From assembly GCF_013407595.1 (NCBI RefSeq), contig NZ_JABEKX010000001.1, positions 1,072,522 through 1,136,521 on the forward strand: a DNA stretch of 64,000 nt, given 5' to 3'. The notes under the pieces were generated by a model. It had not been told where the DNA came from, did not search any database, and saw only the letters and a list, made by a program, of their open reading frames with translations. Numbering within the stretch: the stretch's first letter is position 1; the number at the start of each line of letters is the position of its first letter. This document shows positions 1 to 64,000 of the stretch, piece by piece. This stretch comes from Lacticaseibacillus absianus. Its GTDB lineage: Bacteria > Bacillota > Bacilli > Lactobacillales > Lactobacillaceae. The position numbers and the translations under genes were made by a program.

Positions 1-195
1 AATATGCTGGCTGTCTACGATCTGTTTAAGGGACTCCAGGTCCAGTTCCCGATGCGACTGTACGATCGAGACCTGGCCGGAAAGAAAATTGCATCCGAAT
101 TTACGGGGCACAACGCAAGGGCATTGTCGAACAAATACGGGTATTCACAGCGGTGGATCTATAAGAAAGTTCAGAACGATAAAAATAACCGATAA
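1..195 (+). CDS. Mor-like transcription activator, 5' end cut by window
   Basis: The reading frame is open from the first base, so the true start probably lies upstream; the first visible ATG is at 4. About 63 residues remain. The C-terminal half (EFTGHNARALSNKYGYSQRW followed by IYKKV) matches the helix-turn-helix end of the Mor/C family of phage Mu middle-gene activators, which are usually around 90-130 residues. In Gram-positive elements such small Mor-like proteins occur near replication and integration genes, which fits its place in a mobile element. Its target promoter cannot be read from the sequence. Family assignment is by motif resemblance only. Confidence 0.6.
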   Translation, partial: NMLAVYDLFKGLQVQFPMRLYDRDLAGKKIASEFTGHNARALSNKYGYSQRWIYKKVQNDKNNR

Positions 196-239
196 TAGGA
201 GTTGTTGGGTTGTTTTAACACTGATAGGAGGACACGGTG

Positions 240-1265
240 ATGAAGAAGGTAACGTTGCGCGTGGGGATAGTCGTATTGTCTCTGGTGGTTACGCTCGTTG
301 GGTGTGGGTCAAAACAGCAGAGTCAAAAAAGTAGTAGTCAAAATGGCTACAAGACGGCTATTTCGAAGGGGTTAGACGCTGTTGCTCAGGACAACTTTGA
401 TCAAGCCACCAGCTATTTCGAAAATGCGCTTGACGAGAAGGCAAAGGACAAGACAGCTAAGGCGTATCTTGCTCAGGTAAAATCCCTAGTAGCTGGCCAG
501 AAGCTGATCAAGAGTGGTGATCCCCTCAAAGCGGAGAAAGTTCTTCAAGAAGCGATAGCACAAAAGGGTGGTGCTCGAGCCTTGGAGACCAAACTAAGGG
601 AGCTTCAAGACACCCTAAAAGCAGACGTCAAGCAGTACAAGGCCATGGAGGCTGCACTGACGCAAGCCAATAAGCAAAGCACGGTTAAACAGTTTGACCA
701 GGCGTCAGCCACCCTAGCCCCCTTCGCCAAAACTGATTGGGCAAAGGCGACATACCTGAGTAAATTGAAGCCTAAGTTTGACTCGTTGAGTAAGACGGTC
801 AGTGAAGCTCAGGCTCAGTCAAAGGCAGCTGCCAGCTCCAAGGCGGCCGCAACTGCAGAAGCCAATAAGACGCATCAGCAAGCGCAAGATATTCGGTCCT
901 CAATCCTGAGTGCATATCCCGGACAGCTATCTTCCAGTGAGCTTGGCCGGGTGCCGGACTCGGTTGTCATTAAAGCGTACAATGATTCAGTAGCGGTCGA
1001 GGGTGACATTGGGGTAACTGAATCTGAAATTGAACGTCAGTACCCAAGAATCCGTGTAGCGCAAGACAGCGCTCAATCTGGCGACCACGAAGCGGCACAA
1101 CAGGTGCGAGATACCATGGTCCAGCGCTTTGGGCTTGATGCTACAGCCTTAGCCGCCATCTCTGACTCGGAGATCCTTGAATGTAGTGCCGGGTCGGCAA
1201 CTAGTTCAGAGCTAGCCCAGACTGAGGCCAATTTGGTCGCCAAGTATCCGAGTTTGGAACCATAA
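240..1265 (+). CDS. TPR-like lipoprotein of integrative element
   Basis: The 341-residue product starts with a lipoprotein signal peptide: MKK, a hydrophobic stretch, then the lipobox LVGC with Cys22, so it should be lipid-anchored outside the membrane. Residues about 30-130 read like helical TPR-type repeats (alternating ALDxxAKDK and AYLAQVKSL patterns). A Gln/Ala/Ser-rich linker around 185-205 follows, then an acidic C-terminal domain. ATG 240 was chosen because AGGAGG (226-231) is 8 bases away; a GTG at 237 is also possible. Base composition is lower in GC than the chromosome. No enzymatic motif is visible. It could act at the cell surface during transfer or as a superinfection or adhesion factor, but that is inference. 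Confidence 0.7.
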   Translation: MKKVTLRVGIVVLSLVVTLVGCGSKQQSQKSSSQNGYKTAISKGLDAVAQDNFDQATSYFENALDEKAKDKTAKAYLAQVKSLVAGQKLIKSGDPLKAEKVLQEAIAQKGGARALETKLRELQDTLKADVKQYKAMEAALTQANKQSTVKQFDQASATLAPFAKTDWAKATYLSKLKPKFDSLSKTVSEAQAQSKAAASSKAAATAEANKTHQQAQDIRSSILSAYPGQLSSSELGRVPDSVVIKAYNDSVAVEGDIGVTESEIERQYPRIRVAQDSAQSGDHEAAQQVRDTMVQRFGLDATALAAISDSEILECSAGSATSSELAQTEANLVAKYPSLEP

Positions 1266-1281
1266 TCTGTAATATCGAGGG

Positions 1282-1308
1282 GTCACCATCAGTGGTGGCT
1301 CTTTTTTT
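1282..1308 (+). terminator. Rho-independent terminator after lipoprotein
   Basis: GTCACCA (1282-1288) pairs with TGGTGGC (1293-1299) across a four-base loop, and a T run follows at 1302-1308. It closes the lipoprotein transcription unit. Confidence 0.8.
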
Positions 1309-1331
1309 GCGCCTGAAAGGGAGGAATTGAA

Positions 1332-1625
1332 TTGGACGAAGAAAGGCTTCATGAGATGCTGGAACAGGTGGCCGCAGCCGACGTCAACCTGTATGAGCTG
1401 GGATATGAAACAGTAACGCTCGGGATGGATGAACTTGATGAAAACTTACTCAAGGAGATAGCTGGGTACAAGGGCAATACGGTCGTTGCTACCATTTTCG
1501 TTATGAAGTATGCAACCTCAGAGTATGTCGCGTATATGCTTGAGGACCCGAAGAGCGGGAAGACTTTTGCACTCGGTGTGACTAAGAATGGTTGTCTGCT
1601 TAGTTCGGAGGTGAAGCTGTCGTGA
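1332..1625 (+). CDS. Unknown acidic protein, 97 residues
   Basis: The frame starts at TTG 1332 behind a good GGGAGGAA site and ends at TGA 1623-1625. The product is acidic in its first half (MDEERLHEMLEQ...) and ends with a beta-rich segment (YVAYMLEDPKSGKTFALGV). No signal peptide, membrane segment or known motif is visible. It overlaps by four bases with a tiny cationic peptide gene that has its own ribosome site, so the two are probably translated together. The acidic protein could bind or neutralise the cationic peptide, but nothing in the sequence proves that. Confidence 0.6.
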   Translation: MDEERLHEMLEQVAAADVNLYELGYETVTLGMDELDENLLKEIAGYKGNTVVATIFVMKYATSEYVAYMLEDPKSGKTFALGVTKNGCLLSSEVKLS

Positions 1626-1696
1626 CTAAATGGATTAAGTTAGCGTTGCTTGTTATTGAGGCTGTGGCTCGGGTGGTGGCGAAGGAAATAAAGTAG
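1622..1696 (+). CDS. 24-residue cationic amphipathic peptide
   Basis: A very short frame starts at GTG 1622, overlapping the stop codon of the 97-residue gene (GTGA). GGAGGTG at 1607-1613 sits 8 bases upstream, an ideal ribosome site that would otherwise lie uselessly inside a gene end. The peptide begins MTKWIKLALL and ends AKEIK. It has five Lys/Arg among aliphatic residues spaced for one continuous amphipathic helix, plus one Trp. Size and character resemble membrane-active peptides such as delta-lysin-like modulins, small toxins or leaderless bacteriocins. There is no signal peptide. Role unknown. Confidence 0.5.
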   Translation: MTKWIKLALLVIEAVARVVAKEIK

Positions 1697-1747
1697 ATCA
1701 CTTGTTCATCAGTAGATACTGACGTATGCTCATTCTGAGGTGATCTT

Positions 1748-2935
1748 ATGACATATAGACAACTTTTACTGATTTGCCTGTTTCAGAAGAAATTAAGTCA
1801 TTGGCGTCAGCTGGCCGATCTTGATAAAAACGTAGAGTATTTGCAGAAGTACTTAGCTCTTCTATGGGTGACCAGCTCTCGTTTTCGTGGCTTGGTCCTA
1901 AGATCTAATCAGCTAGGCGATGAGCAAAAAGATGGTCAAAGCATGGATGCTTTTTTGCCAAAGCCGGATGACGAGATAGGAAATGCTGAGCTACTGGTGG
2001 CGATGTATGCTATTTTGACGAATCACGAAGCTATTGTATTTGGTAAGCCACTGGGCAAAGTGAATCACAATCAGCTGGGGTTGCCAGGAAAACTGGCTGC
2101 TGACGAATTGTCACCAAAACGGGGATTTAAGAGTCTGTGGACCCATGTAATGCAGTTGGTAAAGTGTGTGTACGCTGATAGTCAGCAGAACGATCTAGAC
2201 AGTCTGAGTAGGGAAGACACAATGACGATTGCGATAGCCATGTTTAAAGACACCAGCCTTGCAAATAAGGATCGTAAGGTTGAGAAAGACCGGGATCCAA
2301 AGTTTATCCAAGAATGGCGCCGGGAAGCAGAAATACTTGATGTTTTCAAGATGTATACGCAGGACTCCAATGTCAGCCAAAAGGAGAACGCGAAAATGCG
2401 GATACTAAGTACTGTGGAGGGTCTATACGCAAGATTGGCGCCAGTGAGCCCTGAAAAAAGCGTACTTGCTAAGAGCCAGTGGATGACGATCAAGCGATCC
2501 TCCCTATTACTTGAACACGATGCAGCCGAGCATTTATTCGATCAACTTGATCGTGCCGCACTAGAATTAGGTGCCGACCGGGCGCTGGACTCAGTCAGCA
2601 CAATCGTAGATGAATGGCTTTTTCCGGAACTTGTAAATCGCTTAATGTATTCGGGAAAAGTTGCCCTTTACCACGAATTTGAGGTCTTGATTTCAATTGC
2701 TGGGTATGCGGACGCAAGAAGCCGTGGCGAACTACTTGCGACAATGGCTGAATTGCACACTAACTTCTACTCGAAATTTGGAAGGTATATTCAACAGTTA
2801 TCTCCCTCCAAAGACTCGAATTTAACTGATAAAAGGCAGCCGAGTTCATACTTTGCCAAAGACCCAGCAGAGAAAGACGAATCGGACTGGATTGTCCCCG
2901 GAGCTTTACCACAGCTGCCAGAAGCGCTGAAGTAG
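1748..2935 (+). CDS. Unknown 395-residue element protein
   Basis: ATG 1748 follows GAGGTGAT at a suitable distance. The product is mostly charged and helical and has no clear signal peptide, although residues 5-12 (QLLLICLF) are hydrophobic. I recognise no catalytic motif. The C-terminus is Pro- and acid-rich. It lies alone between a tiny peptide gene and the replication block of the element, in the same lower-GC composition. Such single large cargo genes of integrative elements often encode defence or superinfection functions, but there is no direct support for that here. Confidence 0.6.
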   Translation: MTYRQLLLICLFQKKLSHWRQLADLDKNVEYLQKYLALLWVTSSRFRGLVLRSNQLGDEQKDGQSMDAFLPKPDDEIGNAELLVAMYAILTNHEAIVFGKPLGKVNHNQLGLPGKLAADELSPKRGFKSLWTHVMQLVKCVYADSQQNDLDSLSREDTMTIAIAMFKDTSLANKDRKVEKDRDPKFIQEWRREAEILDVFKMYTQDSNVSQKENAKMRILSTVEGLYARLAPVSPEKSVLAKSQWMTIKRSSLLLEHDAAEHLFDQLDRAALELGADRALDSVSTIVDEWLFPELVNRLMYSGKVALYHEFEVLISIAGYADARSRGELLATMAELHTNFYSKFGRYIQQLSPSKDSNLTDKRQPSSYFAKDPAEKDESDWIVPGALPQLPEALK

Positions 2936-3048
2936 TTCCGAAGCATCTCTGCACTTTTTTCTGCAGGAAAAAAACAAACGATAACCGCTATTCTAAGACC
3001 GTAGTCAGGAAGCACATTCTCACTACGATCTTGAAAGGCGGTTTTTTG

Positions 3049-3246
3049 ATGACACAGTTAACGAAGTACAAGCTAGTCACTGTGGTCACTGCGGGCACTG
3101 CTTGCGTTGCCAGTACGTCGAACCTGTTCGGTGAACCGGCGGGTAAGCCAGTTGCCCCATCCAGTGATTGGAGTGACCACAGTGATAGGTACTTAGTTCG
3201 TCCTCCTCCTCCTCGATGTTCCAATTTCATGTCCTTTGACAACTGA
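3049..3246 (+). CDS. Small protein with hydrophobic N-terminus and proline run
   Basis: ATG 3049 follows AAAGGCGG; an in-frame ATG at 3031 is less likely because it lacks a ribosome site. The 65-residue product has a hydrophobic N-terminal part (KLVTVVTAGTACVAS), a Ser/Asp-rich middle and a tail containing RPPPPRCSNF. It might be exported or membrane-anchored. It stands just upstream of the primase operon. I do not recognise a family; it could also be a non-functional frame. Confidence 0.4.
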   Translation: MTQLTKYKLVTVVTAGTACVASTSNLFGEPAGKPVAPSSDWSDHSDRYLVRPPPPRCSNFMSFDN

Positions 3247-3319
3247 AGAGCTTAAAGAACGGTAGCGCTGAGTTGAAGAGTCAGCGCGCCAAACACCCAA
3301 TTTTAGGAGGAGATTTTTT

Positions 3320-3739
3320 ATGAAGCACAATGTTACCAAAATTGACCAATTGCCACTGAGTGGAAGCCGACTGAACTTTGAGATCATCCAAGCAGAACCT
3401 TGGGAAAAGGAGCAAGACGATCTTCATCGGACTGGCATGAAATGCATTATGCGGTTGACAGACCCTAATGGTATTTTCACGCCGACCACAATGCAGATTA
3501 ACGTCTTTGACCCTATTGATACGCACGCACAAAGCCACAATGACTTTGGAGCCGCATACGCTCATGCTACTAAGCAGTATGTGTACACCGAAGAGGACGT
3601 CATCGGATGCAAAGGTCAAGCATGGTATGAACGTGAGAAGGCATGGAATGGTCATGTGTACAACCACTTGAAACACTATCATTTCTCGTATTGCCCAGTA
3701 AATGAGCTTGAACACGCTGGTGAGGAGGTGAACGAATAG
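3320..3739 (+). CDS. Unknown 139-residue protein preceding primase
   Basis: A strong AGGAGGAGA site precedes ATG 3320. The product is rich in His, Tyr and Trp, especially near its end (HVYNHLKHYHFSYCP), and has an acidic C-terminus. Its stop codon overlaps the GTG start of the primase gene by one base (TAGTG), so the two are translationally coupled. The position suggests a replication accessory role, as is common for small proteins encoded before D5-type primases of phage satellites and plasmids, but no family is recognised. Confidence 0.65.
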   Translation: MKHNVTKIDQLPLSGSRLNFEIIQAEPWEKEQDDLHRTGMKCIMRLTDPNGIFTPTTMQINVFDPIDTHAQSHNDFGAAYAHATKQYVYTEEDVIGCKGQAWYEREKAWNGHVYNHLKHYHFSYCPVNELEHAGEEVNE

Positions 3740-5364
3740 TGCGACTCTCAGAAAAAAATGCGGATCTTCTTGAGGGCGTTTTCTCTACGGACTGGAAAAT
3801 CCCCAAAGCTAAGATTGCGCAGTGGCAAAAGCATCCTGACTATGGAAAATGGGTAGCGGTTCTTGAAGAGATGGAACCTTCTCAGCTTGAGAGGTACCTT
3901 GACCGTGAGCATTTCATGGATGACGATTTGAAGCGATTTGTTCTTTCGCAAGCAAGAGGGGAAACGTTTTCCTTACAGGCAACGCAGACGGTAGATGAGG
4001 AAATCCGTCACTTGGAGCGGAAGCAATTTCAGGTGAACTGGGATAACGGTATTTGCTATCCGACCGCAGAGGGCATAAGCGAGATGATTATGAGCCTTGT
4101 ACCTGTCGTTCGCCTGACAGATACCGAAGATTTGTATCTGTACAACCGTGTACTCGGGCACTGGGTTCGTGCGAAAGAGACGCTTAACGCGTTTATTGCA
4201 GATGCAGCGACCTACCTTGCATTTCCAAGGATGGATGCGTGGAGTGTGGGAATGGAGCAGAAGGTGTACGGGTACTTGCATCGCCGTGTAGAGCGGCGAA
4301 CCTTACGTGACTTCAATCAAAGATATTTCGCCGTCTCGAACGTAGACATTGATGGCGTGACAGGTCAGGTTGTCGGGCATGAACCTTCGCACCTCGTTAC
4401 GTTTGCTTCTGATGTTGCCTTTGATCCAGAAGCGCAGGCGCCGCGTTTTCTGAGATTCATTTGCGAGATCATGGATAATGATCTGGTCAGCGTCGACTTC
4501 GTCCAGGAGATGATGGGGTATATGCTGACTCCGCTACAAAAAGCCAACAGCATTTTCTTCATGTACTCCAAGGGTGCAAGCGGCAAAAGCGTCCTGACAT
4601 CAGTGTTGAGTCGTATGATTGGGGTTCACAATGTGGCGGCAGTATCCTTGCAGGACATTGAAAATCGGTTCGCCAAAGCTGATCTTTTGCAAAAGAAGAT
4701 GTCTATAAGCACTGAGAACGGGGCGGCCACGTTTTCGACAAGCATCCTCAAGGCTGTGACATCGGGAGATGCAATTCAGGTGGACATCAAATTCAAAGAC
4801 GGTGTGACAGCCGTTCTACCTACGAAGTTCATCTTTGTTTTCAATGCACTGCCGGTTATCACAGATTCGACGCTAGGTTTTACGCGACGGTTGAAGCTGC
4901 TACCGTTCCCGAAAACCTACCTGGGAAACCAGCAAGATCGAGATTTAACCCAGAAGTTGTATGCGGAGTTACCGGGCATCTTGAACTTTGCGCTTGCCGG
5001 ACTCAAGAGACTAATTGATCACGACTATACTTTTTCAATCTCAGACGCGATGCAGAAAGCCACGGATGAATATCTGTTAGCGGGCAATCCAGTTCAGCAC
5101 TTTCTGGCGCGAGAACTGAAAGTCGAGCACGGTGCACGTACAGAAACGTCAGAGATCGTTCAGGCGTATGTGAAGTGGGCAGCGGATAACAACTACCTTA
5201 CTTTTAATACGCAAAGTCCACAGATATTCTGGAGAAAGCTGGATGAGAGCCTCATAGTCATGCATGGTTTTAAATCAGTTCGAAGCAAATCTAATGGTCG
5301 GTTATTCGTCCATGATCTTGTGCTCGCTGGGCAGGAGAATCACGACTTAGAGGAGGTGGTGTAA
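3739..5364 (+). CDS. D5/P4-family primase-helicase
   Basis: The 541-residue product carries a superfamily 3 helicase core. The Walker A is GASGKS at residues 279-284, followed by a region with IENRF and KMSISTENG. The motif-C-like segment FIFVFNALP has the sensor Asn, and TRRLKLLPF is the typical arginine-finger region of phage/plasmid primase C-terminal domains. The N-terminal 250 residues correspond to the D5 N-terminal domain rather than a full primase catalytic domain, so it may need a host primase. Such proteins start replication of P4-like satellites, phages and integrative elements at their own origin. It is coupled to the upstream 139-residue gene and followed after one base by the excisionase-like gene. 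Confidence 0.88.
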   Translation: MRLSEKNADLLEGVFSTDWKIPKAKIAQWQKHPDYGKWVAVLEEMEPSQLERYLDREHFMDDDLKRFVLSQARGETFSLQATQTVDEEIRHLERKQFQVNWDNGICYPTAEGISEMIMSLVPVVRLTDTEDLYLYNRVLGHWVRAKETLNAFIADAATYLAFPRMDAWSVGMEQKVYGYLHRRVERRTLRDFNQRYFAVSNVDIDGVTGQVVGHEPSHLVTFASDVAFDPEAQAPRFLRFICEIMDNDLVSVDFVQEMMGYMLTPLQKANSIFFMYSKGASGKSVLTSVLSRMIGVHNVAAVSLQDIENRFAKADLLQKKMSISTENGAATFSTSILKAVTSGDAIQVDIKFKDGVTAVLPTKFIFVFNALPVITDSTLGFTRRLKLLPFPKTYLGNQQDRDLTQKLYAELPGILNFALAGLKRLIDHDYTFSISDAMQKATDEYLLAGNPVQHFLARELKVEHGARTETSEIVQAYVKWAADNNYLTFNTQSPQIFWRKLDESLIVMHGFKSVRSKSNGRLFVHDLVLAGQENHDLEEVV

Positions 5365-5365
5365 A

Positions 5366-5686
5366 GTGCTTGATTCATCGCACACGTCTCAATCTGGGGC
5401 GGAACTGGGTGAGGAAGAGCGATGGGATCACACGACCAGAATGTTTAGTCAACTTTTGGTCGTCTATCGCGAATATGTTTTTAACCAGGACAGTGATCGA
5501 CTCTTAACCATTAACGAAGCGGCACGACTGCTCAACATCTCGCGGCAGAGCTTCGAGGATTGGATGCTTGATCCTTCGCTGCCACGGATCGTTGTCGGAC
5601 GATCAGGGACTCAGCTGCGTATACCAAAGCGTGGTTTACTCGAATACGTTCGTATACGTTCCGAGCGTTGGTTTGAGAACAGATAG
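5366..5686 (+). CDS. Excisionase-like HTH protein
   Basis: The 106-residue protein starts at GTG 5366 behind AGGAGGTGG located in the end of the primase gene. Residues about 45-70 (LLTINEAARLLNISRQSFED, then WM) form the winged MerR/HTH_17 helix-turn-helix typical of Xis proteins, followed by a basic strand (LRIPKRGLLEY). It is the last gene of the primase operon and lies directly before the integrase, the usual place for the directionality factor that favours excision. It could instead be a repressor of the replication operon. Confidence 0.7.
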   Translation: MLDSSHTSQSGAELGEEERWDHTTRMFSQLLVVYREYVFNQDSDRLLTINEAARLLNISRQSFEDWMLDPSLPRIVVGRSGTQLRIPKRGLLEYVRIRSERWFENR

Positions 5687-5697
5687 TGGAAAGACTG

Positions 5698-5724
5698 GCG
5701 GTCTCCTTAGGGGGCCGCTTTTTT
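5698..5724 (+). terminator. Terminator between xis-like gene and integrase
   Basis: A nine-pair stem, 5698-5706 with 5710-5718 (two G-U pairs), has a three-base loop and is followed by TTTTTT. It separates the replication operon from int. Confidence 0.8.
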
Positions 5725-5742
5725 AAAAAGGGAGCTAATTAA

Positions 5743-6882
5743 ATGTCGAGGATTATTGCAAATCCAGTGGTGGGTTCAGATCGACCGTTCAAGGCGGAGT
5801 ATTCAGTCAGCCGCTTTGGCATTAGGAAGAGAAAAACTAAAGTGTTTAGGACGAAGCGTGAGGCTGAGCAATGGCTGGCCAAAATGACGGCGAACGGAGC
5901 CAATGGGGTTACGTTCCGTGATGACCAAGTTCTTATCGCTGATTACTTCTACGAATGGTTCATGCTCTATAAGGAGCCGGTTGTAGCCCCCGCTACTGCA
6001 GATACCTACCATGTCACCGAAGTTCATCTCAGGCAAATCTTGCCCAAGGTTCGGATGCGTGACGCCAGCCGACCTATCATGCAGCAGTACTTCAATCTGC
6101 TAGGGATGTCGAAAGAATCGGCCCGCAAGCAGCTAGCCCAGCTCCGGATGATGTTTCGTTCCGCGGTGGACGACGGTGTCATACTTAAGAGTCCGGTAGC
6201 AGGTCCAATCAACCTTGTGGCGGATCCCAGCCGAACCAAAGGTGATGACCGGAAGTTTATGCCAAGAAGGGAATTTTACAGCATTTCTGATTTCCTTTGT
6301 AGGTACCACTATGGCCCTAATGATACGAATCGTATGGCGCTACTGGTTGCGACACAGACCGGGATGAGGGCAGGTGAGGTGCTTGCGCTTCGGTCTAATG
6401 ACCTGGACTATGAGGCACGTACGGTACGCGTGGACGAGTCTTACGATAGCTTGCATAATCAGGTACGTGTTCCCAAAACGACCAGCGCGCGTCGTGTAAT
6501 CAATATCTCCGAAAGGGCAATGACCTTGATCCACAGGTGGGAGCTCGCACATCGGCAATGGCTGTTCAAGGAGGGCACTGCTAACCCTGGGGAATTCATC
6601 TTTCTGCGGAAGACAGGGCGTCTGCCAGATGCCAAGAACCTTAATGCAAGTTATCACCAGCTACAGGTCAAATTAGGATACGAACCCAAATTCAGCACCC
6701 ATACGATTCGGCACACCATTGCAAGTCTGCTGATCGAAAATGGTGTCAATATCAATTATGTATCCAAATATCTTGGCCATGCATCCACGCTTGTAACGCA
6801 GAGGTACTACGTGTCAATTTTACCCGATGACGTTCAACAAGAAAGTGAGAAGGCCCTAAAGGTGATTTCGGGGATTGGATAA
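5743..6882 (+). CDS. int: Tyrosine-type site-specific integrase
   Basis: The 379-residue recombinase has the layout of phage and Tn916-like integrases. There is an N-terminal arm-binding region (residues 1-60, GIRKRKTKVFRTKREAEQWL), a SAM-like core-binding domain (about 65-165) and a catalytic domain. Catalytic residues seen are Arg209 (TGMRAGEV), His320 and Arg323 (HTIRH), His346 (LGHAS) and the nucleophile Tyr355 or Tyr356 (RYYVS). ATG 5743 follows an AGGGAG site. It integrates and excises the element by recombining attP with a chromosomal site; the gpmA fragment 1.3 kb downstream suggests that site. All catalytic residues are intact, so the enzyme is probably active. Confidence 0.95.
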   Translation: MSRIIANPVVGSDRPFKAEYSVSRFGIRKRKTKVFRTKREAEQWLAKMTANGANGVTFRDDQVLIADYFYEWFMLYKEPVVAPATADTYHVTEVHLRQILPKVRMRDASRPIMQQYFNLLGMSKESARKQLAQLRMMFRSAVDDGVILKSPVAGPINLVADPSRTKGDDRKFMPRREFYSISDFLCRYHYGPNDTNRMALLVATQTGMRAGEVLALRSNDLDYEARTVRVDESYDSLHNQVRVPKTTSARRVINISERAMTLIHRWELAHRQWLFKEGTANPGEFIFLRKTGRLPDAKNLNASYHQLQVKLGYEPKFSTHTIRHTIASLLIENGVNINYVSKYLGHASTLVTQRYYVSILPDDVQQESEKALKVISGIG

Positions 6883-6888
6883 GGTTTC

Positions 6889-6919
6889 AGGCCAGCGCCC
6901 ATGAGGTGCTGGCCTTTTT
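6889..6919 (+). terminator. Terminator of integrase gene
   Basis: AGGCCAGC (6889-6896) pairs with GCTGGCCT (6908-6915), and five T follow from 6915. Confidence 0.85.
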
Positions 6920-6953
6920 GTGTGACGTGAGGCAAACGAGAAAGGATTTTATA

Positions 6954-7556
6954 ATGATTAAAAAGGATAACCCAACGCTTTTGGAAGAAATTACCGTAAC
7001 TTCGAGATCGAACACCCAGCACCTATTCTGGGTACGCTGGTCATGGAACAGCCTGCTCCCCCAATACCTGGTGGTAGCGAATTACCCCTCCGTAGGCGAC
7101 CCTCGAGTGCTGGACTTGACCCGTCTGCTGATTGTAAACCATGTTAGAGGAGTCAAGGGAGGAGGTGTTGCAATCGCTAATCTCTTTAGCCGGCCTGTAA
7201 CGAACGCTAAGGATGAGAGCTTGGTTAGTTCGGCAACCGCGCAAGGACTCAAAGAGATTGCGCTAATGGCAAAGGAGGTTGACCAGGTTGTTCTGGCGAT
7301 GGGATCGTTGCCTAACAAATCGAAGGTTGCGGGTGCGCGATTAGAGGAGATGCTGGCTGTTCTGCACCATGAAAAGCTGGATGATAAGGTGAGCTGGCTT
7401 GTAAATCCCAAGACCCATCAACCAGCTCACCCGCTAAGCCTTCAAGGGCAGGATTGGCAGTTGTCACCATTGAGCCCAACGGTTGCGACAGCTACAAGTA
7501 AACGGGAATCTTCCCGGCACAAGAAGAAAGAATTTGAATATCAGCCTGAAATTTGA
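6954..7556 (+). CDS. DUF1643 family protein
   Basis: ATG 6954 follows AGAAAGGA, giving 200 residues; an upstream ATG at 6906 is inside the integrase terminator and is rejected. The segment FWVRWSWNSLLPQYLVVANY, the following P-S-hydrophobic-D-P pattern and GVAIANLFSRPVT fit DUF1643. Proteins of that family are found widely in phages and mobile elements, and their biochemical role is not established. The basic tail (SKRESSRHKKKEF) is unusual. It is the last gene of the element before its right junction, a typical cargo position. Confidence 0.75.
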   Translation: MIKKDNPTLLEEITVTSRSNTQHLFWVRWSWNSLLPQYLVVANYPSVGDPRVLDLTRLLIVNHVRGVKGGGVAIANLFSRPVTNAKDESLVSSATAQGLKEIALMAKEVDQVVLAMGSLPNKSKVAGARLEEMLAVLHHEKLDDKVSWLVNPKTHQPAHPLSLQGQDWQLSPLSPTVATATSKRESSRHKKKEFEYQPEI

Positions 7557-8159
7557 GGGTAACAGATGGCTGTATTCGAAAGTTGACCGTGTATAGTCAG
7601 CGGGTACTCGGCAATGTGGCTGGCTGGTCGTGGAACGGATTGAACAATCAGTACCAGTTCGGCTGCCTGGTAAAGGTAACGATTCATGTATAAGTCGGAG
7701 TGAGTGTGTGAAGGTAGTAAACGCTGGTCAAATTGTAAGAGGGCTATAGCAAGTGGCTGCCCTTTCTGTGATGCCATTTGATCATGCTTAGGTCGGTATA
7801 GGCAGCTTAAGGCAGGTCTTCATGCTGTAGACGTCACTCTGATGGCAAGCAGCCGTTGATGGTGAAGCGCTTGCTTGAGGGAGCTTGTCTCTGGACGCTG
7901 AGCTGTAGGGAGAAGCTAGGAATTGATCCTGTTCTGGGAGCAGCGAACTTGATCATTCAGTGCTACTATAGACGGACTGAAGGCTGCGAACTCTTCGGCG
8001 AGGCAAGCTTACATCGTGGTTGAAGTATCCATGTCGCCCATGCAATTGGCTACTTGCATAAAACAGCATAGAATGACGAGGTCGCCTTGTGGTCGCTAAT
8101 TGGTCAGTAGTATCGGGCGCCTCGATGGGGGGGATGCAGTTGTGGCAGGCTTTTTCTAG
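7557..8159 (+). other. Right end of integrative element, no recognised gene
   Basis: These 600 bases hold no reading frame with a convincing start and no protein I recognise. Composition is that of the element, not of the GC-rich chromosome. The distal recombination arm sites of the integrase and the attachment core would be expected near its right edge, close to 8150-8160, but no core repeat can be identified because the left junction is outside the window. Confidence 0.4.
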
Positions 8160-8372
8160 CCATTCTGGGAAGATCACATCGCCCCAGACCTGCTGGCGGG
8201 CAAGAACGTGATTATCGCCGCGCACGGTAACTCCCTGCGTGCTTTGACCAAGTACATCGAAAACATTTCCGACGAAGACATCATCAACTTGGAAATGGCC
8301 ACCGGCGAACCCGTTGTCTACACCTTCAACGACAAGTTGGAAGTGACCGACAAGACCAAGCTGGGCAAGTAA
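8160..8372 (+). pseudogene. gpmA: 3' fragment of phosphoglycerate mutase gpmA
   Basis: The frame ending at TAA 8370-8372 encodes PFWEDHIAPDLLAGKNV, IIAAHGNSLRALTKYIENIS and onward to TKLGK. This is the C-terminal third of 2,3-bisphosphoglycerate-dependent phosphoglycerate mutase, including the conserved AAHGNSLRAL segment. Only 70 of about 230 codons are present, and the codon before the first matching Pro is a stop (TAG 8157-8159), so homology ends abruptly. The fragment keeps its own terminator. The likely reason is integration of the upstream element into gpmA: either the gene is split, or the element supplies a replacement 3' end at the left junction and has pushed the original end here. 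Confidence 0.88.
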
Positions 8373-8380
8373 TCAAGCGA

Positions 8381-8411
8381 CACGTCTACGTGATTGTAGG
8401 CGTGTTTTTTT
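8381..8411 (+). terminator. Original gpmA terminator
   Basis: CACGTCTAC (8381-8389) pairs with GTAGGCGTG (8396-8404), and a run of seven T follows. Confidence 0.88.
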
Positions 8412-8466
8412 GCGCCCAGCGCCGATCGCGAGGTGTGGTATCATGGACCCAATGGGAGGCGAGCGG

Positions 8467-9279
8467 ATGACGAAGATCGCAGTGATGGCGGATGTGCATG
8501 GCAACGTGACGGCATTGGCCGCGGCGCTGGCTGACGCGCAGGCGCAAGGGGCGACGCAGATCTGGTTATTGGGCGACCTGCTGATGCCGGGACCGGGCGG
8601 GGCCGAGCTGTTCGAGTTGATCGCGGCGTACGGGGTGCGGCTCCTGGTGCGCGGAAACTGGGAGGATATCCTGTTCAAGGGGTTGGCGCAGGGGTACACG
8701 GACAACTTCAAGCACCGCTACTTCACACGCTTGGCGCGCTTCATCGGCGCACAGCTGACTCCGGCTCAGCTGGCGACGCTGCGTGCACTACCACTGACGG
8801 CTACGCGCAGTCTCGCTGGTCTGCAGGTCAGCGTGTCACACAACCAGCCGGCGCAGAACTGGGGGCCGGCGCTGATGCCGGCCGCTGAGCAGGCGCACTT
8901 CGACGCGCTGGTCCCGCCGACTGCGGATCTGGCCCTGTACGCCCATACGCACCACCAGCTCCTGCGCTACACCAGCCACGAGCAGCCGATCATCAATCCG
9001 GGTTCGGTGGGGATGCCAGTCGCCAACTGGCCGCGCCACCCTTACGATCACCGCGCGCGGTACGCCTTGATGACGCTAGCGAATGAGCATCTCGGCGACC
9101 TCGCGTTTCGCCGCGTCGATTACGACGTCGCGACAGAGGCGCATCGGGCCACAGAAGCGGGGCTCCCGTACCTCGAGCTCTACCTTGACCAGCTGCAGAC
9201 TGGCACGATCCACACCTACGACGAAGCCGCCTTGACCCGGCTCAACGCGCAATACGACGCGACCGACCCGCTCGCGTGA
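8467..9279 (+). CDS. Metallophosphoesterase, YfcE/diadenosine hydrolase-like
   Basis: ATG 8467 follows GGGAGGCG, giving 270 residues; an upstream in-frame start at 8410 falls inside the gpmA terminator. All motifs of calcineurin-like phosphoesterases are present in order: DVHGN near residue 8, GDLLMPGP near 37, GNWED near 63, and AHTHH with NPGSVGMP in the C-terminal half. These residues bind two metal ions. The family cleaves phosphodiesters or phosphomonoesters, and its substrates in lactobacilli are mostly unknown. It seems to be a single-gene unit. Confidence 0.85.
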   Translation: MTKIAVMADVHGNVTALAAALADAQAQGATQIWLLGDLLMPGPGGAELFELIAAYGVRLLVRGNWEDILFKGLAQGYTDNFKHRYFTRLARFIGAQLTPAQLATLRALPLTATRSLAGLQVSVSHNQPAQNWGPALMPAAEQAHFDALVPPTADLALYAHTHHQLLRYTSHEQPIINPGSVGMPVANWPRHPYDHRARYALMTLANEHLGDLAFRRVDYDVATEAHRATEAGLPYLELYLDQLQTGTIHTYDEAALTRLNAQYDATDPLA

Positions 9280-9348
9280 CACTTTGGGCCTAAAGTCTGA
9301 TGGCACCGCTTGCGCCTTTTGGTACCATGGGCACATGGAGGTGGCGAC

Positions 9349-9654
9349 GTGATCCAGACAACGAACGTGATGACAGACAAAGCGGCGGTGATCGCCGCCG
9401 TCCAGGCCCAGCAGCCGCGGATCCTGCTCGACAACCGCGCCTTGCCTGAAGTGGCGACACTCGTCAGCGTGCCTGCGGTCGCAGGCGGCGCGTCGGATGC
9501 GCAACTCCGGCAGCTGATGCTGGCTAGCGGCGTTGGCGTGATCGCTGCGTACCGCCTGCTGTGGTTCTGGGGGCCCGACACGGTGGACGCGATCCTCAGT
9601 GACTACCGGATCGTCGCCGATGACCTCGAGGTGCTGACGTTGATCAGGCGGTGA
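9349..9654 (+). CDS. Unknown small protein, 101 residues
   Basis: GTG 9349 has GGAGG (9337-9341) seven bases upstream and is preferred over an ATG-less extension to 9310. The product is Ala/Val-rich and soluble, with a segment LMLASGVGVIAAYRLLWFWG that could be a helix packing against a membrane or a hydrophobic core. No family recognised. It is followed by a large palindromic repeat. Confidence 0.55.
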   Translation: MIQTTNVMTDKAAVIAAVQAQQPRILLDNRALPEVATLVSVPAVAGGASDAQLRQLMLASGVGVIAAYRLLWFWGPDTVDAILSDYRIVADDLEVLTLIRR

Positions 9655-9714
9655 GGCCATACGACAGGCGTTTTTGACCCGGCACGTTGCTTGACTAGGC
9701 GGGCACCAAAATAC

Positions 9715-9926
9715 GGGCCTGTGCCATAACGCGGTTTTAGCCCAGAGGATAAGCGCAGTCGCCTGTCAAACCTAAGTTCGGGTTTTGACAGGCGACTGCG
9801 CTTATCCGGCTTACGCTGCCCGTTCGAACGCGGTGAGTGACAGGCAGACATGCGTTAGAAAAGGCGTTGCGTTATGGCGCGTCACGTTCTGGCGTAGTCG
9901 TGCCACTAGAGGTTATGCCACGCCCC
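9715..9926 (-). repeat. Palindromic intergenic repeat, copy A (long form)
   Basis: The ends are inverted: GGGCCTGTGCCATAAC at 9715 and GGTTATGCCACGCCCC at 9911. Inside is a 24-pair perfect stem, 9747-9770 with 9784-9807, extended by CC/GG around the loop TAAGTTCG. Read on the minus strand it matches copies C and E in the flanks, but its stem arm (GGATAAGCGCAGTCGCC...) is different. It lies between convergent genes. It has a ~50-base extra segment (9808-9860) also found in copies D and E. Confidence 0.85.
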
Positions 9927-9961
9927 CTTATTTTGATGATGCCCCTTTGGCCATAGCCCCC

Positions 9962-10957
9962 TCACGCCAAAGCGGCGGTGAGCTCCGCGTCGCACGGCTG
10001 GCCGTGGCGAAACGCCTTTAGGTTGTGCAGCGAGGACTCGACCATGTTGCGCACAGCGGTCTGCGTGTAATACGCGATGTGTGGGGAGAGGATCACGTTT
10101 GGCCTAGCCAGCAAGGCCTGCCACTGCGGGTCGTTGAAGTGCCCACGGTTGCTCAAGGCCAGCAGGTCGCTGGTCTCGTTCTCATAGGTGTCGATCCCGA
10201 CGCCGGCTAGGGTGTGCGCATCGAGCGCCGCCATCACCGCGCGCGTGTCGATCAGATTCGGCCGGCCGGTGTTAATCAGCAAGGCGCCGGGGCGCATCTG
10301 CGCCAACGCGGCGGCATCGATCAGGTGGTGGTTGGCCGGGGTCCCGGGCACGTGAAGCGAGAGGATATCACTTTCGGCCAGCAGCGTCGGCCAATCGACC
10401 GGAGTGAACTGAAGGTCAGCTTCGGCCGGCGGGTGTGGGTCGTAGGCCAGGACGCGCGCGCCGAAGCCGTTGAGCAGGCGGATCAAGACGCGCCCGATAC
10501 GGCCGGTCCCGACGACGCCAACGGTGCAGGCGCCGAGCTCCCGCCCGATGTGCGTGCCGGCGGTCGCATAATCGTTGGCGCGCAAGTCGGCTTGCACGGC
10601 CCCGGTCTGGCGCAGCAGGTAGAGCATGTCAGCGACGGCGAATTCAGCGATCGCAGCGGGTGAGTAGGCCGGCACGTTACTGACGCGGATGCCGTAGTGC
10701 GCCGCGGCGTCGAGGTCGACGTTCTCGTAGCCGGTGTTGCGCAGCGCCAGGTAGCGGATGCCCAGCGCCTGCATTTTGGCGAACACGGCCGGGGCGTAAG
10801 GCACGGTCTGAAAGCAACTGATCCCGTCCGCGCCTTCACTCAGCGTGTCGGGGGTCAAGAAGCGGTGCGTCTGGTGGACGTGATCACCGGTGCGCGCCGC
10901 CCAGTCGTCGAGGTACGGGCGCTCATCGCCGCGCACCCCATAGGCGAGTATCTTCAT
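9962..10957 (-). CDS. D-2-hydroxyacid dehydrogenase (D-lactate dehydrogenase type)
   Basis: The 331-residue enzyme reduces a 2-keto acid (pyruvate or a branched-chain keto acid) to the D-hydroxy acid with NADH in the cytosol. Visible signatures are the Rossmann motif VGVVGTGRIGRVLI near residue 147, the substrate/NAD segment ALLINTGRPNLID with the catalytic Arg, GVGIDTYENE with the Glu, and LSPHIAYYT with the catalytic His. Length agrees with the family (about 330). ATG 10957 is chosen because GGAAGGA precedes it; a longer frame to 11002 lacks a site. It faces the upstream gene across repeat A. Whether it is the main D-LDH or a hydroxyisocaproate dehydrogenase cannot be told. Confidence 0.9.
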   Translation of the reverse strand: MKILAYGVRGDERPYLDDWAARTGDHVHQTHRFLTPDTLSEGADGISCFQTVPYAPAVFAKMQALGIRYLALRNTGYENVDLDAAAHYGIRVSNVPAYSPAAIAEFAVADMLYLLRQTGAVQADLRANDYATAGTHIGRELGACTVGVVGTGRIGRVLIRLLNGFGARVLAYDPHPPAEADLQFTPVDWPTLLAESDILSLHVPGTPANHHLIDAAALAQMRPGALLINTGRPNLIDTRAVMAALDAHTLAGVGIDTYENETSDLLALSNRGHFNDPQWQALLARPNVILSPHIAYYTQTAVRNMVESSLHNLKAFRHGQPCDAELTAALA

Positions 10958-11079
10958 GTCAACAAGTCCTTCCGAGTGGTGATAGAATCTTAAGTGTAGC
11001 ACGTTGACGGGACACCCGCGGGCTTTTTGGTGGAAAATTAAGGAACCGCTTGCGACAATAGAAGGGGGAGGTGAAGCAC

Positions 11080-11304
11080 ATGGGATTACTCGATGACCTG
11101 CGCAAGACCGCGCAGGATGCAGCCAAGAAGGTGACGACCAGCGACGCCTACGCCAAGCTGACCAGCGATGAAAGCAAGGCGGCGTTCAAGGCCGCCGGTC
11201 GCTCGATCAAAAACGGCGTCGTGACCGGGACCAAGACGCTGCGCGACGCGGTGAAGTCCGATTCGACCCCGACAGATCACGACAAGGATGACCTGGAGTT
11301 CTGA
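11080..11304 (+). CDS. Small hydrophilic protein, 74 residues
   Basis: ATG 11080 follows GGGGGAGGTG. The product is Lys/Asp/Ala/Thr-rich and predicted helical (MGLLDDLRKTAQDAAKKVTT at the start, acidic DHDKDDLEF at the end), with no membrane segment. It resembles small abundant stress-type proteins of lactobacilli in composition, but I recognise no family. It stands alone between divergent ldh-like gene and repeat D, which seems to serve as its terminator. Confidence 0.6.
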   Translation: MGLLDDLRKTAQDAAKKVTTSDAYAKLTSDESKAAFKAAGRSIKNGVVTGTKTLRDAVKSDSTPTDHDKDDLEF

Positions 11305-11381
11305 CACCAGGCCCTGGCTGAGTGGATGCCCTGACGGGGGTGACAGGCCCTAGGACACGTCGATGCCGGCACTGTGACTGA

Positions 11382-11510
11382 GATAACGCCACGTTCGGTC
11401 TAACGCCTATCCGCTTGTCACGCACAGCGGTCGAACGGGCCAAGCAGGCTGTTTAAGCGCGGCGCCCTGCCACCCTGAACCTAGGGGTGGCAGGGCGCCG
11501 CGCTTTTTGC
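11382..11510 (+). repeat. Palindromic intergenic repeat, copy D
   Basis: A perfect 20-pair stem, AGCGCGGCGCCCTGCCACCC at 11456-11475 with 11485-11504, encloses the loop TGAACCTAG and runs into five T, so here it can work as a terminator. The 70 bases before it (TCTAACGC, TGTCACGCAC, GGTCGAACGGGC) match the flanks of copies A and E. The stem arm itself is unlike theirs. Confidence 0.75.
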
Positions 11511-11587
11511 GTCCCGCCGCCTCAAGGGCTACCGCTTGTGCCTGCGTGGGGCGCGCGCGTAAGCTGGAAGTAAAAGGGGGCTTCGAT

Positions 11588-12580
11588 ATGATCACACAAG
11601 TTCACACGCACACCGCCGTCGATCTCGCGGCAGTTCGCGCTGCGCAAGCGCGGCTTAGCGCCCATGCGCGCGTGACCCCGCTGATCCCGTCGCGGGTGCT
11701 CAGCGAGACCAGTGGTGGGGCCGTGTTCTTGAAACTGGAAAACTTGCAATTGACTGGTTCGTTCAAATTCCGCGGCGCGTTCAATAAGATCGCGACGCTA
11801 CCGCCGCTGACCCAGCAACGCGGGGTGATCACGGTCAGTGCCGGGAACCACGCGCAAGGCGTGGCCTTGTACGCCCGGCTGCTGGGACTGGACGCGACGG
11901 TCGTGATGCCGCTGAGTGCGCCGCGCAGCAAGCAGGCCGCGACCTGTGGTTATGGTGCGCGTGTGCAGTTGTGCGGGGAGACCTTCGACGCTGCCCGTGC
12001 GGCGATGCAGGAACAGGCGGCCGTCCGCGGCCTGACGGTGGTCGATCCGTACGATGACCCAGCGGTGATCGCGGGGCAAGGGACGATCGGGCTGGAACTG
12101 CTCGCGGCGCTGCCGAACCTCGACACGCTGGTGGTCCCGATCGGTGGCGGGGGGCTGATCGCCGGCATCGCGCTGGTCGCCCGCGCGCTGTCGCCGCACA
12201 CGCGGATCGTGGGGGTGCAGTCGCAGGCGGTGCATGGCATGGCCGCCTCGGTGGCGGCGCGGCAGTTGACGACGCACCGTGACGGGTCGACGATCGCAGA
12301 CGGGACCGCGGTGGCCACCCCGGGCACCCTGACGTTCGCGATGACCCAGGCGCTGGTGGATGACATCGTGCTGGTGTCTGAACTGGAGATCCGGCAGGCG
12401 ATGGCGGTGCTCGCACAGCGCCACAAGGTCGTCGCCGAAGGAGCAGGGGCCTTGACCAGCGCGGCGTTGCTGTTCGACAAATTACCGCCAGGTGTGCGCG
12501 TTGGTAAGCGCATCGCGGCGGTCGTCTCGGGTGGGAATGTCGACTTACCCGTGCTTGCGGCTATTTGTCAGGACGCCTGA
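11588..12580 (+). CDS. ilvA: Threonine deaminase (threonine ammonia-lyase)
   Basis: The 330-residue PLP enzyme converts L-threonine to 2-oxobutyrate and ammonia. The PLP lysine is Lys60 in GSFKFRGA. SAGNHAQGVA binds the substrate carboxylate, and the phosphate-binding loop is VPIGGGGLIAG. The protein ends soon after the catalytic domain and has no C-terminal ACT-like regulatory domain, so it resembles catabolic TdcB or short IlvA forms rather than the isoleucine-inhibited long form. ATG 11588 follows AAAAGGGGG. No isoleucine biosynthesis genes are adjacent, which favours a degradative or 2-oxobutyrate-supplying role. Serine dehydratase side activity is common in the family. Confidence 0.9.
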   Translation: MITQVHTHTAVDLAAVRAAQARLSAHARVTPLIPSRVLSETSGGAVFLKLENLQLTGSFKFRGAFNKIATLPPLTQQRGVITVSAGNHAQGVALYARLLGLDATVVMPLSAPRSKQAATCGYGARVQLCGETFDAARAAMQEQAAVRGLTVVDPYDDPAVIAGQGTIGLELLAALPNLDTLVVPIGGGGLIAGIALVARALSPHTRIVGVQSQAVHGMAASVAARQLTTHRDGSTIADGTAVATPGTLTFAMTQALVDDIVLVSELEIRQAMAVLAQRHKVVAEGAGALTSAALLFDKLPPGVRVGKRIAAVVSGGNVDLPVLAAICQDA

Positions 12581-12672
12581 GCGAGCCGCGTGGGCCGAGC
12601 CTGGCGCGTTCGCCACGACGTGGACTAGTCAGGTCCGAGCGCGGTGCACGCGCGCAGACCCACAGAAGAAGG

Positions 12673-12812
12673 TGGGGCCATAAAGCGGGTTTGGCCCAAC
12701 GTATCAGCATGGCCCCGTGAATCCCCAGAATTTAGGGGGACACGGGGCCATGCTGGTGTGGCGTGGGCGTTGCTTTGTCGCGCGTACGAGTCTGGAATCG
12801 TCGTGAGTCATT
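12673..12812 (-). repeat. Palindromic intergenic repeat, copy B
   Basis: CAGCATGGCCCCGTG (12705-12719) pairs perfectly with 12741-12755; after a two-base bulge TCCCC pairs with GGGGA around AGAATTTAG. Flanks GGGGCCATAAAGCGGGTTTG before and GGGCGTTGCTTTGTCGCGCG after correspond to those of copy A, in the same orientation and more diverged. It lies between two convergent genes. Confidence 0.72.
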
Positions 12813-12838
12813 CTTGGGCTGTCAGTGCGAGGAACGGC

Positions 12839-13822
12839 TCAGATCTCGAATTGAGGCTGGATGTCTTGGCCGTGGTACAGGGCGTAGAGCTCATCGACGC
12901 TTTGGCGGATGGCCTCGACCAGCGGCGCCGGTGCCAGCAGGTGCGCCATGTTGCCCTGACTGAGCAGCCACATCTTGAACGCCTCGCGATACACCGTTGC
13001 TTGGATCGTGACTTTGCGGTGTGCGGGGTCTCGATCGACGATCCGGGCGGTTGGGAGCCAATCGAGCGCGGCGTCGGGCCGGCCCCAGAAGTCGAAGGTC
13101 ACATCGACCTTGGGCCCGGCGGCCATGATCGGGATGTAGCGGCGCAATTCACCTTCCGGGAAGCGCTGCGCGTAGCCGTTGGCCGGCGACTCGCCTTGCT
13201 GAACGCGGTAGCTGAGGATGCGATCGAGCCGGTAGAACCGCTCCTCGCCGCACTGCAAGTCACCGGCGATCAGGTAGAAGTAGTGCTCGGCAAACATGAT
13301 CGCCTTGGGGGCCAGTGTGTGCGTCCGCTGCTTATCGTTGCGTGAGCGGTAGGTCAACTCCACGGTCTGGCCGCGGGTGATGATCATGCTGAACTGCCAG
13401 ACCAACGCGGTCAGCGGTCGGTCATGGTGGAGCGGGAGGTAGTTGAAGACCTCGTTTTGGACCACCCGGTTGATCACCCGGCGTTCGCTCGGCAGGGCGT
13501 TTTGCATCAGCTTGGCGATCAGGCCCTTGGCTTCCACGGCGTTGAGCGCGCGGCTGGCCAGCAGGATCTTGATCAAGACGACCAGCTCGGCGCTGCTGAG
13601 CCCGACACCGGCGGTCTTGAGTGCAAAGGCGTGCGCACGGGCGTCGTACTGGATCTCGTAGCCGATCTCCTCGTGGTCGAACAACGCGTTCAGCTGACTG
13701 ATGTCGCGCTGGATCGAGCGCTCAGTGACGTCAAAGTGTTTACTCAGTTGTTGCTTGGACAGTGGTACGTGCCGCAGTAAGTGCAATAGAATGTAGACCT
13801 GACGATAGCCGCTGTTCGCCAT
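12839..13822 (-). CDS. WYL-domain transcriptional regulator
   Basis: The 327-residue protein has an N-terminal DeoR/HTH_11 winged helix (residues 1-60, LSKQQLSKHFDVTERSIQRD) and a central WYL domain (about 135-215). In the WYL domain, KAIMFAEHYFYLIAGD and FYRLDRILSY give the characteristic aromatic strand pattern. A WCX-type C-terminal extension follows. Such proteins bind DNA and respond to nucleic-acid or small ligands; in many bacteria they regulate defence or stress genes. No operon partner is next to it, so its targets are unknown. It is transcribed toward repeat B. Confidence 0.85.
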   Translation of the reverse strand: MANSGYRQVYILLHLLRHVPLSKQQLSKHFDVTERSIQRDISQLNALFDHEEIGYEIQYDARAHAFALKTAGVGLSSAELVVLIKILLASRALNAVEAKGLIAKLMQNALPSERRVINRVVQNEVFNYLPLHHDRPLTALVWQFSMIITRGQTVELTYRSRNDKQRTHTLAPKAIMFAEHYFYLIAGDLQCGEERFYRLDRILSYRVQQGESPANGYAQRFPEGELRRYIPIMAAGPKVDVTFDFWGRPDAALDWLPTARIVDRDPAHRKVTIQATVYREAFKMWLLSQGNMAHLLAPAPLVEAIRQSVDELYALYHGQDIQPQFEI

Positions 13823-14000
13823 GACCGTTGCCCCCCGATCAGATACCCGCTGGTTTCGACTGCTTTTTACTACATTCTACGCGTCGCCTAGACAAATGGC
13901 GTCTACTAAAACCGAAAAATTAGCTGAAGGCGCCTTCATTGCACTTGCGTTCGGCCAAACGATACGCCGAATGGCAGGATCTACGTTAAATTACCCCTGC

Positions 14001-14070
14001 AAATAAAAAATAAAATAATGTGACGCGCCCCCGTTATCCGCAGCCAGTGGCCGAATAACAGGGGCGCGTC
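14001..14070 (-). terminator. Terminator of HAD phosphatase gene
   Basis: On the minus strand GACGCGCCCC (14070-14061) pairs with GGGGCGCGTC (14031-14022), with an inner GTTAT/ATAAC stem, and then a T-rich tract follows (complement of 14001-14018). Confidence 0.75.
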
Positions 14071-14096
14071 GGGCGGATCAGCTGGACCAATGCGCG

Positions 14097-14903
14097 TCAA
14101 TCTAGCGCTAAGCGGCGCAGGGCGACTGCGATCCCGTCGTGGTCGTGGTCCGCCGTCGTGAAGTCCGCGGCGGCCTGGACCCGGGGCAAGGCGTTGCCCA
14201 TCGCGATGGTGGTCCCGGCAAAGGCGAACATCGTCAGATCGTTCTCCTCGTCGCCGATCGCCGCCACCGCCGCGGGAGGCAGGTCGAGCTGGGCACACAG
14301 CGCCGCCAGCGCTGCGCCCTTAGAGACGTCCGGGTGCATCAGCTCGACGAACTGCGGGCCGGTCCGCACGACATACAGGTGGGCAAATTCGGTGCGGATC
14401 GCGTCGAGCTTGGCGTCTAGTACGGCAGGGGCGCCGACGAAAACGGCCTTGACCGGGGCGAACGTCGGCCCCATCTCGGTGGGGTCGCGGACCAGCACCG
14501 GGGCGTGGTTTTCCATCGCCTGCTGGAGCACGTAGTAATCGACGGTCCGGTCAGCGGTGATGATGGCGGACTCGGCGTCGACCACGTTATGGTGCAGACC
14601 CTTCGTGCGGGCAAAGGCGGTGACGTGCAGATAGTCGGCCGGTGTCAAGGCCGCTCGAGCCAGCAGGCGCCCGCTGACGGTCTCGCTGACGGCCCCGCCG
14701 TTGGTGATCACGTACTGGTCGTCGCCGCTCAGGCCGAGCTGCTCAAGGTAGCGGCTGACCCCAGCGAGCGGGCGGCCACTGCACAAGACGACTTTGGTCC
14801 CGCGAGCGATGGCACGCTGTAAGGCGGCCAGGGTCTTCGGGCTGATAGTGGCGTGGCGGGTCAGTAGTGTGTCATCGATGTCGATCGCGATCAGTTGGAT
14901 CAT
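14097..14903 (-). CDS. Cof-type HAD phosphatase
   Basis: The 268-residue protein opens with MIQLIAIDIDDTLLTRHATI; DIDDT holds the nucleophile Asp and the acid/base Asp of haloacid dehalogenase phosphatases. SGRPLAGV is the motif-II region, a C2B cap lies in the middle, and AAIGDEENDLTMF is the metal-binding motif near the C-terminus. Members dephosphorylate sugar phosphates, nucleotides or cofactors in the cytosol, usually with broad specificity. It is divergent from the efp leader region, sharing the 14904-14972 intergenic DNA. Substrate is not predictable. Confidence 0.9.
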   Translation of the reverse strand: MIQLIAIDIDDTLLTRHATISPKTLAALQRAIARGTKVVLCSGRPLAGVSRYLEQLGLSGDDQYVITNGGAVSETVSGRLLARAALTPADYLHVTAFARTKGLHHNVVDAESAIITADRTVDYYVLQQAMENHAPVLVRDPTEMGPTFAPVKAVFVGAPAVLDAKLDAIRTEFAHLYVVRTGPQFVELMHPDVSKGAALAALCAQLDLPPAAVAAIGDEENDLTMFAFAGTTIAMGNALPRVQAAADFTTADHDHDGIAVALRRLALD

Positions 14904-14972
14904 CTTGGAACCCCTTTCCGGTCATCTCCCCATCGTACCACAGGGCCCCTAGTAAGTTGGCGCAAGTTAACG

Positions 14973-15063
14973 TATAATGAACCGATAGTGCCATCACGTG
15001 CGGTCCCCACTGGACCGCTCAGGCCGGCTTGGACTGGCCGCAACGACGCAAAGGAGCACACGG
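14973..15063 (+). promoter_or_regulatory. efp promoter -10 and structured 5' leader
   Basis: TATAAT at 14973-14978 is a perfect -10 box; no clear -35 is seen at the right distance. The transcript would start near 14985, giving about 185 untranslated bases before efp. The first part can fold into a GCGGTCC/GGACCGC hairpin (15000-15006 with 15012-15018), then a GGCC/GGCC stem. AAAGGAG at 15050-15056 serves the short leader ORF. Confidence 0.6.
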
Positions 15064-15165
15064 ATGTTTATCTTTTTTACCACCTTGGGTCATGCCCTAG
15101 TCATGCCACTCCCGCCACCGCGACGGGCGTTGCTGAACGTTACTCACAATCATAATGAGGAGTGA
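15064..15165 (+). CDS. Putative efp leader peptide with triple proline
   Basis: A 33-codon frame starts at ATG 15064, seven bases after AAAGGAG. The peptide begins [14 protein letters not shown], continues PLPPPRR and ends NHNEE. The three consecutive Pro codons (15112-15120) followed by Arg form a classical stalling motif that needs EF-P for efficient translation, and the next gene encodes EF-P. The stop codon (15163-15165) lies between the efp ribosome site (GAGGAG 15157-15162) and its ATG, so a ribosome finishing the leader would sit on that site. Autoregulation is therefore plausible. That the frame is translated is inferred, not shown. Confidence 0.5.
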
Positions 15166-15170
15166 ATCCA

Positions 15171-15725
15171 ATGGAAGCAGTAGACTTACGTGCAGGTATG
15201 ACCTTCGTTGAAAACGGCAAGCTGATCAAAGTGATCGAGTCCAACCACCACAAGCCTGGGAAGGGCAACACGCTGATGCAGCTGAAGCTGTACGACGTGC
15301 GCGCCGGGAGCACCGTGCAGACCACCAAGCGCCCGAGCGAGAAGATCGAGCTGGCGATCCTTGAGACCAAGCCAGCGCAGTACCTTTACACCCAAGACGG
15401 GGTGGCCTTCTTCATGGACATGGCCAGCTATGAGCAATACGAGTTGCCGACCGAATCGATCGAAGAAGAGCTCAAGTATCTGCTCGAGAACACCCAGGTG
15501 CAGATCGAGTTCTACGGCAGCGAAGTGATCGGGGTGACCCTGCCGACCAGCGTTGAGCTGACCGTCACCGAGACCCAGCCGTCCATCAAGGGCGGGTCGG
15601 TCACCAACGGGGGCAAGCCTGCAACGATGGAAACTGGTCTAGTGGTCAACGTGCCAGACTTCATCCAGGCGGGCGAGAAGCTTGTGATCAACACGGTCAC
15701 CGGCGCTTACCAGAAGCGCGCCTGA
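15171..15725 (+). CDS. efp: Elongation factor P
   Basis: The 184-residue protein has the three beta-barrel domains of EF-P. Domain I carries the tip loop HHKPGKGN, with the modifiable Lys31 that reaches the peptidyl-transferase centre. Domain III contains the C-terminal signature [20 protein letters not shown]. It binds stalled ribosomes between P and E sites and rescues polyproline synthesis. ATG 15171 is preferred over GTG 15162, which would overlap the ribosome site. It is preceded by a leader ORF with its own triple-proline motif and followed by a strong terminator, so it is a single-gene unit. Confidence 0.96.
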
Positions 15726-15733
15726 GGACCTGA

Positions 15734-15760
15734 ACACGCTAGCGACTAGCGTGTTTTTTT
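15734..15760 (+). terminator. Terminator of efp
   Basis: ACACGCTAG (15734-15742) pairs with CTAGCGTGT (15746-15754); seven T follow. Confidence 0.92.
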
Positions 15761-15907
15761 ATGCCTGCCGACGCCCGCGGCCTGAGCGGCCTCGCCGTGA
15801 CGAAAAAACGTTCACCCCACGAACGAACTAGGCGTACGACACCCAGATGAGGTGCTTCACAGGAACGTCTTACGATTTTGTTATTTAACGTGCGCCGCTC
15901 TCTCGGG

Positions 15908-15913
15908 TATAAT
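15908..15913 (+). promoter_or_regulatory. -10 box of deacetylase gene
   Basis: A perfect TATAAT is found 68 bases before the chosen start at 15976; no strong -35 is seen. Its position, only 8 bases before an in-frame ATG at 15922, is a reason to prefer the downstream start. The region 15762-15907 shows nothing else. Confidence 0.5.
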
Positions 15914-15975
15914 TAATTCATATGAGCGATCGGCGAGCACTAGACGCGCGTGACCGCAGAGAGAGGGTGTTGGTC

Positions 15976-17325
15976 ATGCGGCAAGCAAGACGGAAGAATA
16001 ATCGGTGGTACGGGTGGGCGATCGGCCTGCTCGTGATTTTGGTTGGCGCAGGGGGCTTCGGGGCGTGGCAACTTGGCGCCATGTCCCGAAAGGCTGCGGC
16101 GCCAAACGCCTTGCGTTCGGCGATCAAGACGGCCAAGACCAAGCACAGTGACGGGCACGCCGTCACGGTCAAGGGCAAGGGGGGCACGGTCGTGTATCTG
16201 CTGCCGCGCAACCAGACGCAACCGTCGGCGGCCCTGCGCACGCAGGCCCAAGCGGCATTGCCGGCCAGCGGGCGACAGCGCACCGTCGTGGCGAGTGTCG
16301 CCGCCACGAACGGGCCGATGGGGTTGACGGCGCTGCGCGCGACCTTCACCGGGTACAGTATCGTGCATGATCAGCTGCGGGTGACGAAGCATGCCGCCAA
16401 GGGTGTCGGCGTCGTGGACGCTGGTGGACACGCGGCGACGATCGCTAACCTGGTGCCGGATGATTACACGCGCCGGGCGGTGAACTATGCCGCCAAGCAA
16501 GTCTTAGTCGAGCAGCACAAGCAGACGCCGGACACCCTGGCGCAGGTGCTGGCGATGCCGCTGCTCGCGAGCATGACGGCGACGAATTTTCACCTCGACA
16601 AGTCCGCGTTGGGCATCACCGATGCGGCGGGCAAAACGCTGGTCTCCGTGCCGCTTAGCCGCATCGCACCGTACTTGCGGGATGGGGGCGCCACGGCCAC
16701 GTCTGGCAAGGTGGTCGCGTTGACCTTCGACGATGGCCCGAATCCCACCACGACGCCTAAGGTGCTCAAGGCACTGGCAGACGCCCAGGTCAAGGCGACA
16801 TTCTTCATGGTCGGGACCGGGCTGCGCGACTTCCCGACGACCGCCAAAGCCGTTGCGGCAGCCGGCCACGAAGTCGGGATCCACACCTATGACCACAAGT
16901 TCCTGCCGGGGCTGAGTCACGCCGAGGCGATGGACGAGATCTACGGCAAGATGACGCAGGTGTACTACGACGTGTTCGGCAAGCTCCCAACGCTGTTGCG
17001 GCCACCGTACGGGGCGATCTCCAAACCCATCGCGGATGCGGAGGACCTACCAGCGATCCAGTGGACCACCGACTCCCAGGATTGGGAGTCGCGCAATGCG
17101 ACCGCGATCTTGAATCGGGTCAGCGCGACGACCTATGACGGCGGGATCGTCTTGATGCACGACATTCAGCCGGCCACGGTCCAGGCGTTACCTAATGTGT
17201 TACGCGCGCTCAAGGCCAAAGGGTACCGCTTCGTCACGGTCAGCGAGCTGCTGGGTGGCCGTCTGCTACCGGGTCACCAGTACTTCGGCCGCGGTGATGA
17301 GCGGCTGGTCAGCAACGCGAAGTGA
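15976..17325 (+). CDS. pgdA: Membrane-anchored polysaccharide (peptidoglycan GlcNAc) deacetylase
   Basis: The start at ATG 15976 behind GAGAGGG gives 449 residues. A single membrane anchor lies at about residues 13-35 (YGWAIGLLVILVGAGGFGAW); the rest is outside. A domain of unknown fold (about 60-235) precedes the NodB domain. The NodB motifs are TFDDGP with Asp252/Asp253, HTYDH with metal-binding His303/His307, RPPYG, the Trp-Asp motif around DSQDWE, and LMHD. The enzyme removes acetyl groups from cell-wall GlcNAc, as PgdA proteins do to protect against lysozyme. It is a single-gene unit ending at repeat C. Chitin or xylan substrates are less likely in this context. Confidence 0.85.
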   Translation: MRQARRKNNRWYGWAIGLLVILVGAGGFGAWQLGAMSRKAAAPNALRSAIKTAKTKHSDGHAVTVKGKGGTVVYLLPRNQTQPSAALRTQAQAALPASGRQRTVVASVAATNGPMGLTALRATFTGYSIVHDQLRVTKHAAKGVGVVDAGGHAATIANLVPDDYTRRAVNYAAKQVLVEQHKQTPDTLAQVLAMPLLASMTATNFHLDKSALGITDAAGKTLVSVPLSRIAPYLRDGGATATSGKVVALTFDDGPNPTTTPKVLKALADAQVKATFFMVGTGLRDFPTTAKAVAAAGHEVGIHTYDHKFLPGLSHAEAMDEIYGKMTQVYYDVFGKLPTLLRPPYGAISKPIADAEDLPAIQWTTDSQDWESRNATAILNRVSATTYDGGIVLMHDIQPATVQALPNVLRALKAKGYRFVTVSELLGGRLLPGHQYFGRGDERLVSNAK

Positions 17326-17348
17326 GTCCTAGCAACCAGATCAAACTC

Positions 17349-17517
17349 AAAGGGGCTGTGCCATAACCTCTGGTGGCACGACTATTCCAGAACGTTACGT
17401 GCCATAACGCAACGCCCTAGCCGTATAAGAGCGCTCCCCTGCAAAACCCGAACTTAGGTTTTGCAGGGGAGCGCTCTTATACTCTGGGCTAAAACCGCGT
17501 TATGGCACAGCCCCTTT
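17349..17517 (+). repeat. Palindromic intergenic repeat, copy C (short form)
   Basis: This is the best-preserved copy. Perfect 19-base terminal inverted repeats AAAGGGGCTGTGCCATAAC (17349-17367 and 17499-17517) flank a perfect 26-pair stem (17423-17448 with 17457-17482) around the loop CGAACTTA. It lacks the extra segment of copies A, D and E. It lies between convergent pgdA and the RpiR gene. No transposase is encoded. Confidence 0.88.
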
Positions 17518-17542
17518 GGTTATGTGCGCCGGTCCCGAGCGG

Positions 17543-18331
17543 CTAATCGCCACCCGTCAGTGTTGGGATATGGGTGGCGGCGTGGAGACTCTGGGCCAGT
17601 TTTTCAAGGATGAACACCGCGGGGAGCTGTGTGGTGATCTCGGTCTCCTTCTCCGGATCGCGATAGTTTTTCTGAACGGTCTCGCGTGTGACGGTGTAGG
17701 GGATGTTCAGGTTGGCCAGCTTGGCGATGGTCGAGGCGTCTGTCTGACAGATCGATAGGATCGTTGCGTTGGCGGCCTTCAGGTGCTCCATGTATTCGAT
17801 CACTTCGTGTGTCTCGCCACTGATCGACGTGACGATGAAGCACGTTTGCGCCAAAAATCGGGGTGAAAACATCGTGGAGGGGTAATTGGAGGGATCGGCG
17901 ATCTTCAAGGCCGGGATGGACAGATTGGCGTAATAGAGTTCCCCGTAACCGCCGATCGCCTCAGACGTCCCGGCGCCAAGGAAGACCACGAGCTCTTTGT
18001 TGGTCAGCAGGTCGACCGCCTCAGCGAGTCGCTCCTTGAAGAAGCTCTTTTGGGTCGACTCCAGAAAAGCGATGTACTCCTCGACGTGGTTGTCTTGCGG
18101 CGCATACTGGCTCGCAGACGCGAGGTAAAGCTTGAGGCGCACTTTGAATTCTCCGTAGCCCTCACACTCGAATTTGTGGCAGAACCGGAGGATGGAGGCG
18201 GTGCTGGAGTGTGTTTTCTTGGCCAGGGTCCGGATCGGTAGGTAAGGGATGAGCGAAAGATTCTGGTTGATGTACGTGAAGATCTGGAGGTCAAGGTCGT
18301 TCAACTTGGGGGTGTGATTGAGAAATAGCAC
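17543..18331 (-). CDS. RpiR/MurR-family sugar-phosphate sensing regulator
   Basis: The 262-residue protein has an N-terminal RpiR winged helix (residues 10-75, SLIPYLPIRTLAKKTHSSTA and ILRFCHKFECEGYGEFKV) and a C-terminal SIS domain (about 110-235, LVVFLGAGTSEAIGG, CFIVTSISGETHEVIEYMEH). SIS domains bind phosphosugars. It is divergent from a 6-phospho-beta-glycosidase and a PTS EIIC, the classic place for their regulator. It starts at GTG 18331 with a weak ribosome site, so translation may be low. Confidence 0.88.
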   Translation of the reverse strand: MLFLNHTPKLNDLDLQIFTYINQNLSLIPYLPIRTLAKKTHSSTASILRFCHKFECEGYGEFKVRLKLYLASASQYAPQDNHVEEYIAFLESTQKSFFKERLAEAVDLLTNKELVVFLGAGTSEAIGGYGELYYANLSIPALKIADPSNYPSTMFSPRFLAQTCFIVTSISGETHEVIEYMEHLKAANATILSICQTDASTIAKLANLNIPYTVTRETVQKNYRDPEKETEITTQLPAVFILEKLAQSLHAATHIPTLTGGD

Positions 18332-18440
18332 GAGAAGGCACTTTTCGTGACACGCTTTGTTTGCGACCGGTCACAAGCAACAGGCTAGGGTCATCCGTCA
18401 CAGGAACCCGTCAGAGGCTTTGCCTGATAGCGCTTTTATT

Positions 18441-18457
18441 ATATTGTTATGTTGTTC
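18441..18457 (+). promoter_or_regulatory. Putative operator/-10 of glycosidase operon
   Basis: ATATTGTTATGTTGTTC shares GTTATGTTGT exactly with the intergenic region before the second EIIC gene (23984-23993) and resembles 24789-24798 before the amino-sugar operon. The AT-rich tract stands out in this GC-rich DNA and includes TATATT as a possible -10. Confidence 0.4.
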
Positions 18458-18487
18458 TAAGGTCAATTGAAGGAGGACGACATAGGC

Positions 18488-19891
18488 TTGGCTAATTTGA
18501 AATTTCCTGATGGGTTTTGGTGGGGCGCGGCAACGAGTGCGACCCAGTCTGAAGGGACGGTCGCAGGTGATGGGAAAGGCGACAACATCTGGGATTATGC
18601 GTCTCGTCATTATAACAATCGGTTTTTTGATGGGGTGACGACGCAGGAGACGTCTCGGTTTTATACGGATCACGTCGCCGATATCGACCGCATGAAGGCG
18701 TTAGGGTTGAACTCACTGCGCACGTCGATCTCGTGGTCACGGCTGATCCCTGATGCGAGTGGCACCGTGAATCCGCTGGCGGTTCAGTTCTACCGTGACG
18801 TTTTTCAGCGGATGCGTGACGCTGGGATCGCGCCGTTCGTCAATCTGTTTCACTTCGATCTCCCCATGTACCTGCAGACTGAGGGCGGATGGGAGAACAA
18901 AGCGACGATCGACGCATACGCGCGTTACGCGAAAACTTGTTTTGAGCTGTTCGGGGACCTGGTCGATCATTGGTTCACATTCAATGAGCCGATGATCCCT
19001 GCGGAGGCCGGGTATTTACACGATCGGCATTATCCATTCGTTGTGGAATTCAAGCGGGCCGCCCAAGTGTTGCACAATATCGTGGTCGCGCACTGTCGTG
19101 GGATCGAAGCGTTCAGAGCGAGTGGGCTGACCAGTCAGATCGGGATCATCATGGACGTGATCCCGGTCTATCCGCGAAGCCAGAACCCAGCTGATCTCAA
19201 GGCGGCACATATGGCGGATCTGTTCTACACGAAGAGTCTGAACGAGGCGATCCTGAAGGGCCACTATCCAAGCGAGCTGAATGAGGTGCTGACGCAATAC
19301 GGACAACGCCCAGAGGCCGTCTCCGCGGAAGAACTGGCGCTCATCGCGGCCACTAAGATCGACCTGTTGGGGATCAACTATTACCGCCCACGGCGCGTCA
19401 AAGCGCGTGAGTCACTGCCGAATCCTGAAGGGGTCTTTGCGCCAGAGTGGTTCTTCGAGCCCTATGAAATGCCGGGGCGGCAGATGAATACGTCTAGGGG
19501 GATCGAAATCTATCCAGAGGCACTGTATGACATCGCCAAGATGATCGATCGCGATTATCCAGGCATCCCCTGGTTCGTGTCGGAGAACGGGATCGGGATC
19601 CAGGATGAGGCGCGCTTCATTCGAGACGGGATGGTCCAAGATGATTACCGGATCGATTTTTTGAAGGCGCACCTCGCTTGCTTGCACCGGGCGATCAGTG
19701 AGGGCAGTCACTGCCTCGGGTATCACATGTGGACGTTCGTTGACTGCTGGTCATGGATGAATGCCTACAAGAATCGTTACGGATTCTACCGCTTAGACCT
19801 TGCCACGGGTGAAAAAACGTTGAAAAAGTCAGGGGTCTGGTTCAAACAGCTGATCCAAGCGAACGGGTTTGAGCTGACCCAGACTGAATAG
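18488..19891 (+). CDS. GH1 6-phospho-beta-glycosidase
   Basis: This glycoside hydrolase family 1 enzyme of about 467 residues opens LKFPDGFWWGAATSATQSEG. The acid/base Glu167 is in TFNEP and the nucleophile Glu366 in VSENG. The substrate loop YKNRYGFYRLD with following KSGVWF resembles the phosphate-binding region of 6-phospho-beta-glucosidases and galactosidases. It would split the phosphorylated disaccharide delivered by the PTS. The exact start is unsure: AGGAGG (18471-18476) is followed by ATA 18482 and TTG 18488 in frame, with no ATG, which may keep translation low. It forms an operon with the EIIC 11 bases downstream. Confidence 0.9.
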   Translation: MANLKFPDGFWWGAATSATQSEGTVAGDGKGDNIWDYASRHYNNRFFDGVTTQETSRFYTDHVADIDRMKALGLNSLRTSISWSRLIPDASGTVNPLAVQFYRDVFQRMRDAGIAPFVNLFHFDLPMYLQTEGGWENKATIDAYARYAKTCFELFGDLVDHWFTFNEPMIPAEAGYLHDRHYPFVVEFKRAAQVLHNIVVAHCRGIEAFRASGLTSQIGIIMDVIPVYPRSQNPADLKAAHMADLFYTKSLNEAILKGHYPSELNEVLTQYGQRPEAVSAEELALIAATKIDLLGINYYRPRRVKARESLPNPEGVFAPEWFFEPYEMPGRQMNTSRGIEIYPEALYDIAKMIDRDYPGIPWFVSENGIGIQDEARFIRDGMVQDDYRIDFLKAHLACLHRAISEGSHCLGYHMWTFVDCWSWMNAYKNRYGFYRLDLATGEKTLKKSGVWFKQLIQANGFELTQTE

Positions 19892-19902
19892 GAGGAGAAG
19901 TC

Positions 19903-21240
19903 GTGTCACATTACTTTGATGTCTTGTCGATGAAGCTGCTGCCGATCGCCAACAAGATCGGGGACCAACGTCACTTACAGGCAATCCGCAATGGCCTGAT
20001 CTCGATCTTGCCGCTCACGATCGTCAGCTCTTTTTTCACGATCTTATTGAACTTGCCGATCAATGGCTATTCTGATTTTATTGCGCCCTATGTGAGCGCC
20101 CTGGACGTGCCTTTCCGCTTCACGGTCGGGCTGATGGCCCTGTACGCGGGCTTCACGATCGGGTCTTACTTGGCGGACTCGTACGGGATCGACAAGACCA
20201 CAGGGGGGATCCTGTCGATGCTCGGGACCTTGCTCATGGTCATGCCGGTGCAGATCGCCAAGGGGGTGACGACTGCGGGCAACGCCGTGGTCGCAGACCG
20301 ATACATCCCGTTGACCCCACTTGGGTCTCAGGGGCTCTTCGGTGCAATCTTGGCTGCGTTGATCGCGGTCGAGCTCTACCGCTTCTGCAAAGTGCATAAG
20401 CTGGAGATCAAAATGCCCGATGGGGTACCGCCTGTCGTCGGCGAGTCTTTCGCCGCGCTTCTGCCGACGCTGCTAGTCGTCTTGCTCTTCTGGATCCCAA
20501 GGCACTTTCTGGGGATCAATATCAACGAACTGTTATCGATCCTGATCTCGCCGCTGAAGGGGTTCTTGACCGGGAACAACTTGTTGGGTGGGATCGTGAC
20601 GCAATTCTTCATCTGCCTGTTCTGGACCCTGGGGATCCACGGGCACGCCGTGATGGGGCCGATCATCCGACCATTCTGGGATCAGGCGATCATCGAGAAC
20701 GCGGAATTGTTCCAAAACGGAATGAGTGCCTTCAAGCTGCCGAATATTTTCACGGAGCAGTTCTTCCAGTGGTACGCCCAGATGGGCGGGACCGGGGCAA
20801 CGCTCGCGTTAGTCGTGCTGTTCTTGTTCTCCAAGTCCAAGTATCTGAAGCAATTGGGCCGGTTGTCGATCTTGCCCGGGATCTTTAATATCAATGAGCC
20901 CGTGATCTTCGGCGCGCCGATCGTGATGAATCCGCTGCTTGCGATCCCGTTCATCCTGGTGCCGATCGTGAACACGATCATCATCTATGTGGTGACGGCG
21001 TTAGGCTTCATGCCGCGAATGATGGTGAAGCCGCCGTTCTCGATCCCAGCGCCACTGGGCGCGCTGATCACGACGAACTGGAATTGGTTTGCGTGCATGA
21101 TGGTCTTTGTCTGCTTCTTCGTCTCGCTTGCGATCTATTACCCGTTCTTCAAGGCCTTCGAGAAAACTCAGGTCGCGCAAGAAAATGGGGAATCGACTGC
21201 CGAGCTGCTTGAGTCAGAGGCGGCGTCAACCGCTAAGTAA
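19903..21240 (+). CDS. PTS EIIC, lactose/cellobiose family
   Basis: The 445-residue integral membrane permease has about ten hydrophobic helices and starts VSHYFDVLSMKLLPIANKIG. The signature GIHGHAVMGPIIRP, the conserved NEPVIFGAPIVMNP and the C-terminal PAPLGAL region place it in the Lac/Cel EIIC family that transports and phosphorylates beta-linked disaccharides. GTG 19903 follows AGGAGGAGA. No EIIA or EIIB gene is nearby, so it must borrow these from another locus. Together with the glycosidase it forms a two-gene operon. Confidence 0.92.
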   Translation: MSHYFDVLSMKLLPIANKIGDQRHLQAIRNGLISILPLTIVSSFFTILLNLPINGYSDFIAPYVSALDVPFRFTVGLMALYAGFTIGSYLADSYGIDKTTGGILSMLGTLLMVMPVQIAKGVTTAGNAVVADRYIPLTPLGSQGLFGAILAALIAVELYRFCKVHKLEIKMPDGVPPVVGESFAALLPTLLVVLLFWIPRHFLGININELLSILISPLKGFLTGNNLLGGIVTQFFICLFWTLGIHGHAVMGPIIRPFWDQAIIENAELFQNGMSAFKLPNIFTEQFFQWYAQMGGTGATLALVVLFLFSKSKYLKQLGRLSILPGIFNINEPVIFGAPIVMNPLLAIPFILVPIVNTIIIYVVTALGFMPRMMVKPPFSIPAPLGALITTNWNWFACMMVFVCFFVSLAIYYPFFKAFEKTQVAQENGESTAELLESEAASTAK

Positions 21241-21268
21241 TCAAGCGGCCCCTGCGCCGCGATACAAA

Positions 21269-21300
21269 CAAGCCATTCGCTTTTTATGGCGGATGGCTTG
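21269..21300 (+). terminator. Hairpin between convergent EIIC and acetyltransferase genes
   Basis: CAAGCCATTCGC (21269-21280) pairs with GCGGATGGCTTG (21289-21300), 12 pairs with one G-U. It has no long T run after it but lies where both transcripts end. Confidence 0.65.
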
Positions 21301-21323
21301 TTGACTTGTGCGTGTGCGACGCA

Positions 21324-22520
21324 TTAGAAATAGTCCCAGAGCATGGGTGTCAGGTCAGGCTTCACCAGCGCGTTGAGGGCGGCAGACTGTTCTGGCGTCA
21401 GGTCCAGTGTCAGCAGATCCTCGGCGCGGCGATAGCCGAAGAGTAATTGCGTCAGGTCGCGGATGTTCAGTGTCGGGAGGTCTGGCGTCGCGGCGCTTGG
21501 GTCACAGTGGAGGTGGCCGTCAGCACTCGTGATGTGCCAGGTCTGATCATTGGTTGCGATCAGCTCATCGCGAACGGTCAGCGTGAGCGCGATGTGTCGA
21601 GTCGCAGGCAGGCGATATTGAGCCAGGAACTGGGGCAGGTCAATGATCCGGGCCATCATATAGGCTTGGTTGGTCACGCGCAGCGATTTTTTCGTGTGTG
21701 GATCGACGAAGGCATCCAGGCGCGGGCGCGGGTCGCCGGAGACGTAGTCGAAGCTGGCGTATGTCCCCTTGTGCCGCGCGATAAAGCTGAGCAGCTGCCA
21801 GTAGGCTGTTCGGCTGGTCCAGAAAAACTCTTGGAGCGACAGGCTCACATTGCGGTCTCGGATATAGACCACGTCGCCTTCAAGGTGGTCATCGATATAG
21901 CAGAGGGCGACTTCCCAAGTGGGATGTTTGAGGGCCAAGTACTGCGTCCACCAGTCCTCGCGCACGATCCCACCACTTCGATTGAAGGGGTGCGCATTAT
22001 GCAGCGGTGTGATCAGATCGATCACATCGCGATACGGTCGGCGGACGATCCTGACGGCATGTGCTTGTGCAAAAGCGGGCAGGGGGACCTGACCAACGTC
22101 GCGCGTCAGCAGGTGATATTGCGTGCGGTCAAAGACCTGCTCGAATCCGAAACGCCGGTAGAAGGGGAAGGAGAATGGGGCGAGGTAGGCGACCGGGACT
22201 TGATTGGCTTGACAGTCGTTGAAGAACTGCCGCATCAAAGCGGTGATGTTACCGTGTCCGGAGTCCTCTGGGTAGCTGGAGACGTAGCTGATCCCCCGGG
22301 CGGCGAGTTGGTCGCCGCCGAGCTGCATCGTGAAGGGGATGCTCAAAAAGCCGGAGCTGAGCGCCTCTGCGTCGAACGCGCCGTACGCCTCACTGTGCCG
22401 GTAAAGTTGGCTGAAAAAGCGTTGACGCTCAGGCGTGTCAGGCCGGTTAAAGGCGTAGAGTGTCAGTTGGTAGAAGCGGGCTTCTTCCGTCAGTGGATCG
22501 AGGTGACGATAGGTGGTCAA
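21324..22520 (-). CDS. Eis-like GNAT acetyltransferase
   Basis: TTG 22520 behind GAAAGGA gives 398 residues, the normal length for the Eis/MSMEG family (two GNAT folds plus a sterol-carrier-like C-terminal domain). ISYVSSYPEDSGHGNITALM is the acetyl-CoA pyrophosphate loop region, and PFYRRFGFE is the typical GNAT motif B ending. The C-terminal WDYF supplies the terminal carboxylate used in Eis proteins. Members acetylate amines such as polyamines or aminoglycosides. It lies 95 bases after the EIIC gene on the same strand and may be co-transcribed. Confidence 0.82.
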   Translation of the reverse strand: MTTYRHLDPLTEEARFYQLTLYAFNRPDTPERQRFFSQLYRHSEAYGAFDAEALSSGFLSIPFTMQLGGDQLAARGISYVSSYPEDSGHGNITALMRQFFNDCQANQVPVAYLAPFSFPFYRRFGFEQVFDRTQYHLLTRDVGQVPLPAFAQAHAVRIVRRPYRDVIDLITPLHNAHPFNRSGGIVREDWWTQYLALKHPTWEVALCYIDDHLEGDVVYIRDRNVSLSLQEFFWTSRTAYWQLLSFIARHKGTYASFDYVSGDPRPRLDAFVDPHTKKSLRVTNQAYMMARIIDLPQFLAQYRLPATRHIALTLTVRDELIATNDQTWHITSADGHLHCDPSAATPDLPTLNIRDLTQLLFGYRRAEDLLTLDLTPEQSAALNALVKPDLTPMLWDYF

Positions 22521-22614
22521 ATGATCAGATCCTTTCAATCGGGGCGTAAATGAGCAAACGGAGTCGACCTGAAGGCGACCCCGTTGGTGTGACGTCATGA
22601 CGGCGTCATTGAGA

Positions 22615-23916
22615 TTAGGCAGCGTCTTTGTCTGCATCAGCCTCAAGTGCAAGCTGCTGACGCTCGAAGATCTTGAAGAATGGGTAGTAGATCGCAACGG
22701 CGATCACGATGTTGACGATGTTCAGGATCGCGGCTGGAATGCTCCAGTTGGTACTCATGAGCGCGCCAAGCGGGCCAAACAAGGTGAACGGCAACTTCGC
22801 CATCATCATCGGGACAAGACCGGTGATCGTCGCAATGTAGGAGACGATCGTCAAGACGATCGGCGAGAGGATGAACGGGATGACCAAGATCGGGTTCATG
22901 ACGATCGGGGTCCCGAAGACCAGCGGTTCGGAGATGTTGAAGAGCCCAGGCACGATGGTCAGCTTACCCATCTGTTTCGTGAAGGTCGACTTAGAGGTGA
23001 GAAAGAGGATCGCCAGTGCGATCGTCGTCCCTGACCCACCGATCTGAACGAACCACTGCAGGAACTGCTCCGTGAAGATGTTGGGGAGTGCATGGGCATT
23101 CCCTGATTTCGCGAACACATCCATGTTTTCAAGAATCGCGGCATTCCACATTGGGCGAATGATCGGGCCCAGCACATTCTCGCCGTGAATCCCAAAAGAC
23201 CAGAAGAGCTGGATGAAGAAGACGGTCAGAAGGCCCCCGAACAGGCTGTTGCCGACCATGAAGTGCTTCAGCGGGCTGACCAGCAAGGTGATGAAGCTGT
23301 TCATATCAAACTTCAGACCGTAGCGCAAGCCCCAGAACAGCATCATGATCACAAACGCCGGGATCAGTGCTTCAAAAGACTTCAAGACGGCAGGTGGCAC
23401 GCTGTCTGGCAGCTTGATCGTGATCTTGTGCTGAACGAAGAAGCGGTAGATCTCCACTGAGACGACTGCGGCGACGATCGCGCCGAACAGGCTCGTGGAG
23501 CTGATATCTGCGATCGACAGGTAGTTGCCGGCGGTGATCACGTTTTTCACGTCTTCCGTGACACGAACGGGCGTGACGACCGAGATCAAGTAGCCGACGA
23601 TCGACAGCAGGCCAGAACTCAGGGGATCGAGCCCATAGGATGACCCCAAGTAGTGTGCGACCGAGAAGGCGGCGTAGATCCCCATCATGCCGACCGTGAA
23701 GCGGAACGGGATATCCAGGATCGGCCGGAAGCCTGCGATCATCTGGTCGTAACCGTCGATCGGGATATTCAGAAAGATGACGAAGATCGAGCCAACGATG
23801 GTCAGCGGCATGATGGAGATCAGGCCGTTACGGATCGCAAGCAGGTGGCGCTGGTTACCAATTTTATTGGCAACAGGCATGAAGTACTTCTCAAGGAAGC
23901 TCATCATTTTGTCCAT
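22615..23916 (-). CDS. PTS EIIC, lactose/cellobiose family (second copy)
   Basis: The 433-residue permease is clearly paralogous to the EIIC at 19903: IANKIGDQRHLQAIRNGLIS there versus VANKIGNQRHLLAIRNGLIS here, GIHGENVLGPIIRP, and NISEPLVFGTPIVMNP. It has about ten membrane helices. It is divergent from a GntR regulator and the amino-sugar acid operon, so it is the likely importer for that pathway, delivering a 6-phosphorylated substrate. EIIA and EIIB are absent here too. Confidence 0.92.
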   Translation of the reverse strand: MDKMMSFLEKYFMPVANKIGNQRHLLAIRNGLISIMPLTIVGSIFVIFLNIPIDGYDQMIAGFRPILDIPFRFTVGMMGIYAAFSVAHYLGSSYGLDPLSSGLLSIVGYLISVVTPVRVTEDVKNVITAGNYLSIADISSTSLFGAIVAAVVSVEIYRFFVQHKITIKLPDSVPPAVLKSFEALIPAFVIMMLFWGLRYGLKFDMNSFITLLVSPLKHFMVGNSLFGGLLTVFFIQLFWSFGIHGENVLGPIIRPMWNAAILENMDVFAKSGNAHALPNIFTEQFLQWFVQIGGSGTTIALAILFLTSKSTFTKQMGKLTIVPGLFNISEPLVFGTPIVMNPILVIPFILSPIVLTIVSYIATITGLVPMMMAKLPFTLFGPLGALMSTNWSIPAAILNIVNIVIAVAIYYPFFKIFERQQLALEADADKDAA

Positions 23917-23975
23917 AATTAGTGCTCCTCACAAAATAGATTTGGGTTAAGTTCTTGAAACAACTGGAGTTTAAC

Positions 23976-24027
23976 ATTATAACGTTATGTTGTAAACGTA
24001 TACTTCGGTTTTTTGTCGTGGTATACT
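23976..24027. promoter_or_regulatory. Divergent control region of EIIC and gntR genes
   Basis: A perfect palindrome ATAACGTTAT (23979-23988) overlaps TATAAT on the minus strand (the -10 of the EIIC gene). GTATAC occurs at 23998-24003 and again at 24021-24026, 23 bases apart. GTNTANAC-like half sites are typical operators of the HutC subfamily of GntR proteins, and the second overlaps the TATACT -10 of the gntR gene. Autoregulation is likely. Confidence 0.5.
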
Positions 24028-24063
24028 CGACGTAAACTTTGAATAGAATGGTAGGACCTTGAC

Positions 24064-24765
24064 ATGAAGAGAACCGGGATCCTGTATAAGGACATTGCAG
24101 ACGACATTAAGAAAAAAATATTTCAGGATCGGTACGCCTTGAATGAGGCGATCCCGACTGAAAATGAGCTAATGGCGGCGTACAACGTCAGCAAGATCAC
24201 GGTCCGCAACGCGGTGGAGATCTTAGTCAAGGAAGGCTACTTACGGAAAAAAAGTGGCAAGGGGACGTTCGTGATGAGCAATCGGCCCTTCAACCGGTTG
24301 TCCAAAGCGGATTCCTTCTCGACGATCCTGGAAGCAGAAGGCAAGCTGATGGTCAAAAAAGTGCTGAGTATCACCTCGAGCCTCTACACAGAGGTCCCTG
24401 CGGCGTTTGGTGAGACCAAAGCGGAGATCACGAAGATCGAGCGACTTTACTTTTTGGACGGGCATCCGTTCATTCACTTTGTTCATTATCTGCGGATGCC
24501 GATGGATCAGATCTCCGCAAGCTACCTCGAGCGGCACTCACTTTATCAGGCGCTCAAGATGGCGGACGTGACGGTCAAGCGGTTTGAGGATACGTTTGCG
24601 ACACGCAAGGTCGATCCGCAGATCGAGAAACTGTTGCAGCTTCAAGCGCCATATGCGATGCGGCGGCTGAGATTAGGCTACGATCAGATGGATGAGGTCG
24701 TGGAATACTCACTCGCAACGTACAATACTGACGTGCACCCGTACGAGATCGATTACGAAGTTTAA
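24064..24765 (+). CDS. GntR/HutC-family regulator
   Basis: The 233-residue protein has an N-terminal winged helix (residues 5-70, YKDIADDIKKKIFQ, IPTENELMAAYNVSKITVRN and LRKKSGKGTFV). A UTRA (UbiC-like) ligand domain follows in the second half, ending in YSLATYNTDVHPYEIDY. Such regulators sense sugars or amino-sugar derivatives and repress uptake and breakdown genes. The position between the divergent EIIC and the amino-sugar acid operon makes it the obvious regulator of both. Confidence 0.9.
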   Translation: MKRTGILYKDIADDIKKKIFQDRYALNEAIPTENELMAAYNVSKITVRNAVEILVKEGYLRKKSGKGTFVMSNRPFNRLSKADSFSTILEAEGKLMVKKVLSITSSLYTEVPAAFGETKAEITKIERLYFLDGHPFIHFVHYLRMPMDQISASYLERHSLYQALKMADVTVKRFEDTFATRKVDPQIEKLLQLQAPYAMRRLRLGYDQMDEVVEYSLATYNTDVHPYEIDYEV

Positions 24766-24787
24766 TCTTCGGTTTACTTTCAAAGAT

Positions 24788-24798
24788 TATAATGTTAT
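24788..24798 (+). promoter_or_regulatory. Promoter and operator of amino-sugar acid operon
   Basis: TATAAT (24788-24793) overlaps ATAATGTTAT (24789-24798), a near match to the ATAACGTTAT palindrome before the divergent EIIC. In both places GTTTAC lies 9 bases before TATAAT, suggesting one shared operator layout. Confidence 0.5.
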
Positions 24799-24828
24799 GA
24801 TTGCCGTGAAATCAAAGGAGATGAAGAC

Positions 24829-25092
24829 ATGATCGTTGTACTTGTGATCGTTTTTGCCCTGAGCGCCTTGATCGTCGAGCGAGAGCTGCTACCGGCGGTT
24901 GTCTTAAGGTTGTCGGGATTCAGGACGATCTTGCTGAGTGTTGCGGTGATCGCTGTGAGCATCCTCGTGACGCTGCCCTGGTCGATCCGCTACGTCGTTG
25001 TCCCGGCGGTGACGATCTTCATGTCGCTACTGATGATCCACAAGTTCAACCGGATCAAGAGTCTTCACCCGGAAGGAAGTAAACGACCGTGA
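24829..25092 (+). CDS. Small membrane protein of amino-sugar operon
   Basis: ATG 24829 follows AAAGGAG. The 87-residue product has two to three hydrophobic segments (IVVLVIVFALSALIV, ILLSVAVIAVSILVTL, VVVPAVTIFMSLLM) and a short basic tail. I recognise no family; small DUF proteins of this kind occur at the head of similar clusters in Enterococcus and Lactobacillus. Its stop overlaps the next start (TGATG), so it is translationally coupled to the MupG-like gene. Confidence 0.65.
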   Translation: MIVVLVIVFALSALIVERELLPAVVLRLSGFRTILLSVAVIAVSILVTLPWSIRYVVVPAVTIFMSLLMIHKFNRIKSLHPEGSKRP

Positions 25093-26180
25093 TGGAGAGA
25101 CGACTAGGGATATCGGTTTATCCCGACCACAGTGATGAAGCCCAAAATGAGGCCTACCTTAGGTTAGCGAGCCAATATGGATTCTCCCGGCTCTTTATGA
25201 GCATGCTTGAGATCAAGGGCGATCAGGCCCAGGTGGTCGCCAAGTATCACCGCTTGATCACGCTGGCCAAAACGCTGGGCTTTGAAGTGATCCTGGACGT
25301 TGCGCCGGCGATTTTCACCGCGCTCGGGGTCTCGTATGATGACCTGAGCTTTTTCAAATCGCTTGGTGCAGACGGCATTCGGCTCGATGAAGGGTTCGAC
25401 GGCAAGAAGGAAGCGCTGCTCACCTACAACCCGGAGCACCTGATCATCGAGTTGAACATGAGCAACGATGTCGCCTACCTCGACAATATTTTGAGTTATC
25501 AAGCGAATAAGCCGTTCCTCTACGGGTGTCACAACTTTTATCCCCAGGCAGGGACTGGCTTGCCAGAGGACTTCTTCATGCAGTGCACGGCGCGCTTCAA
25601 GCGCCAGAACATCCGGACGGCGGCGTTTATTACGTCGGCTAGCGGGGCGATCGGACCGTGGAACGTCAATGATGGGCTCCCGACCTTGGAGGTGCACCGC
25701 GCGCTCCCCATTGAGGTGCAGGCGAAATCCCTCTTTGCGACCGGTCTGATCGATGATGTGATCATCGGCAACGCGTACGCGAGCGAAGCTGAGCTGAAGT
25801 CGCTGAGTGCGCTGGATCGCTACCAGGTCGTCTTCAAGGTCGCGTTGCAACCGGCCGCCAACCCGGTCGAGCGTGAGATCGTACTCGCGAATCAGCACGT
25901 TCGCCGTGGCGATATTGCCGCCCAGATGATCCGCTCGACGGAGACACGCAAGCGTTACAGCGGTGAGGCCAACCCGCCGCACGATGCCGATCATGCCTTC
26001 AAGCGGGGGGATGTCGTGATCGGAAATGATCGATTTGGCAAGTACAAAAACGAGCTGCAGGTCGTCTTGACGCCACATCAGGACGCACGCAAAAATCTCG
26101 TGGGGCACATCGACGCGGCAGAGTTAGGGCTGCTAGACTTCATTGGCCCGTGGTCAAAATTTAAGTTTACGGAAGGGTAG
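25092..26180 (+). CDS. MupG/DUF871 TIM-barrel protein
   Basis: The 362-residue protein begins ERRLGISVYPDHSDEAQNEA, with the core LGADGIRLDEGFDGK and CHNFYPQAGTGLPEDFF, all typical of DUF871/MupG proteins. It has an N-terminal TIM barrel and a C-terminal cyclophilin-like domain (GDVVIGNDRFGKYKNELQVV). MupG is a 6-phospho-N-acetylmuramidase, and relatives in other clusters probably cleave other 6-phosphoglycosides. Here it would split an imported 6-phospho-disaccharide containing an amino-sugar acid. ATG 25092 overlaps the previous stop. Confidence 0.85.
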   Translation: MERRLGISVYPDHSDEAQNEAYLRLASQYGFSRLFMSMLEIKGDQAQVVAKYHRLITLAKTLGFEVILDVAPAIFTALGVSYDDLSFFKSLGADGIRLDEGFDGKKEALLTYNPEHLIIELNMSNDVAYLDNILSYQANKPFLYGCHNFYPQAGTGLPEDFFMQCTARFKRQNIRTAAFITSASGAIGPWNVNDGLPTLEVHRALPIEVQAKSLFATGLIDDVIIGNAYASEAELKSLSALDRYQVVFKVALQPAANPVEREIVLANQHVRRGDIAAQMIRSTETRKRYSGEANPPHDADHAFKRGDVVIGNDRFGKYKNELQVVLTPHQDARKNLVGHIDAAELGLLDFIGPWSKFKFTEG

Positions 26181-26184
26181 CGCA

Positions 26185-27297
26185 ATGACAGACTTATATC
26201 TCAAAAATGGACGGACCGTTGACGGGGCACCGATCGAGCTCGGTATCACAGGCGGCCAGATCACAGCCGTTGGGCCGAAGTTGAACGGGCTGCAAGCGGC
26301 GGAGACGATCGATCTTAACGGTGATCACTACGTCTCGGCCGGGTGGATAGACGACCATACCCATTGCTACGAAAAGCTGACGTTGTACTACGATGACCCA
26401 GATCTGGATGGCGTCCCGACCGGTGTCACCACGGTGATCGACGCCGGGTCGACGGGCGCAGACAATATCGGTGATTTTTACCGGATCACGCGGGACAAGC
26501 GGACGAACGTGTACGCGATGATCAACGTGTCCAAAACGGGGATCCTGGCCCAAGACGAACTTGGGGATATGAATCGGATCCAAGATGACTTGATCACGCA
26601 AGCACTGGCAGACTATCCAGATTTCATTGTCGGGTTTAAGGTGCGTGAGAGCCACTCGGTCGTGATCGATAATGACGTCTTGCCACTGATCGCAGGCAAG
26701 CGGATCCAAAAGGCCAATGGGGACCTCCCGCTTATGGTCCACGTTGGTGCTAATCCGCCGGCGCTCAAGGATGTGCTCGATCTGCTTGAACCAGGCGACA
26801 TCTTGACGCACGCGTACAACGGTAAGCCCAATGGGATCATTGATCAGGAAGGCAATATCGCTAACTTTGTTTGGGCGGCATACAACCGCGGGGTCATCTT
26901 CGATGTTGGCCACGGCACCGATAGTTTCAACTTCAAGACGATGGCGATCGCCAAGTACGCCGGGCTGGATCCGTTCTCGTTGAGTACCGATATCTACCAC
27001 ACGAACCGTGAGAATGGGCCGGTCGTTGACATGGCGACGTGCATCGAGAAGATGCTGCTGCTCGGCTACACGCTACCTGAGGTGATCCCGATGATCACCA
27101 GCGCCCCGGCGCGGAATTTCCGGTTAGCGCAAAAAGGCAGTTTGGCCGTTGGCCAGGATGCCGATGTGACGATTTTCCAAGTGCGTCAGGGCCATAAGAC
27201 ACTGACCGATTCGAATCACAATGATCGTGAGACAGACACGTTAGTCGTGCCAACGCATACGATCGTTGCCGGCACGGTCTATACATTGGAGGGATAA
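26185..27297 (+). CDS. Amidohydrolase/deacetylase (EF_0837-type)
   Basis: The 370-residue metallohydrolase has the amidohydrolase signature DDHTHCYEK (HxH near residue 55). It also has GFKVRESHSV with the probable carboxylated Lys, MVHVGANPP and LTHAYNGKPNG with further metal His residues, and STDIYHTN with the catalytic Asp. It belongs to the group annotated as amidohydrolase EF_0837/AHA_3915, which clusters with DgaE/DgaF-like genes. The likely job is removing an N-acyl group so that the next enzyme sees a free amine. ATG 26185 follows GGAAGGG; an upstream frame start at 26143 lies inside the preceding gene. Confidence 0.88.
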   Translation: MTDLYLKNGRTVDGAPIELGITGGQITAVGPKLNGLQAAETIDLNGDHYVSAGWIDDHTHCYEKLTLYYDDPDLDGVPTGVTTVIDAGSTGADNIGDFYRITRDKRTNVYAMINVSKTGILAQDELGDMNRIQDDLITQALADYPDFIVGFKVRESHSVVIDNDVLPLIAGKRIQKANGDLPLMVHVGANPPALKDVLDLLEPGDILTHAYNGKPNGIIDQEGNIANFVWAAYNRGVIFDVGHGTDSFNFKTMAIAKYAGLDPFSLSTDIYHTNRENGPVVDMATCIEKMLLLGYTLPEVIPMITSAPARNFRLAQKGSLAVGQDADVTIFQVRQGHKTLTDSNHNDRETDTLVVPTHTIVAGTVYTLEG

Positions 27298-27298
27298 C

Positions 27299-28408
27299 AT
27301 GTCAGCGGATATTTATCAGCGCTACCACCTGAAACAAGTGATCAACGCCAGTGGCAAGATGACGATCCTGGGCGTCTCCCAGGTCTCTGAGGCGGTGCTG
27401 GCAGCACAGCAGTTTGGCGGCACGCATTTCTTTGAGATGAAGGACCTTGCCGAAAAAACTGGCGCCCACATCGCGCAGTTGCTCGGCGCAGAAGGGGCCT
27501 TGATCGTCAACTCGGCGTCGTCAGGGATCGCCTTGGCGGTCGCGGGGCTGATCGGCCAAGGAAGCCAGTATCACGCCTATCATCCCAACGACCCGCGTTT
27601 TACTAAGCGCGAGGTCGTCATGCCCAAAGGCCACAACGTTGATTACGGCGCGCCAGAGGACGTGATGATCGAGTTGGGTGGGGGCCAGGTGGTCGAAGCG
27701 GGGTATGCCAACATGTGTACGCCGGCGCACATCGACATGATGATCACGGATCGCACTGTGGCGGTGCTTTACGTGAAGTCGCACCACACGGTCCAAAAGA
27801 GCATGCTGTCTGTCACTGAGGCACTTGCGGTCGCGCACGCGCATGCGCTACCGCTGATCCTCGACGCTGCGGCAGAAGAGGACCTGATCAAATACGTCCA
27901 AATGGGTGTCGACATTGTGGTCTTCAGTGGGGCAAAGGCGCTGGAAGGCCCCGCCTCCGGTCTCGTCTTTGGGAAGAAGCAATACATCGATTGGATCGAG
28001 TTGCAGACCAGTGGGATCGGGCGAGCCATGAAGATCGGTAAGGATAACATCCTCGGGCTCACGGCGGCGATCGAGCAGTATCTGACGTCAGGGCCCGAGG
28101 CCGGGGCACATATGCTGGCACGACTGGACCCATTCGTCACCAAGCTGGACGAGATCGACGGGTTGAGTGCCAGCGTGGCCCAGGATGGTGCCGGTCGTGA
28201 GATCTACCGGGCGAGTGTCCGGGTCGATGCGCAGGCGCCGGTGACCGCCAAAGCGGTGACCGCGGCGCTCAAAGCGGGTGATCCGGCGATCTACACGCGG
28301 GAGTACCGCGCCAACGAGGGGATCATCGAGTTTGATATCCGGGCAGTGGATGAACGTGAGATGGCGCAGATCGTTGAACGGCTAAAAACAATCATGGAGG
28401 CAAAGTGA
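27299..28408 (+). CDS. dgaE: D-glucosaminate-6-phosphate ammonia lyase-like PLP enzyme
   Basis: The 369-residue enzyme belongs to the SelA-related PLP group that includes DgaE. VNSASSGIALAVAGL is the phosphate-binding region, LPLILDAAAEEDL holds the PLP-ring Asp, and VVFSGAKALEGPASG holds the Schiff-base Lys. DgaE eliminates water and ammonia from D-glucosaminate 6-phosphate, giving 2-keto-3-deoxygluconate 6-phosphate. It starts at ATG 27299, two bases after the amidohydrolase stop, and overlaps dgaF. The natural substrate may be another 2-amino-2-deoxy sugar acid phosphate. Confidence 0.85.
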   Translation: MSADIYQRYHLKQVINASGKMTILGVSQVSEAVLAAQQFGGTHFFEMKDLAEKTGAHIAQLLGAEGALIVNSASSGIALAVAGLIGQGSQYHAYHPNDPRFTKREVVMPKGHNVDYGAPEDVMIELGGGQVVEAGYANMCTPAHIDMMITDRTVAVLYVKSHHTVQKSMLSVTEALAVAHAHALPLILDAAAEEDLIKYVQMGVDIVVFSGAKALEGPASGLVFGKKQYIDWIELQTSGIGRAMKIGKDNILGLTAAIEQYLTSGPEAGAHMLARLDPFVTKLDEIDGLSASVAQDGAGREIYRASVRVDAQAPVTAKAVTAALKAGDPAIYTREYRANEGIIEFDIRAVDEREMAQIVERLKTIMEAK

Positions 28409-29151
28409 TGAGTGAATTACGTCCGAATTACTATAATGACCGGGTGGCGCTGAACGTGTTGGCCAACTCCGTCGAGAACGCGAAGGCTTGCTACGATGCG
28501 GCGGAGGGACACGTGGTCCTCGGGGTTTTGACCAAGAATTACCCCACTGACGAAGCAGCGATCGCGGATATGAAGCGGTATCAAGCCGCGATCGACAACG
28601 CGGTCTCCGTGGGTCTGGGCGCTGGTGATCCGAATCAGAGCCTGATGGTCAGTCGCGTCAGTCAGGTGGTGCAGCCACAGCATGTGAACCAGGTCTTCAC
28701 TGGTGTCGGGACGAGTCGTGCCCTGTTAGGCCAGTCAGAGACCGTGATCAACGGCTTAGTGTCCCCAACAGGCACAGTCGGGACCGTTAACATCGCGACT
28801 GGCCCGCTGAGTAGTCAGGCGCCTGCCGCTGAGGTCCCGATCGAGACCGCCATTGCCTTACTCAAGGATATGGGCGGGACATCGATCAAGTACTTCCCCA
28901 TGAAGGGGCTTGCGCATGAAGAAGAGTTTCGCGCAGTCGCCAAGGCGTGCGCGGAGAATGATTTTGACCTCGAACCAACGGGCGGGATCGACCTTGAGAA
29001 TTTTGAGGCGATCTTGACCATTGCGCTGGACGCAGGCGTCAAGCGGGTGATCCCGCACGTTTACTCGTCGATCATTGACCAAGCCACCGGCGACACGCGC
29101 CCAGCGGACGTTGCAACGCTCTATGAGATCGTCAAGAAGCTTGTCGATTAG
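28408..29151 (+). CDS. dgaF: 2-dehydro-3-deoxyphosphogluconate aldolase, DgaF type
   Basis: The 247-residue TIM-barrel protein matches the EF_0839/DgaF family, which is unlike classical KDPG aldolase Eda. Landmarks are VVLGVLTKNYPTDEAAIADM, GGTSIKYFPMKGL (Schiff-base Lys), and DFDLEPTGGIDLENF. It splits KDG-6-phosphate into pyruvate and glyceraldehyde 3-phosphate. Start ATG 28408 overlaps the dgaE stop (ATGA) and GGAGG lies 7 bases upstream. It connects the pathway to glycolysis. Confidence 0.88.
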   Translation: MSELRPNYYNDRVALNVLANSVENAKACYDAAEGHVVLGVLTKNYPTDEAAIADMKRYQAAIDNAVSVGLGAGDPNQSLMVSRVSQVVQPQHVNQVFTGVGTSRALLGQSETVINGLVSPTGTVGTVNIATGPLSSQAPAAEVPIETAIALLKDMGGTSIKYFPMKGLAHEEEFRAVAKACAENDFDLEPTGGIDLENFEAILTIALDAGVKRVIPHVYSSIIDQATGDTRPADVATLYEIVKKLVD

Positions 29152-29165
29152 CGGAGGCCCTGCTT

Positions 29166-30164
29166 ATGACGATCGCTGCATTTGGTGAAGTGATGTTGCG
29201 TTTGACGGTCCCCGAGCACTTGATGCTTGAGCAGACGGATCAGTTGCAGATGAGCTATACCGGGACGGGCGTCAATATCTTGGCTAGCTTGGCGCATTTT
29301 GGTCACGCGACGTCACTGATCTCCGCTTTGCCGGATAACCGACTAGGGCGAACCGCCGCGGGGGCACTGCGTCGGTTGGGGGTCAGTGATCGGTTCGTTC
29401 AATTTCGCGGGGACCATCTGGGGAGTTTTTTCGTGGAGCTCGGCTTCGGCAACCGGCCGGAAACGGTGACCTATCAGAATCGATTGGCCAGTGCGTTTGG
29501 GACGAGTAGCGAGCATGACTACCCCTTCGGTGCATCGCTAGCGGATGTGAACCTATTGCACATTTGTGGGATCTCGCTTAGCCTGACTGCGGGGACCCGT
29601 GAGGCTGCGTTCAATTACGCTGAGCAGGCCGCTAAGCGGGCCATTCCCGTGTGTTTTGACTTCAATTATCGGGTCGCGTTGAATCACAATAATTCCCACG
29701 ATCAGATGAAAGGGTATTACGAGCGGATCCTGCAACGCAGTAGCATCGTGTTTGGGAGTCGGCGAGACTTGACCGACTTGTTGGGCTATCCCCAGGATCG
29801 CGACGACGAATCGCTGTTCGCGCAGTTCGTCGCGCAGCACCATCTGACTGCATTTGCTGGCACACGGCGACTCACGCACGATGGACGAGACTATATTCAA
29901 GGCTTTCTGTGCGACGCGTCTGGGGTATATTGGTCGGACCAACAAGAAGTGATGATCCTCGATCGGATCGGTGGGGGAGACGCTTACGCGGCAGGGATCC
30001 TGCACGGTCTGCTTGAACGCTGGCCTGTCTCACGAACATTGCCGTTTGCCGTGGCGAACGCCGCTTTGGCGCATGCTCAGATCGGTGACAGTCCGCTGGC
30101 GACGACTGATCAAGTCGAGGCTTTCATTGCCAATCACGGGGTGACCGGTGCGCTGGTTCGGTGA
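29166..30164 (+). CDS. kdgK: PfkB-family sugar kinase, probable KDG kinase
   Basis: The 332-residue kinase starts MTIAAFGEVMLRLTVPEHLM and has GTGVNILASLAHFG near residue 36. The PfkB signature 2, DRIGGGDAYAAGIL, includes the catalytic Asp. The opening and the position after DgaF fit 2-dehydro-3-deoxygluconate kinase. As the last gene of the operon it would phosphorylate non-phosphorylated KDG entering from another route, so that both feed DgaF. Other ketoacid-sugar substrates remain possible. Confidence 0.85.
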   Translation: MTIAAFGEVMLRLTVPEHLMLEQTDQLQMSYTGTGVNILASLAHFGHATSLISALPDNRLGRTAAGALRRLGVSDRFVQFRGDHLGSFFVELGFGNRPETVTYQNRLASAFGTSSEHDYPFGASLADVNLLHICGISLSLTAGTREAAFNYAEQAAKRAIPVCFDFNYRVALNHNNSHDQMKGYYERILQRSSIVFGSRRDLTDLLGYPQDRDDESLFAQFVAQHHLTAFAGTRRLTHDGRDYIQGFLCDASGVYWSDQQEVMILDRIGGGDAYAAGILHGLLERWPVSRTLPFAVANAALAHAQIGDSPLATTDQVEAFIANHGVTGALVR

Positions 30165-30333
30165 CTGGCGGCGGAAGGTGCTTGACGTTTGAGGTCACTT
30201 GCTGAATAATCAATAACTGTTTCAGAGTTGACGGATCCTGCGTTCTTTTGGGTTAAGTGCTTGGGATTCTGAACGGCATCCTTCCGCAGTGCAGTGGAGA
30301 ATGTGCTGAGGCAGTTGCTCGATCTGTAACGCG

Positions 30334-30364
30334 CAGGGCGATTCAGTTGAATCGTCCTGTTTTG
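30334..30364 (+). terminator. Terminator of amino-sugar acid operon
   Basis: CAGGGCGATTC (30334-30344) pairs with GAATCGTCCTG (30349-30359), 11 pairs with one G-U, followed by TTTT. The 30165-30333 stretch before it holds nothing recognisable. Confidence 0.75.
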
Positions 30365-30418
30365 GTGACAGCTAGGTGGTAGACGAGACAGGCATATGGC
30401 CAGTGAGGAGACAGCGGC

Positions 30419-31054
30419 GTGACGACTTTTTATTTTGTGCGGCATGGTCAAACAGAGATCAATCTAGCGAACCGGTTGAATGGGGGATCGGTCGACTCGC
30501 CCTTAACCGCCGCTGGCGTTGACGGGGCCACAACGGTCGGGCGGGTGCTCGCCACCCATCAGTTCACGCAAGTCGTGTGTTCGAGCATGCCCCGAACGCA
30601 GCGCACGACGGCGTTGATCATGGCCGAGAATCAGTTTCGGACGGTGACGCCGGTCCAGCCGGTCGACGGCCTGCGCGAGATGAACCTCGGGGACTGGGAT
30701 GGTCACCGCATCGCCGACTTGGCCGACCAGGCGCAGACGGCACTTTATTTTCACGACCCACTGGCTTTTGATGCGCACGTTGCGCCTGCGATCCACTCAG
30801 AAACATACGCGGCTGTGAGACAGCGGAGCCGAGCGGTGATCGATGCGGCCTACGCGGCCCATCCTGATGGCCGGATCCTGGTGGTCGCGCACGGCGTCGT
30901 TTTTCTGGTGCTCTTGAACGACCTTCTCGGCCGGCCACTTGCGCGGCTGCGCGAGTGGCCGTTGCTCGCCAACACCACCGTGACCAAGCTTCAGACCAGC
31001 GATGGCCACCACTACACGGTGAGCTACCGTGACCGGCTGCCGGCGGTGGACTGA
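30419..31054 (+). CDS. Histidine phosphatase family protein
   Basis: The 211-residue protein opens MTTFYFVRHGQTEINL, the RHG motif with the phosphorylated His. Further on are SSMPRTQRTT, the conserved REMNLGDWDG with the acid Glu, and VVAHGVVFLVLL with the second catalytic His. It belongs to the phosphoglycerate mutase-like acid phosphatases common in lactobacilli, which dephosphorylate small metabolites. GTG 30419 follows GAGGAG. It lies just upstream of the tyrosine attenuator promoter but ends before it. Confidence 0.88.
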   Translation: MTTFYFVRHGQTEINLANRLNGGSVDSPLTAAGVDGATTVGRVLATHQFTQVVCSSMPRTQRTTALIMAENQFRTVTPVQPVDGLREMNLGDWDGHRIADLADQAQTALYFHDPLAFDAHVAPAIHSETYAAVRQRSRAVIDAAYAAHPDGRILVVAHGVVFLVLLNDLLGRPLARLREWPLLANTTVTKLQTSDGHHYTVSYRDRLPAVD

Positions 31055-31075
31055 AAATTAATTTTGCGTGAGGGG

Positions 31076-31104
31076 TTGACTTCCCTTTCTCATACGCGTA
31101 TTGT
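31076..31104 (+). promoter_or_regulatory. Promoter of tyrosine-leader unit
   Basis: TTGACT (31076-31081), a 17-base spacer and TATTGT (31099-31104). The Phe-leader unit has a promoter of the same design (TTGACA, 17, TATTCT). Both are followed by CATACCAG and an AGGAGTGTTGA ribosome site. Confidence 0.78.
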
Positions 31105-31134
31105 TCTCAACATACCAGTGCAGGAGTGTTGATT

Positions 31135-31194
31135 ATGACAAAATTAAGTCCAACACAGTTAAATCACTCGTATTACTACGGCTATTACGGATAG
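31135..31194 (+). CDS. Tyrosine-rich leader peptide
   Basis: A 19-residue frame starts at ATG 31135, eight bases after AGGAG (31122-31126). It reads MTKLSPTQLNHS and then YYYGYYG before TAG: five Tyr in the last seven codons. It is aligned over its whole length with the Phe leader 1.4 kb downstream (shared PTQLN, then two residues, aromatic run, Gly, aromatic run, Gly, TAG). It serves as the tyrosine sensor: scarcity of charged tRNA-Tyr should stall the ribosome in the Tyr codons, upstream of the folding switch. Confidence 0.85.
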   Translation: MTKLSPTQLNHSYYYGYYG

Positions 31195-31198
31195 CGGC

Positions 31199-31375
31199 TT
31201 GCATCGCCGATTGGATGCAAACCGCGCGCAAGCAGTTTGCATCCATGATGGTCGTAGCATTTAAGTATGCCATTACGCCACATGGATGAGGGATAACTCT
31301 CCATGTGGTCTTTTTCTTTCCGGAAAGAAGTAGGCCGGCCACGGGGGAGTGCCCCATGTGGCCGGCCTTTTGTTT
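31199..31375 (+). promoter_or_regulatory. Tyrosine attenuator, seven-segment switch with two terminators
   Basis: Segments: 1 (31199-31205 TTGCATC), 2 (31213-31222 GGATGCAAAC), 3 (31235-31247, GTTTGCATCCATG), 4 (31278-31288, CCACATGGATG), 5 (31300-31308 TCCATGTGG), 6 (31333-31347), 7 (31358-31367). Pairs 2:3 (10 bp), 4:5 (9 bp, then TCTTTTTCTTT) and 6:7 (10 bp, then TTTTGTTT) make the OFF fold with two terminators. Pairs 1:2 (7 bp), 3:4 (8 bp) and 5:6 (about 8 bp, one mismatch) make the ON fold. A ribosome at the stop codon covers segment 1 (OFF); one stalled at the first Tyr codons leaves it free (ON). Confidence 0.72.
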
Positions 31376-31407
31376 GACCCACAGCCCATTTTTCGGAGGA
31401 GAATACC

Positions 31408-32376
31408 ATGAAGAAGACACCGTTGATGACCACCCTAGCAGCAGTTGTGATGATCGTGAGCCTCGCCGCTTGCGGCAAAAAAGCCGAGTCCAAAGATTCA
31501 GACACCGTGAAGGTCGGGATCTTGCAGCTGATCGACCAAAGCGCACTGAACGCCGCTCGCAAAGGCTTCACCGAGGAACTGGCGGCCAATGGGTACAAGG
31601 GCAAAAAGATCGAGATCGACTACGTCAACGCCCAGGGCGATCAGGCCAACCTGAAGTCAATGAGCCAGCAGCTGGCCAAGGATGGTAACGATCTGAACCT
31701 TGCGATCGCGACCCCGGCGGCGCAGGCGCTGCTCAAGGAAGATAACAAGACGCCGATGTTGTTCACCGTTGTGACCGACCCGAAGTCAGCCGGACTCGTC
31801 TCGAACGTCAAGGCGCCTGACCAAAACGCGACGGGCGTGACCGACGCGGTCGATGTCTCGGGTCAGATCGCGTTCACGCATAAGCTGTTCCCGAAGGCCA
31901 AGAAGATCGGCCTGCTGTACAACGCCGCTGAGGAGAACTCGGTCGTTCAGATCCAGGAGGCGAAACGGGCGATCAAGAAGCTCGGGCTGACCGCCGTGGT
32001 CAAGACTGCCGCGACCACCAATGACGTGCAGCAGGCCGCAGAATCGCTGGCCGGCCAAGCCGATGCGATCTACATCCCGACCGATAACGTCGCGGCCGCC
32101 GCGATGCCGACGATCGGCAAGGTCTCCGAGGCAAAGAAGGTCCCAGTAGTTAATGCCGACGCGACGATGATCGCAAGCGCTGGCGTCGCGACGCAGGGGA
32201 TCAACTACGAGGACCTCGGGCGCCAGGCAGCCAAGATGGCGATCAAGATCCTCAAGGGTGAGCAGGTCAAGGACCTGGCCGTTGAAGCGCCGGCCAAGAC
32301 GTCCCTGGTCACCAACGCCAAGCGAATGAAGCTGTTCGGACTGACGCAGGCAGACGTTGAAGCGGCCGCCAAGTGA
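31408..32376 (+). CDS. ABC substrate-binding lipoprotein, TrpX family, Tyr-controlled
   Basis: The 322-residue lipoprotein has a signal peptide with lipobox SLAAC (Cys22) and belongs to the ABC_sub_bind (PF04392) family, with VGILQLIDQSALNAARKGF, YVNAQGDQANLKSMSQQLA and LAIATPAAQALL. The family includes TrpX, the tryptophan binder of lactic acid bacteria. It has a paralog at 32786 that lies directly before the permease and ATPase genes. The Tyr leader argues that it binds tyrosine or a tyrosine-linked compound. It has no permease of its own and no terminator before the next promoter, so it probably delivers to the downstream transporter. Confidence 0.88.
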   Translation: MKKTPLMTTLAAVVMIVSLAACGKKAESKDSDTVKVGILQLIDQSALNAARKGFTEELAANGYKGKKIEIDYVNAQGDQANLKSMSQQLAKDGNDLNLAIATPAAQALLKEDNKTPMLFTVVTDPKSAGLVSNVKAPDQNATGVTDAVDVSGQIAFTHKLFPKAKKIGLLYNAAEENSVVQIQEAKRAIKKLGLTAVVKTAATTNDVQQAAESLAGQADAIYIPTDNVAAAAMPTIGKVSEAKKVPVVNADATMIASAGVATQGINYEDLGRQAAKMAIKILKGEQVKDLAVEAPAKTSLVTNAKRMKLFGLTQADVEAAAK

Positions 32377-32451
32377 TCGTCGCCTAGACAGAAGTTTTCC
32401 CCCTGAACCGCACGTGAGCCGCCCCAGTTGAATCCGGTGAGAAAAAAGCAC

Positions 32452-32480
32452 TTGACATGAGAAATCGCTGAGTGTATTCT
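32452..32480 (+). promoter_or_regulatory. Promoter of phenylalanine-leader unit
   Basis: TTGACA (32452-32457), a 17-base spacer and TATTCT (32475-32480): near-consensus housekeeping promoter. Confidence 0.85.
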
Positions 32481-32524
32481 CGAACACATACCAGCGCGAC
32501 TGGTAATGTGAAGGAGTGTTGACT

Positions 32525-32587
32525 ATGAGACAAGCAATGCCAACACAACTGAATCGCGAATTTTTCGCCGGCTTTTTCTTCGGATAG
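32525..32587 (+). CDS. Phenylalanine-rich leader peptide
   Basis: A 20-residue frame starts at ATG 32525, eight bases after AAGGAG (32511-32516). It reads MRQAMPTQLNRE, then FFAGFFFG and TAG: five Phe in the last eight codons, and no Tyr or Trp. It is a clear paralog of the Tyr leader, with the aromatic residues exchanged. It should sense charged tRNA-Phe by ribosome stalling. Confidence 0.86.
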   Translation: MRQAMPTQLNREFFAGFFFG

Positions 32588-32592
32588 CGGGA

Positions 32593-32759
32593 CGCATCCC
32601 CGATGGATGTGAACCCGCGGTTCACATCCATGAGGCCGGCGCAGTTAAATGTGCAATCAACCGCCACATGGATCAACACAATCCATGTGGCCTTTCTTTT
32701 TCCGGAAAAAATGAAATGGCCAGCCACGTGGAATTGTGTCCCGTGGCTGGCCGTTTTTT
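32593..32759 (+). promoter_or_regulatory. Phenylalanine attenuator, seven-segment switch with two terminators
   Basis: Segments: 1 (32593-32599), 2 (32603-32615), 3 (32619-32632), 4 (32664-32673 CCACATGGAT), 5 (32681-32690 ATCCATGTGG), 6 (32718-32732), 7 (32742-32752). OFF pairs: 2:3 (13 bp), 4:5 (10 bp perfect, then CCTTTCTTTTT), 6:7 (11 bp perfect GGCCAGCCACG/CGTGGCTGGCC, then GTTTTTT). ON pairs: 1:2 (7 bp with one G-U), 3:4 (7 bp), 5:6 (9 bp, TCCATGTGG with CCACGTGGA at 32724-32732). Between the terminators lies TTTCCGGAAA, present also in the Tyr copy, where a U tract can pair with a following A tract. Confidence 0.74.
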
Positions 32760-32785
32760 GCTCAGTCAACCAGGAGGAAGAAATC

Positions 32786-33745
32786 ATGAAAATGCAAAAG
32801 GGACTCACCGTACTCGCCACCATCGCAATGCTCGCCAGCCTGGCCGCTTGCGGCCAACAGACGGACGCTAAAGACGGCACCGTTAAGATCGGGGTCTTGC
32901 AGTTGATTGACCAGACGGCCTTGACCGATGCGCGCAAGGGCTTCGAAGCCGAGCTCGCCAAGGCGGGCTACAAAGGGGATAAGGTCAAGATCGACTACGT
33001 CAACGCGCAAGGGGACCAGGCGAACCTGAAGACCATGAGCCAACGCCTCGCTAAGGACGGCAACGACGTCAACTTGGCGATCGCCACCCCGGCCGCCCAG
33101 GCGCTGCAGCAGGAAGACGCGAAGACGCCGATGGTCTTCACGGCTGTCACCGACCCCAAGGCCGCCGGGTTGGTCACCAACCTGAAGGCGCCCGACCGAA
33201 ACGCGACCGGTGTGGTGGACATGGTGGACATCCCGGCGCAGATCGCGTACATGCACAAGCTGTTCCCAAAGGCCAAGACGGTGGGCATGCTCTACAACGC
33301 CGCCGAGCAGAACTCCATCGTTCAGATCAAGGCGGCCGACCAAGCCGTCAAGAAGCTCGGCCTGCGTGTGGTCAAGCGCACGGTCGCGAGCACCAATGAC
33401 GTGCAGCAGGCGATGGAATCGCTGGCCAGCCAAGCTGATGTGATCTACGCGCCGACCGATAACACGGTGGCGGCAGCGATGGTGACTGTCGGCAAAGTCT
33501 CTTTGGCCAAGAAGGTGCCGGTCGTGCCAGCTGCCTCGACCATGGTCCAAGACGGTGGCGTGGCCAACATCGGCATCGACTACAAGGACCTGGGTCGCCA
33601 GACGGCCAAGCTGGCGATCAAGATCCTGAAGGGGCAGAAGGTCAACAAGCTGGCCGTTGAGACGCCGGCGAAGGTCACCGTGATCAAGAACGAGAAGATG
33701 ATGAAGGCCTTCGGGATCACCGATGCCGAGGCCGCACAGAACTGA
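32786..33745 (+). CDS. ABC substrate-binding lipoprotein, TrpX family, Phe-controlled
   Basis: The 319-residue lipoprotein (lipobox SLAAC, Cys22) is closely related over its length to the protein at 31408 (shared IGVLQLIDQTALTDARKGF, YVNAQGDQANLKTMSQRLA, LAIATPAAQAL, NDVQQAMESLA). ATG 32786 follows AGGAGGAAG. It is the first gene of an operon with permease and ATPase. The Phe leader points to phenylalanine or a phenylalanine-containing ligand. The pair appears to have arisen by duplication of leader, attenuator and gene together. Confidence 0.9.
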   Translation: MKMQKGLTVLATIAMLASLAACGQQTDAKDGTVKIGVLQLIDQTALTDARKGFEAELAKAGYKGDKVKIDYVNAQGDQANLKTMSQRLAKDGNDVNLAIATPAAQALQQEDAKTPMVFTAVTDPKAAGLVTNLKAPDRNATGVVDMVDIPAQIAYMHKLFPKAKTVGMLYNAAEQNSIVQIKAADQAVKKLGLRVVKRTVASTNDVQQAMESLASQADVIYAPTDNTVAAAMVTVGKVSLAKKVPVVPAASTMVQDGGVANIGIDYKDLGRQTAKLAIKILKGQKVNKLAVETPAKVTVIKNEKMMKAFGITDAEAAQN

Positions 33746-33776
33746 TTGTTGTCACACGATTTTTTGGAGGTAAAAG

Positions 33777-34676
33777 ATGGACATCCTGATTTCAAGCATC
33801 TCCCAAGGGCTTCTCTGGTCGGTCATGGCGATCGGCGTGTACCTGACGTTTCGGATCCTCGATATCGCCGACATGACCGCTGAAGGGAGCTTTCCGCTCG
33901 GCGCGGCGATCACCGCGCACCAGCTGGTCAGTGGGACCGGCCCGGTGCTCGCCACGCTGTACGGGGCGCTCGGTGGGGCGGTGGCCGGACTGGTTTCAGG
34001 GGTCTTACATACCAAGTTGAAGATCCCCGACCTCCTGACTGGGATCTTGACCATGACCGGGTTGTACTCCGTCAACCTGTTCGTCATGGGCCGGCCCAAC
34101 GTGTCGTTGCTGTCAGACGTCAAGACCGTTTTCACCCCTGTCGACTTCGGCGACCCGACGTTGAACGCCATCGCAGTTGGGTTAGTGGTCGCGGCGATCG
34201 TGATCGCCGGCCTCGTATACTTCTTCAACACCGAGATGGGCTTGGCTGCCCGGGCGGTGGGGGATAATCAGGCGATGAGCGCCGCCAATGGGATCAACAA
34301 CGACACGATGAAGATCGTGGTCTACATGGTCTCCAACGCCCTGATCGCTTTGTCAGGGGCCTTGATGGCGCAGACCAACGGGTTCGCGGATAGCTCGATG
34401 GGGATCGGCACGATTGTTATCGCGCTGTCTGCGATCATCATCGCCGAGATCCTGATCCGGAACCTGAGCTTCGGTTGGCGGTTGGTCACGATCATTGCCG
34501 GGGCGATCATCTACCGCTGGATCATCGCGTGGGTGCTCGATCGAGGGGTCGACCCGAATGCCTTGCGCCTGTTCTACGCGCTGATGCTCGTGCTGTTCCT
34601 CGCGCTGCCGCTGATCCGCAAGCAGTTTCAGCAGAGCATGGCGCGCCGTGAGAACCGTCGTCGGATGAACGAGTAG
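33777..34676 (+). CDS. ABC transporter permease, TrpY family
   Basis: The 299-residue membrane protein has about eight hydrophobic helices of the branched-chain amino acid/sugar permease (BPD_transp_2) type. It contains the cytoplasmic coupling segment FFNTEMGLAARAVGDNQAMSAANGI, which contacts the ATPase. It lies 31 bases after the substrate-binding gene and 10 before the ATPase gene. With them it forms a TrpXYZ-like importer for aromatic amino acids. Confidence 0.9.
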   Translation: MDILISSISQGLLWSVMAIGVYLTFRILDIADMTAEGSFPLGAAITAHQLVSGTGPVLATLYGALGGAVAGLVSGVLHTKLKIPDLLTGILTMTGLYSVNLFVMGRPNVSLLSDVKTVFTPVDFGDPTLNAIAVGLVVAAIVIAGLVYFFNTEMGLAARAVGDNQAMSAANGINNDTMKIVVYMVSNALIALSGALMAQTNGFADSSMGIGTIVIALSAIIIAEILIRNLSFGWRLVTIIAGAIIYRWIIAWVLDRGVDPNALRLFYALMLVLFLALPLIRKQFQQSMARRENRRRMNE

Positions 34677-34686
34677 GAGGTCAATC

Positions 34687-35490
34687 ATGCCAGCATTGGA
34701 AGTCAAAGCGTTGCATCAGTACTTCGAAAAAGGGACCGTCAACGAGAACCATGCCTTGAAGGGCATCGACCTGACGCTAGACCCGGGGGACTTTGTCGCG
34801 ATCATCGGCGGTAACGGGGCCGGTAAATCCACGCTGCTCAACAGCGTGGCGGGGTCGATCCCGGTCACGCACGGCCAGATCAAGATCGCCGATAAGGACG
34901 TGACCTACCAGAACGTCGCGAAGCGCGCCCGGTTGATTGCACGGGTGTTCCAGGACCCGAAGGCCGGCACCGCGCCGCGCCTGACCGTCGAGGAGAACTT
35001 GAGTCTGGCTTTGAAGCGCGGCCAGTGGCGTAACTTTTGGGCCAGCGGGGTCAAGAAGCGCGACCGTGCACTGTTTCGTGAGAAGCTGGCAAGCCTCGGC
35101 CTCGGCCTGGAGGAACGCCTGACAGCTGAGATCGGCCTGCTGTCTGGCGGTCAGCGCCAGGCGGTGACGTTGCTGATGGCAACGTTACAGGCGCCGGAGC
35201 TACTGTTGCTCGACGAGCACACCGCTGCCTTGGACCCGCAGACTAGCGCGACGGTCATGACGCTGACCGAGCAGCTCGTTGAGGCGCAGCAGATCACCAC
35301 TCTGATGATCACGCACAACATGCAAGACGCGCTGCGCTACGGCAACCGGCTGATCATGCTCGACCACGGCCGCATTGCGGTGGACATTAAGGGGCCCGAG
35401 AAAGAGGGGCTGACAGTGGCTGACCTGATGCGTCTCTTCAAGGAACAAAGCGGGCGTGAGCTCAACGATGATGCGGTCCTGCTCAGCTGA
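34687..35490 (+). CDS. ABC transporter ATPase, TrpZ family
   Basis: The 267-residue ATPase has Walker A GGNGAGKSTL near residue 41, the LSGGQRQAV signature near residue 155, Walker B LLLLDEHTAAL and the switch His in MITHNMQ. The Q-loop is VFQDPKAG. It powers the permease encoded just before. ATG 34687 follows AGGAGGTCA. Last gene of the Phe-controlled operon. Confidence 0.95.
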   Translation: MPALEVKALHQYFEKGTVNENHALKGIDLTLDPGDFVAIIGGNGAGKSTLLNSVAGSIPVTHGQIKIADKDVTYQNVAKRARLIARVFQDPKAGTAPRLTVEENLSLALKRGQWRNFWASGVKKRDRALFREKLASLGLGLEERLTAEIGLLSGGQRQAVTLLMATLQAPELLLLDEHTAALDPQTSATVMTLTEQLVEAQQITTLMITHNMQDALRYGNRLIMLDHGRIAVDIKGPEKEGLTVADLMRLFKEQSGRELNDDAVLLS

Positions 35491-35517
35491 GCGGCGCATA
35501 AAATAACGACGCGACTA

Positions 35518-35567
35518 ACAGGCGCCGGTCTCACCGCTCGAATCGAGCTGGTCAGACCGGCGCCTGT
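35518..35567. terminator. Long hairpin after aromatic transporter operon
   Basis: ACAGGCGCCGGTCT (35518-35531) pairs perfectly with AGACCGGCGCCTGT (35554-35567); the loop holds an inner GCTCG/CGAGC stem. There is no T run, so it may be an RNA-stabilising structure rather than a true terminator. Confidence 0.5.
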
Positions 35568-35702
35568 TGGGCTGCTCGGGGCTTGAATTGATGGTGGTTT
35601 GGTTAAATTTCGAGCGTCTTGCTACACAGGTTCCGCGGTATTCGCTATAATGAATGTGATATTGCGTGGGGACAATAAATATCGTATCTTGGAGGTTCGA
35701 TC

Positions 35703-37220
35703 GTGAATCAAACCAGCACAGATCTTTTTTTACAAAAAAATACGCGCGATAAACTGCGCCTCTATGAGACGATCATGCGCACCAAACAGCGCGATCTTCC
35801 GGTCACCACGCAGGTCCAGCAGACCCGTGCGCACACCGGCGCGGTCGAAGACGTCAACCTGCGCCGGATCGCGATGCTGATGGACCGCAATTATGGTACG
35901 CTCTATTACACCTACAATCAGCTGCTGGATGAGTTGCGTGAGATCGTGGGCGATCCCGATGCGGATATCCCGAAGCTCTTCAGCATCTCAGTTGGCCAGT
36001 TGCGCATGGCGATGGTCCAAAAAAGCGTGCCGTTCGCGTTTCTCCAGCACCTGATCAACGAGGACCAACCGAACTTCGAGGCGTTCGTCGATTCGGTCGA
36101 GGCCTCGCGCGTGACCTGCCTGCGTTACCTGCGGCCCGTTCGTGACTTGGCGAAGCAGCTCGGCGTGCGGATCGTGTACGAAAAAATGCGCATCTCGGGT
36201 GACGAGAATCGCATCCGGATCTTCTTGACCCTCGTCTACTGGCTGGCGACAGACGGCGCCGTGTGGCCATTCACACACTTCACCCACCGGGATGCGCTTG
36301 AGATGGTCCACCGGATCACGGCGGCCTTCGACCTCGACTACACCAGCCCGGTGATCCGTGAGGTGCTCGGCTACCACGTGACGATCAACCAGACGCGGAT
36401 CGCCCACGGGCACACGCTGACGCAGCCGGTCGACACGCTGTCGTATCCGGTCCCGAACCTATTCGACAACGACGTGCGCCTGACGCAGGCCGAGCAGTTC
36501 AGCGAATCTCAGCACCTCTATCAGCTGAACTTTCTGCTGCCGATCTATTACGCGCCCGGGGACCCGAACATCCCGCAGGTCCTGGCCACCTTCAAGCGCT
36601 ACAACCCAGCGCTGTACCAGTTCATTGAGCGCTTTATGCGCCAACTGCCGGAGGAGATCCTCGATGTTCACCGGCTGAGCGAGCCGATGGGGGAGCTGAT
36701 CCAGGCCAGTCTGCTGGCGATCGTGATGAGCGTGCTGACCTTTGGCTTCGATCTCGGGGCGGTGATTGCCTACGCGTTCAACCACCGGGTGATCGCGGCC
36801 CGACCGGATGACCGCTTGGCGATCGCGGTGCGCCAGACGGCTGAGGCCGTGCTGGTGAAAGAAGACCCGCGTGAAGTCCAGGCCTTGATGCCGGCGCTGT
36901 CGCAGGCCCTGTACGCCAACCTGCTGCAGGTGCGCCGCTTCGCGCAACCGGCTGCGAAGGTCAAGGTCGCCTTGATGCTGGAGCCGGTCACTTTAGGCTT
37001 CATCGACCTCGTGACCTTCATCGACCAGCAGCCGTTCGTTGAACTCCTGCACGATCACTTCGAATCCGCCGACCTGGTGATCAAGGATTCCTCGATGCCG
37101 CTGGATTTTGGCGAGCACCAGCCGCTGATCTTCAAGTGGAACATGAACGCCTCCAGCGACCTGTTCGGCCAGTTGTTCGGCCTACTGCACGCGCTGCAGC
37201 AGGAAAAAACCAGTCTATAA
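35703..37220 (+). CDS. Mga-like stand-alone transcription regulator
   Basis: The 505-residue protein has the size and layout of Mga/AtxA regulators. An N-terminal winged-helix pair (residues about 15-165, with VEDVNLRRIAMLMDRNYGTL and YYTYNQLLDELREIVG as the Mga HTH part) is followed by PRD-like central domains and an EIIB-like C-terminal domain (about 400-500). Mga proteins activate surface and virulence or adhesion genes in response to sugar status through PTS phosphorylation. TATAAT occurs at 35646-35651. No target gene is adjacent. Confidence 0.75.
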   Translation: MNQTSTDLFLQKNTRDKLRLYETIMRTKQRDLPVTTQVQQTRAHTGAVEDVNLRRIAMLMDRNYGTLYYTYNQLLDELREIVGDPDADIPKLFSISVGQLRMAMVQKSVPFAFLQHLINEDQPNFEAFVDSVEASRVTCLRYLRPVRDLAKQLGVRIVYEKMRISGDENRIRIFLTLVYWLATDGAVWPFTHFTHRDALEMVHRITAAFDLDYTSPVIREVLGYHVTINQTRIAHGHTLTQPVDTLSYPVPNLFDNDVRLTQAEQFSESQHLYQLNFLLPIYYAPGDPNIPQVLATFKRYNPALYQFIERFMRQLPEEILDVHRLSEPMGELIQASLLAIVMSVLTFGFDLGAVIAYAFNHRVIAARPDDRLAIAVRQTAEAVLVKEDPREVQALMPALSQALYANLLQVRRFAQPAAKVKVALMLEPVTLGFIDLVTFIDQQPFVELLHDHFESADLVIKDSSMPLDFGEHQPLIFKWNMNASSDLFGQLFGLLHALQQEKTSL

Positions 37221-37224
37221 GCGG

Positions 37225-37262
37225 ACCCGCCGCGACCAAGCGAATTGGTTGCGGCGGGTTTT
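37225..37262 (+). terminator. Terminator of Mga-like gene
   Basis: ACCCGCCGCGACCAA (37225-37239) pairs with TTGGTTGCGGCGGGT (37245-37259), 15 pairs with one G-U, followed by TTTT. Confidence 0.9.
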
Positions 37263-37304
37263 GTCGTCTTGTTAAGCTACGGGTAACGGCGGGTCAGAAA
37301 AGTT

Positions 37305-37345
37305 TTAGCACTTGCATTGACCGAGTGCTAAAAACGCCGTATAAT
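37305..37345 (+). promoter_or_regulatory. clpL promoter overlapped by CIRCE (HrcA) operator
   Basis: TTAGCACTT, nine bases, GAGTGCTAA (37305-37331) matches the CIRCE element with one changed base in the left arm. It covers the promoter TTGACC (37317-37322), a 17-base spacer and TATAAT (37340-37345). HrcA would repress clpL at normal temperature and release it on heat shock. About 120 bases of leader RNA follow before the gene. Confidence 0.92.
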
Positions 37346-37477
37346 ATATTATGTAAACAAGAAGGTCTGGTCGCGATGTGGCGCTCATCTGAATGAGGCA
37401 GTCGCGGCGCGTGTCTTTTTGTTGCCACACAGGACGCAGGCACATGGCCGCGGCCGGAACAGAGGAGGAATGACGCA

Positions 37478-39583
37478 ATGGCACGTTTTGATGATCCGTT
37501 TTTTAACACAGACATGGATGATTTTATGAATGCAATGCTTCGCCGCATGGGGGAAGGTGGCACGACCCGGTATACGATCAACGGGCGTGAAGTGACCCCT
37601 GACGAGTTGGCGCAGTACCGTGCGACCGGGCAGCTCCCTGCCGCCAATGCGCACGAGGTCCCCGTCCAGACGCCAGCGGCTAAGCAACCTGAAGGAATCC
37701 TGGCGAAGCTGGGCCGTAACCTGACCCAAGAGGCTAAGGCTGGCTTGCTCGATCCGGTGATCGGGCGCGACCACGAGATCCAAGAGACCGCGGAGATCCT
37801 CAGCCGGCGCACGAAGAACAACCCGATCCTAGTCGGTGACGCTGGGGTCGGGAAAACCGCTGTGGTGGAGGGCTTGGCCCAGGCGATCGTCGCCGGCAAT
37901 GTGCCCGAGGCGGTCAAGGACAAGCAGATCATCTCGATCGATCTGTCCGGACTGGAGGCAGGGACCCAGTATCGCGGGAGCTTCGAGCAGAACATTCAGG
38001 AGCTGATCCAGCAGGTCAAGGACGCCGGCAACGTGATCCTGTTCTTCGATGAGATCCACCAGATCCTCGGTGCGGGGGCGACCGGTGGTGAGGAATCCGG
38101 CAGCAAGGGGCTGGCCGATATCATCAAGCCAGCGTTGTCGCGCGGTGAGATCACCGTCATCGGGGCGACCACGCAAGACGAGTACCGGAACACGATCATG
38201 AAAGATGCCGCATTGGCGCGCCGGTTCAACGATGTGACGGTCAATGAACCGAGCGCTGAAGACACTGTCAAGATCCTGCAAGGGGTCCGGCACCTGTACG
38301 AGGAACACCACCACGTTCAGTTGCCGGACGCCGTGTTGCAGGCTTGCGTGGATTACGCGATCCAGTATATCCCGCAGCGCTCGCTACCGGATAAGGCGAT
38401 CGACTTGCTCGACATGACGGCCGCACACTTGGCGGCCAAGCACCCGGTTGTCGATAAAGTGGCGCTGGAACAGAGAATCGCGACGCTGACGCAGCAAAAA
38501 GACGCCGCCGCGAAAGCCGAAGACTTCGAGCAGGCGGCGACGCTCAAGCAACAGCTCGATGAGGCACAGACGGCGCTGGCCGGGGCGGACGACACTGCGA
38601 CCGCGGTGGTCGCCACACCGGATGACGTGGCACAGTCGGTGGAGCGGTTGACCGGCATCCCGGTCTCGCAGATGGGGGCAAGCGACATTGAGCGCCTCAA
38701 GACCATCGGCCAGCGACTCAAGGGCAAGGTGATCGGGCAAGACGAGGCAGTCGACATGGTCGCCCGGGCGATCCGTCGCAACCGGGCCGGCTTTGACGAA
38801 GGCAACCGACCGATCGGGAGCTTCCTGTTCGTTGGGCCGACCGGGGTCGGGAAGACGGAGCTGGCGAAGCAGCTCGCCCAAGACCTCTTCGGCGACAAGA
38901 ACGCGATCATTCGCCTCGACATGTCCGAGTACAGCGATCGCACCGCGGTGTCGAAGCTGATCGGGACCAGTGCCGGTTATGTCGGGTACGCTGACAATGG
39001 TAACACGCTGACGGAGCAGGTCCGCCGCGACCCATACGCGATCGTCTTGCTCGATGAGATCGAAAAAGCCGACCCGCAAGTCCTGACCTTGTTGTTGCAG
39101 GTAATGGATGACGGGCGCCTCACCGACGGGCAAGGCAATGTGGTCAACTTCAAGAACACCGTGATCATCGCGACCAGCAACGCCGGCTTCGGGCAGGAAG
39201 CCCTGACCGGTGACGCGGCTAAAGATCAAGACCTGATGACCCGGCTGGCGCCGTATTTCCGCCCCGAATTCTTGAACCGGTTCAACGGGATCGTTGAATT
39301 CAGCCACCTGAGTAAGGCTGACCTCGGCAAGATCGTTGACCTGATGCTCGCCGATGTCAACCGGACTTTGGCGAAGAAGGGGCTGACACTCACGGTCACC
39401 CCCGACGCGAAGGCGTGGCTGATCACCGAGGGCTACGATGAGGCGATGGGGGCACGCCCGCTTCGCCGCGTGATCGAGCAGAACATTCGCGATCAGGTGA
39501 CCGATTACTATCTCGACCACCTGGACGCCAAGGCGCTCAAGGCAGACCTGGTCGACGGCAAGATCGTGATCAGCGAAGGCTAA
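37478..39583 (+). CDS. clpL: ClpL, HSP100-family ATPase chaperone
   Basis: The 701-residue protein has the short N-terminal segment of ClpL ([20 protein letters not shown], then [13 protein letters not shown]) instead of a full Clp N-domain. Two AAA+ modules follow: the first Walker A is GDAGVGKT at residues 120-127, the second GPTGVGKT at 453-460. A short coiled-coil middle domain lies around 330-370 ([20 protein letters not shown]). ClpL disaggregates proteins and promotes heat, acid and penicillin tolerance in lactobacilli and streptococci, without ClpP. AGGAGG precedes ATG 37478. The CIRCE operator upstream shows HrcA control. Confidence 0.95.
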
Positions 39584-39606
39584 CGAACCGGTCCCAATGA
39601 CACCCC

Positions 39607-39638
39607 AATAGCGCCCACGGCTAGCCGTGGGCGCTATT
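39607..39638. terminator. Bidirectional terminator after clpL
   Basis: A perfect 15-pair palindrome, AATAGCGCCCACGGC, TA, then its complement, lies between two convergent genes and ends in ATTT. Confidence 0.85.
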
Positions 39639-39651
39639 TGCATGCATCTGA

Positions 39652-40476
39652 TCAGTGCCACAAGAACCGGTTGATCGTCGTCGCGACCTTGGCGTTGAGG
39701 CGCAACATGCTGTGCTGGGCCATGGCCCCGTTGAAGGCTTTTTCCTGGTAGTGGCGCGCTTGCTTGCCGAGCAGATAGCCCAGCGAGCGGGACGAGGCGT
39801 TCAGGATCTTGCCGTCGGAGTGGGTACCGTCGTCGAGGTTGCCATAAAGGTTGAGGATGTCGACTTGATCGACGGGAAAGTGGCGGCGCAAGGCAAGGGC
39901 TTGGCGAAACGGCGGCGCCAACCAGCGTGGCCGACCGCTCGGCAGTAGCGCGTTCGGGTGCTGGCCCCGGTGGCGACCGGGAATGCCGTCGAAATTACCG
40001 GCGATCGCAGCGTATTTGTTCAGCTGCGGGAGGGTGCGGTCCTGCCCGTAGCGAAGCATATAGAACAGGACGGCGGCGTTGCCGAGCGAGTGGGCGACGA
40101 TGTTGAAACGCTTGATGTGGTAGCGCCGCTGGAGCGCGACCAGCACATTGTGCAGCCAGTTGCTGATGCGGTGGTAGCGCATGGTCCGATTGTTCTGAAA
40201 AACGATCTTGACCAGCGGCCGCCGCGTGTTGGCTGGCCAGCGGCCGCGCAGCCGCACGTGACCGTTGCGCTTGACCGTTGCCGTGATCACGGCGTGGGCC
40301 TTGTCCGCCACCTCCGCGGCGTGCATCAGGTAGTCCATGGAGTGGGGGCCCCCGAAGTGCCCGTGTAGGTACAGCGTTGCCGGGGCGCGCTCGGCCGTGG
40401 TCGCGGCGTGCACCGGTCGTGGCCCGGTGGCGATCAGGGCAAGCAGTAAGCACAGACTGAACAGGGATCGGCGCAT
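39652..40476 (-). CDS. Secreted DUF915 alpha/beta hydrolase
   Basis: The 274-residue protein has a signal peptide (MRRSLFSLCLLLALIATG, probable cleavage after VHAA). The DUF915 alpha/beta-hydrolase fold shows YLHGHFGGPHSMDYLM near the start, the nucleophile elbow VAHSLGN, and NLYGNLDDGTHSDG with the acid Asp. The catalytic His is probably near QHSMLR. Such proteins are common exported hydrolases of lactobacilli with unknown ester or lipid substrates. ATG 40476 lies seven bases after GGAGG. Confidence 0.85.
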   Translation of the reverse strand: MRRSLFSLCLLLALIATGPRPVHAATTAERAPATLYLHGHFGGPHSMDYLMHAAEVADKAHAVITATVKRNGHVRLRGRWPANTRRPLVKIVFQNNRTMRYHRISNWLHNVLVALQRRYHIKRFNIVAHSLGNAAVLFYMLRYGQDRTLPQLNKYAAIAGNFDGIPGRHRGQHPNALLPSGRPRWLAPPFRQALALRRHFPVDQVDILNLYGNLDDGTHSDGKILNASSRSLGYLLGKQARHYQEKAFNGAMAQHSMLRLNAKVATTINRFLWH

Positions 40477-40650
40477 CACAAGCCCTCCTTTCGAGTTGGG
40501 ATCATTCTACCTCATTGTAGCGAGGTTAGCGTGAATTGTCCCTCGGCCTTACGGAACTGTTCGCGCCGGTCGCGCGGTGTAATTACGCTTTTTTAATTGT
40601 TTATCGATAAAAGGCGCGGGTATACTGGAAACAAAGACGGAGGCGATCGA

Positions 40651-41118
40651 ATGAAAATACGATTATTGGGACTGAAAGCACTGCTGAGCGCGGCCGGGCT
40701 GGCGGTCACCGTCATGGTGGGCGGCCTGTCACCCTATGCACTCGGTCAACTTCGCAGTGCTCCCTGGCCAGCCTGGCTCGGACTGGTCGGGATCTGGGCG
40801 ACAACTGGCTTGTTCTACTGGGCGCTGGTCGGCGCGTGGCGCCTGCTTCGCTGTGTTGAAATGGCGCAGGCGTTCACGGTGATCGCGGTCGATCGACTCA
40901 AGCGGCTCAAGTGGGCGGTCGCCGGAATGACCGGGGCGCTGACGCTGTGCCTACCGGCGATTTATCATGTTGCCGATTCAGGGGACGCGCCGGGGGTGAT
41001 GATCATCGGGCTGGGGCTGGTCGGTCTGCCGCTGATGGTCACGTTGTTTTTGGCCGTGCTGCAGCGTCTGTGGGCGGCAGCGCTTGACTTCAAGCAAGAC
41101 AGCGACTTGACAGTGTGA
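40651..41118 (+). CDS. DUF2975-type membrane protein
   Basis: ATG 40651 follows ACGGAGG, giving 155 residues with four hydrophobic segments (ALLSAAGLAVTVMVGGLSP, WLGLVGIWATTGLFYWALVG, WAVAGMTGALTLCLPAIYH, MIIGLGLVGLPLMVTLFLAV). The layout and the directly following small XRE regulator are typical of DUF2975 membrane protein/HTH pairs. Their function is not established; control of the repressor by the membrane partner is assumed. Confidence 0.7.
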   Translation: MKIRLLGLKALLSAAGLAVTVMVGGLSPYALGQLRSAPWPAWLGLVGIWATTGLFYWALVGAWRLLRCVEMAQAFTVIAVDRLKRLKWAVAGMTGALTLCLPAIYHVADSGDAPGVMIIGLGLVGLPLMVTLFLAVLQRLWAAALDFKQDSDLTV

Positions 41119-41126
41119 GGTGGCGG

Positions 41127-41336
41127 ATGATCGAGATCACATTAGAGGCACAGCTGGCGGCGCGCGGCATGACACTGACTGAGCTCGCCGCTGCCGTGGG
41201 CGTGACAATCGCTAACCTGTCGATCCTGAAGACGGGCAAGGCCAGGGCGGTCCGCTTTTCGACCCTGGCCAAGCTCTGCGACGTGCTGGCGTGTCAACCA
41301 GGAGATCTGTTGGTGTACACCCCGGTGGACGCGTGA
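41127..41336 (+). CDS. Small XRE/Cro-type HTH regulator
   Basis: The 69-residue protein is almost entirely one helix-turn-helix (LEAQLAARGMTLTELAAAVG, VTIANLSILKTGKARAVRFS, LAKLCDVLACQPGDLL), as in YozG/YvaO-like repressors. ATG 41127 follows GAGGTGG, 9 bases after the membrane protein stop. It probably autoregulates this two-gene operon. Confidence 0.88.
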   Translation: MIEITLEAQLAARGMTLTELAAAVGVTIANLSILKTGKARAVRFSTLAKLCDVLACQPGDLLVYTPVDA

Positions 41337-41359
41337 CAGGACGCCAACCAGCTGAGACA

Positions 41360-41575
41360 TCATTCAAAAATGAGGTTGAGCGCACGACGATTCCAGAATC
41401 GTCCGAGCTGTCAAGCGACGCCCATTTTGACGCATGTCGGTCCGTCACTCACTACGTTGGAACGGGCAAAGTCAGCCATATAAGCGACAATGCCTGCAAA
41501 ACCCAGGTTTGGGTTTGCAGGCATTGTCGCTTATACACGGGGCTCAATCCGCATGTTATCTGAGCCTCTTGGCTG
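41360..41575 (+). repeat. Palindromic intergenic repeat, copy E (long form)
   Basis: The stem TATAAGCGACAATGCCTGCAAA (41479-41500), with one bulged A and then CCC, pairs with 41511-41535. Left flank GCACGACGATTCCAGAA and middle segment TTTTGACGCATGTCGG...GTCACTCACTACGTTGGAACGGGC match copy A (minus strand) closely. Right flank CGGGGCTCAATCCGCATGTTAT is a diverged CTGGGCTAAAACCGCGTTAT. It lies between convergent genes. Confidence 0.78.
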
Positions 41576-41583
41576 TGGGTCGC

Positions 41584-43407
41584 TTATAGCGTGACGTTGT
41601 ATTCGGCGAAGAAGTCGGTCAGCGGCCGCAGGCGCTGGCCGTCGTACTGGGCGAAGAACTCAGCAAGATCTCGCGGCTTCGCCAGCGTGTGGTTGGCATT
41701 GTAGCTTGGGCTGACGGTCTCGATCAGCTGGCCGTCTTCGATGGCCAGCTGCAGTTCCTCGACTGGCAGGCCGCGCTTATCGGTGATCTTTGTGTCGATC
41801 AGGAACGGGCGCCCAGCGCGGGTGACGGCCAGCGCTTGGTCGAAGGCGGCCGGCAGATCGGCGCTCTTGGTGACCGTGACGCTTTCGACCCCCATGGCCG
41901 CGGCGATCTTGGCAAAGTCCTGATCCTCGATGAAGATTCCGGAGTGCTGGACCATGTCGATATCGTCCTGCTCGGACTTGATGAAGTTCAGGCTGGCGTT
42001 GCTGGTGATGATGTTGATGACCGGCAGCTGGTATTTTTTCTCGGTGATCAGGTCCTGCATCACCATCGAGAAGGCCCCGTCACCGGAGATGTTGAAGACT
42101 TGGCGGTCCGGGAAGCTCAGCTTGCCGGCGATCGCCCCAGGCAGGCCGTAGCCCATGGAAGCGAACAGGGCCGAGATCGTCCACTTGTTCTTCGGCGTCA
42201 GGTTCAAGAAGCGAAAGGCGTTGATGATGTTGTCACCGACGTCGATCGAGAACACCGCATCCGGTTCGGCGATGCGGTTGATCTGCTTGTAGACGGCCTC
42301 GAACTCTAGCGGATCAGACGGCCGCTCGCTGAGGGCCGTCAGGTACTCGCGCCAGTTGTGGTTGGCCGCCACGGCGGCCTGGAAGTAAGGCGACGGGGCG
42401 CTCGCCGTGCTGCGGGCCAAGGCCTTGGTGACGAAGCTTGTCGCGTCCGACCATACCCCGTAGTCGAGGAAGTGGTGACGGCCGAATTGGGCCTCGTCGA
42501 TGTCGATCTGGACGAACTTGAACGGGTGTGTGCGGTAGACTAAGTTGGCGAACGGAAAGTCGGCGCCCAGTGCGATCACGAGGTCGGCAACGGCGAAGAT
42601 CTCGTCGGCGGCCTTCATCGCCGCCCGGTTGGCATAGCCGAGGTTGCCTTCGTAGTCATCTGGCACCAGGCCCTTCGTCAAGCCGGTCAGGACCAGCGGG
42701 ACCTGAAGCTTCTTGGAGAGCTCGACGAGCTGCTCACCGCCGGCGCCGATCCCGCGGCCGACGTGGATCACCGGCCGCTTCGCCTGCGCGATCAGCTCGA
42801 GCACGTGGTCGACTTCCTCGTCGGTCGCCTCAGGCAGCGGCCGGGACTTGCGGTCCGTTGGCGAGACGCTGGTGTAGGGGGTGTCCGGGATCTGGACATA
42901 GCCAAAATCATTCGGGATCACGACGACCGCCACGCCGCGGTGTTTGTAGGCCTCACGGATGGCTTTATCGACGACGTAAGGCAGGCTCTCCGGGGTCATC
43001 ACCAACCGGTTGTACACTGCGACGTCGGCAAACATCGGATTCTCCGCGAATTCTTGGAAGTAGTTGTAGTTCATGTTGGTGCTCGGGACTTGTCCGATCA
43101 GCGCCAAGACGGGCGCGTGGTCTTCACGGGCATCGTACAGCCCCGTGATCAGGTTCGTCGCCCCGGGGCCAGCGGAGCCAAACGCGACCGCGATCTTGCC
43201 GGTCAGCTTCGCGTCCGCACTGGCGGCCAGCGCCCCGACCTGTTCGTGGCGGATCTGGATGTATTTCAAACGCGCCTGTTCGGCGTCGAGCGCCGCCATG
43301 GTGGAGTTGAACGAGCCACCCGGGTAACCGTAGATGTGGTCGACCCCCCAGGATTCAATGACACGTAACATCGCGACACTTGCAGGAACGGTTTGTGGAT
43401 CTGTCAT
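41584..43407 (-). CDS. spxB: Pyruvate oxidase
   Basis: The 607-residue thiamine diphosphate enzyme has three domains as in Lactobacillus pyruvate oxidase. The N-terminal TPP-binding part contains GYPGGSFNSTMAALD and the catalytic Glu in IQIRHEQVGALAASADAK. The FAD-binding middle part contains VIHVGRGIGAGGEQL. The C-terminal TPP/Mg site is GDGAFSMVMQDLITEKKYQL followed by NIITSNASLNF. It converts pyruvate, phosphate and oxygen to acetyl phosphate, CO2 and hydrogen peroxide. ATG 43407 follows AGAGGTG; a longer frame upstream lacks a site. A cre-like sequence with two mismatches lies at 43469-43482, but the match is weak. Confidence 0.92.
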   Translation of the reverse strand: MTDPQTVPASVAMLRVIESWGVDHIYGYPGGSFNSTMAALDAEQARLKYIQIRHEQVGALAASADAKLTGKIAVAFGSAGPGATNLITGLYDAREDHAPVLALIGQVPSTNMNYNYFQEFAENPMFADVAVYNRLVMTPESLPYVVDKAIREAYKHRGVAVVVIPNDFGYVQIPDTPYTSVSPTDRKSRPLPEATDEEVDHVLELIAQAKRPVIHVGRGIGAGGEQLVELSKKLQVPLVLTGLTKGLVPDDYEGNLGYANRAAMKAADEIFAVADLVIALGADFPFANLVYRTHPFKFVQIDIDEAQFGRHHFLDYGVWSDATSFVTKALARSTASAPSPYFQAAVAANHNWREYLTALSERPSDPLEFEAVYKQINRIAEPDAVFSIDVGDNIINAFRFLNLTPKNKWTISALFASMGYGLPGAIAGKLSFPDRQVFNISGDGAFSMVMQDLITEKKYQLPVINIITSNASLNFIKSEQDDIDMVQHSGIFIEDQDFAKIAAAMGVESVTVTKSADLPAAFDQALAVTRAGRPFLIDTKITDKRGLPVEELQLAIEDGQLIETVSPSYNANHTLAKPRDLAEFFAQYDGQRLRPLTDFFAEYNVTL

Positions 43408-43605
43408 GCGAATGCACCTCTTTATAATTAGTTGTTGACGATTATCACGCTTACAATGTATCACCTTTTGTGAGCGGTTGCAACAGTTCACGCTCAAAAT
43501 ACCGCAAATTTCATTCAAAAAAAGCACAGTTTCGCCAACTGCTTGGGACTGTGATATAATTGTAACGATAACTTAGACGTGATGACTTGATTCAAGGGGG
43601 ACCCA

Positions 43606-44442
43606 ATGCAAAAATTGACGCGCAACCCAATCGCTCGCGCCGGCTTGATGGTGGTCGCGCTCGAGCTGATCGCGCTCGCCATCAACCTCTTTTACGCGCC
43701 GCATGGCGTTGCCCCGGGGGGCGCGACCGGGATCGCGATCCTCGTTCAGGAGGTCTTTGGCCTCAACGTCAGCGTCACGACCCTGGCGGTCAACGCCGTG
43801 ATGCTCGTGCTTGCCTGGTGGCTGCTCGACCGCAGTACGACCCGGCGGATCCTGTTCGGGAGCATTGGCCTACCGGTCCTGCTCGCACTGACGCCGCAGG
43901 TGATGGTGGTCCAAGACCGCTTGCTCGCAGTGATCGTCGGCAGCGTGATCTTCGCCCTGGGCGTGGCCTTGAACTACCGGCTCGATGCCTCGAGCGGTGG
44001 GACCACTGTCCCACCGATGATCATGGCGCGCTACTGGAACATCAAGCCGGCAGTTGGCCTGTTCGTGATCGACATGCTGGTGTCGCTGTTCAACATTCCG
44101 GTCAGCGGGCTGGAGGCGTTCATTCTCGCGCTGTTTGCCATCGCCCTGACCAGCCTCGTGATGAATTACGTCGAGACTGGGTTAGACCGTAAGAAGGTCG
44201 TCTACATCATGAGCAACACCGCGCTGCCGCAGATCGAAGCGGGGATCCGAGACAAGACGGACCATGGCTTGACGATCCACCAAGTGATCGGCGGTTACTC
44301 CGGTGAGCCCAAGGAGATGTTGATGGTCGTTGTCGAGCAATCGGACTTGCGTGCGTTGGTCAGCCACGTGCGTGAGCATGACCCGGCGGCCTTCATCCTC
44401 GCGACAGAAGCGACAGAGGTCCACGGCGGGAGCTTGACCTGA
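43606..44442 (+). CDS. YitT-family membrane protein
   Basis: The 278-residue protein has about five membrane helices (LMVVALELIALAINLFYAP, TTLAVNAVMLVLAWWLL and others), with the family segment APHGVAPGGATGIAIL, and a C-terminal cytosolic DUF2179 domain (residues about 205-270, TDHGLTIHQVIGGYSGEPKE). YitT proteins are widespread in Firmicutes and of unknown transport or sensing role. TATAAT lies at 43555-43560. Confidence 0.88.
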   Translation: MQKLTRNPIARAGLMVVALELIALAINLFYAPHGVAPGGATGIAILVQEVFGLNVSVTTLAVNAVMLVLAWWLLDRSTTRRILFGSIGLPVLLALTPQVMVVQDRLLAVIVGSVIFALGVALNYRLDASSGGTTVPPMIMARYWNIKPAVGLFVIDMLVSLFNIPVSGLEAFILALFAIALTSLVMNYVETGLDRKKVVYIMSNTALPQIEAGIRDKTDHGLTIHQVIGGYSGEPKEMLMVVVEQSDLRALVSHVREHDPAAFILATEATEVHGGSLT

Positions 44443-44569
44443 ACCGAAACGGTGTCGGCTCCGGCGCCCGCGGCGTTGACGGGGCGACCAGGCGGCGGTC
44501 CCCAGCCTCATGCTGGCGCCAGTCCTGGGGGGTGGCGGGCGACGCTGAAGCCCAATGATGTGCATGCAA

Positions 44570-44609
44570 GGGCCTGAGACAATCTGACCGGTTGTCTCGG
44601 GCCCTTTTT
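44570..44609 (+). terminator. Terminator of yitT-like gene
   Basis: GGGCCTGAGACAA (44570-44582) pairs with TTGTCTCGGGCCC (44592-44604) with one G-U or mismatch in the middle, followed by TTTTT. The 130 bases before it are GC-rich and hold another weaker hairpin only. Confidence 0.85.
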
Positions 44610-44794
44610 GGTGCGCCGCGATGCGACCCGGGGCGAGTCGTTTCGCTGGCGTTTTAGCGAGAAAGTGGCACACTGATGAAAACATCCTGTCCAGGTAGAC
44701 GGATGCTTTCTAGGTATGTTTCATGGGCAAAACTATTTTTGGGGGTGGCGAGTGTCGCGGCTCGCTATTGCGAAAAAAGGTGATATACTCACAT

Positions 44795-44808
44795 TGTAAG
44801 CGGTAACA
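44795..44808 (+). promoter_or_regulatory. Perfect cre site of the glycogen operon
   Basis: TGTAAGCGGTAACA fits the CcpA consensus TGWAANCGNTNWCA at every position. It lies 5 bases after the -10-like TATACT (44784-44789), where bound CcpA would block transcription, so glgBCDAP should be repressed by glucose. Confidence 0.85.
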
Positions 44809-44825
44809 ATAAAGGAGGGGTGAGA

Positions 44826-46730
44826 ATGGCGGAGGACTTGGCGCCGTGGTTGTACCTGTTCAACCGCGGTGAGGATTTTCAGAGTTACCGGCGGTTCGGG
44901 GCACACCAACTGGCGACCGGCGACTGGCAGTTCCTGGTCTGGGCGCCGCACGCGCAAGGGGTGGCGATCGTCGGCGATTTTTCCGGGTGGCAGCCCGTCG
45001 CGCTGACGCCGATCGCGGACACCGGCTGCTGGCTCGGCACGCACGCAGGGACGGTCGGGCAGCTGTATAAGGTGCAAGTCACCTCAGACGGGACCGTTCA
45101 CGAGAAGATCGATCCGTATGGGTTCGGGTTCGAGCGCAAACCGGGGACTGCGGCGCGCCTGCTCGACTTACCCGAACACACCTGGCAGGACGCCAAGTGG
45201 CTGGCACACCGGGAGGTAACGCCGCCGTACGATCAGCCGATGAATATCTACGAGCTACACTTGGGGTCGTTCATGCGGGCCGCAGACGGTGGGTACTTGA
45301 CCTACGCGGAAGCGGCGCAGGCGGTGCTACCTTACGTCAAGCGGATGGGCTACACGCACATCGAGCTGATGCCGGTGATGGAACATCTGCTGGACGCGAG
45401 CTGGGGGTACCAGCTGATGGGGTATTTTGCCCCGACCAGTCGGTTCGGCGACCCGGTCGACTTCCTGCAGTTCGTTGACGCGGCGCACCAAGCGGGCCTC
45501 GGGGTGATCATGGACTGGGTGCCCGGCCACTTCATTCGCAACACGGATGTGCTGGCCCGGTTCGACGGGACGCCGACCTTCGAGTACCAGGACCCCCACC
45601 GGGCAGACAATGTCCGGTGGGGCACGTGGAATTTTGATCTCGGCAAGACGCAGGTGCGCAGTTTCCTGATCTCCAGTGCGATGTTTTGGCTCGATTACTG
45701 TCACCTGGACGGGCTGCGGGTCGATGCGGTGTCGAACATGCTATACATGGATTACGACGCCGGCAAGGAAGCGGATCGCAACCGTGACGGTGGCCGCGAG
45801 AACCTAGAGGGCCAGGCATTCTTGAAGCAGCTGAACACCGCAGTGTTTGCCGCCCACCCCTCGGCTCTGATGATCGCCGAGGAGAGTTCGGCCTACCCGT
45901 TGGTCTCCGCCCCGATCGACGCCGGTGGCCTGGGGTTCAACTACAAGTGGAACATGGGTTGGATGAATGACACGCTGCGCTACTTCAGCTCGGATCCTTA
46001 CGCGCGGCGCGCCCACATGACGCTGTTGACCTTCTCGTTCATGTACATGCACGACGAACAGTTCATTCTGCCGTTCTCGCACGACGAGGTGGTCCACGGC
46101 AAGAAGTCGTTGATGCACAAGATGCCCGGTGACCGCTACAACCAGTTTGCGAATCTGCGGGTGATGTTCGTGTGGCTGATGACGCATCCGGGCAAAAAGC
46201 TGCTCTTCATGGGCGGCGAGTGGGGTCAATTCCTAGAATGGCGCGACTGGAGCGCGTTGGAGTGGGTCGATCTCAATGATCCGATGAACCTGGCGATGCA
46301 GACGTTCACCCGGATGCTGAACAAGTTATATCGTCAGACCCCGAGCTTGTGGTGCCAGGACCACACGCCGGCGGGGATCGCCGTGACGATCGGGGATGCC
46401 GTCGATCACCTGAGCTATATTCGCTGGGGGGCGGCGGCAGATGACTTCACGGTGGTCGTGTTGAACCTGGTGCCGGAAGAACGTGCCGAGTTTCGCGTGC
46501 CGGTCCCGCGCGCCGGGACGTACCGCGTCGTGCTGAACACGGAGAGTCAGCACTTCGGTGGCACATGGACCCGACTGCAACGGACGCTGCGCACGACCGG
46601 CACGCCGAGTCACGGCCAGCCCGACAGCGTGGTCGTCGTGCTACCGGCGATGGGGGCGCTCCTGATCGCCCCGGTCGCCTTGGCCCCGCCACCACTGCCG
46701 GTGCAGGCCGGTGCAGTCACTGAGGAATAA
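44826..46730 (+). CDS. glgB: 1,4-alpha-glucan branching enzyme
   Basis: The 634-residue GH13 enzyme cuts alpha-1,4 chains and rejoins them by alpha-1,6 links. It has an N-terminal CBM48 module (residues 30-110, [20 protein letters not shown]), then the TIM barrel. The nucleophile is Asp300 ([13 protein letters not shown]), the acid/base Glu352 ([10 protein letters not shown]) and the third acid Asp420 ([10 protein letters not shown]). ATG 44826 follows AAAGGAGGGG; GTG 44820 is too close. It is the first gene of glgBCDAP, 14 bases before glgC. The tail after about 600 is Pro/Ala-rich. Confidence 0.96.
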
Positions 46731-46744
46731 GGGAGGAACACCAG

Positions 46745-47887
46745 ATGGCAACCGAAATGCTAGGAATGATCTTGGCCGGGGGGCAAGGGACCCGGCTGGG
46801 CAAGCTGACCAAGAACACCGCCAAGCCCTCTGTCCCGTTCGGCGGACGCTACCGCATCATCGATTTTACCCTGAGCAACTTGAGCAACTCCGGGGTCAAT
46901 ACGGTGGGGGTGATCACGCAGTACCAGCCACTGGAGCTCAACCGACACGTGCAAAACGGGGCGAGCTGGGGCCTCAACGAGCGTGGCGCCGGGGTGACGA
47001 TCCTGCAGCCGTACGCAGCCAGTGACGGGGAAAAATTCTTCGAAGGCACCGCGCACGCGATCTATCAAAACATTGCCTACATCGACTCGTACAACCCGCA
47101 GTACCTGCTGGTCCTGTCTGGGGATCACATCTATAAGATGGATTACGAGCGGATGCTGAATTTTCACAAGGCGAAGAAGGCGACGCTGACGGTAGCCGTG
47201 ATGCCGGTGGCGATGGCGGAGGCGCCGCGCTTTGGCATTATGAACACGGATGACACCGACCGGATCATCGCCTTTGAGGAGAAGCCCGCGGAGCCGAAGT
47301 CTAACCTCGCGTCGATGGGGATCTACATCTTCGACTGGGCGCCGCTGAAGAAGTACCTGACGGAGAGCTACGCGACCGACGGCAAGATGGAGGACTTCGG
47401 CAAGGACGTGATCCCAGCCTATCTGGCCCACAACGAGCCGACGTATGCCTACGCCTTTCATGGGTACTGGAAGGACGTCGGGACGATCCAGTCGCTGTGG
47501 GAGGCGAACATGGAATTCCTCGCGCCGAACAACGCGCTGAACATCGCCAACCGCAACTGGCGCATTTTCTCTGAGACTGAGGCGTTGCCGCCGATGTTTT
47601 TGACTAAAACGGCGAAGGTGCACCGGGCCATGATCACCGACGGCTCGTATGTCGCCGGTGAGATCGACCACAGCATCCTCAGCCAGAACGTCAAGGTCGG
47701 CGAGGGGTCGGTGGTGCGCGACTCGATGGTGATGCCGAACGTCGTGATCGGCAAGAACGTGGTGATCGACCACGCGATCATCGGGGAAGACGCGATCGTC
47801 GGGGATGGTGGTGCCGTGGTCGGCACACCGGACGAGATCGCCGTTGTCGGGTACGGCGAAGCCGTAGGAAGGAAGGAAAAAGCATGA
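46745..47887 (+). CDS. glgC: Glucose-1-phosphate adenylyltransferase, catalytic subunit
   Basis: The 380-residue enzyme makes ADP-glucose from ATP and glucose 1-phosphate. Signatures are [20 protein letters not shown] (nucleotide loop), [10 protein letters not shown]-type segment [26 protein letters not shown] (metal Asp), and [20 protein letters not shown] with the sugar-phosphate Lys region. A left-handed beta-helix C-terminus follows ([20 protein letters not shown]). Its end overlaps glgD by four bases. Confidence 0.96.
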
Positions 47888-49050
47888 GAAAAGGGGAAAT
47901 CGCGGCCATCATCGACTTGAACGAGGATGTGCATGACCTGTTGCCACTGACGGCCCACCGCCCGATCGGGACGTTGCCGTTCGCCAGCCGCTACCGGTTG
48001 CTGGACTTTCCGCTGTCGGCGATCACCAACGCGGATATCCACTCGGTCGGCTTGTTCATGCCGGAATCCGAGCGGTCGGTGCAAGACCACCTGCGCAGCG
48101 GCGCGGCCTGGAACCTGGACCTGATCCAAGGCGGCGTCTTCTTATTCCCGTATGTCGCGACGCGTGACTACACGGATCCTGCGCTGCGGGAGCGTTACTA
48201 CGAGAACTACACGCAGTTCCTGCGTCGCAGCGGCTCGAAATATACGGTCGTGATGGGGGCCAAAAACGTCGCGAACGTGGACCTGAACGCGATCCTGGCT
48301 TACCACAAGGCCAGCGAGGCGAGCATCACCGCGGTGTACAAGAAGGTCCCGCGGGCCCGCATTCAGCCTAACGATTGGACGCTCAGCTTGTCGGAGCAGG
48401 GGGCTGCCAGTTCCGTGATGCGCGCGGCAGACCGGACGGATGAAGCCGAGGAGACGGTGCCGGCGTTCATGGAGATCTACCTGCTACCGACGATCGATCT
48501 GATCGACCTGCTGGAGACGGCCGCGCAGACCGCCGAGTTCCGTCGACTCCCACAGCTGATGCGCGAAGCGGTGTTGGCCCAAAACGCCAACGCCTTTGAG
48601 TACACCGGCTACCTCGCGCGCATCGACTCGATCCCGCGGTATTTTGCCGCGAACATGGAGATGCTGCAGGAGGTCAACTACCAGTCGCTGCTGTTCTCCA
48701 GCATCCCGATCCTGACGAAGAGCAAAAACGAGGTGCCGAGCTTCTTCTCCAAGGAGTCGGTGGTGACGAACTCGCTGCTGGGGACCGGGGCGTATATCGA
48801 AGGCACGGTCGAAGACAGCGTGATGTTTCGCAATGTGGTCGTCCACCGCGGCGCCAGTGTGACCCACAGCGTCGTGATGCAAGGAAGCAAGATCTCGACG
48901 GGCTCGACCGTGCGTTATGCGATCCTTGACAAAGGCGTGGTGATCGGCCCGAACCTGACGATCGAAGGCACCCCGGAGGCGCCGGTCGTGATCGGCAAGA
49001 ACCGGACGGTCTTTCGGAGCAGTGAACTGGAGGGGGATGCGCATGCTTAA
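47884..49050 (+). CDS. glgD: GlgD, partner subunit of glucose-1-phosphate adenylyltransferase
   Basis: The 388-residue protein is homologous to GlgC but lacks the catalytic GGQGTRL loop; its start reads [20 protein letters not shown], as in GlgD proteins of Bacillus and lactobacilli. The C-terminal beta-helix is kept (VKVGE-like repeats, [20 protein letters not shown]). GlgD joins GlgC in a heterotetramer and tunes its activity. ATG 47884 overlaps the glgC stop (ATGA). Confidence 0.94.
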
Positions 49051-50491
49051 AGTGATTTTTGCCGCCGCAGAAGGGGCCCCGTTCTACAAGACTGGTGGCC
49101 TCGGTGACGTCGCCTACGCGCTGCCCAAGGCGTTGCAGCAGGCCGGGGTCGATGTGCGCGTCGTTCTACCGTACTACGGGCGGCTGTTTCCCGCGGCGTT
49201 GCGCGCCGACCTGCGACCCCGGGCGCAATTCACGGTGCGCTTCGGTGGGCAGGAGAAGTACGTGGGCGTCCTCACCCTGCGGCTAGGGGCCGTCACCTAC
49301 TACTTGATCGACAACGAAGAATTTTTCGGCCGTGACGGGCTCTATGGCTACTGGGACGACGGTGGGCGGTTCGGCTTCTTTCAGATGGCGATCATCGAGA
49401 TGCTCCAGGTGATCGATTTCATCCCGGACATCTTGCACGTCAATGACTGGCACACCGCGTTCATCCCGGTGCTCCTGAAGGATAAGTACAGTTGGATCGA
49501 GCCGTACCGCCACTTGCGCACGCAGTTGACGATCCACAACCTGCAGTTCCAGGGCTGGTTCCCGCCGAGCGTCTTGGGGGACGTGTTCGGCATCGGGCGG
49601 CAGTTCTTCCATCCGGATGGGTTCGAAAAAGACGGCTCGGTCAACTGGATGAAAGGGGGGATCAACTTCGCTGACCGGGTCACCACTGTTAGCCCGACAT
49701 ACGCGCAGGAGATCCAGACCCCTGCGTATGGCGAGCGGCTGGACGGGGAGCTGCGCCAGCAGGCGTGGAAGCTGCGTGGGATCCTCAACGGGATCGACAC
49801 CAGTCTGTACGATCCGGCGACTGACCGTCACCTTAAGGCGACATACAGTGCCGTCGACCTGCGCGGCAAGGCGCTGGACAAGGCGGCACTGCAGGTCGAA
49901 GTCGGCCTGCCGCAGCGGGCAGTTCCGCTGTTTGGCATCGTGTCACGCCTGACGCGACAAAAAGGGATGGATCAGCTGATCACCGCGCTGAACACGATCC
50001 TGCCCGATGCCGATGTGCAAGTCGTCTTGCTCGGGACCGGGGACCCTGATCTGGAGGCTGGCTTCACTGCCTTGCACGACCGCTTTGCCGGTAAGGTCGC
50101 CAGCTTGATCCGCTTTGATGAGGCGCTGGCGCAGCGCATCTACGGCGGGGCAGACTTCTTCGTGATGCCAAGTGCCTTCGAACCCAGCGGCCTGGCGCAG
50201 ATGATGGCGATGCGCTACGGGACCCTGCCGATCGTTCACGAGACCGGGGGGCTGCGCGATTCCGTGCACCCTTACGATGCGACGACCGGGGCGGGGACGG
50301 GCTTCTCGTACTGGGACTTCACCCCGCGGGTACTCGGAGACACCCTCCTGCGGGCCGCCAGCCTCTACCAGGCCGAGCCAGCCGTGATCGCGCGGTTGCA
50401 GCAGCAGGCGATGGCCGCGGACTTTGACTGGGTCCACGCCGCCCAGCACTACCTGAGCGGTTACCAGGAACTGGTTGACACACACGCGTGA
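49043..50491 (+). CDS. glgA: Glycogen synthase (ADP-glucose type)
   Basis: The 482-residue GT5 enzyme adds glucose from ADP-glucose to the growing alpha-1,4 chain. It has the GT5 signature KTGGLGDV at residues 16-23, HVNDWHTAFIP, and the C-terminal FEPSGLAQMMAMRYGTLPI (E-x7-E region) followed by TGGLRDSV. ATG 49043 lies six bases after GGAGGGGG and overlaps glgD by eight bases; ATG 49037 is too near the site. Confidence 0.95.
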   Translation: MLKVIFAAAEGAPFYKTGGLGDVAYALPKALQQAGVDVRVVLPYYGRLFPAALRADLRPRAQFTVRFGGQEKYVGVLTLRLGAVTYYLIDNEEFFGRDGLYGYWDDGGRFGFFQMAIIEMLQVIDFIPDILHVNDWHTAFIPVLLKDKYSWIEPYRHLRTQLTIHNLQFQGWFPPSVLGDVFGIGRQFFHPDGFEKDGSVNWMKGGINFADRVTTVSPTYAQEIQTPAYGERLDGELRQQAWKLRGILNGIDTSLYDPATDRHLKATYSAVDLRGKALDKAALQVEVGLPQRAVPLFGIVSRLTRQKGMDQLITALNTILPDADVQVVLLGTGDPDLEAGFTALHDRFAGKVASLIRFDEALAQRIYGGADFFVMPSAFEPSGLAQMMAMRYGTLPIVHETGGLRDSVHPYDATTGAGTGFSYWDFTPRVLGDTLLRAASLYQAEPAVIARLQQQAMAADFDWVHAAQHYLSGYQELVDTHA

Positions 50492-50502
50492 AAGGACAAT
50501 CT

Positions 50503-52896
50503 ATGGGACTGACAACGGCACAATTCATCAAGGATTACAAAGCGGCGGCCCTGCACCTGTTCGCCGATTCGCTGGACAACCTCTCCACGCTCCAGCAATA
50601 CCAAGCACTTGCTTTTGTGGTCAAAGGCTATTACGCCAAGGACTGGGTGCAGACCAAGGCGAACAACGAGAAGCATCACCGCAAGCAGGTCTACTACTTC
50701 TCGATCGAGTTCATGCCGGGCCGCTTGCTCGGGTCCAACCTGCTGAACCTCGGCATCAAGGCGACGGTCGAAGCTGGGCTAGAGCGACTGGCGCTCGACC
50801 CGGTAACGCTGTATGCGGCGGAAGGCGATCCGGGGTTGGGTAACGGCGGTCTGGGACGGTTGGCGAGCGCATTTTTGGACGCGATGGCCAGCGTCGGCAT
50901 GGCCGGCCACGGGAATGGGATCCGCTACCAGTACGGGCTGTTTCAGCAACGGTTCGTCGATGGCTACCAGGTCGAGTTGCCCGATGACTGGTTGCGCGAT
51001 CCGTATGTTTGGGAGACGCGCAAGGAGAATCGGGCCGTGATCGTCAAGTATGGGGGGCAAGTTGAGCTGCGACCGCGGGCTAACGGGAGCCTGCAGGCGA
51101 TCTACCACGGGGCCGAGGACGTCTTGGCGGTCCCTTACGACACGGCCATGGTCGGCTACCGCACTGGCTGCGTGAACACGTTGCGGTTGTGGGCGGCCGA
51201 GCCGGTTCCAGGCCGGGCCCATAACTTAGCCGAAAAAGCGCGCGTTAACGCGATCACGCAGATCCTGTACCCCGACGACTCCGACAACGATGGGCGTGAG
51301 CTCCGGCTACGCCAGGAGTACTTCTTCGTCTCCGCGGGGGTACAGAGTATCGTCACGCACTTCAAGCGGACGCACGCCGATTTGCACCTGCTCCCGCAGT
51401 TCATCGCGATCCACATCAACGACACGCACCCGGCGATGGCTGTGCTGGAGCTAATGCGGATCCTGCTGGACGAAGAGGAGATGACTTGGGAGGAGGCGTG
51501 GCGACTGACGGTGGCGACGATGTCGTACACCAACCACACACTGATGACCGAGGCGTTGGAGACTTGGCCGGAGTCGATGTTTGCTGGGCTCCTGCCCCGG
51601 CTCTATCAGATCGCCCAGGAGATCGATCACCGCTTTCGGGCGGCCCACGTGCAGCAGTACGGCGAGTTGCTGGTCGACCGCAGCGCGCCGATCGCGAACG
51701 GCCAGCTCCGCATGGCTTACCTCGCCGTGATCGGGAGCCACGCCGTCAACGGGGTGGCGAAGTTGCACACGGAGTTACTGGAACAAAGCGTGCTCCACGA
51801 CTTCTACACGCTGTACCCGGCGCGCTTCAACAACAAGACCAACGGGATCACGCCTCGGCGCTGGGTCCAGCTCGCCGACCCGGCGCTGGCGACGTTGATC
51901 GATGCGACACTGGGGCCAGGCTGGCGCCGCGATCCGCGGGCGCTGCAGGACCTGCGTGCCCATGCCGACGACCCGGCGTTTTTGGCGGCGCTCAACGCCG
52001 CCAAGTTGGCGAATAAGGGCCGCTTGGCGGCGGTGATTCAGCAGCAGCTCGGGCTTTATGTTGACCCTAGCGCAATGTTCGATGTCCAGATCAAGCGGCT
52101 GCATGCGTACAAGCGCCAGCTCCTGCATGTATTTGGGCTCCTCGACAGCTATCGCGCGTTGAAGGCGGGGGAGGACCGCCCGGCGCGGGTCCATGTCTTT
52201 GGGGCGAAGGCGGCCCCGAGTTACCGCTACGCCAAATCGGTGATCAAGCTGATCAACGCGGTGGCGGACCTGGTCAACCATGACCCGGCGGTGAATCAGA
52301 AGCTCCAAGTCGCGTTTTTGCCCAATTACGGCGTCAGTCTGGCCGAGGCGATCATTCCCGCCGCAGACGTCTCAGAGCAGATCTCGCTGGCCGGCACCGA
52401 GGCCTCTGGCACCAGTAACATGAAGCTGATGGCGACCGGGGCGATCACCTTAGCCACGCTGGACGGCGCGAACATTGAGATCCAGGCCGTAGCCGGGGCC
52501 GAGAACATGGTCACCTTCGGACTGACCGCCACCGAGGCGACCCGCATGCAATCGGCGCACACGTACAACGCGCGCGCCGTGTATGAGGCCGACCCGCGGC
52601 TGCGGGCAGTGGTCGACATGCTGACCGATGGGAGTATCCCGGGCATCGCGTCGGAAGGGCGGGAGATCCGGACCGAGTTGCTCGACTACAACGACACCTA
52701 TTTCGTACTGGAAGACTTCGCGGCGTACCTCGCGGCCAACCGCAAGCTGGATGCCTTGTGGGCCGATCCTGACCGGTGGGCACAAGCGGCGCTAGCCAAC
52801 ATCGCCGCCAGCGGCCAGTTCTCCGCGGACTTCACCGTCCAACGTTACGGGCGTGAGGTCTGGCACGTCCTGCCGGAGCAGCCGATCGGCGATTGA
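50503..52896 (+). CDS. glgP: Glycogen phosphorylase
   Basis: The 797-residue GT35 enzyme releases glucose 1-phosphate from glycogen. Seen are YFSIEFMPGRLL and GNGGLGRLASAFLDAMASV in the N-terminal half, KTNGITPRRW, and the PLP site EASGTSNMKLMATGAITLAT with its Lys. ATG 50503 follows GAAAGGA, 12 bases after the glgA stop. No amylopullulanase or phosphoglucomutase gene follows, unlike the longer operons known from some lactobacilli. Confidence 0.96.
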   Translation: MGLTTAQFIKDYKAAALHLFADSLDNLSTLQQYQALAFVVKGYYAKDWVQTKANNEKHHRKQVYYFSIEFMPGRLLGSNLLNLGIKATVEAGLERLALDPVTLYAAEGDPGLGNGGLGRLASAFLDAMASVGMAGHGNGIRYQYGLFQQRFVDGYQVELPDDWLRDPYVWETRKENRAVIVKYGGQVELRPRANGSLQAIYHGAEDVLAVPYDTAMVGYRTGCVNTLRLWAAEPVPGRAHNLAEKARVNAITQILYPDDSDNDGRELRLRQEYFFVSAGVQSIVTHFKRTHADLHLLPQFIAIHINDTHPAMAVLELMRILLDEEEMTWEEAWRLTVATMSYTNHTLMTEALETWPESMFAGLLPRLYQIAQEIDHRFRAAHVQQYGELLVDRSAPIANGQLRMAYLAVIGSHAVNGVAKLHTELLEQSVLHDFYTLYPARFNNKTNGITPRRWVQLADPALATLIDATLGPGWRRDPRALQDLRAHADDPAFLAALNAAKLANKGRLAAVIQQQLGLYVDPSAMFDVQIKRLHAYKRQLLHVFGLLDSYRALKAGEDRPARVHVFGAKAAPSYRYAKSVIKLINAVADLVNHDPAVNQKLQVAFLPNYGVSLAEAIIPAADVSEQISLAGTEASGTSNMKLMATGAITLATLDGANIEIQAVAGAENMVTFGLTATEATRMQSAHTYNARAVYEADPRLRAVVDMLTDGSIPGIASEGREIRTELLDYNDTYFVLEDFAAYLAANRKLDALWADPDRWAQAALANIAASGQFSADFTVQRYGREVWHVLPEQPIGD

Positions 52897-52926
52897 GCGG
52901 ACGCGCCTGGGTCGCCACAGCACGCA

Positions 52927-52976
52927 AACAGGCACCGCGTGAAGCCCCCAGATGGCGGCTTTGTGCGGTGCCTGTT
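52927..52976. terminator. Hairpin between convergent glgP and apbE
   Basis: AACAGGCACCGC (52927-52938) pairs perfectly with GCGGTGCCTGTT (52965-52976), with an inner AGCC/GGCT stem. Further out TCGCCAC (52911) can pair with GTGGCGA (52992). No T run. Confidence 0.5.
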
Positions 52977-53015
52977 CGCGGTCGGCTGGCAGTGGCGACA
53001 GGGCTGAATCAGCGC

Positions 53016-53951
53016 TCAGTGGCCCATCGTCGGCATCAGGGTCTCGCGTAGCCCAGCGGTCTTATACAGTTGCGTGTCTCGGGTGATGAAGACTGCCTCG
53101 GCACCGGCGTCGGTCACCGCATCATAGCCGGCGGGGATGCCCGCATAAAAGCCGATCGAGGACAAGACGTCCGCTTCTTCCGCTGAGTCCGCCACCACGG
53201 TGATGCTCGCCATGGCCGAGTCGACAGGCGCGCCGGTCTGCGGATCCAGCAAGTGGTGGTAGACGTGGCCGTTGCGGTCGAAGTGGCGGAAGTAGATCCC
53301 GGTCGAGACCACCGCGCAAGGGCGGGTGGTCAACGTTGCGATCGGCAGGTTCTCGGGGCCGCGGGGGTCTGTGATCGGCACTTGCCACAGGGGCACGCCG
53401 GCCTCGCTGTTGCCGAACAGGCGCACGTTGCCCGCGAGGTCGATGCGGCCGCCGGTCACGCCGCGCTTGGTCCACAGGCGCACCATCTCGTCGATAATGA
53501 AGCCCTTGGCGATCCCGCCGAGGTCTAGGGCCATACCCGGCTGGGCCAGCATCACCGTCTGCGCATCGGGATCCAGTTGGACTTGTTCGGGATCGGTCAG
53601 CGCCAGTCGCGCTTGGATCTGGTCGGAGCTGGGCACGCTGGCGTCATCGAACCCGATGCGCCACAGGTCGACCAGCGGTCCGATCAAGGCGTTGTAGCCG
53701 AGGCCGCGCTTGCTCCAAGCGACGGCGCGGGCGATCAAGTTGAAGATCGACCGGACGGGGATCTCGACCGGCTTGAGCCCAGCGTTGGCGTTGATCGCGC
53801 TGATCAGGGAGTCTGGGTCGTAGAACGAGAGGAGCCGTTCGTAGGCGGCGACTAGCGCGATGCTTTTATCGAAGGTCCCTGCGGTGCCGCCGGCATAGAT
53901 GGTCAGCGTGTTTTGCGCACCGAGGCCGGTGAATGTCATGGTATGAGTCAT
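53016..53951 (-). CDS. apbE: FAD:protein FMN transferase (ApbE family)
   Basis: The 311-residue protein has the family motifs MALDLGGIAKGFIIDEMVRL (flavin-binding Gly/Lys), GGRIDLAGNVRLFG, and HHLLDPQTGAPVDSAMASIT with the catalytic Asp/Thr region. ApbE attaches FMN covalently to Thr in target proteins such as fumarate-reductase-like or extracellular electron-transfer flavoproteins. There is no signal peptide or lipobox, so it should act inside the cell. ATG 53951 follows AAAAGGAAG. No target protein is adjacent. An ArsR-like regulator is divergent from it. Confidence 0.88.
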   Translation of the reverse strand: MTHTMTFTGLGAQNTLTIYAGGTAGTFDKSIALVAAYERLLSFYDPDSLISAINANAGLKPVEIPVRSIFNLIARAVAWSKRGLGYNALIGPLVDLWRIGFDDASVPSSDQIQARLALTDPEQVQLDPDAQTVMLAQPGMALDLGGIAKGFIIDEMVRLWTKRGVTGGRIDLAGNVRLFGNSEAGVPLWQVPITDPRGPENLPIATLTTRPCAVVSTGIYFRHFDRNGHVYHHLLDPQTGAPVDSAMASITVVADSAEEADVLSSIGFYAGIPAGYDAVTDAGAEAVFITRDTQLYKTAGLRETLMPTMGH

Positions 53952-54120
53952 GCGCACACTTCCTTTTGAAGGGTATCGAACACTTTCAGTGTAATCGTTT
54001 GCAGGTTTTTGCGCAAAGAAAATAATTGCGCAAAAAACGCACATTTATTTTGAGAAAAGAGTAAACTATTCGTAATAACGAGATGGCGGCGAGGCCGCTG
54101 TGTAACTGGAGGAGATCACT

Positions 54121-54456
54121 GTGAGTACCTATTCCCGCGCCCAGGAGGAAGCGTTGCACGAGTTCAAACTGGACATCGGCCACCTCAATGCGCTTTCGAA
54201 CGCCAGCCGGCAGAAGCTGATCATGATCTTAGGGACCGTCACGACCGAGCACGGGATCAAGGTCAACGACCTGGCAGAGGCGATCGGGTTATCACAACCG
54301 GCGACGTCCCACCACCTCAAGACGCTGCGCGATATCGGCATGGTCGGCCAGCGCAAGGTCGGCAACATTGTCTACTATTACCTGACCCTTGATGACACGA
54401 TCGACCGCTTGGAACGCTTGACCGCCGCACTGCGGCGCCAGCAGCGCGGCGAGTGA
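54121..54456 (+). CDS. ArsR-family winged-helix regulator
   Basis: The 111-residue protein has the ArsR core LNALSNASRQKLIMIL, VNDLAEAIGLSQPATSHHLK and TLRDIGMVGQRKVGNIVYYY. None of the usual metal-binding Cys motifs is present (no Cys at all), so it probably senses something other than a thiophilic metal. GTG 54121 follows TGGAGGAGA. It shares its promoter region with apbE and converges with VIT genes. Confidence 0.88.
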   Translation: MSTYSRAQEEALHEFKLDIGHLNALSNASRQKLIMILGTVTTEHGIKVNDLAEAIGLSQPATSHHLKTLRDIGMVGQRKVGNIVYYYLTLDDTIDRLERLTAALRRQQRGE

Positions 54457-54465
54457 CGCCGATGC

Positions 54466-54511
54466 GCCAAGAAGCCGCGGACTGGTATGCGCCGGTCCGC
54501 GGCTTCTTGGC
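54466..54511. terminator. Bidirectional hairpin between arsR-like and VIT genes
   Basis: GCCAAGAAGCCGCGGAC (54466-54482) pairs perfectly over 17 bases with 54495-54511. No T run; it lies at the meeting point of convergent transcripts. Confidence 0.65.
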
Positions 54512-54519
54512 GTGCAGGT

Positions 54520-55224
54520 TCACATCACTTGGCCGATCGCATAGTGGATGATCATGGTGAGAATTCCGATGATCACGTTGCGCGCGACCGCGACTCTGGT
54601 CAGTCCGTCGCCGAACCGCGCGGACAAGAAGCCGGTCAGGACGACAGACGCGATCACCGCTAAGATCGTGCCGGGCCACTGCCAGGCGATCGGGAGGCAG
54701 GTCATCGCGACCAGGGGAAAAAGCCCGCCGCTGGCCGCAGCCACCAACGACGAAAATGCGGCGGCCCACGGGTCCATGTAGTGACCGAGCGTGAGGCTGT
54801 ACTTGACGCGCAGAACGGTGCCCAGCGCGTCTTTGGCCATCAGTTGTGCCGCGATCTTCTCGGCGGTCGCCTGCGTGACGCCGCGGTCCTGGTAGTACTG
54901 AACGACGGTTTGCACGGACTGGGCGTGGTCGGTTTGCAGCAGGGCGGCCTCCTTGGCGACCACCGCTTTTTCTGTATCCTGTTGGGCGCTGACACTCGCA
55001 TATTCGCCACTGGCCATCGAAAACGCACAGGCCAGTAGGTCCGCCAGACCGGCGATGAAGATCGTGAAGTGGTTGCTCGTCGCGGCGGCGACGGAGAACA
55101 GGACCCCGACGACCGTCAGGATCCCATCGTTAGCCCCGAGGACACCGGCACGCAAGGTGTTGGCGCGTTCGGCCATAGTCTGATGATGCGGACGGGTGTG
55201 CATCAATGCTTTTGGAATGATCAT
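54520..55224 (-). CDS. VIT-family (Ccc1-like) transporter 1
   Basis: The 234-residue membrane protein opens with NTLRAGVLGANDGILTVVGV, the hallmark first helix of the vacuolar iron transporter family, then FSMASGEYASVSAQQDTEKA, the metal-binding MxxGEY motif. Four or five helices in total. Plant and yeast homologs move Fe(II) or Mn(II) out of the cytosol, and bacterial ones are thought to do the same. ATG 55224 follows TTAGGAGA. It is in tandem with a paralog and probably co-transcribed. Confidence 0.9.
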   Translation of the reverse strand: MIIPKALMHTRPHHQTMAERANTLRAGVLGANDGILTVVGVLFSVAAATSNHFTIFIAGLADLLACAFSMASGEYASVSAQQDTEKAVVAKEAALLQTDHAQSVQTVVQYYQDRGVTQATAEKIAAQLMAKDALGTVLRVKYSLTLGHYMDPWAAAFSSLVAAASGGLFPLVAMTCLPIAWQWPGTILAVIASVVLTGFLSARFGDGLTRVAVARNVIIGILTMIIHYAIGQVM

Positions 55225-55255
55225 TCGTGTCTCCTAACCCTTGAAATTGGTCTAC

Positions 55256-55927
55256 TTATGCGACCAGTGTGCCGATCAAGTACGTCACCGCCATCGTCAG
55301 TAAGCCGGACACGACGTTGCGGCCGACTGCGCGCCGGCGGTTTGCGTTGCCCAGTGCAGCGGCGCTATAGCCGGTGATCGCTAGCGCGCAGGCCACCGCG
55401 ATCACCGTGGCGAGCAGCTTGATCCGCGCCGGGAAAAGGGTGATGGCGACCAAGGGGAGGATCGACCCGGTCGGAAAGGCGATCATCGAGGCGATCGCGG
55501 CACCGATCGCACTGGTCTGCTCGTGTGGATCGAATCCGTAACGCTCGCGCGTCGCGACGTTGATCGCGTCGTGCGCCAGCATCTCGCGTGTCGCCTGGGC
55601 GGCGAGGGCAGCGGGGATCCCGGTCGCCTCGTACTGCTGCTGAATGTACGCAAACTCGCCGGCGTAGTCGTTGTCTAGCGCTGCGCTCTCCTTGATCAGC
55701 GCGTTGCGTTCGCTGTCACGTTGCGAGTTGACGGAGACATATTCGCCCATCGCCATCGACACCGTGCCGGCCAGCATCCCCGAAAGGCCGGCCAGTAAGA
55801 TCGCGGCGTTCGATGTGCCTGCCCCAGCGACCCCGATCACGATCCCGGCGACGGATAAGATCCCGTCGTTGGCGCCCATCACGCTGGCCCGCATGAGGTT
55901 GATCCGTTCTGCCAAATTCTTGCCCAT
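55256..55927 (-). CDS. VIT-family (Ccc1-like) transporter 2
   Basis: The 223-residue paralog has NLMRASVMGANDGILSVAGI and VSMAMGEYVSVNSQRDSERN in the same places as transporter 1, and a similar middle cytosolic segment (YEATGIPAALAAQATREMLA). ATG 55927 follows AAGGGG; the frame could begin at GTG 55936. It is the first gene of the pair. Two adjacent, clearly diverged copies suggest different metals or a heteromeric transporter. Confidence 0.9.
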   Translation of the reverse strand: MGKNLAERINLMRASVMGANDGILSVAGIVIGVAGAGTSNAAILLAGLSGMLAGTVSMAMGEYVSVNSQRDSERNALIKESAALDNDYAGEFAYIQQQYEATGIPAALAAQATREMLAHDAINVATRERYGFDPHEQTSAIGAAIASMIAFPTGSILPLVAITLFPARIKLLATVIAVACALAITGYSAAALGNANRRRAVGRNVVSGLLTMAVTYLIGTLVA

Positions 55928-56159
55928 CGTTCGCACCCCTTATGCATAATAGAATGATTCTAAGTTACAGAGACTAGTATACCGTGTTGACGGCAGAGTG
56001 CAAGGGTTTAGGTCTACCTAGTTCACTTTTGGGGTCTGGACCACCAGCTGGCATGCAGGCTAAGGCGACGCAGGATGAATTTTGTGGTTTCTTTACCGGT
56101 GCCGACCCGGATTTACGTTACAATGGAGTCATAGCTAGTTTCTGAAAGGAGTGGGACAC

Positions 56160-56642
56160 ATGGGTTACCGCACACCGCCGTTACTGTCCCCAGCCGCGAT
56201 CGTTTCGATCATTATCCTGATCAGCGGGTACAGTCTGATCAATAACGCCGTCAATCCGACCAGTACCCCGAAGTCGGAGGCGTCACAAAGCGCGCTGTTG
56301 TCGAGTATTCGCGCGCAGAAGTCGAGTCGCTCGACCAGCACATCGAGCGCCCCGTCGGATGCAGAGACCTCGACTGCGACGTCGTCGGGGGCGGCCAGTG
56401 CCTCTAGCACCAGCACCTCGAGCAGTCGCTCGAGCAGTAGCCACCCGAAGACGGACACGACCACCACGCCAGACGACACGACCGATGATACCGCGGACAC
56501 GGCACAGACGGGGACGGCGGACGACACTGACCAGACCGACGACAGTGCCGGCCAGGATACCGCGACGAGTAGCAAGTCGTCGTCAACGGGCTCCAGTCAG
56601 CCGGCCACGGGTCAAGACACGACCGACGCAGGGTCGCAGTAA
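56160..56642 (+). CDS. Membrane-anchored Ser/Thr/Asp-rich surface protein
   Basis: ATG 56160 follows AAAGGAGTG, giving 160 residues. One hydrophobic helix (LSPAAIVSIIILISGYSLI) lies near the N-terminus. The remaining 120 residues are almost only Ser, Thr, Ala, Asp and Gln, a disordered and probably glycosylated stalk outside the membrane. No enzymatic motif. The gene ends 10 bases before the next one, so they form an operon. A stretch of this kind would be drawn out from the membrane through the wall. Confidence 0.7.
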   Translation: MGYRTPPLLSPAAIVSIIILISGYSLINNAVNPTSTPKSEASQSALLSSIRAQKSSRSTSTSSAPSDAETSTATSSGAASASSTSTSSSRSSSSHPKTDTTTTPDDTTDDTADTAQTGTADDTDQTDDSAGQDTATSSKSSSTGSSQPATGQDTTDAGSQ

Positions 56643-56652
56643 GGAGTCAAAC

Positions 56653-57477
56653 ATGCTGACAGCACTGGATATTCTTAACCGCCTTTTGGGTTATTTCAAC
56701 ATTCAAGACAAAGCCAAGGGCAAAGCCTTCACGGTCGTTGCGTTTGGCGCCAACTTTTTCTTGCTGTACCAAGCGATCCGGCACTTGCGGTACCCGGGCT
56801 TTCGGGTCGCTGGGGCGCTATTTCTGTTGGCGTTTCTCGTGTTGACGTACTTCATCGCGCTGAATTTTATTTATTACTACACGGATAAGCGGGTCAAGTG
56901 GGACATTTCACCGAAAGTCGAGCAATTGTTGGGCGGCAACCCGCAGGCGATGCGCGCCGCAGAACAGCAGCTGGCGCAAGGCGCTTCGACCGGCGCGGCT
57001 AGTGGGCTGTTCGATTCGGATCACATCTTGCCGACGGCGATCGAACTGTCCGCGGCGCAGCAGACGAACCTGGAGGCTTTGGTGCAGACCTTGCTGCAGC
57101 AAGGCACGCTCAGCTTGGACTACCAGGGGCTCGATGAGCGTGCAATCGGCCGGGTCGCCCGGCAGAGCGGCCAGCCGGTGATGGCGATGGGGGCACCGGT
57201 CGAGCTCCCGTTTTTCAGCCTTCAGGCCCAAGGGCAGCGGCTCGTGGTCCTCGGGGGGCTCAACGCCTTGACGCCAGTCGAATTGGCGACGGTGACGCAA
57301 GTCGGGCTGATGCCTGCTGCGGCTGCGCAGCAAGACTACGAACTCGCCGCGGCGCATGTCTATCTGACCGGCGGCGAGGTGATGCAACCCGGTCGTCACG
57401 GGCTGATCAAGCAGATGACCCCCTACAGTCTGACGGTCCAACTCGCCTATACCCCCAAGGTGACGGTGACGCCCTAA
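56653..57477 (+). CDS. Unknown membrane protein, 274 residues
   Basis: ATG 56653 follows AAGGAG. Two membrane helices lie at about residues 25-45 and 54-78 (VVAFGANFFLLYQAI, VAGALFLLAFLVLTYFIALN), followed by a cytosolic or external domain of 190 residues with no recognised motif, rich in Gln/Ala. Together with the preceding disordered surface protein it forms a two-gene cell-envelope operon. Similar two-helix proteins are found in many lactobacilli without assigned function. Confidence 0.65.
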   Translation: MLTALDILNRLLGYFNIQDKAKGKAFTVVAFGANFFLLYQAIRHLRYPGFRVAGALFLLAFLVLTYFIALNFIYYYTDKRVKWDISPKVEQLLGGNPQAMRAAEQQLAQGASTGAASGLFDSDHILPTAIELSAAQQTNLEALVQTLLQQGTLSLDYQGLDERAIGRVARQSGQPVMAMGAPVELPFFSLQAQGQRLVVLGGLNALTPVELATVTQVGLMPAAAAQQDYELAAAHVYLTGGEVMQPGRHGLIKQMTPYSLTVQLAYTPKVTVTP

Positions 57478-57489
57478 GCTGTGGGACTG

Positions 57490-57519
57490 GGCTGCGTCTG
57501 GTGGACGTGGCCTTTTTTT
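57490..57519 (+). terminator. Terminator of cell-envelope operon
   Basis: GGCTGCGTC (57490-57498) pairs with GACGTGGCC (57504-57512) with two G-U pairs; seven T follow. Confidence 0.82.
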
Positions 57520-57678
57520 GTGTCTAAATATTACTATACCAATATTCGGTCGTGAAACTGGTCGAGACAAGACACTGAAAAAGGCCAGGTGGCGGGGCGG
57601 TAAATGTTTGAGAACGATTCCAAAAGGTGGCGGTTAGGCCCGCCATAAGGCCATTCTATGACTTGCGCCAAATTTAAT

Positions 57679-57707
57679 TTGCGACTCGATGCAAAAACCG
57701 GTAGAAT
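57679..57707 (+). promoter_or_regulatory. Promoter of amino acid ABC operon
   Basis: TTGCGA (57679-57684), a 17-base spacer and TAGAAT (57702-57707). The following 145-base leader can form CGGGT/ACCCG (57734-57738 with 57749-57753) around a T run, in competition with a weak GACC/GGTC hairpin before the same T run. A 21-codon frame with three Cys codons (57766-57831) is also present but poorly supported. The stretch 57520-57678 shows nothing else. Confidence 0.5.
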
Positions 57708-57856
57708 TATTCTAATGATTTCATCCGACCGGCCGGGTCTATTTTTTTACCCGAGGGCAAGGCGAATGAGTTGCATTGCGAACAGCTGTTGCGGTACCGT
57801 AGACACGACGACTGTGCGCAAAATGGACTGAACCGAACAATGTAAGGGGGGATTCG

Positions 57857-58594
57857 ATGTCAATGATCGAGTTTCACGACGTCGAGAAGTATTACGGAAA
57901 GTTTCACGCGCTCAAAGACATCAATTTAACGATCGACCGCGGCGAAGTCGTCACGGTGATTGGCCCGTCCGGGTCCGGCAAAAGCACCCTGCTGCGGACC
58001 ATCAACGGGTTGGAGCACATCACGTCTGGCCAGCTGATCGTCAACGATTTCAACCTTGCCGACAAGCACACCGACATGAACAAAATTCGCAAAAATGTGG
58101 GGATGGTCTTCCAGCACTTCAACCTCTATGCGAACAAGACCGTCCTGGCTAACATCACACTTGGTCCGACATTGGTTTTGCATCGACCAAAAGCGGAAGT
58201 GGAGAAAGAAGCGATGGCGTTGCTCGATATGGTCGGGTTGCGTGATCAGGCGAACAAGTATCCGTCTGCGCTTTCCGGGGGGCAGAAGCAACGGGTCGCG
58301 ATCGCGCGGAGCTTGGCGATGAAGCCGCGGGCGATCCTCTTCGACGAGCCGACGTCTGCGCTGGATCCCGAAATGATCGGTGATGTGCTGGATGTCATGC
58401 AGAAGATCGCGAAGCAAGGCATGACGATGGTCGTGGTCACCCACGAAATGGGCTTCGCGCAGCGGGTCGGAGACCGGATCGTGTTCATGGCAGACGGTCA
58501 GATCCTTGAAGACTCGCGCGACGTCAAAGGCTTCTTCGACCACCCGCAGGACCCGCGGGCGCAGGAGTTCATCAGTAAGATCTTCAATCACTAA
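57857..58594 (+). CDS. glnQ: Polar amino acid ABC transporter ATPase
   Basis: The 245-residue ATPase has Walker [12 protein letters not shown] near residue 36, [13 protein letters not shown] (Q-loop), [14 protein letters not shown] signature, [14 protein letters not shown] Walker B and VVTHEMGFA switch. This combination is typical of GlnQ/PAAT-family ATPases. ATG 57857 follows AAGGGGGG. It is the first gene of a four-gene operon with binding protein and two permeases. Confidence 0.94.
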
Positions 58595-58606
58595 GGGGGT
58601 GGCCGG

Positions 58607-59431
58607 ATGACTAAACGATTCAAACACGTGCTGGCCGCCGTGTTCGCGGGCCTGCTGGCGCTGACGCTTACGGGCTGTGGCCAATCGGCCGCTTCCCGGG
58701 ACGCCTTGACGCACGCCAAGCAAGTCAAGACGCTGGTCTGGGGCGTTAAGGCCGACACGCGCTTATTTGGGTTGATGAATATCAAGACGGGCAAGATCGA
58801 AGGCTTCGACATCGACATGGCGACCGCCCTGACCAAGCAGATCCTCGGCGCCGACGCCAAGCCGACGCTCGTGCAGGTCACCTCGGACACGCGGGTGCCG
58901 ATGCTCAAGGGGGGCAACCTCGACGCAGTAATCGCCACAATGACGATCACACCGGAGCGTCAGCAGGTCCTCGACTTTTCCGATGCCTACTTCAACGCCG
59001 GCCAGTCGCTCCTAGTTAAGAAAGGGAGCGCCATCCGTTCAGTCAAGGACTTGAAGGCGGGCACCAAGGTGATCGGTGTGCAAGGGTCTAACTCGGTGGA
59101 CAACGTGCAAAAAGCGGCCCCCAACACCAAAGTCTTGCAACTTTCTGACTATGCGCAGGCCTTCACCGCCCTGAAGTCAGGGCAAGGGGACGCCTTGACG
59201 ACGGATAACGGGATCTTGTATGGGATGTCCGAGCAGGACCCTGACTACGTCGTGGTCGGCGGCACCTTCACCAAGGAGCCTTACGGGATCGCGATGAACA
59301 AGGGCCAAAGCCGCTTGCGCCAGGCGATGAACCAGGCACTCAAGGACCTGAAGGCCAATGGGACCTACACGAAGTTGGTCAACAAGTGGTTCGGGGACAT
59401 CCCGGGCTTTGATGCAAAGGAGGTGCAGTGA
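58607..59431 (+). CDS. Amino acid-binding lipoprotein (PEB1/GlnH type)
   Basis: The 274-residue lipoprotein has lipobox LTLTGC (Cys24). The SBP_bac_3 fold follows, with VWGVKADTRLFGLMNIKTGK, EGFDIDMATAL, VTSDTRVPMLKGGNLDAVIA and MTITPERQQVLDFSDAY. The FGLMNIKTGKIEGFD stretch resembles PEB1a and related aspartate/glutamate/glutamine binders. It feeds the two permeases encoded behind it. Exact ligand is not certain. Confidence 0.9.
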   Translation: MTKRFKHVLAAVFAGLLALTLTGCGQSAASRDALTHAKQVKTLVWGVKADTRLFGLMNIKTGKIEGFDIDMATALTKQILGADAKPTLVQVTSDTRVPMLKGGNLDAVIATMTITPERQQVLDFSDAYFNAGQSLLVKKGSAIRSVKDLKAGTKVIGVQGSNSVDNVQKAAPNTKVLQLSDYAQAFTALKSGQGDALTTDNGILYGMSEQDPDYVVVGGTFTKEPYGIAMNKGQSRLRQAMNQALKDLKANGTYTKLVNKWFGDIPGFDAKEVQ

Positions 59432-60075
59432 TGCTCAATATTATCACACAGCACTGGGACACCTTGGTGTCCGGCCTGGGCTATACGCTGCAATCAAGCC
59501 TGATCGCGCTGATCGGCAGTGTCGTCGTCGGCACGGCCTTTGCCTTGATGGAGATCTCTGTCCACAGGTGGCTGCGTGTCATCGGGACCGCCTATGTCGA
59601 GATCATTCGCAATGTCCCGCTTCTCGTCATCACCATGGGCTTTTATGTGATCGTGCCGAAGTATGTCGTGGCGGTGGATGGTTTCACCGCTGGGACCATC
59701 GGCCTGACGATCTACACTAGCGCCTTCATTGCCGAAACGGTCCGCGCTGGGATCGAGTCCGTGGCGGTCGGGCAGATGGAAGGGGCACGCGCAGTCGGCA
59801 TGACTTACACGCAAGCGATGACGCACATCGTGTTCCCGCAGGCGATCAAGATCGTGATCCCACCGCTAGGCAACCAGTTCATCAACTTGGTCAAGAACTC
59901 CTCTGTGCTGGCGTTCGTGGCCGGGTTCGACCTGATGTATCAGGCGAAGATCATCGCGAATCTGACCTTTGACACGTTCAATACGTACCTGGCGGTCGGC
60001 GTCTTCTATCTGGTCTTGACGATGCCACTGTCATACCTGATGCGCTACCTGGAGAAAAAGTGGGTCACCGCCTAG
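59431..60075 (+). CDS. Polar amino acid ABC permease 1
   Basis: The 214-residue permease has about five helices and the EAA loop AGIESVAVGQMEGARAVGMT, the ATPase-contact motif of the HisMQ family. ATG 59431 overlaps the stop of the binding-protein gene (TGATG) and follows AAGGAGGTG. It pairs with permease 2. Confidence 0.93.
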   Translation: MLNIITQHWDTLVSGLGYTLQSSLIALIGSVVVGTAFALMEISVHRWLRVIGTAYVEIIRNVPLLVITMGFYVIVPKYVVAVDGFTAGTIGLTIYTSAFIAETVRAGIESVAVGQMEGARAVGMTYTQAMTHIVFPQAIKIVIPPLGNQFINLVKNSSVLAFVAGFDLMYQAKIIANLTFDTFNTYLAVGVFYLVLTMPLSYLMRYLEKKWVTA

Positions 60076-60090
60076 GAAGGGAGGCCGATT

Positions 60091-60750
60091 ATGCAGAACT
60101 TTATCGATGCTTATTCACAGATCAATCTAAGCTACTTGCTCCAAGGGCTCTGGATCACAGTCGAAGTTTCCGTTACGTCGATCTTCTTCAGCTTCCTGAT
60201 CGGGACCCTGCTCGGGATCGCCCGGTACGTGAAGGTCCGCTTCTTTAGCGCGGCCGTCGGGTTCGTGATCGATTTGATCCGCAACCTGCCGCTACTGCTG
60301 ATCCTGTTTTTCACCTACTTCGCGTTGCCAAAGATCGGCATCCGGCTCGGGGTGATCCCGGCGTCGATCGTCGCGATGACCATCTTCGAGTCGGCGATGC
60401 TGGCTGAGATCGTCCGCAGTGGGATCATTGCGGTACCGATCGGTCAGATGGAAGCGGCCCGCAGCAACGGGCTGTCCTACAGCCAGGCAATGATCCATGT
60501 GATCCTGCCGCAGGCGTTCAAGAAGATGATCCCGCCGATCGTGTCGCAGTTCATCTCGCTGGTCAAGGACACGAGTCTGGCGACCATCATCTTGCTGCCG
60601 GAGTTGACCTACCACGCGCAGATCATTTACGGCCAGAACGTGAACTACACGATCCCGATGTTCGTGGCGCTAGCCGTGCTTTATTTCGTGGCGAACTACA
60701 CCCTGTCGATCGGCGCGCGGTTGATCAACCGCCGCTTGAACCATGCTTGA
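60091..60750 (+). CDS. Polar amino acid ABC permease 2
   Basis: The 219-residue HisMQ-family permease has the EAA loop SGIIAVPIGQMEAARSNGLS and about five helices. It is a paralog of permease 1 and likely forms a heterodimeric channel with it. GGGAGG precedes ATG 60091. Last gene of the operon. Confidence 0.93.
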   Translation: MQNFIDAYSQINLSYLLQGLWITVEVSVTSIFFSFLIGTLLGIARYVKVRFFSAAVGFVIDLIRNLPLLLILFFTYFALPKIGIRLGVIPASIVAMTIFESAMLAEIVRSGIIAVPIGQMEAARSNGLSYSQAMIHVILPQAFKKMIPPIVSQFISLVKDTSLATIILLPELTYHAQIIYGQNVNYTIPMFVALAVLYFVANYTLSIGARLINRRLNHA

Positions 60751-60758
60751 CTGACCGT

Positions 60759-60781
60759 CCGCCGTGTGTGGGCGGTTTTTT
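60759..60781 (+). terminator. Terminator of amino acid ABC operon
   Basis: CCGCC (60759-60763) pairs with GGCGG (60771-60775) across a seven-base loop; six T follow. Confidence 0.8.
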
Positions 60782-61171
60782 AGGTTGACTATGGCGGCGG
60801 GGGATCCGGACAATGAATGGATGCCGCGTTGCGGGCCTCAGTCCAGACACGTGAGGCGGCGTATCGAGCGATCGCCTGGCGCCACATGCTTGAGAGCTTG
60901 GCGACCTTGAGTGCGCAAGCGGCAGTGCAGGGCACCTGCCGTCCGCTTGCGCGCGGGGCTTATCAGCGCGGCGGGCTGATCAGTGAGGAGACTTGACCCG
61001 AACCGATCGGGGAGTGCTTAAAGCTGACGGTGCGCGGTCCCAGAGGGTAGGGCGGTGTGGGCGTATGGCCAGCGATCATGCGCTCACAATAGTGGTGCTG
61101 ACGCAACGTGGGTGACGAGACCTCCGAGTTCATCCAGAGATGACGCGATGCGTTCAGATCGCGTCTTTTTT
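60782..61171 (+). other. Gene-free stretch ending in a strong terminator, possible small RNA
   Basis: No convincing protein gene is visible; a 59-codon frame (60817-60996) has a badly spaced ribosome site. The DNA contains a stable hairpin GCGCAAGCGG/CCGCTTGCGC (60913-60922 with 60943-60952) and closes with a perfect terminator GACGCGAT/ATCGCGTC (61142-61149 with 61158-61165) plus six T. A plus-strand terminator with no gene before it and a minus-strand gene after it suggests a non-coding transcript or a relic of a riboregulator. Confidence 0.4.
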
Positions 61172-61213
61172 GGCGTCTAACGGTTGGCGCGCGGCGAGGT
61201 GTGTTCAGCGCAA

Positions 61214-61251
61214 TGAAAAAAGCCAGTCGGTTGGAGGCAATCGACTGGCTT
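61214..61251 (-). terminator. Terminator of hflX-GNAT operon
   Basis: On the minus strand AAGCCAGTCGATTG (61251-61238) pairs with CAACCGACTGGCTT (61233-61220), followed by TTTTT. Confidence 0.88.
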
Positions 61252-61299
61252 GTAGACTTTGATCCGGGTGCGACTTGACGCGTGAAGGGCATCGGCGGG

Positions 61300-61722
61300 T
61301 CAACCTGTGCGGGTGTCGCGGACGAACGCGCGCCCGTAGCCGCTCGGGGTGACCGCGTGGAACCCCAGTGAGCCGTAGAAGCGCTGGGTGCGCACTTCGG
61401 GGTCGGTGAGCAAGACGGTCTGGCCGATGTCGGCGAACTGGTCGAGCAATCGGGTCAGCAGGTCACTGCCGATGTGGCGGCGCTGGTAGGCGGGCGTCAC
61501 GAGGACGTCTTGTACATAAAGGATGGTGTGGTGATCCGTGATCGCGCGGGCCAAGCCGACTAGCTTGGGGCCGTCCAGCGCCCACAGGACCGTGGCATCA
61601 GCGATCCCGGCCAGGGTGTTGGCCGGCGCCTTGAGGTAGGCCGTCCAACCGACGCTGGCGTACAGCGCCAGGATCGCCTGGTCGCTGAGCGTCGCCGGGC
61701 GCTGCCAAGTGTATGAGATCAT
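61300..61722 (-). CDS. GNAT-family N-acetyltransferase
   Basis: The 140-residue protein has the GNAT core: ILYVQDVLVTPAYQRRHIGS is motif A with the acetyl-CoA loop (Q-R-R-x-I-G), and RFYGSLGFHAV is the motif B end. Substrate unknown. Its ATG overlaps the hflX stop (ATGA), so it is translated from the hflX transcript and shares its regulation. Confidence 0.9.
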   Translation of the reverse strand: MISYTWQRPATLSDQAILALYASVGWTAYLKAPANTLAGIADATVLWALDGPKLVGLARAITDHHTILYVQDVLVTPAYQRRHIGSDLLTRLLDQFADIGQTVLLTDPEVRTQRFYGSLGFHAVTPSGYGRAFVRDTRTG

Positions 61723-63002
61723 TGCTCGTCCTCGACCAGGTAGGGGCGCAGCTGACCAGCTTGGATCGGGTTGACCACGGTCTTGATCTGCGTGCCTGCT
61801 GCCGTGTAGTCTGTGCTGATCACCCCAGTTTCGCGGTTGATGAAGTCGACCAGCTGACCTTGATCGAACGGGATCAGGTAGGTGTTCGTCTCATTATCTG
61901 CAAACACGCGGCTTTCGATCAACTCGACCAGCTTGGCTAGGGACGCCGGGTCTTTGGCCGAGTAGATGAACTGGTTGCCGTTGAGCTCGGGGTAGCGTGT
62001 GTCTGGCCGCAGATCGGCCTTGTTATAGGCCTCGATCATTGGGACGTTCTCGATCCCGATGCTGTTCAGCGTTTTCTCGGTCACGGCCATCATCTCGGGG
62101 TAGTGCGGATCAGCGTAATCGACCACTTGGATCAGCAGGTCGGCGTTGGCTGCCTCCGCTAGGGTCGCCTTGAAGGAATCGACCAGTTTGTGGGGCAGCT
62201 TGGAGACGAAGCCGACCGTGTCGCTGAGTAGGAACTTGCGGTGATCGGGCAGGGTGATCTGGCGCACCGAGGTGTCCAAGGTGGCGAAGAGCATGTCTTT
62301 TTCAAAGACCTGCTTGGTCTCTGGGTGATCTGCGTAGAGCCCGAGCAGCCCGTTCATCGTGGTGGACTTGCCGGCGTTGGTGTAGCCGACCAGCGCGACC
62401 ACCGGCAGTTCGTTTTCCTGGCGCTTGGCCCGGCGGACTTCCTCCCCAACGTCCGCGTCTTTGAGTTCCTGACGCAGGCGAGCGATCCGCTTGTTCAGGA
62501 CGCGGCGATCCATCTCGAGCTTGGATTCCCCGGCCCCGCGGTTGGCCAAGCCGCCGCCGCCACCTTGCTGGTCCAGTTTGTTGGCACTCGGGTGCAGGCG
62601 CGGCAGTGCGTATTGCAGCTGGGCGATCTCGACTTGTGTTTTGGCTGTCTTGCTCTGCGCGCGGTTGGCGAAGATCTCCAGGATCAGCTGGGTGCGATCG
62701 ACAACGTGCAGCTTAGTCACACGTTCGATATTGCGCAGTTGCGATGGGGAGAGCTCATCGTTGACGAGGATCGTGGTCGCATCGACCGCGCGGGCCAGCT
62801 CGGCGATCTCCTCGACCTTGCCGGTGCCGAAGTAATAGCCGGCGGTGGAGCGGTCGAGGTTCTGGCGTGATTCACCGACGACATCATAGTTGTTGGCGCG
62901 GGCAAGTTCCCCGAGCTCTTGCATCGTGTAGTCGAAGTCCGCTTGACCGCGTGAGATGCCGGTGATGATGACTTTTTCTGGTGCGTGTTGTTGTTCTTGC
63001 AT
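61719..63002 (-). CDS. hflX: HflX ribosome-splitting GTPase
   Basis: The 427-residue GTPase has an N-terminal HflX domain with the glycine-rich linker LDQQGGGGGLANRGAGESKL and a coiled-coil (RVLNKRIARLRQELKDA). The G domain follows (G1 GYTNAGKST, G3 DTVGF, G4 NKAD), with a C-terminal subdomain. HflX splits stalled 70S ribosomes under heat or antibiotic stress and contributes to macrolide/lincosamide resistance in Listeria and mycobacteria. ATG 63002 follows TTAGGAGA. It is preceded by a leader peptide starting MRLR and a terminator, and followed in overlap by a GNAT gene. Confidence 0.95.
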   Translation of the reverse strand: MQEQQHAPEKVIITGISRGQADFDYTMQELGELARANNYDVVGESRQNLDRSTAGYYFGTGKVEEIAELARAVDATTILVNDELSPSQLRNIERVTKLHVVDRTQLILEIFANRAQSKTAKTQVEIAQLQYALPRLHPSANKLDQQGGGGGLANRGAGESKLEMDRRVLNKRIARLRQELKDADVGEEVRRAKRQENELPVVALVGYTNAGKSTTMNGLLGLYADHPETKQVFEKDMLFATLDTSVRQITLPDHRKFLLSDTVGFVSKLPHKLVDSFKATLAEAANADLLIQVVDYADPHYPEMMAVTEKTLNSIGIENVPMIEAYNKADLRPDTRYPELNGNQFIYSAKDPASLAKLVELIESRVFADNETNTYLIPFDQGQLVDFINRETGVISTDYTAAGTQIKTVVNPIQAGQLRPYLVEDEQ

Positions 63003-63076
63003 AGTTTCTCCTAACTGCGCCACTGCGCGCGCCTTGAGTAGGGCCCATCACCTCGAGTGACCGTGGCGATGGGCAC

Positions 63077-63101
63077 AAAAAAAGGAAGCGAACGGCTTCC
63101 T
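63077..63101 (-). terminator. Attenuator terminator in hflX leader
   Basis: On the minus strand AGGAAGC (63101-63095) pairs with GCTTCCT (63089-63083) across CGTTC, with seven T (complement of 63077-63083). It lies between the leader peptide and hflX, about 75 bases before the hflX start, so transcription must read through it. Confidence 0.82.
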
Positions 63102-63161
63102 CAGTGTGACCAGACTGGTCCCGTAGATTCGACTCGCTGCAGTGGCGCCAAAAGCGCTGGG

Positions 63162-63200
63162 TTATCCAATTGTCTGGGTGGCCACTGTCCGTAAACGCAT
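63162..63200 (-). CDS. hflX leader peptide MRLR type
   Basis: A 12-codon frame starts at ATG 63200 behind GAAAGGAG and reads MRLRTVATQTIG, then TAA. MRLR at the N-terminus is the minimal arrest sequence of the ErmDL class, at which macrolide- or ketolide-bound ribosomes stop. Codons 5-7 (CAGTGGC) can pair with GCCACTG just downstream, so a ribosome arrested at codons 3-4 would cover this segment and change folding before the terminator. This matches antibiotic-induced attenuation of hflX known in Listeria. Which downstream pairing forms the antiterminator is not resolved. Confidence 0.72.
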   Translation of the reverse strand: MRLRTVATQTIG

Positions 63201-63281
63201 TGCGGGTCGACTCCTTTCGTCTAATTGTTCTAAGTGTAACATGTTTGCGTGGGCAGGGCTAGCGAAAAACGCGGGTCGCGC

Positions 63282-63309
63282 TTGCAATCTGGCGACACTC
63301 GGGTACGAT
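63282..63309 (+). promoter_or_regulatory. Promoter of MATE transporter gene
   Basis: TTGCAA (63282-63287), a 16-base spacer and TACGAT (63304-63309). Confidence 0.55.
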
Positions 63310-63344
63310 GAGGGAGTTGAAAAATTGGTGAAGGCGGCGCACGC

Positions 63345-64000
63345 ATGAGGGCTCAGTTCCAGTATTGGTTGACCAAGTATTTTTCCGGTGAAAGCTTCGA
63401 TCACCACTTCGTATTCGCACTGCTCGGCCCGGTGGTGGTCGATCAATTCTTCCTGGTCAGCTTCAATTTTTTGAATACTGCGATGATCGCCAGCTCCGGT
63501 GAGGCCGCGATCTCGGCGGTCAACATGGTCGGGTCGGTCAATGTGTTCCTGATCCAGATCTTCGTTGCCGTCGGCCTCGGGGGGACCGTGCTGATCGCCC
63601 AGTACTTCGGCGCTGGGGAGCGGCAGTTGCTCGGGCGCGTGGTCAATGGCGCGGTGTACGGGGCGGTCCTAGTCGGCCTGGGCCTTGCGCTCGTGTTTGG
63701 CGCGTTGCACAACGGCCTGTTGAGCCTGCTGTTCGGTGCCGCCAGTCCGGCGGTGATGGCCAATGCCCGCCTATACATGCTGGGCGTCCTCGTGAGTTAC
63801 CCCTTCGAGGCGCTGGTGGAGGGGACTAACGGGTGCTTGCGCGGTATCGGCCGGACCGCGAACTCGCTACAACTGTCGCTGGCGATGAACTTGATGTATC
63901 TGCTGTTCAACCTGGTGACGATCACCTGGTTGCACCTCGGGGTCGTCGGGATGATCATCGCGTTGAACCTGTCGCGCTGGCTGGCTGCGGTGCTTGCCGG
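63345..64000 (+). CDS. MATE-family efflux transporter, 3' end cut by window
   Basis: The frame opens at ATG 63345 behind GAAGGCGG and stays open to the window end (218 codons). It encodes the first six helices of a MATE antiporter: FLVSFNFLNTAMIASSGEAAIS and VNVFLIQIFVAVGLGGTVLI with the family's AQYFGAGE motif, then EALVEGTNGCLRGIGRTANSL. MATE proteins export cationic drugs or metabolites with Na+ or H+. Being next to the antibiotic-responsive hflX unit may be coincidence. Confidence 0.9.
   Translation, partial: MRAQFQYWLTKYFSGESFDHHFVFALLGPVVVDQFFLVSFNFLNTAMIASSGEAAISAVNMVGSVNVFLIQIFVAVGLGGTVLIAQYFGAGERQLLGRVVNGAVYGAVLVGLGLALVFGALHNGLLSLLFGAASPAVMANARLYMLGVLVSYPFEALVEGTNGCLRGIGRTANSLQLSLAMNLMYLLFNLVTITWLHLGVVGMIIALNLSRWLAAVLA

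Follow-up and report, generated by a model that had tools for sequence, protein, structure and literature searches.

Twin leader peptides in front of two transporter genes of Lacticaseibacillus absianus as probable gauges for tyrosine and phenylalanine

We analysed a window of 64,000 nt, meaning the whole stretch of DNA considered here, from Lacticaseibacillus absianus (GCF_013407595.1, NZ_JABEKX010000001.1, positions 1,072,522-1,136,521, forward strand). Within it, a two-unit system spans positions 31076-35490. Each unit comprises a promoter-like site, a ribosome site, a leader of 19 or 20 codons, two terminators and a set of five RNA segments that compete for pairing, and is followed by one of two paralogous binding-protein (SBP) genes of family PF04392. 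Two complete units of this kind had been reported in a preliminary description of the DNA, and their elements can be seen directly. The interval given there, 31135-32786, holds both leaders but misses the promoter-like site P1 at 31076. The features are as follows.

31076-31104, + strand: promoter-like P1, TTGACT-17-TATTGT (consensus match only)
31122-31126, + strand: AGGAG ribosome site of the Tyr leader (direct reading)
31135-31194, + strand: Tyr leader peptide MTKLSPTQLNHSYYYGYYG*, five Tyr and no Phe; similar leaders occur across the genus
31176-31182, + strand: Tyr unit segment 0, Tyr/Gly codons able to pair with 3b (helix H0)
31198-31208, + strand: Tyr unit segment 1, which a ribosome on the stop codon would mask
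31213-31224, + strand: Tyr unit segment 2
31235-31251, + strand: Tyr unit segment 3
31251-31258, + strand: Tyr unit segment 3b, partner of the Tyr codons
31277-31288, + strand: Tyr unit segment 4 (antiterminator 3:4 or terminator 4:5)
31299-31319, + strand: Tyr unit segment 5 and U-rich tail (terminator 1)
31277-31309, + strand: Tyr unit terminator hairpin with U-rich tail (by eye)
31333-31372, + strand: Tyr unit second terminator-like hairpin (by eye)
31408-32376, + strand: SBP 1, PF04392 lipoprotein predicted to bind Tyr; Asp occupies the CD0873 Glu-263 position
32452-32480, + strand: promoter-like P2, TTGACA-17-TATTCT (consensus match only)
32512-32516, + strand: AGGAG ribosome site of the Phe leader (direct reading)
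32525-32587, + strand: Phe leader peptide MRQAMPTQLNREFFAGFFFG*, five Phe and no Tyr
32566-32572, + strand: Phe unit segment 0
32591-32599, + strand: Phe unit segment 1
32605-32615, + strand: Phe unit segment 2
32619-32633, + strand: Phe unit segment 3
32634-32641, + strand: Phe unit segment 3b
32663-32674, + strand: Phe unit segment 4
32681-32701, + strand: Phe unit segment 5 and U-rich tail (terminator 1)
32663-32691, + strand: Phe unit terminator hairpin with U-rich tail (by eye and simple scan)
32718-32759, + strand: Phe unit second terminator-like hairpin (by eye)
32786-33745, + strand: SBP 2, PF04392 lipoprotein predicted to bind Phe; Ala occupies the CD0873 Glu-263 position
33777-34676, + strand: ABC permease (PF02653, domain match)
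34687-35490, + strand: ABC ATPase (PF00005, domain match)

P1 and P2 are the only two promoter-like sites found by a scan of 30950-33000, and such matches are weak when taken alone because shuffled sequences already lead one to expect 1.0. A simple terminator scan lists one of the four window hairpins, that at 32663; the other three were recognised by eye. The start of SBP 2 was placed at the RBS-led ATG at 32786, whereas the list of open reading frames has a longer frame from 32603. Judging from gene order, the ABC permease is probably common to both SBPs. Reading of the leaders confirmed the reported division of Tyr and Phe codons between them, and the element AGGAGTGTTGA, from the ribosome-site region of the Tyr leader, is present in the 23 genus leaders compared.

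Conservation of the leaders in relatives had been set beforehand as a refuting test, and such leaders were found in 30 of 30 Lacticaseibacillus genomes. The linked Y/F pair occurs in 28 of these (Y before F in 16, F before Y in 12), so the two units do not form the 'rare natural pair' that had been supposed. Each of the 64 genus matches read carries four or more aromatic residues among the last ten of the leader, and with this recurrence the window leaders are more than a chance observation. A model built on the window pair matches relatives in 251 of 395 Lactobacillales genomes, where the genes behind them encode binding proteins, AroE, DAHP synthase and aminotransferases and, twice, are of Ile/Leu type. 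This spread, together with the His leader-peptide attenuators of Firmicutes described in the available portions of two papers (PMC2965389, PMC9413887), calls for a change to the earlier statement that leader-peptide attenuation is mainly proteobacterial and actinobacterial: the device is not confined to those groups. Tyr+Phe is a widespread codon set; others are Tyr alone, Phe alone (in two distinct clades), Phe/Tyr/Trp and, rarely, Ile/Leu. The last aromatic codon is the penultimate one in 162 of 190 leaders, and Enterococcus relatives lack the U-tract after 4:5. For the leader counts, 6 weak reverse-strand matches of 198 were dropped, and the remaining 192 hold at least two duplicated places (L185/L213, L210/L291). 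Leaders were called by a script that is wrong in some weak rows; L242, read by eye as MKQQAISTQKFYFSYFR, was kept off the tree. The own-genome matches L001 and L004-L006, as well as L039 and L040, were set aside as chance.

Upstream of the aromatic codons, TQLN is kept at the peptide level, since 60 genus rows draw on five different Leu codons for it. Such conservation is more than pure codon sensing needs. A search of the genome contigs for PTQLN matched 58 stretches, with an aromatic leader in 23 (6 from Enterococcus, and 17 from Lacticaseibacillus or 'Lactobacillus sp.', of which one is truncated where the locus ends) and none in 35; PTQLN by itself is a weak marker. The literature searched, which was confined to papers outside subscription, yielded no paper on PTQLN leaders.

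Both SBPs score above the gathering cut-off of 25.9 for Pfam PF04392 ABC_sub_bind (226.8 and 237 bits) and below the 390-bit cut-off of the NCBIfam TrpX equivalog NF041285 (304.3 and 326.5 bits). The earlier label 'TrpX family' thus holds in the wide sense but not for TrpX proper. The top-scoring solved relative of both is CD0873 (6HNI). According to the accessible part of the published work, Glu at the CD0873 Glu-263 position marks a Tyr binder and Ala marks Phe and Trp binders, while Gln-284 of SP1069 goes with Trp binding (PMC6816091). In Lacticaseibacillus, the Glu-263 position is Asp behind Tyr leaders in 32 of the 33 rows with a residue there (one further row has none); behind Phe leaders, all 24 such rows have Ala (two further rows have none). 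At the Tyr-279 position, all nine distinct SBPs behind Trp-containing leaders carry Gln, which occurs in none of the other 128 rows. Behind FY-type leaders the pocket position is Ser in 36 of 46, a residue that the published rule does not cover, and outside Lacticaseibacillus Ser or Thr is commoner than Asp in Tyr-leader SBPs. The pocket table has 138 rows, with locus L198 entered twice (as W and as FYW) and truncated SBPs treated as gaps.

The preliminary description had proposed checking whether aromatic codons co-vary with the binding-protein clade, and they do. Leader type follows SBP clade and not order: a tree holding 60 of the 64 units from the genus (three without a gene read and one with a short gene were dropped) needs 2 changes, against 19.7 in shuffles (0/500). 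Genome G080 is an exception, having a Tyr leader before a Phe-clade SBP with Thr at the pocket position. Conserved leaders and codons, SBP clade and pocket residue bear out the proposal that an entire unit was duplicated and that the amino acid sensed was then switched. The pair would have arisen when leader and SBP were duplicated, after which codons, segment 3b and SBP pocket changed together.

Pairing was counted on 28 leaders in alignments that had themselves yielded the structure or been used for fitting it; read with this in mind, the terminating state has 97.0% of cells paired and two-sided change in 13 of 26 pairs (0/500 shuffles), the antiterminating state 91.6% and 7 of 22 pairs (20/500), with its further pair types matched by 111/500 shuffles. 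Terminator and antiterminator are mutually exclusive in the pairing of these leaders. For helix H0, counted on alignments of the same origin, 96.4% of cells are paired and the covariation score is 0.607 against 0.224 shuffled (0/500), and the five pairs with two-sided change are a count reached by 66/500 shuffles. Duplexes between the stall codons and 3b reach -12.7 kcal/mol with their own partners versus -9.2 kcal/mol when permuted (0/10000). Under a second definition, for which 17 of 106 R1 rows with an unmatched segment-3 pattern were dropped, the values on 100 rows are -11.0 and -7.2 (0/5000). Trp leaders pair with each other's 3b no better than with the 3b of other classes. From these sequence comparisons, the stall codons pair with the downstream segment 3b, which changes along with the codons.

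We propose that each unit is a ribosome-mediated transcription attenuator and that the pair forms a branch of a family found across the order, whose codon sets are exchangeable, a reading to which we give a probability of roughly 0.87. The comparisons show conservation, covariation, co-segregation and the pocket residues, while we infer stalling, kinetics, termination and ligands. The two peptides would probably serve to gauge tyrosine and phenylalanine; as its sequence reads, each leader ORF strings together codons for the amino acid predicted for the genes under its control. During translation of the leader by a ribosome that follows RNA polymerase, the five RNA segments would compete (1:2, 2:3, 3:4, 4:5). 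Scarcity of Tyr-tRNA (unit 1) or of Phe-tRNA (unit 2) would stall the ribosome on the five-codon run and leave segment 1 free, so that 1:2 forms and the released segment 3 captures segment 4 before segment 5 is made. If 3:4 forms in time, the binding-protein gene would be transcribed. With plentiful amino acid, a ribosome at the stop codon would mask segment 1, allowing 2:3 to form and 4:5 to terminate. Helix H0, between stall codons and 3b, would compete with 3:4 and may also shut untranslated RNA in the Phe unit, a shutting that simulation does not show for the Tyr unit. The leader codons would thus indicate which ligand the SBP encoded downstream binds.

The anatomy fits this mechanism, which had already been suggested, whereas folding simulations support it only in part, namely for RNA up to segment 4. 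With a virtual ribosome placed on 28 leaders and the RNA ending at segment 4, the fold follows ribosome position in the right sense: mean P(2:3) is 0.92 with the ribosome at the stop codon, and P(1:2) is 0.75-0.77 and P(3:4) 0.67-0.71 with the ribosome four to seven codons before it. On the last aromatic codons P(1:2) is low, at 0.13 and 0.34 two and three codons ahead of the stop. In the window, P(1:2) of the Phe unit falls to 0.04 and 0.02 once the ribosome occupies the final two Phe codons, and P(3:4) of the Tyr unit is still 0.62 with the ribosome at the stop codon. Ribosome-free RNA to segment 4 gives means of 0.43 for H0, 0.53 for 1:2, 0.36 for 2:3 and 0.30 for 3:4, the Phe unit being shut (3:4 0.04) and the Tyr unit open (3:4 0.81). 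At equilibrium with segment 5 included, the fold no longer follows the ribosome. Here 4:5 dominates at all ribosome positions (mean P 0.80-0.93; 0.97-1.0 in the window units) and P(3:4) is at most 0.12, so the switch needs 3:4 to be formed first and to persist.

Nascent-peptide sensing of the TnaC type is a known kind of ribosome arrest. Here, TQLN in the exit tunnel would bring about arrest in response to the binding of free Tyr or Phe, and uncharged tRNA would play no part. The peptide-level conservation of TQLN despite five Leu codons in the 60 genus rows would suit such a device, but QLN is missing in 13 of 14 Trp-type leaders, and arrest by an abundant amino acid would switch an importer on when it is not needed. 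A five-codon run for one amino acid is, moreover, a mark of tRNA sensing. We consider this explanation very improbable.

Comparison with Rfam bears on three further explanations. The window scores 30.7 and 29.9 bits with RF04312, the trpB motif, at segments 2-5 of both units, below its 59-bit gathering cut-off. A search made without requiring Trp showed that a Trp-Trp leader, whose end lies 18-24 nt upstream, accompanies all eight RF04312 loci above cut-off. Among 21 sub-threshold loci, 13 have an aromatic leader; the other eight (L188-L190, L201-L204, L212) do not and look like chance. Model R1 recovers 5 of 14 Trp-type loci. RF04312 is likely a branch of the leader family, as kin and not as a formal member, and its Trp codon set is probably a further branch of the order-wide family. 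The motif has been published as a strong riboswitch candidate, by authors who did not rule out a classic attenuator (PMC11109978). If our units were riboswitches too, their RNA would bind the aromatic amino acid directly and the leader ORF would be incidental. A structured RNA with a terminator, its wide distribution and an equilibrium fold through segment 5 that is independent of the ribosome would all agree with this. We nevertheless regard it as a slim prospect, given RBS-led aromatic leaders in 8/8 over-threshold RF04312 loci and 64/64 genus matches, a codon set that changes together with the SBP pocket, and an early fold that responds to ribosome position in the right sense.

With RF02863 (sRNA_2410), the window Tyr unit reaches 22.9 bits, below the 61-bit gathering cut-off that six of eight other loci reach. 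This 'Enterococcus sRNA 2410' is another branch of the leader family. That such RNAs act as free small RNAs, as annotated in Enterococcus faecium, where the accessible text reports sRNA_2410 as a 195-nt expressed RNA with two transcripts on Northern blots (PMC5593968), is extremely unlikely: RF02863 matches overlap leaders of SBP or aroE genes, and a terminated leader would yield such bands. A T-box sensing uncharged tRNA, already disfavoured, has next to no probability. Although Streptococcus suis trpX has one in the part of the report available (PMC9382623), RF00230 has no window match at the Rfam threshold, nor any up to E 10 in 30950-32900.

Beyond the attenuators themselves, we lean slightly towards a wider picture in which one ancient scaffold serves as an exchangeable gauge in most Lactobacillales. 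Codons, 3b and pocket would change together, the specificity of a transporter (Trp, Tyr, Phe, Tyr+Phe, Ile/Leu) could be read from its leader as from a barcode, the trpB 'riboswitch' and sRNA_2410 would be branches, and TQLN would strengthen the stall. The supposed rare pair gives way to an order-wide regulatory family, widespread yet little recognised in lactic acid bacteria, and an ordinary mechanism is offered for a published riboswitch candidate and for an sRNA. The family also supplies a checkable rule, by which a ligand is predicted from the leader codons read. Its versions for Tyr, for Phe (two of them), for Tyr+Phe, probably for Trp and, rarely, for Ile/Leu amount to natural replicates showing how a sensor whose sensing codons are themselves base-paired acquires a new specificity. 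The Rfam family leu-phe_leader, which we took to be possible prior art for the window leaders, is absent among the Rfam matches obtained for the window and other loci.

The trp, pheA and his attenuators of E. coli and Salmonella combine a leader peptide containing the sensed codons, competing hairpins and an intrinsic terminator. The window units resemble them in these three elements of layout and add a helix between stall codons and antiterminator, a second terminator and ABC binding-protein targets. The His attenuators of Firmicutes follow the same leader-peptide principle with His codons and other genes, and for the his genes of Lactobacillales the available text reports T-boxes (PMC9413887). 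RF04312 resembles the window in the alignment of segments 2-5, in its targets (SBP and trpB) and in the similar layout of the Trp leaders at its over-threshold loci. It differs in that the window scores about half its cut-off and in its description as a riboswitch candidate, the leader ORF being unmentioned in the accessible part of that account (PMC11109978). RF02863 is a homologous leader RNA whose structure includes H0 and hairpin 1:2, but which, unlike the window units, was described as a small RNA in the portion available (PMC5593968). On the protein side, the closest counterpart is the Tyr-binding lipoprotein CD0873 of Clostridioides difficile (6HNI), in which Glu takes the place of the Asp of SBP 1 and the Ala of SBP 2.

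Each of the two paralogous PF04392 substrate-binding proteins, SBP 1 and SBP 2, is preceded by its own leader, which carries five Tyr codons in the first unit and five Phe codons in the second. In window coordinates, the features are:

31076-35490: two units in tandem, each made of a promoter-like site, a leader (first Tyr, then Phe) and a binding-protein gene (SBP 1, then SBP 2), followed by the genes of an ABC permease and an ABC ATPase
31333-31372 and 32718-32759: a second terminator-like hairpin, one 3' of each putative attenuator (by eye; also in units of the genus)

Scanning the window against Rfam at the family cut-offs matched zero families. Further 5', amidohydrolase-like, PLP-enzyme-like and aldolase-like proteins and a PfkB kinase stand in a row (26143-30164; assigned by eye, the kinase alone being scanned), perhaps an amino-sugar acid pathway. 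In Enterococcus relatives, the second terminator-like hairpin seems to be the one with the U-tract.

A fixed search pattern (AGGAG, ATG, PTQLN) run over 397 genomes of the family matched 16, comprising 15 of 26 in Lacticaseibacillus and one outside (G076). Both a Tyr and a Phe leader were read in all 15 matched genomes of the genus, with P replaced by S, T or Q in some. The preliminary description had read the leaders as attenuators that should recur in relatives. Such recurrence is borne out by R1, a covariance model built from 28 leaders, which matches 30 of 30 genomes of the genus (best E per genome ≤3.5e-21; R1 was partly trained on the same genomes). Tyr precedes Phe in sixteen of these (two being Tyr-Tyr-Phe), Phe precedes Tyr in twelve and two hold a lone Tyr unit. 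Four of the thirty have an extra, unlinked Tyr unit (L163 784, L155 2966, L147 764, L139 3283), each before a more distant binding protein; the three read share 50-53% identity with SBP 1. The permease and ATPase lie 3' of the second (Tyr) unit in 12 of 12 Phe-Tyr genomes (for example loci L134 and L148), whereas in the window they lie 3' of the Phe unit. Placed behind different attenuators in different species, this common permease and ATPase may obey different amino acids by species.

Five RNA segments are predicted to compete in these leaders: 1:2 with 3:4 is the antiterminating state and 2:3 with 4:5 the terminating one. RNAalifold, applied to the 28 leaders, returned unasked a further helix, H0, in which the stall codons pair with the stretch that directly follows segment 3 (3b). 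The terminating state, H0 included, has 97.0% of cells paired, falling to 29-39% on sliding partners, with two-sided change in 13 of 26 pairs (8.1 when shuffled; reached by 0/500 shuffles). The antiterminating state has 91.6% of cells paired and two-sided change in 7 of 22 pairs, matched by 20/500 shuffles; its further pair types are matched by 111/500. H0 alone is 96.4% paired, with 35 cells of two-sided change versus 11.3 shuffled and a covariation of 0.607 versus 0.224 (0/500 for both); the number of its pairs with two-sided change, 5 of 6, is matched by 66/500 shuffles.

Stall codons and their 3b partner change together. The pairings are CUACGGC/GUCGUAG for the Tyr leader, CGCCGGC/GGCCGGCG for the Phe leader and CUUUAGC/GGCUAAAG for Enterococcus. 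Codon/3b duplexes with own versus permuted partners gave -12.7 versus -9.2 kcal/mol in 64 rows of the genus and -12.1 versus -7.8 in 104 rows, none of 10,000 permutations being as low. Pattern-anchored segments from 100 rows, including 11 Trp-type and two Ile/Leu leaders, gave -11.0 versus -7.2 (0/5000). Trp leaders were the weakest here, with -7.95 for their own 3b; with each other's 3b they reached -5.6, no better than other classes (-5.5 to -7.1).

Placed on a tree of 60 binding proteins of the genus, leader type requires 2 changes versus 19.7 when shuffled (0/500 as low) despite differing gene order, in agreement with the earlier proposal, whose suggested check was whether the aromatic codons vary with the clade of the binding protein. 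One genome, G080, does not fit; it has a single unit and sits on a long branch. This Tyr unit (L132 1691) precedes a protein of the Phe clade whose pocket position is Thr, and may represent an independent switch. A larger tree, computed with a faster model on 138 rows, has flags on its long branches, some of which lie within the Trp clade. In it, the proteins behind Trp-containing leaders group in one starred clade, while another, separate clade of Phe-only type comprises 10 rows from other Lactobacillaceae genera with FAFSFFFR leaders.

The only solved sequences matching SBP 1 and SBP 2 are CD0873, VC_1101 and SP1069. CD0873 of C. difficile binds Tyr through Glu-263, a position occupied by Ala in the Phe binder VC_1101 and the Trp binder SP1069, while Gln-284 of SP1069 is Tyr in the other two (PMC6816091). 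At the Glu-263 position, SBP 1 has Asp and SBP 2 Ala; across the genus, Asp is found in 32/33 Tyr-leader rows and Ala in 24/24 Phe-leader rows. Gln occupies the Gln-284 position in 9/9 distinct proteins behind Trp-containing leaders (two of which, L198 and L207, have one Trp each, L198 also with Phe and Tyr) and in 0/128 other rows. Behind leaders with both Phe and Tyr, the Glu-263 position is Ser in 36/46, Ala in 5, Asp in 3 and Phe in 2; of the eight Tyr-leader rows outside the genus, five have Ser there, two Thr and one Asp. Judged by these pocket counts, the proposed rule that a leader reports the ligand of its binding protein is clean within the genus and for Trp, and looser elsewhere.

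Ribosome stalling was simulated by masking the RNA to 12 nt beyond the first base of the A-site codon and computing pair probabilities of the remainder up to segment 4. Across the 28 leaders, a ribosome at the stop codon gave mean P(2:3) of 0.92 and P(1:2) of 0.00. With the ribosome four to seven codons short of the stop, the values were 0.75-0.77 for P(1:2) and 0.67-0.71 for P(3:4); at two and three codons short, where it still stands on aromatic codons, P(1:2) was low, at 0.13 and 0.34. In the Tyr unit of the window, P(1:2) was 0.98 at each of the first three Tyr codons, then 0.54-0.57 on the last two, with P(3:4) still 0.62 at the stop codon; on the five Phe codons of the other unit, P(1:2) was 0.89, 0.89 and 0.86, then 0.04 and 0.02. 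In this model, the early fold therefore follows the ribosome as an attenuator would. A single codon separates the last aromatic one from the stop in 162/190 leaders (63/64 in the genus).

With segment 5 added, the equilibrium favours 4:5 for every ribosome position (mean P 0.80-0.93; P(3:4) ≤0.12), so that in the simulation the choice between terminator and antiterminator must be kinetic. Free of ribosomes, the Phe unit was shut (H0 0.87, 2:3 0.86, 3:4 0.04) and the Tyr unit open (1:2 0.90, 3:4 0.81), the means of the 28 leaders being 0.43 for H0, 0.53 for 1:2, 0.36 for 2:3 and 0.30 for 3:4. As modelled, the dominance of 4:5 at equilibrium and these ribosome-free folds go against a simple attenuator picture. 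H0 is well supported as a pairing; with one unit open and the other shut, its role as a safeguard in both has less support.

Upstream of the stall codons, TQLN (31150-31164 and 32540-32554) is kept as peptide and not as codons, its Leu being written by five different codons in 60 rows of the genus. Codon sensing alone does not explain this conservation. CAACAC in the P-T codons (31151-31156) is complementary to GTGTTG immediately 3' of the leader ribosome site (31126-31131), similarly in unit 2, and looks as if it could form a hairpin covering the leader start. A repeat of ACATACCAG(..CTGGT), located 3' of the promoter and 5' of the ribosome site (31110-31119 and 32486-32504), was seen by eye in many units of the genus and is perhaps a 5' hairpin.

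R1 matches 251 of 395 Lactobacillales genomes in 61 of 80 genera (E ≤0.01 per genome; about four expected by chance). In the class, it matches 23 of 250 genomes, five of them outside the order, and NRFYFSYF leaders were read in three of these five. A chosen part was fetched, comprising 40 genomes searched again and 60 further regions. Leaders were called in 190 of 192 forward matches, 180 with at least four aromatic residues among the last ten, a count biased because R1 was trained on aromatic leaders. Targets include PF04392 binding proteins, aroE, DAHP synthase, chorismate synthase, SBP_bac_3 and an MFS protein fused to chorismate mutase, as well as nine class I/II aminotransferases, where Trp stands beside Phe/Tyr in eight leaders. 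Two of the 192, few as they are, appear to place Ile/Leu codons on the same scaffold, with target functions assigned by family. NIIISIIR (L251 2421-2569) precedes a PALP enzyme, which by eye resembles ilvA, and VLLLLSLIIR (L254 318-475) precedes a Peripla_BP_6 protein. In these two leaders, the duplex of 3b with the leader's own codons reaches -14.9 and -9.1 kcal/mol, respectively. Near the Ile leader, a T-box match lies just under the Rfam cut-off (L251 946-1193, minus strand; 80.4 versus 93 bits).

His leaders of Firmicutes are already known (PMC2965389, PMC9413887); in the literature searched, we found no report of aromatic leaders in Lactobacillales. RF02863, 'Enterococcus sRNA 2410', is over cut-off in six of the eight loci given. 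This RNA is described as 195 nt with two transcripts (PMC5593968), which a terminated leader could give. In print, the 'trpB motif' RF04312 is a strong riboswitch candidate; it has >900 representatives, most commonly upstream of an ABC transporter gene. The authors conceded that it could still be a classic attenuator, and the term 'leader peptide' does not occur in their main text (PMC11109978). RF04312 matches 4/299 genomes of a phylum sample (one over cut-off) and 15 of 40 chosen genomes (six over). Among 29 loci read, all eight over cut-off, which come from six genomes and are not independent, have an RBS-led, SWQSWR-like ORF that contains two Trp codons and stops 18-24 nt upstream; under cut-off, 13/21 have an aromatic leader and 8/21 none. 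R1 in turn matches 5 of 14 Trp-type loci (E 1.7e-5 to 0.04) and misses nine. RF04312 matches at a like place in four of eight other Phe/Tyr-type loci (33.7-43.8 bits), out of place in a fifth and not at all in the remaining three. At locus L196, a Trp leader with TQLN (STQLNTAWKSW) precedes trpB. Segments 2-5 of the two window units can be aligned to RF04312, scoring 29.9 and 30.7 bits (E 0.13 and 0.088). Formal membership would require the cut-off of 59; the RF04312 branch is likely kin of these units.
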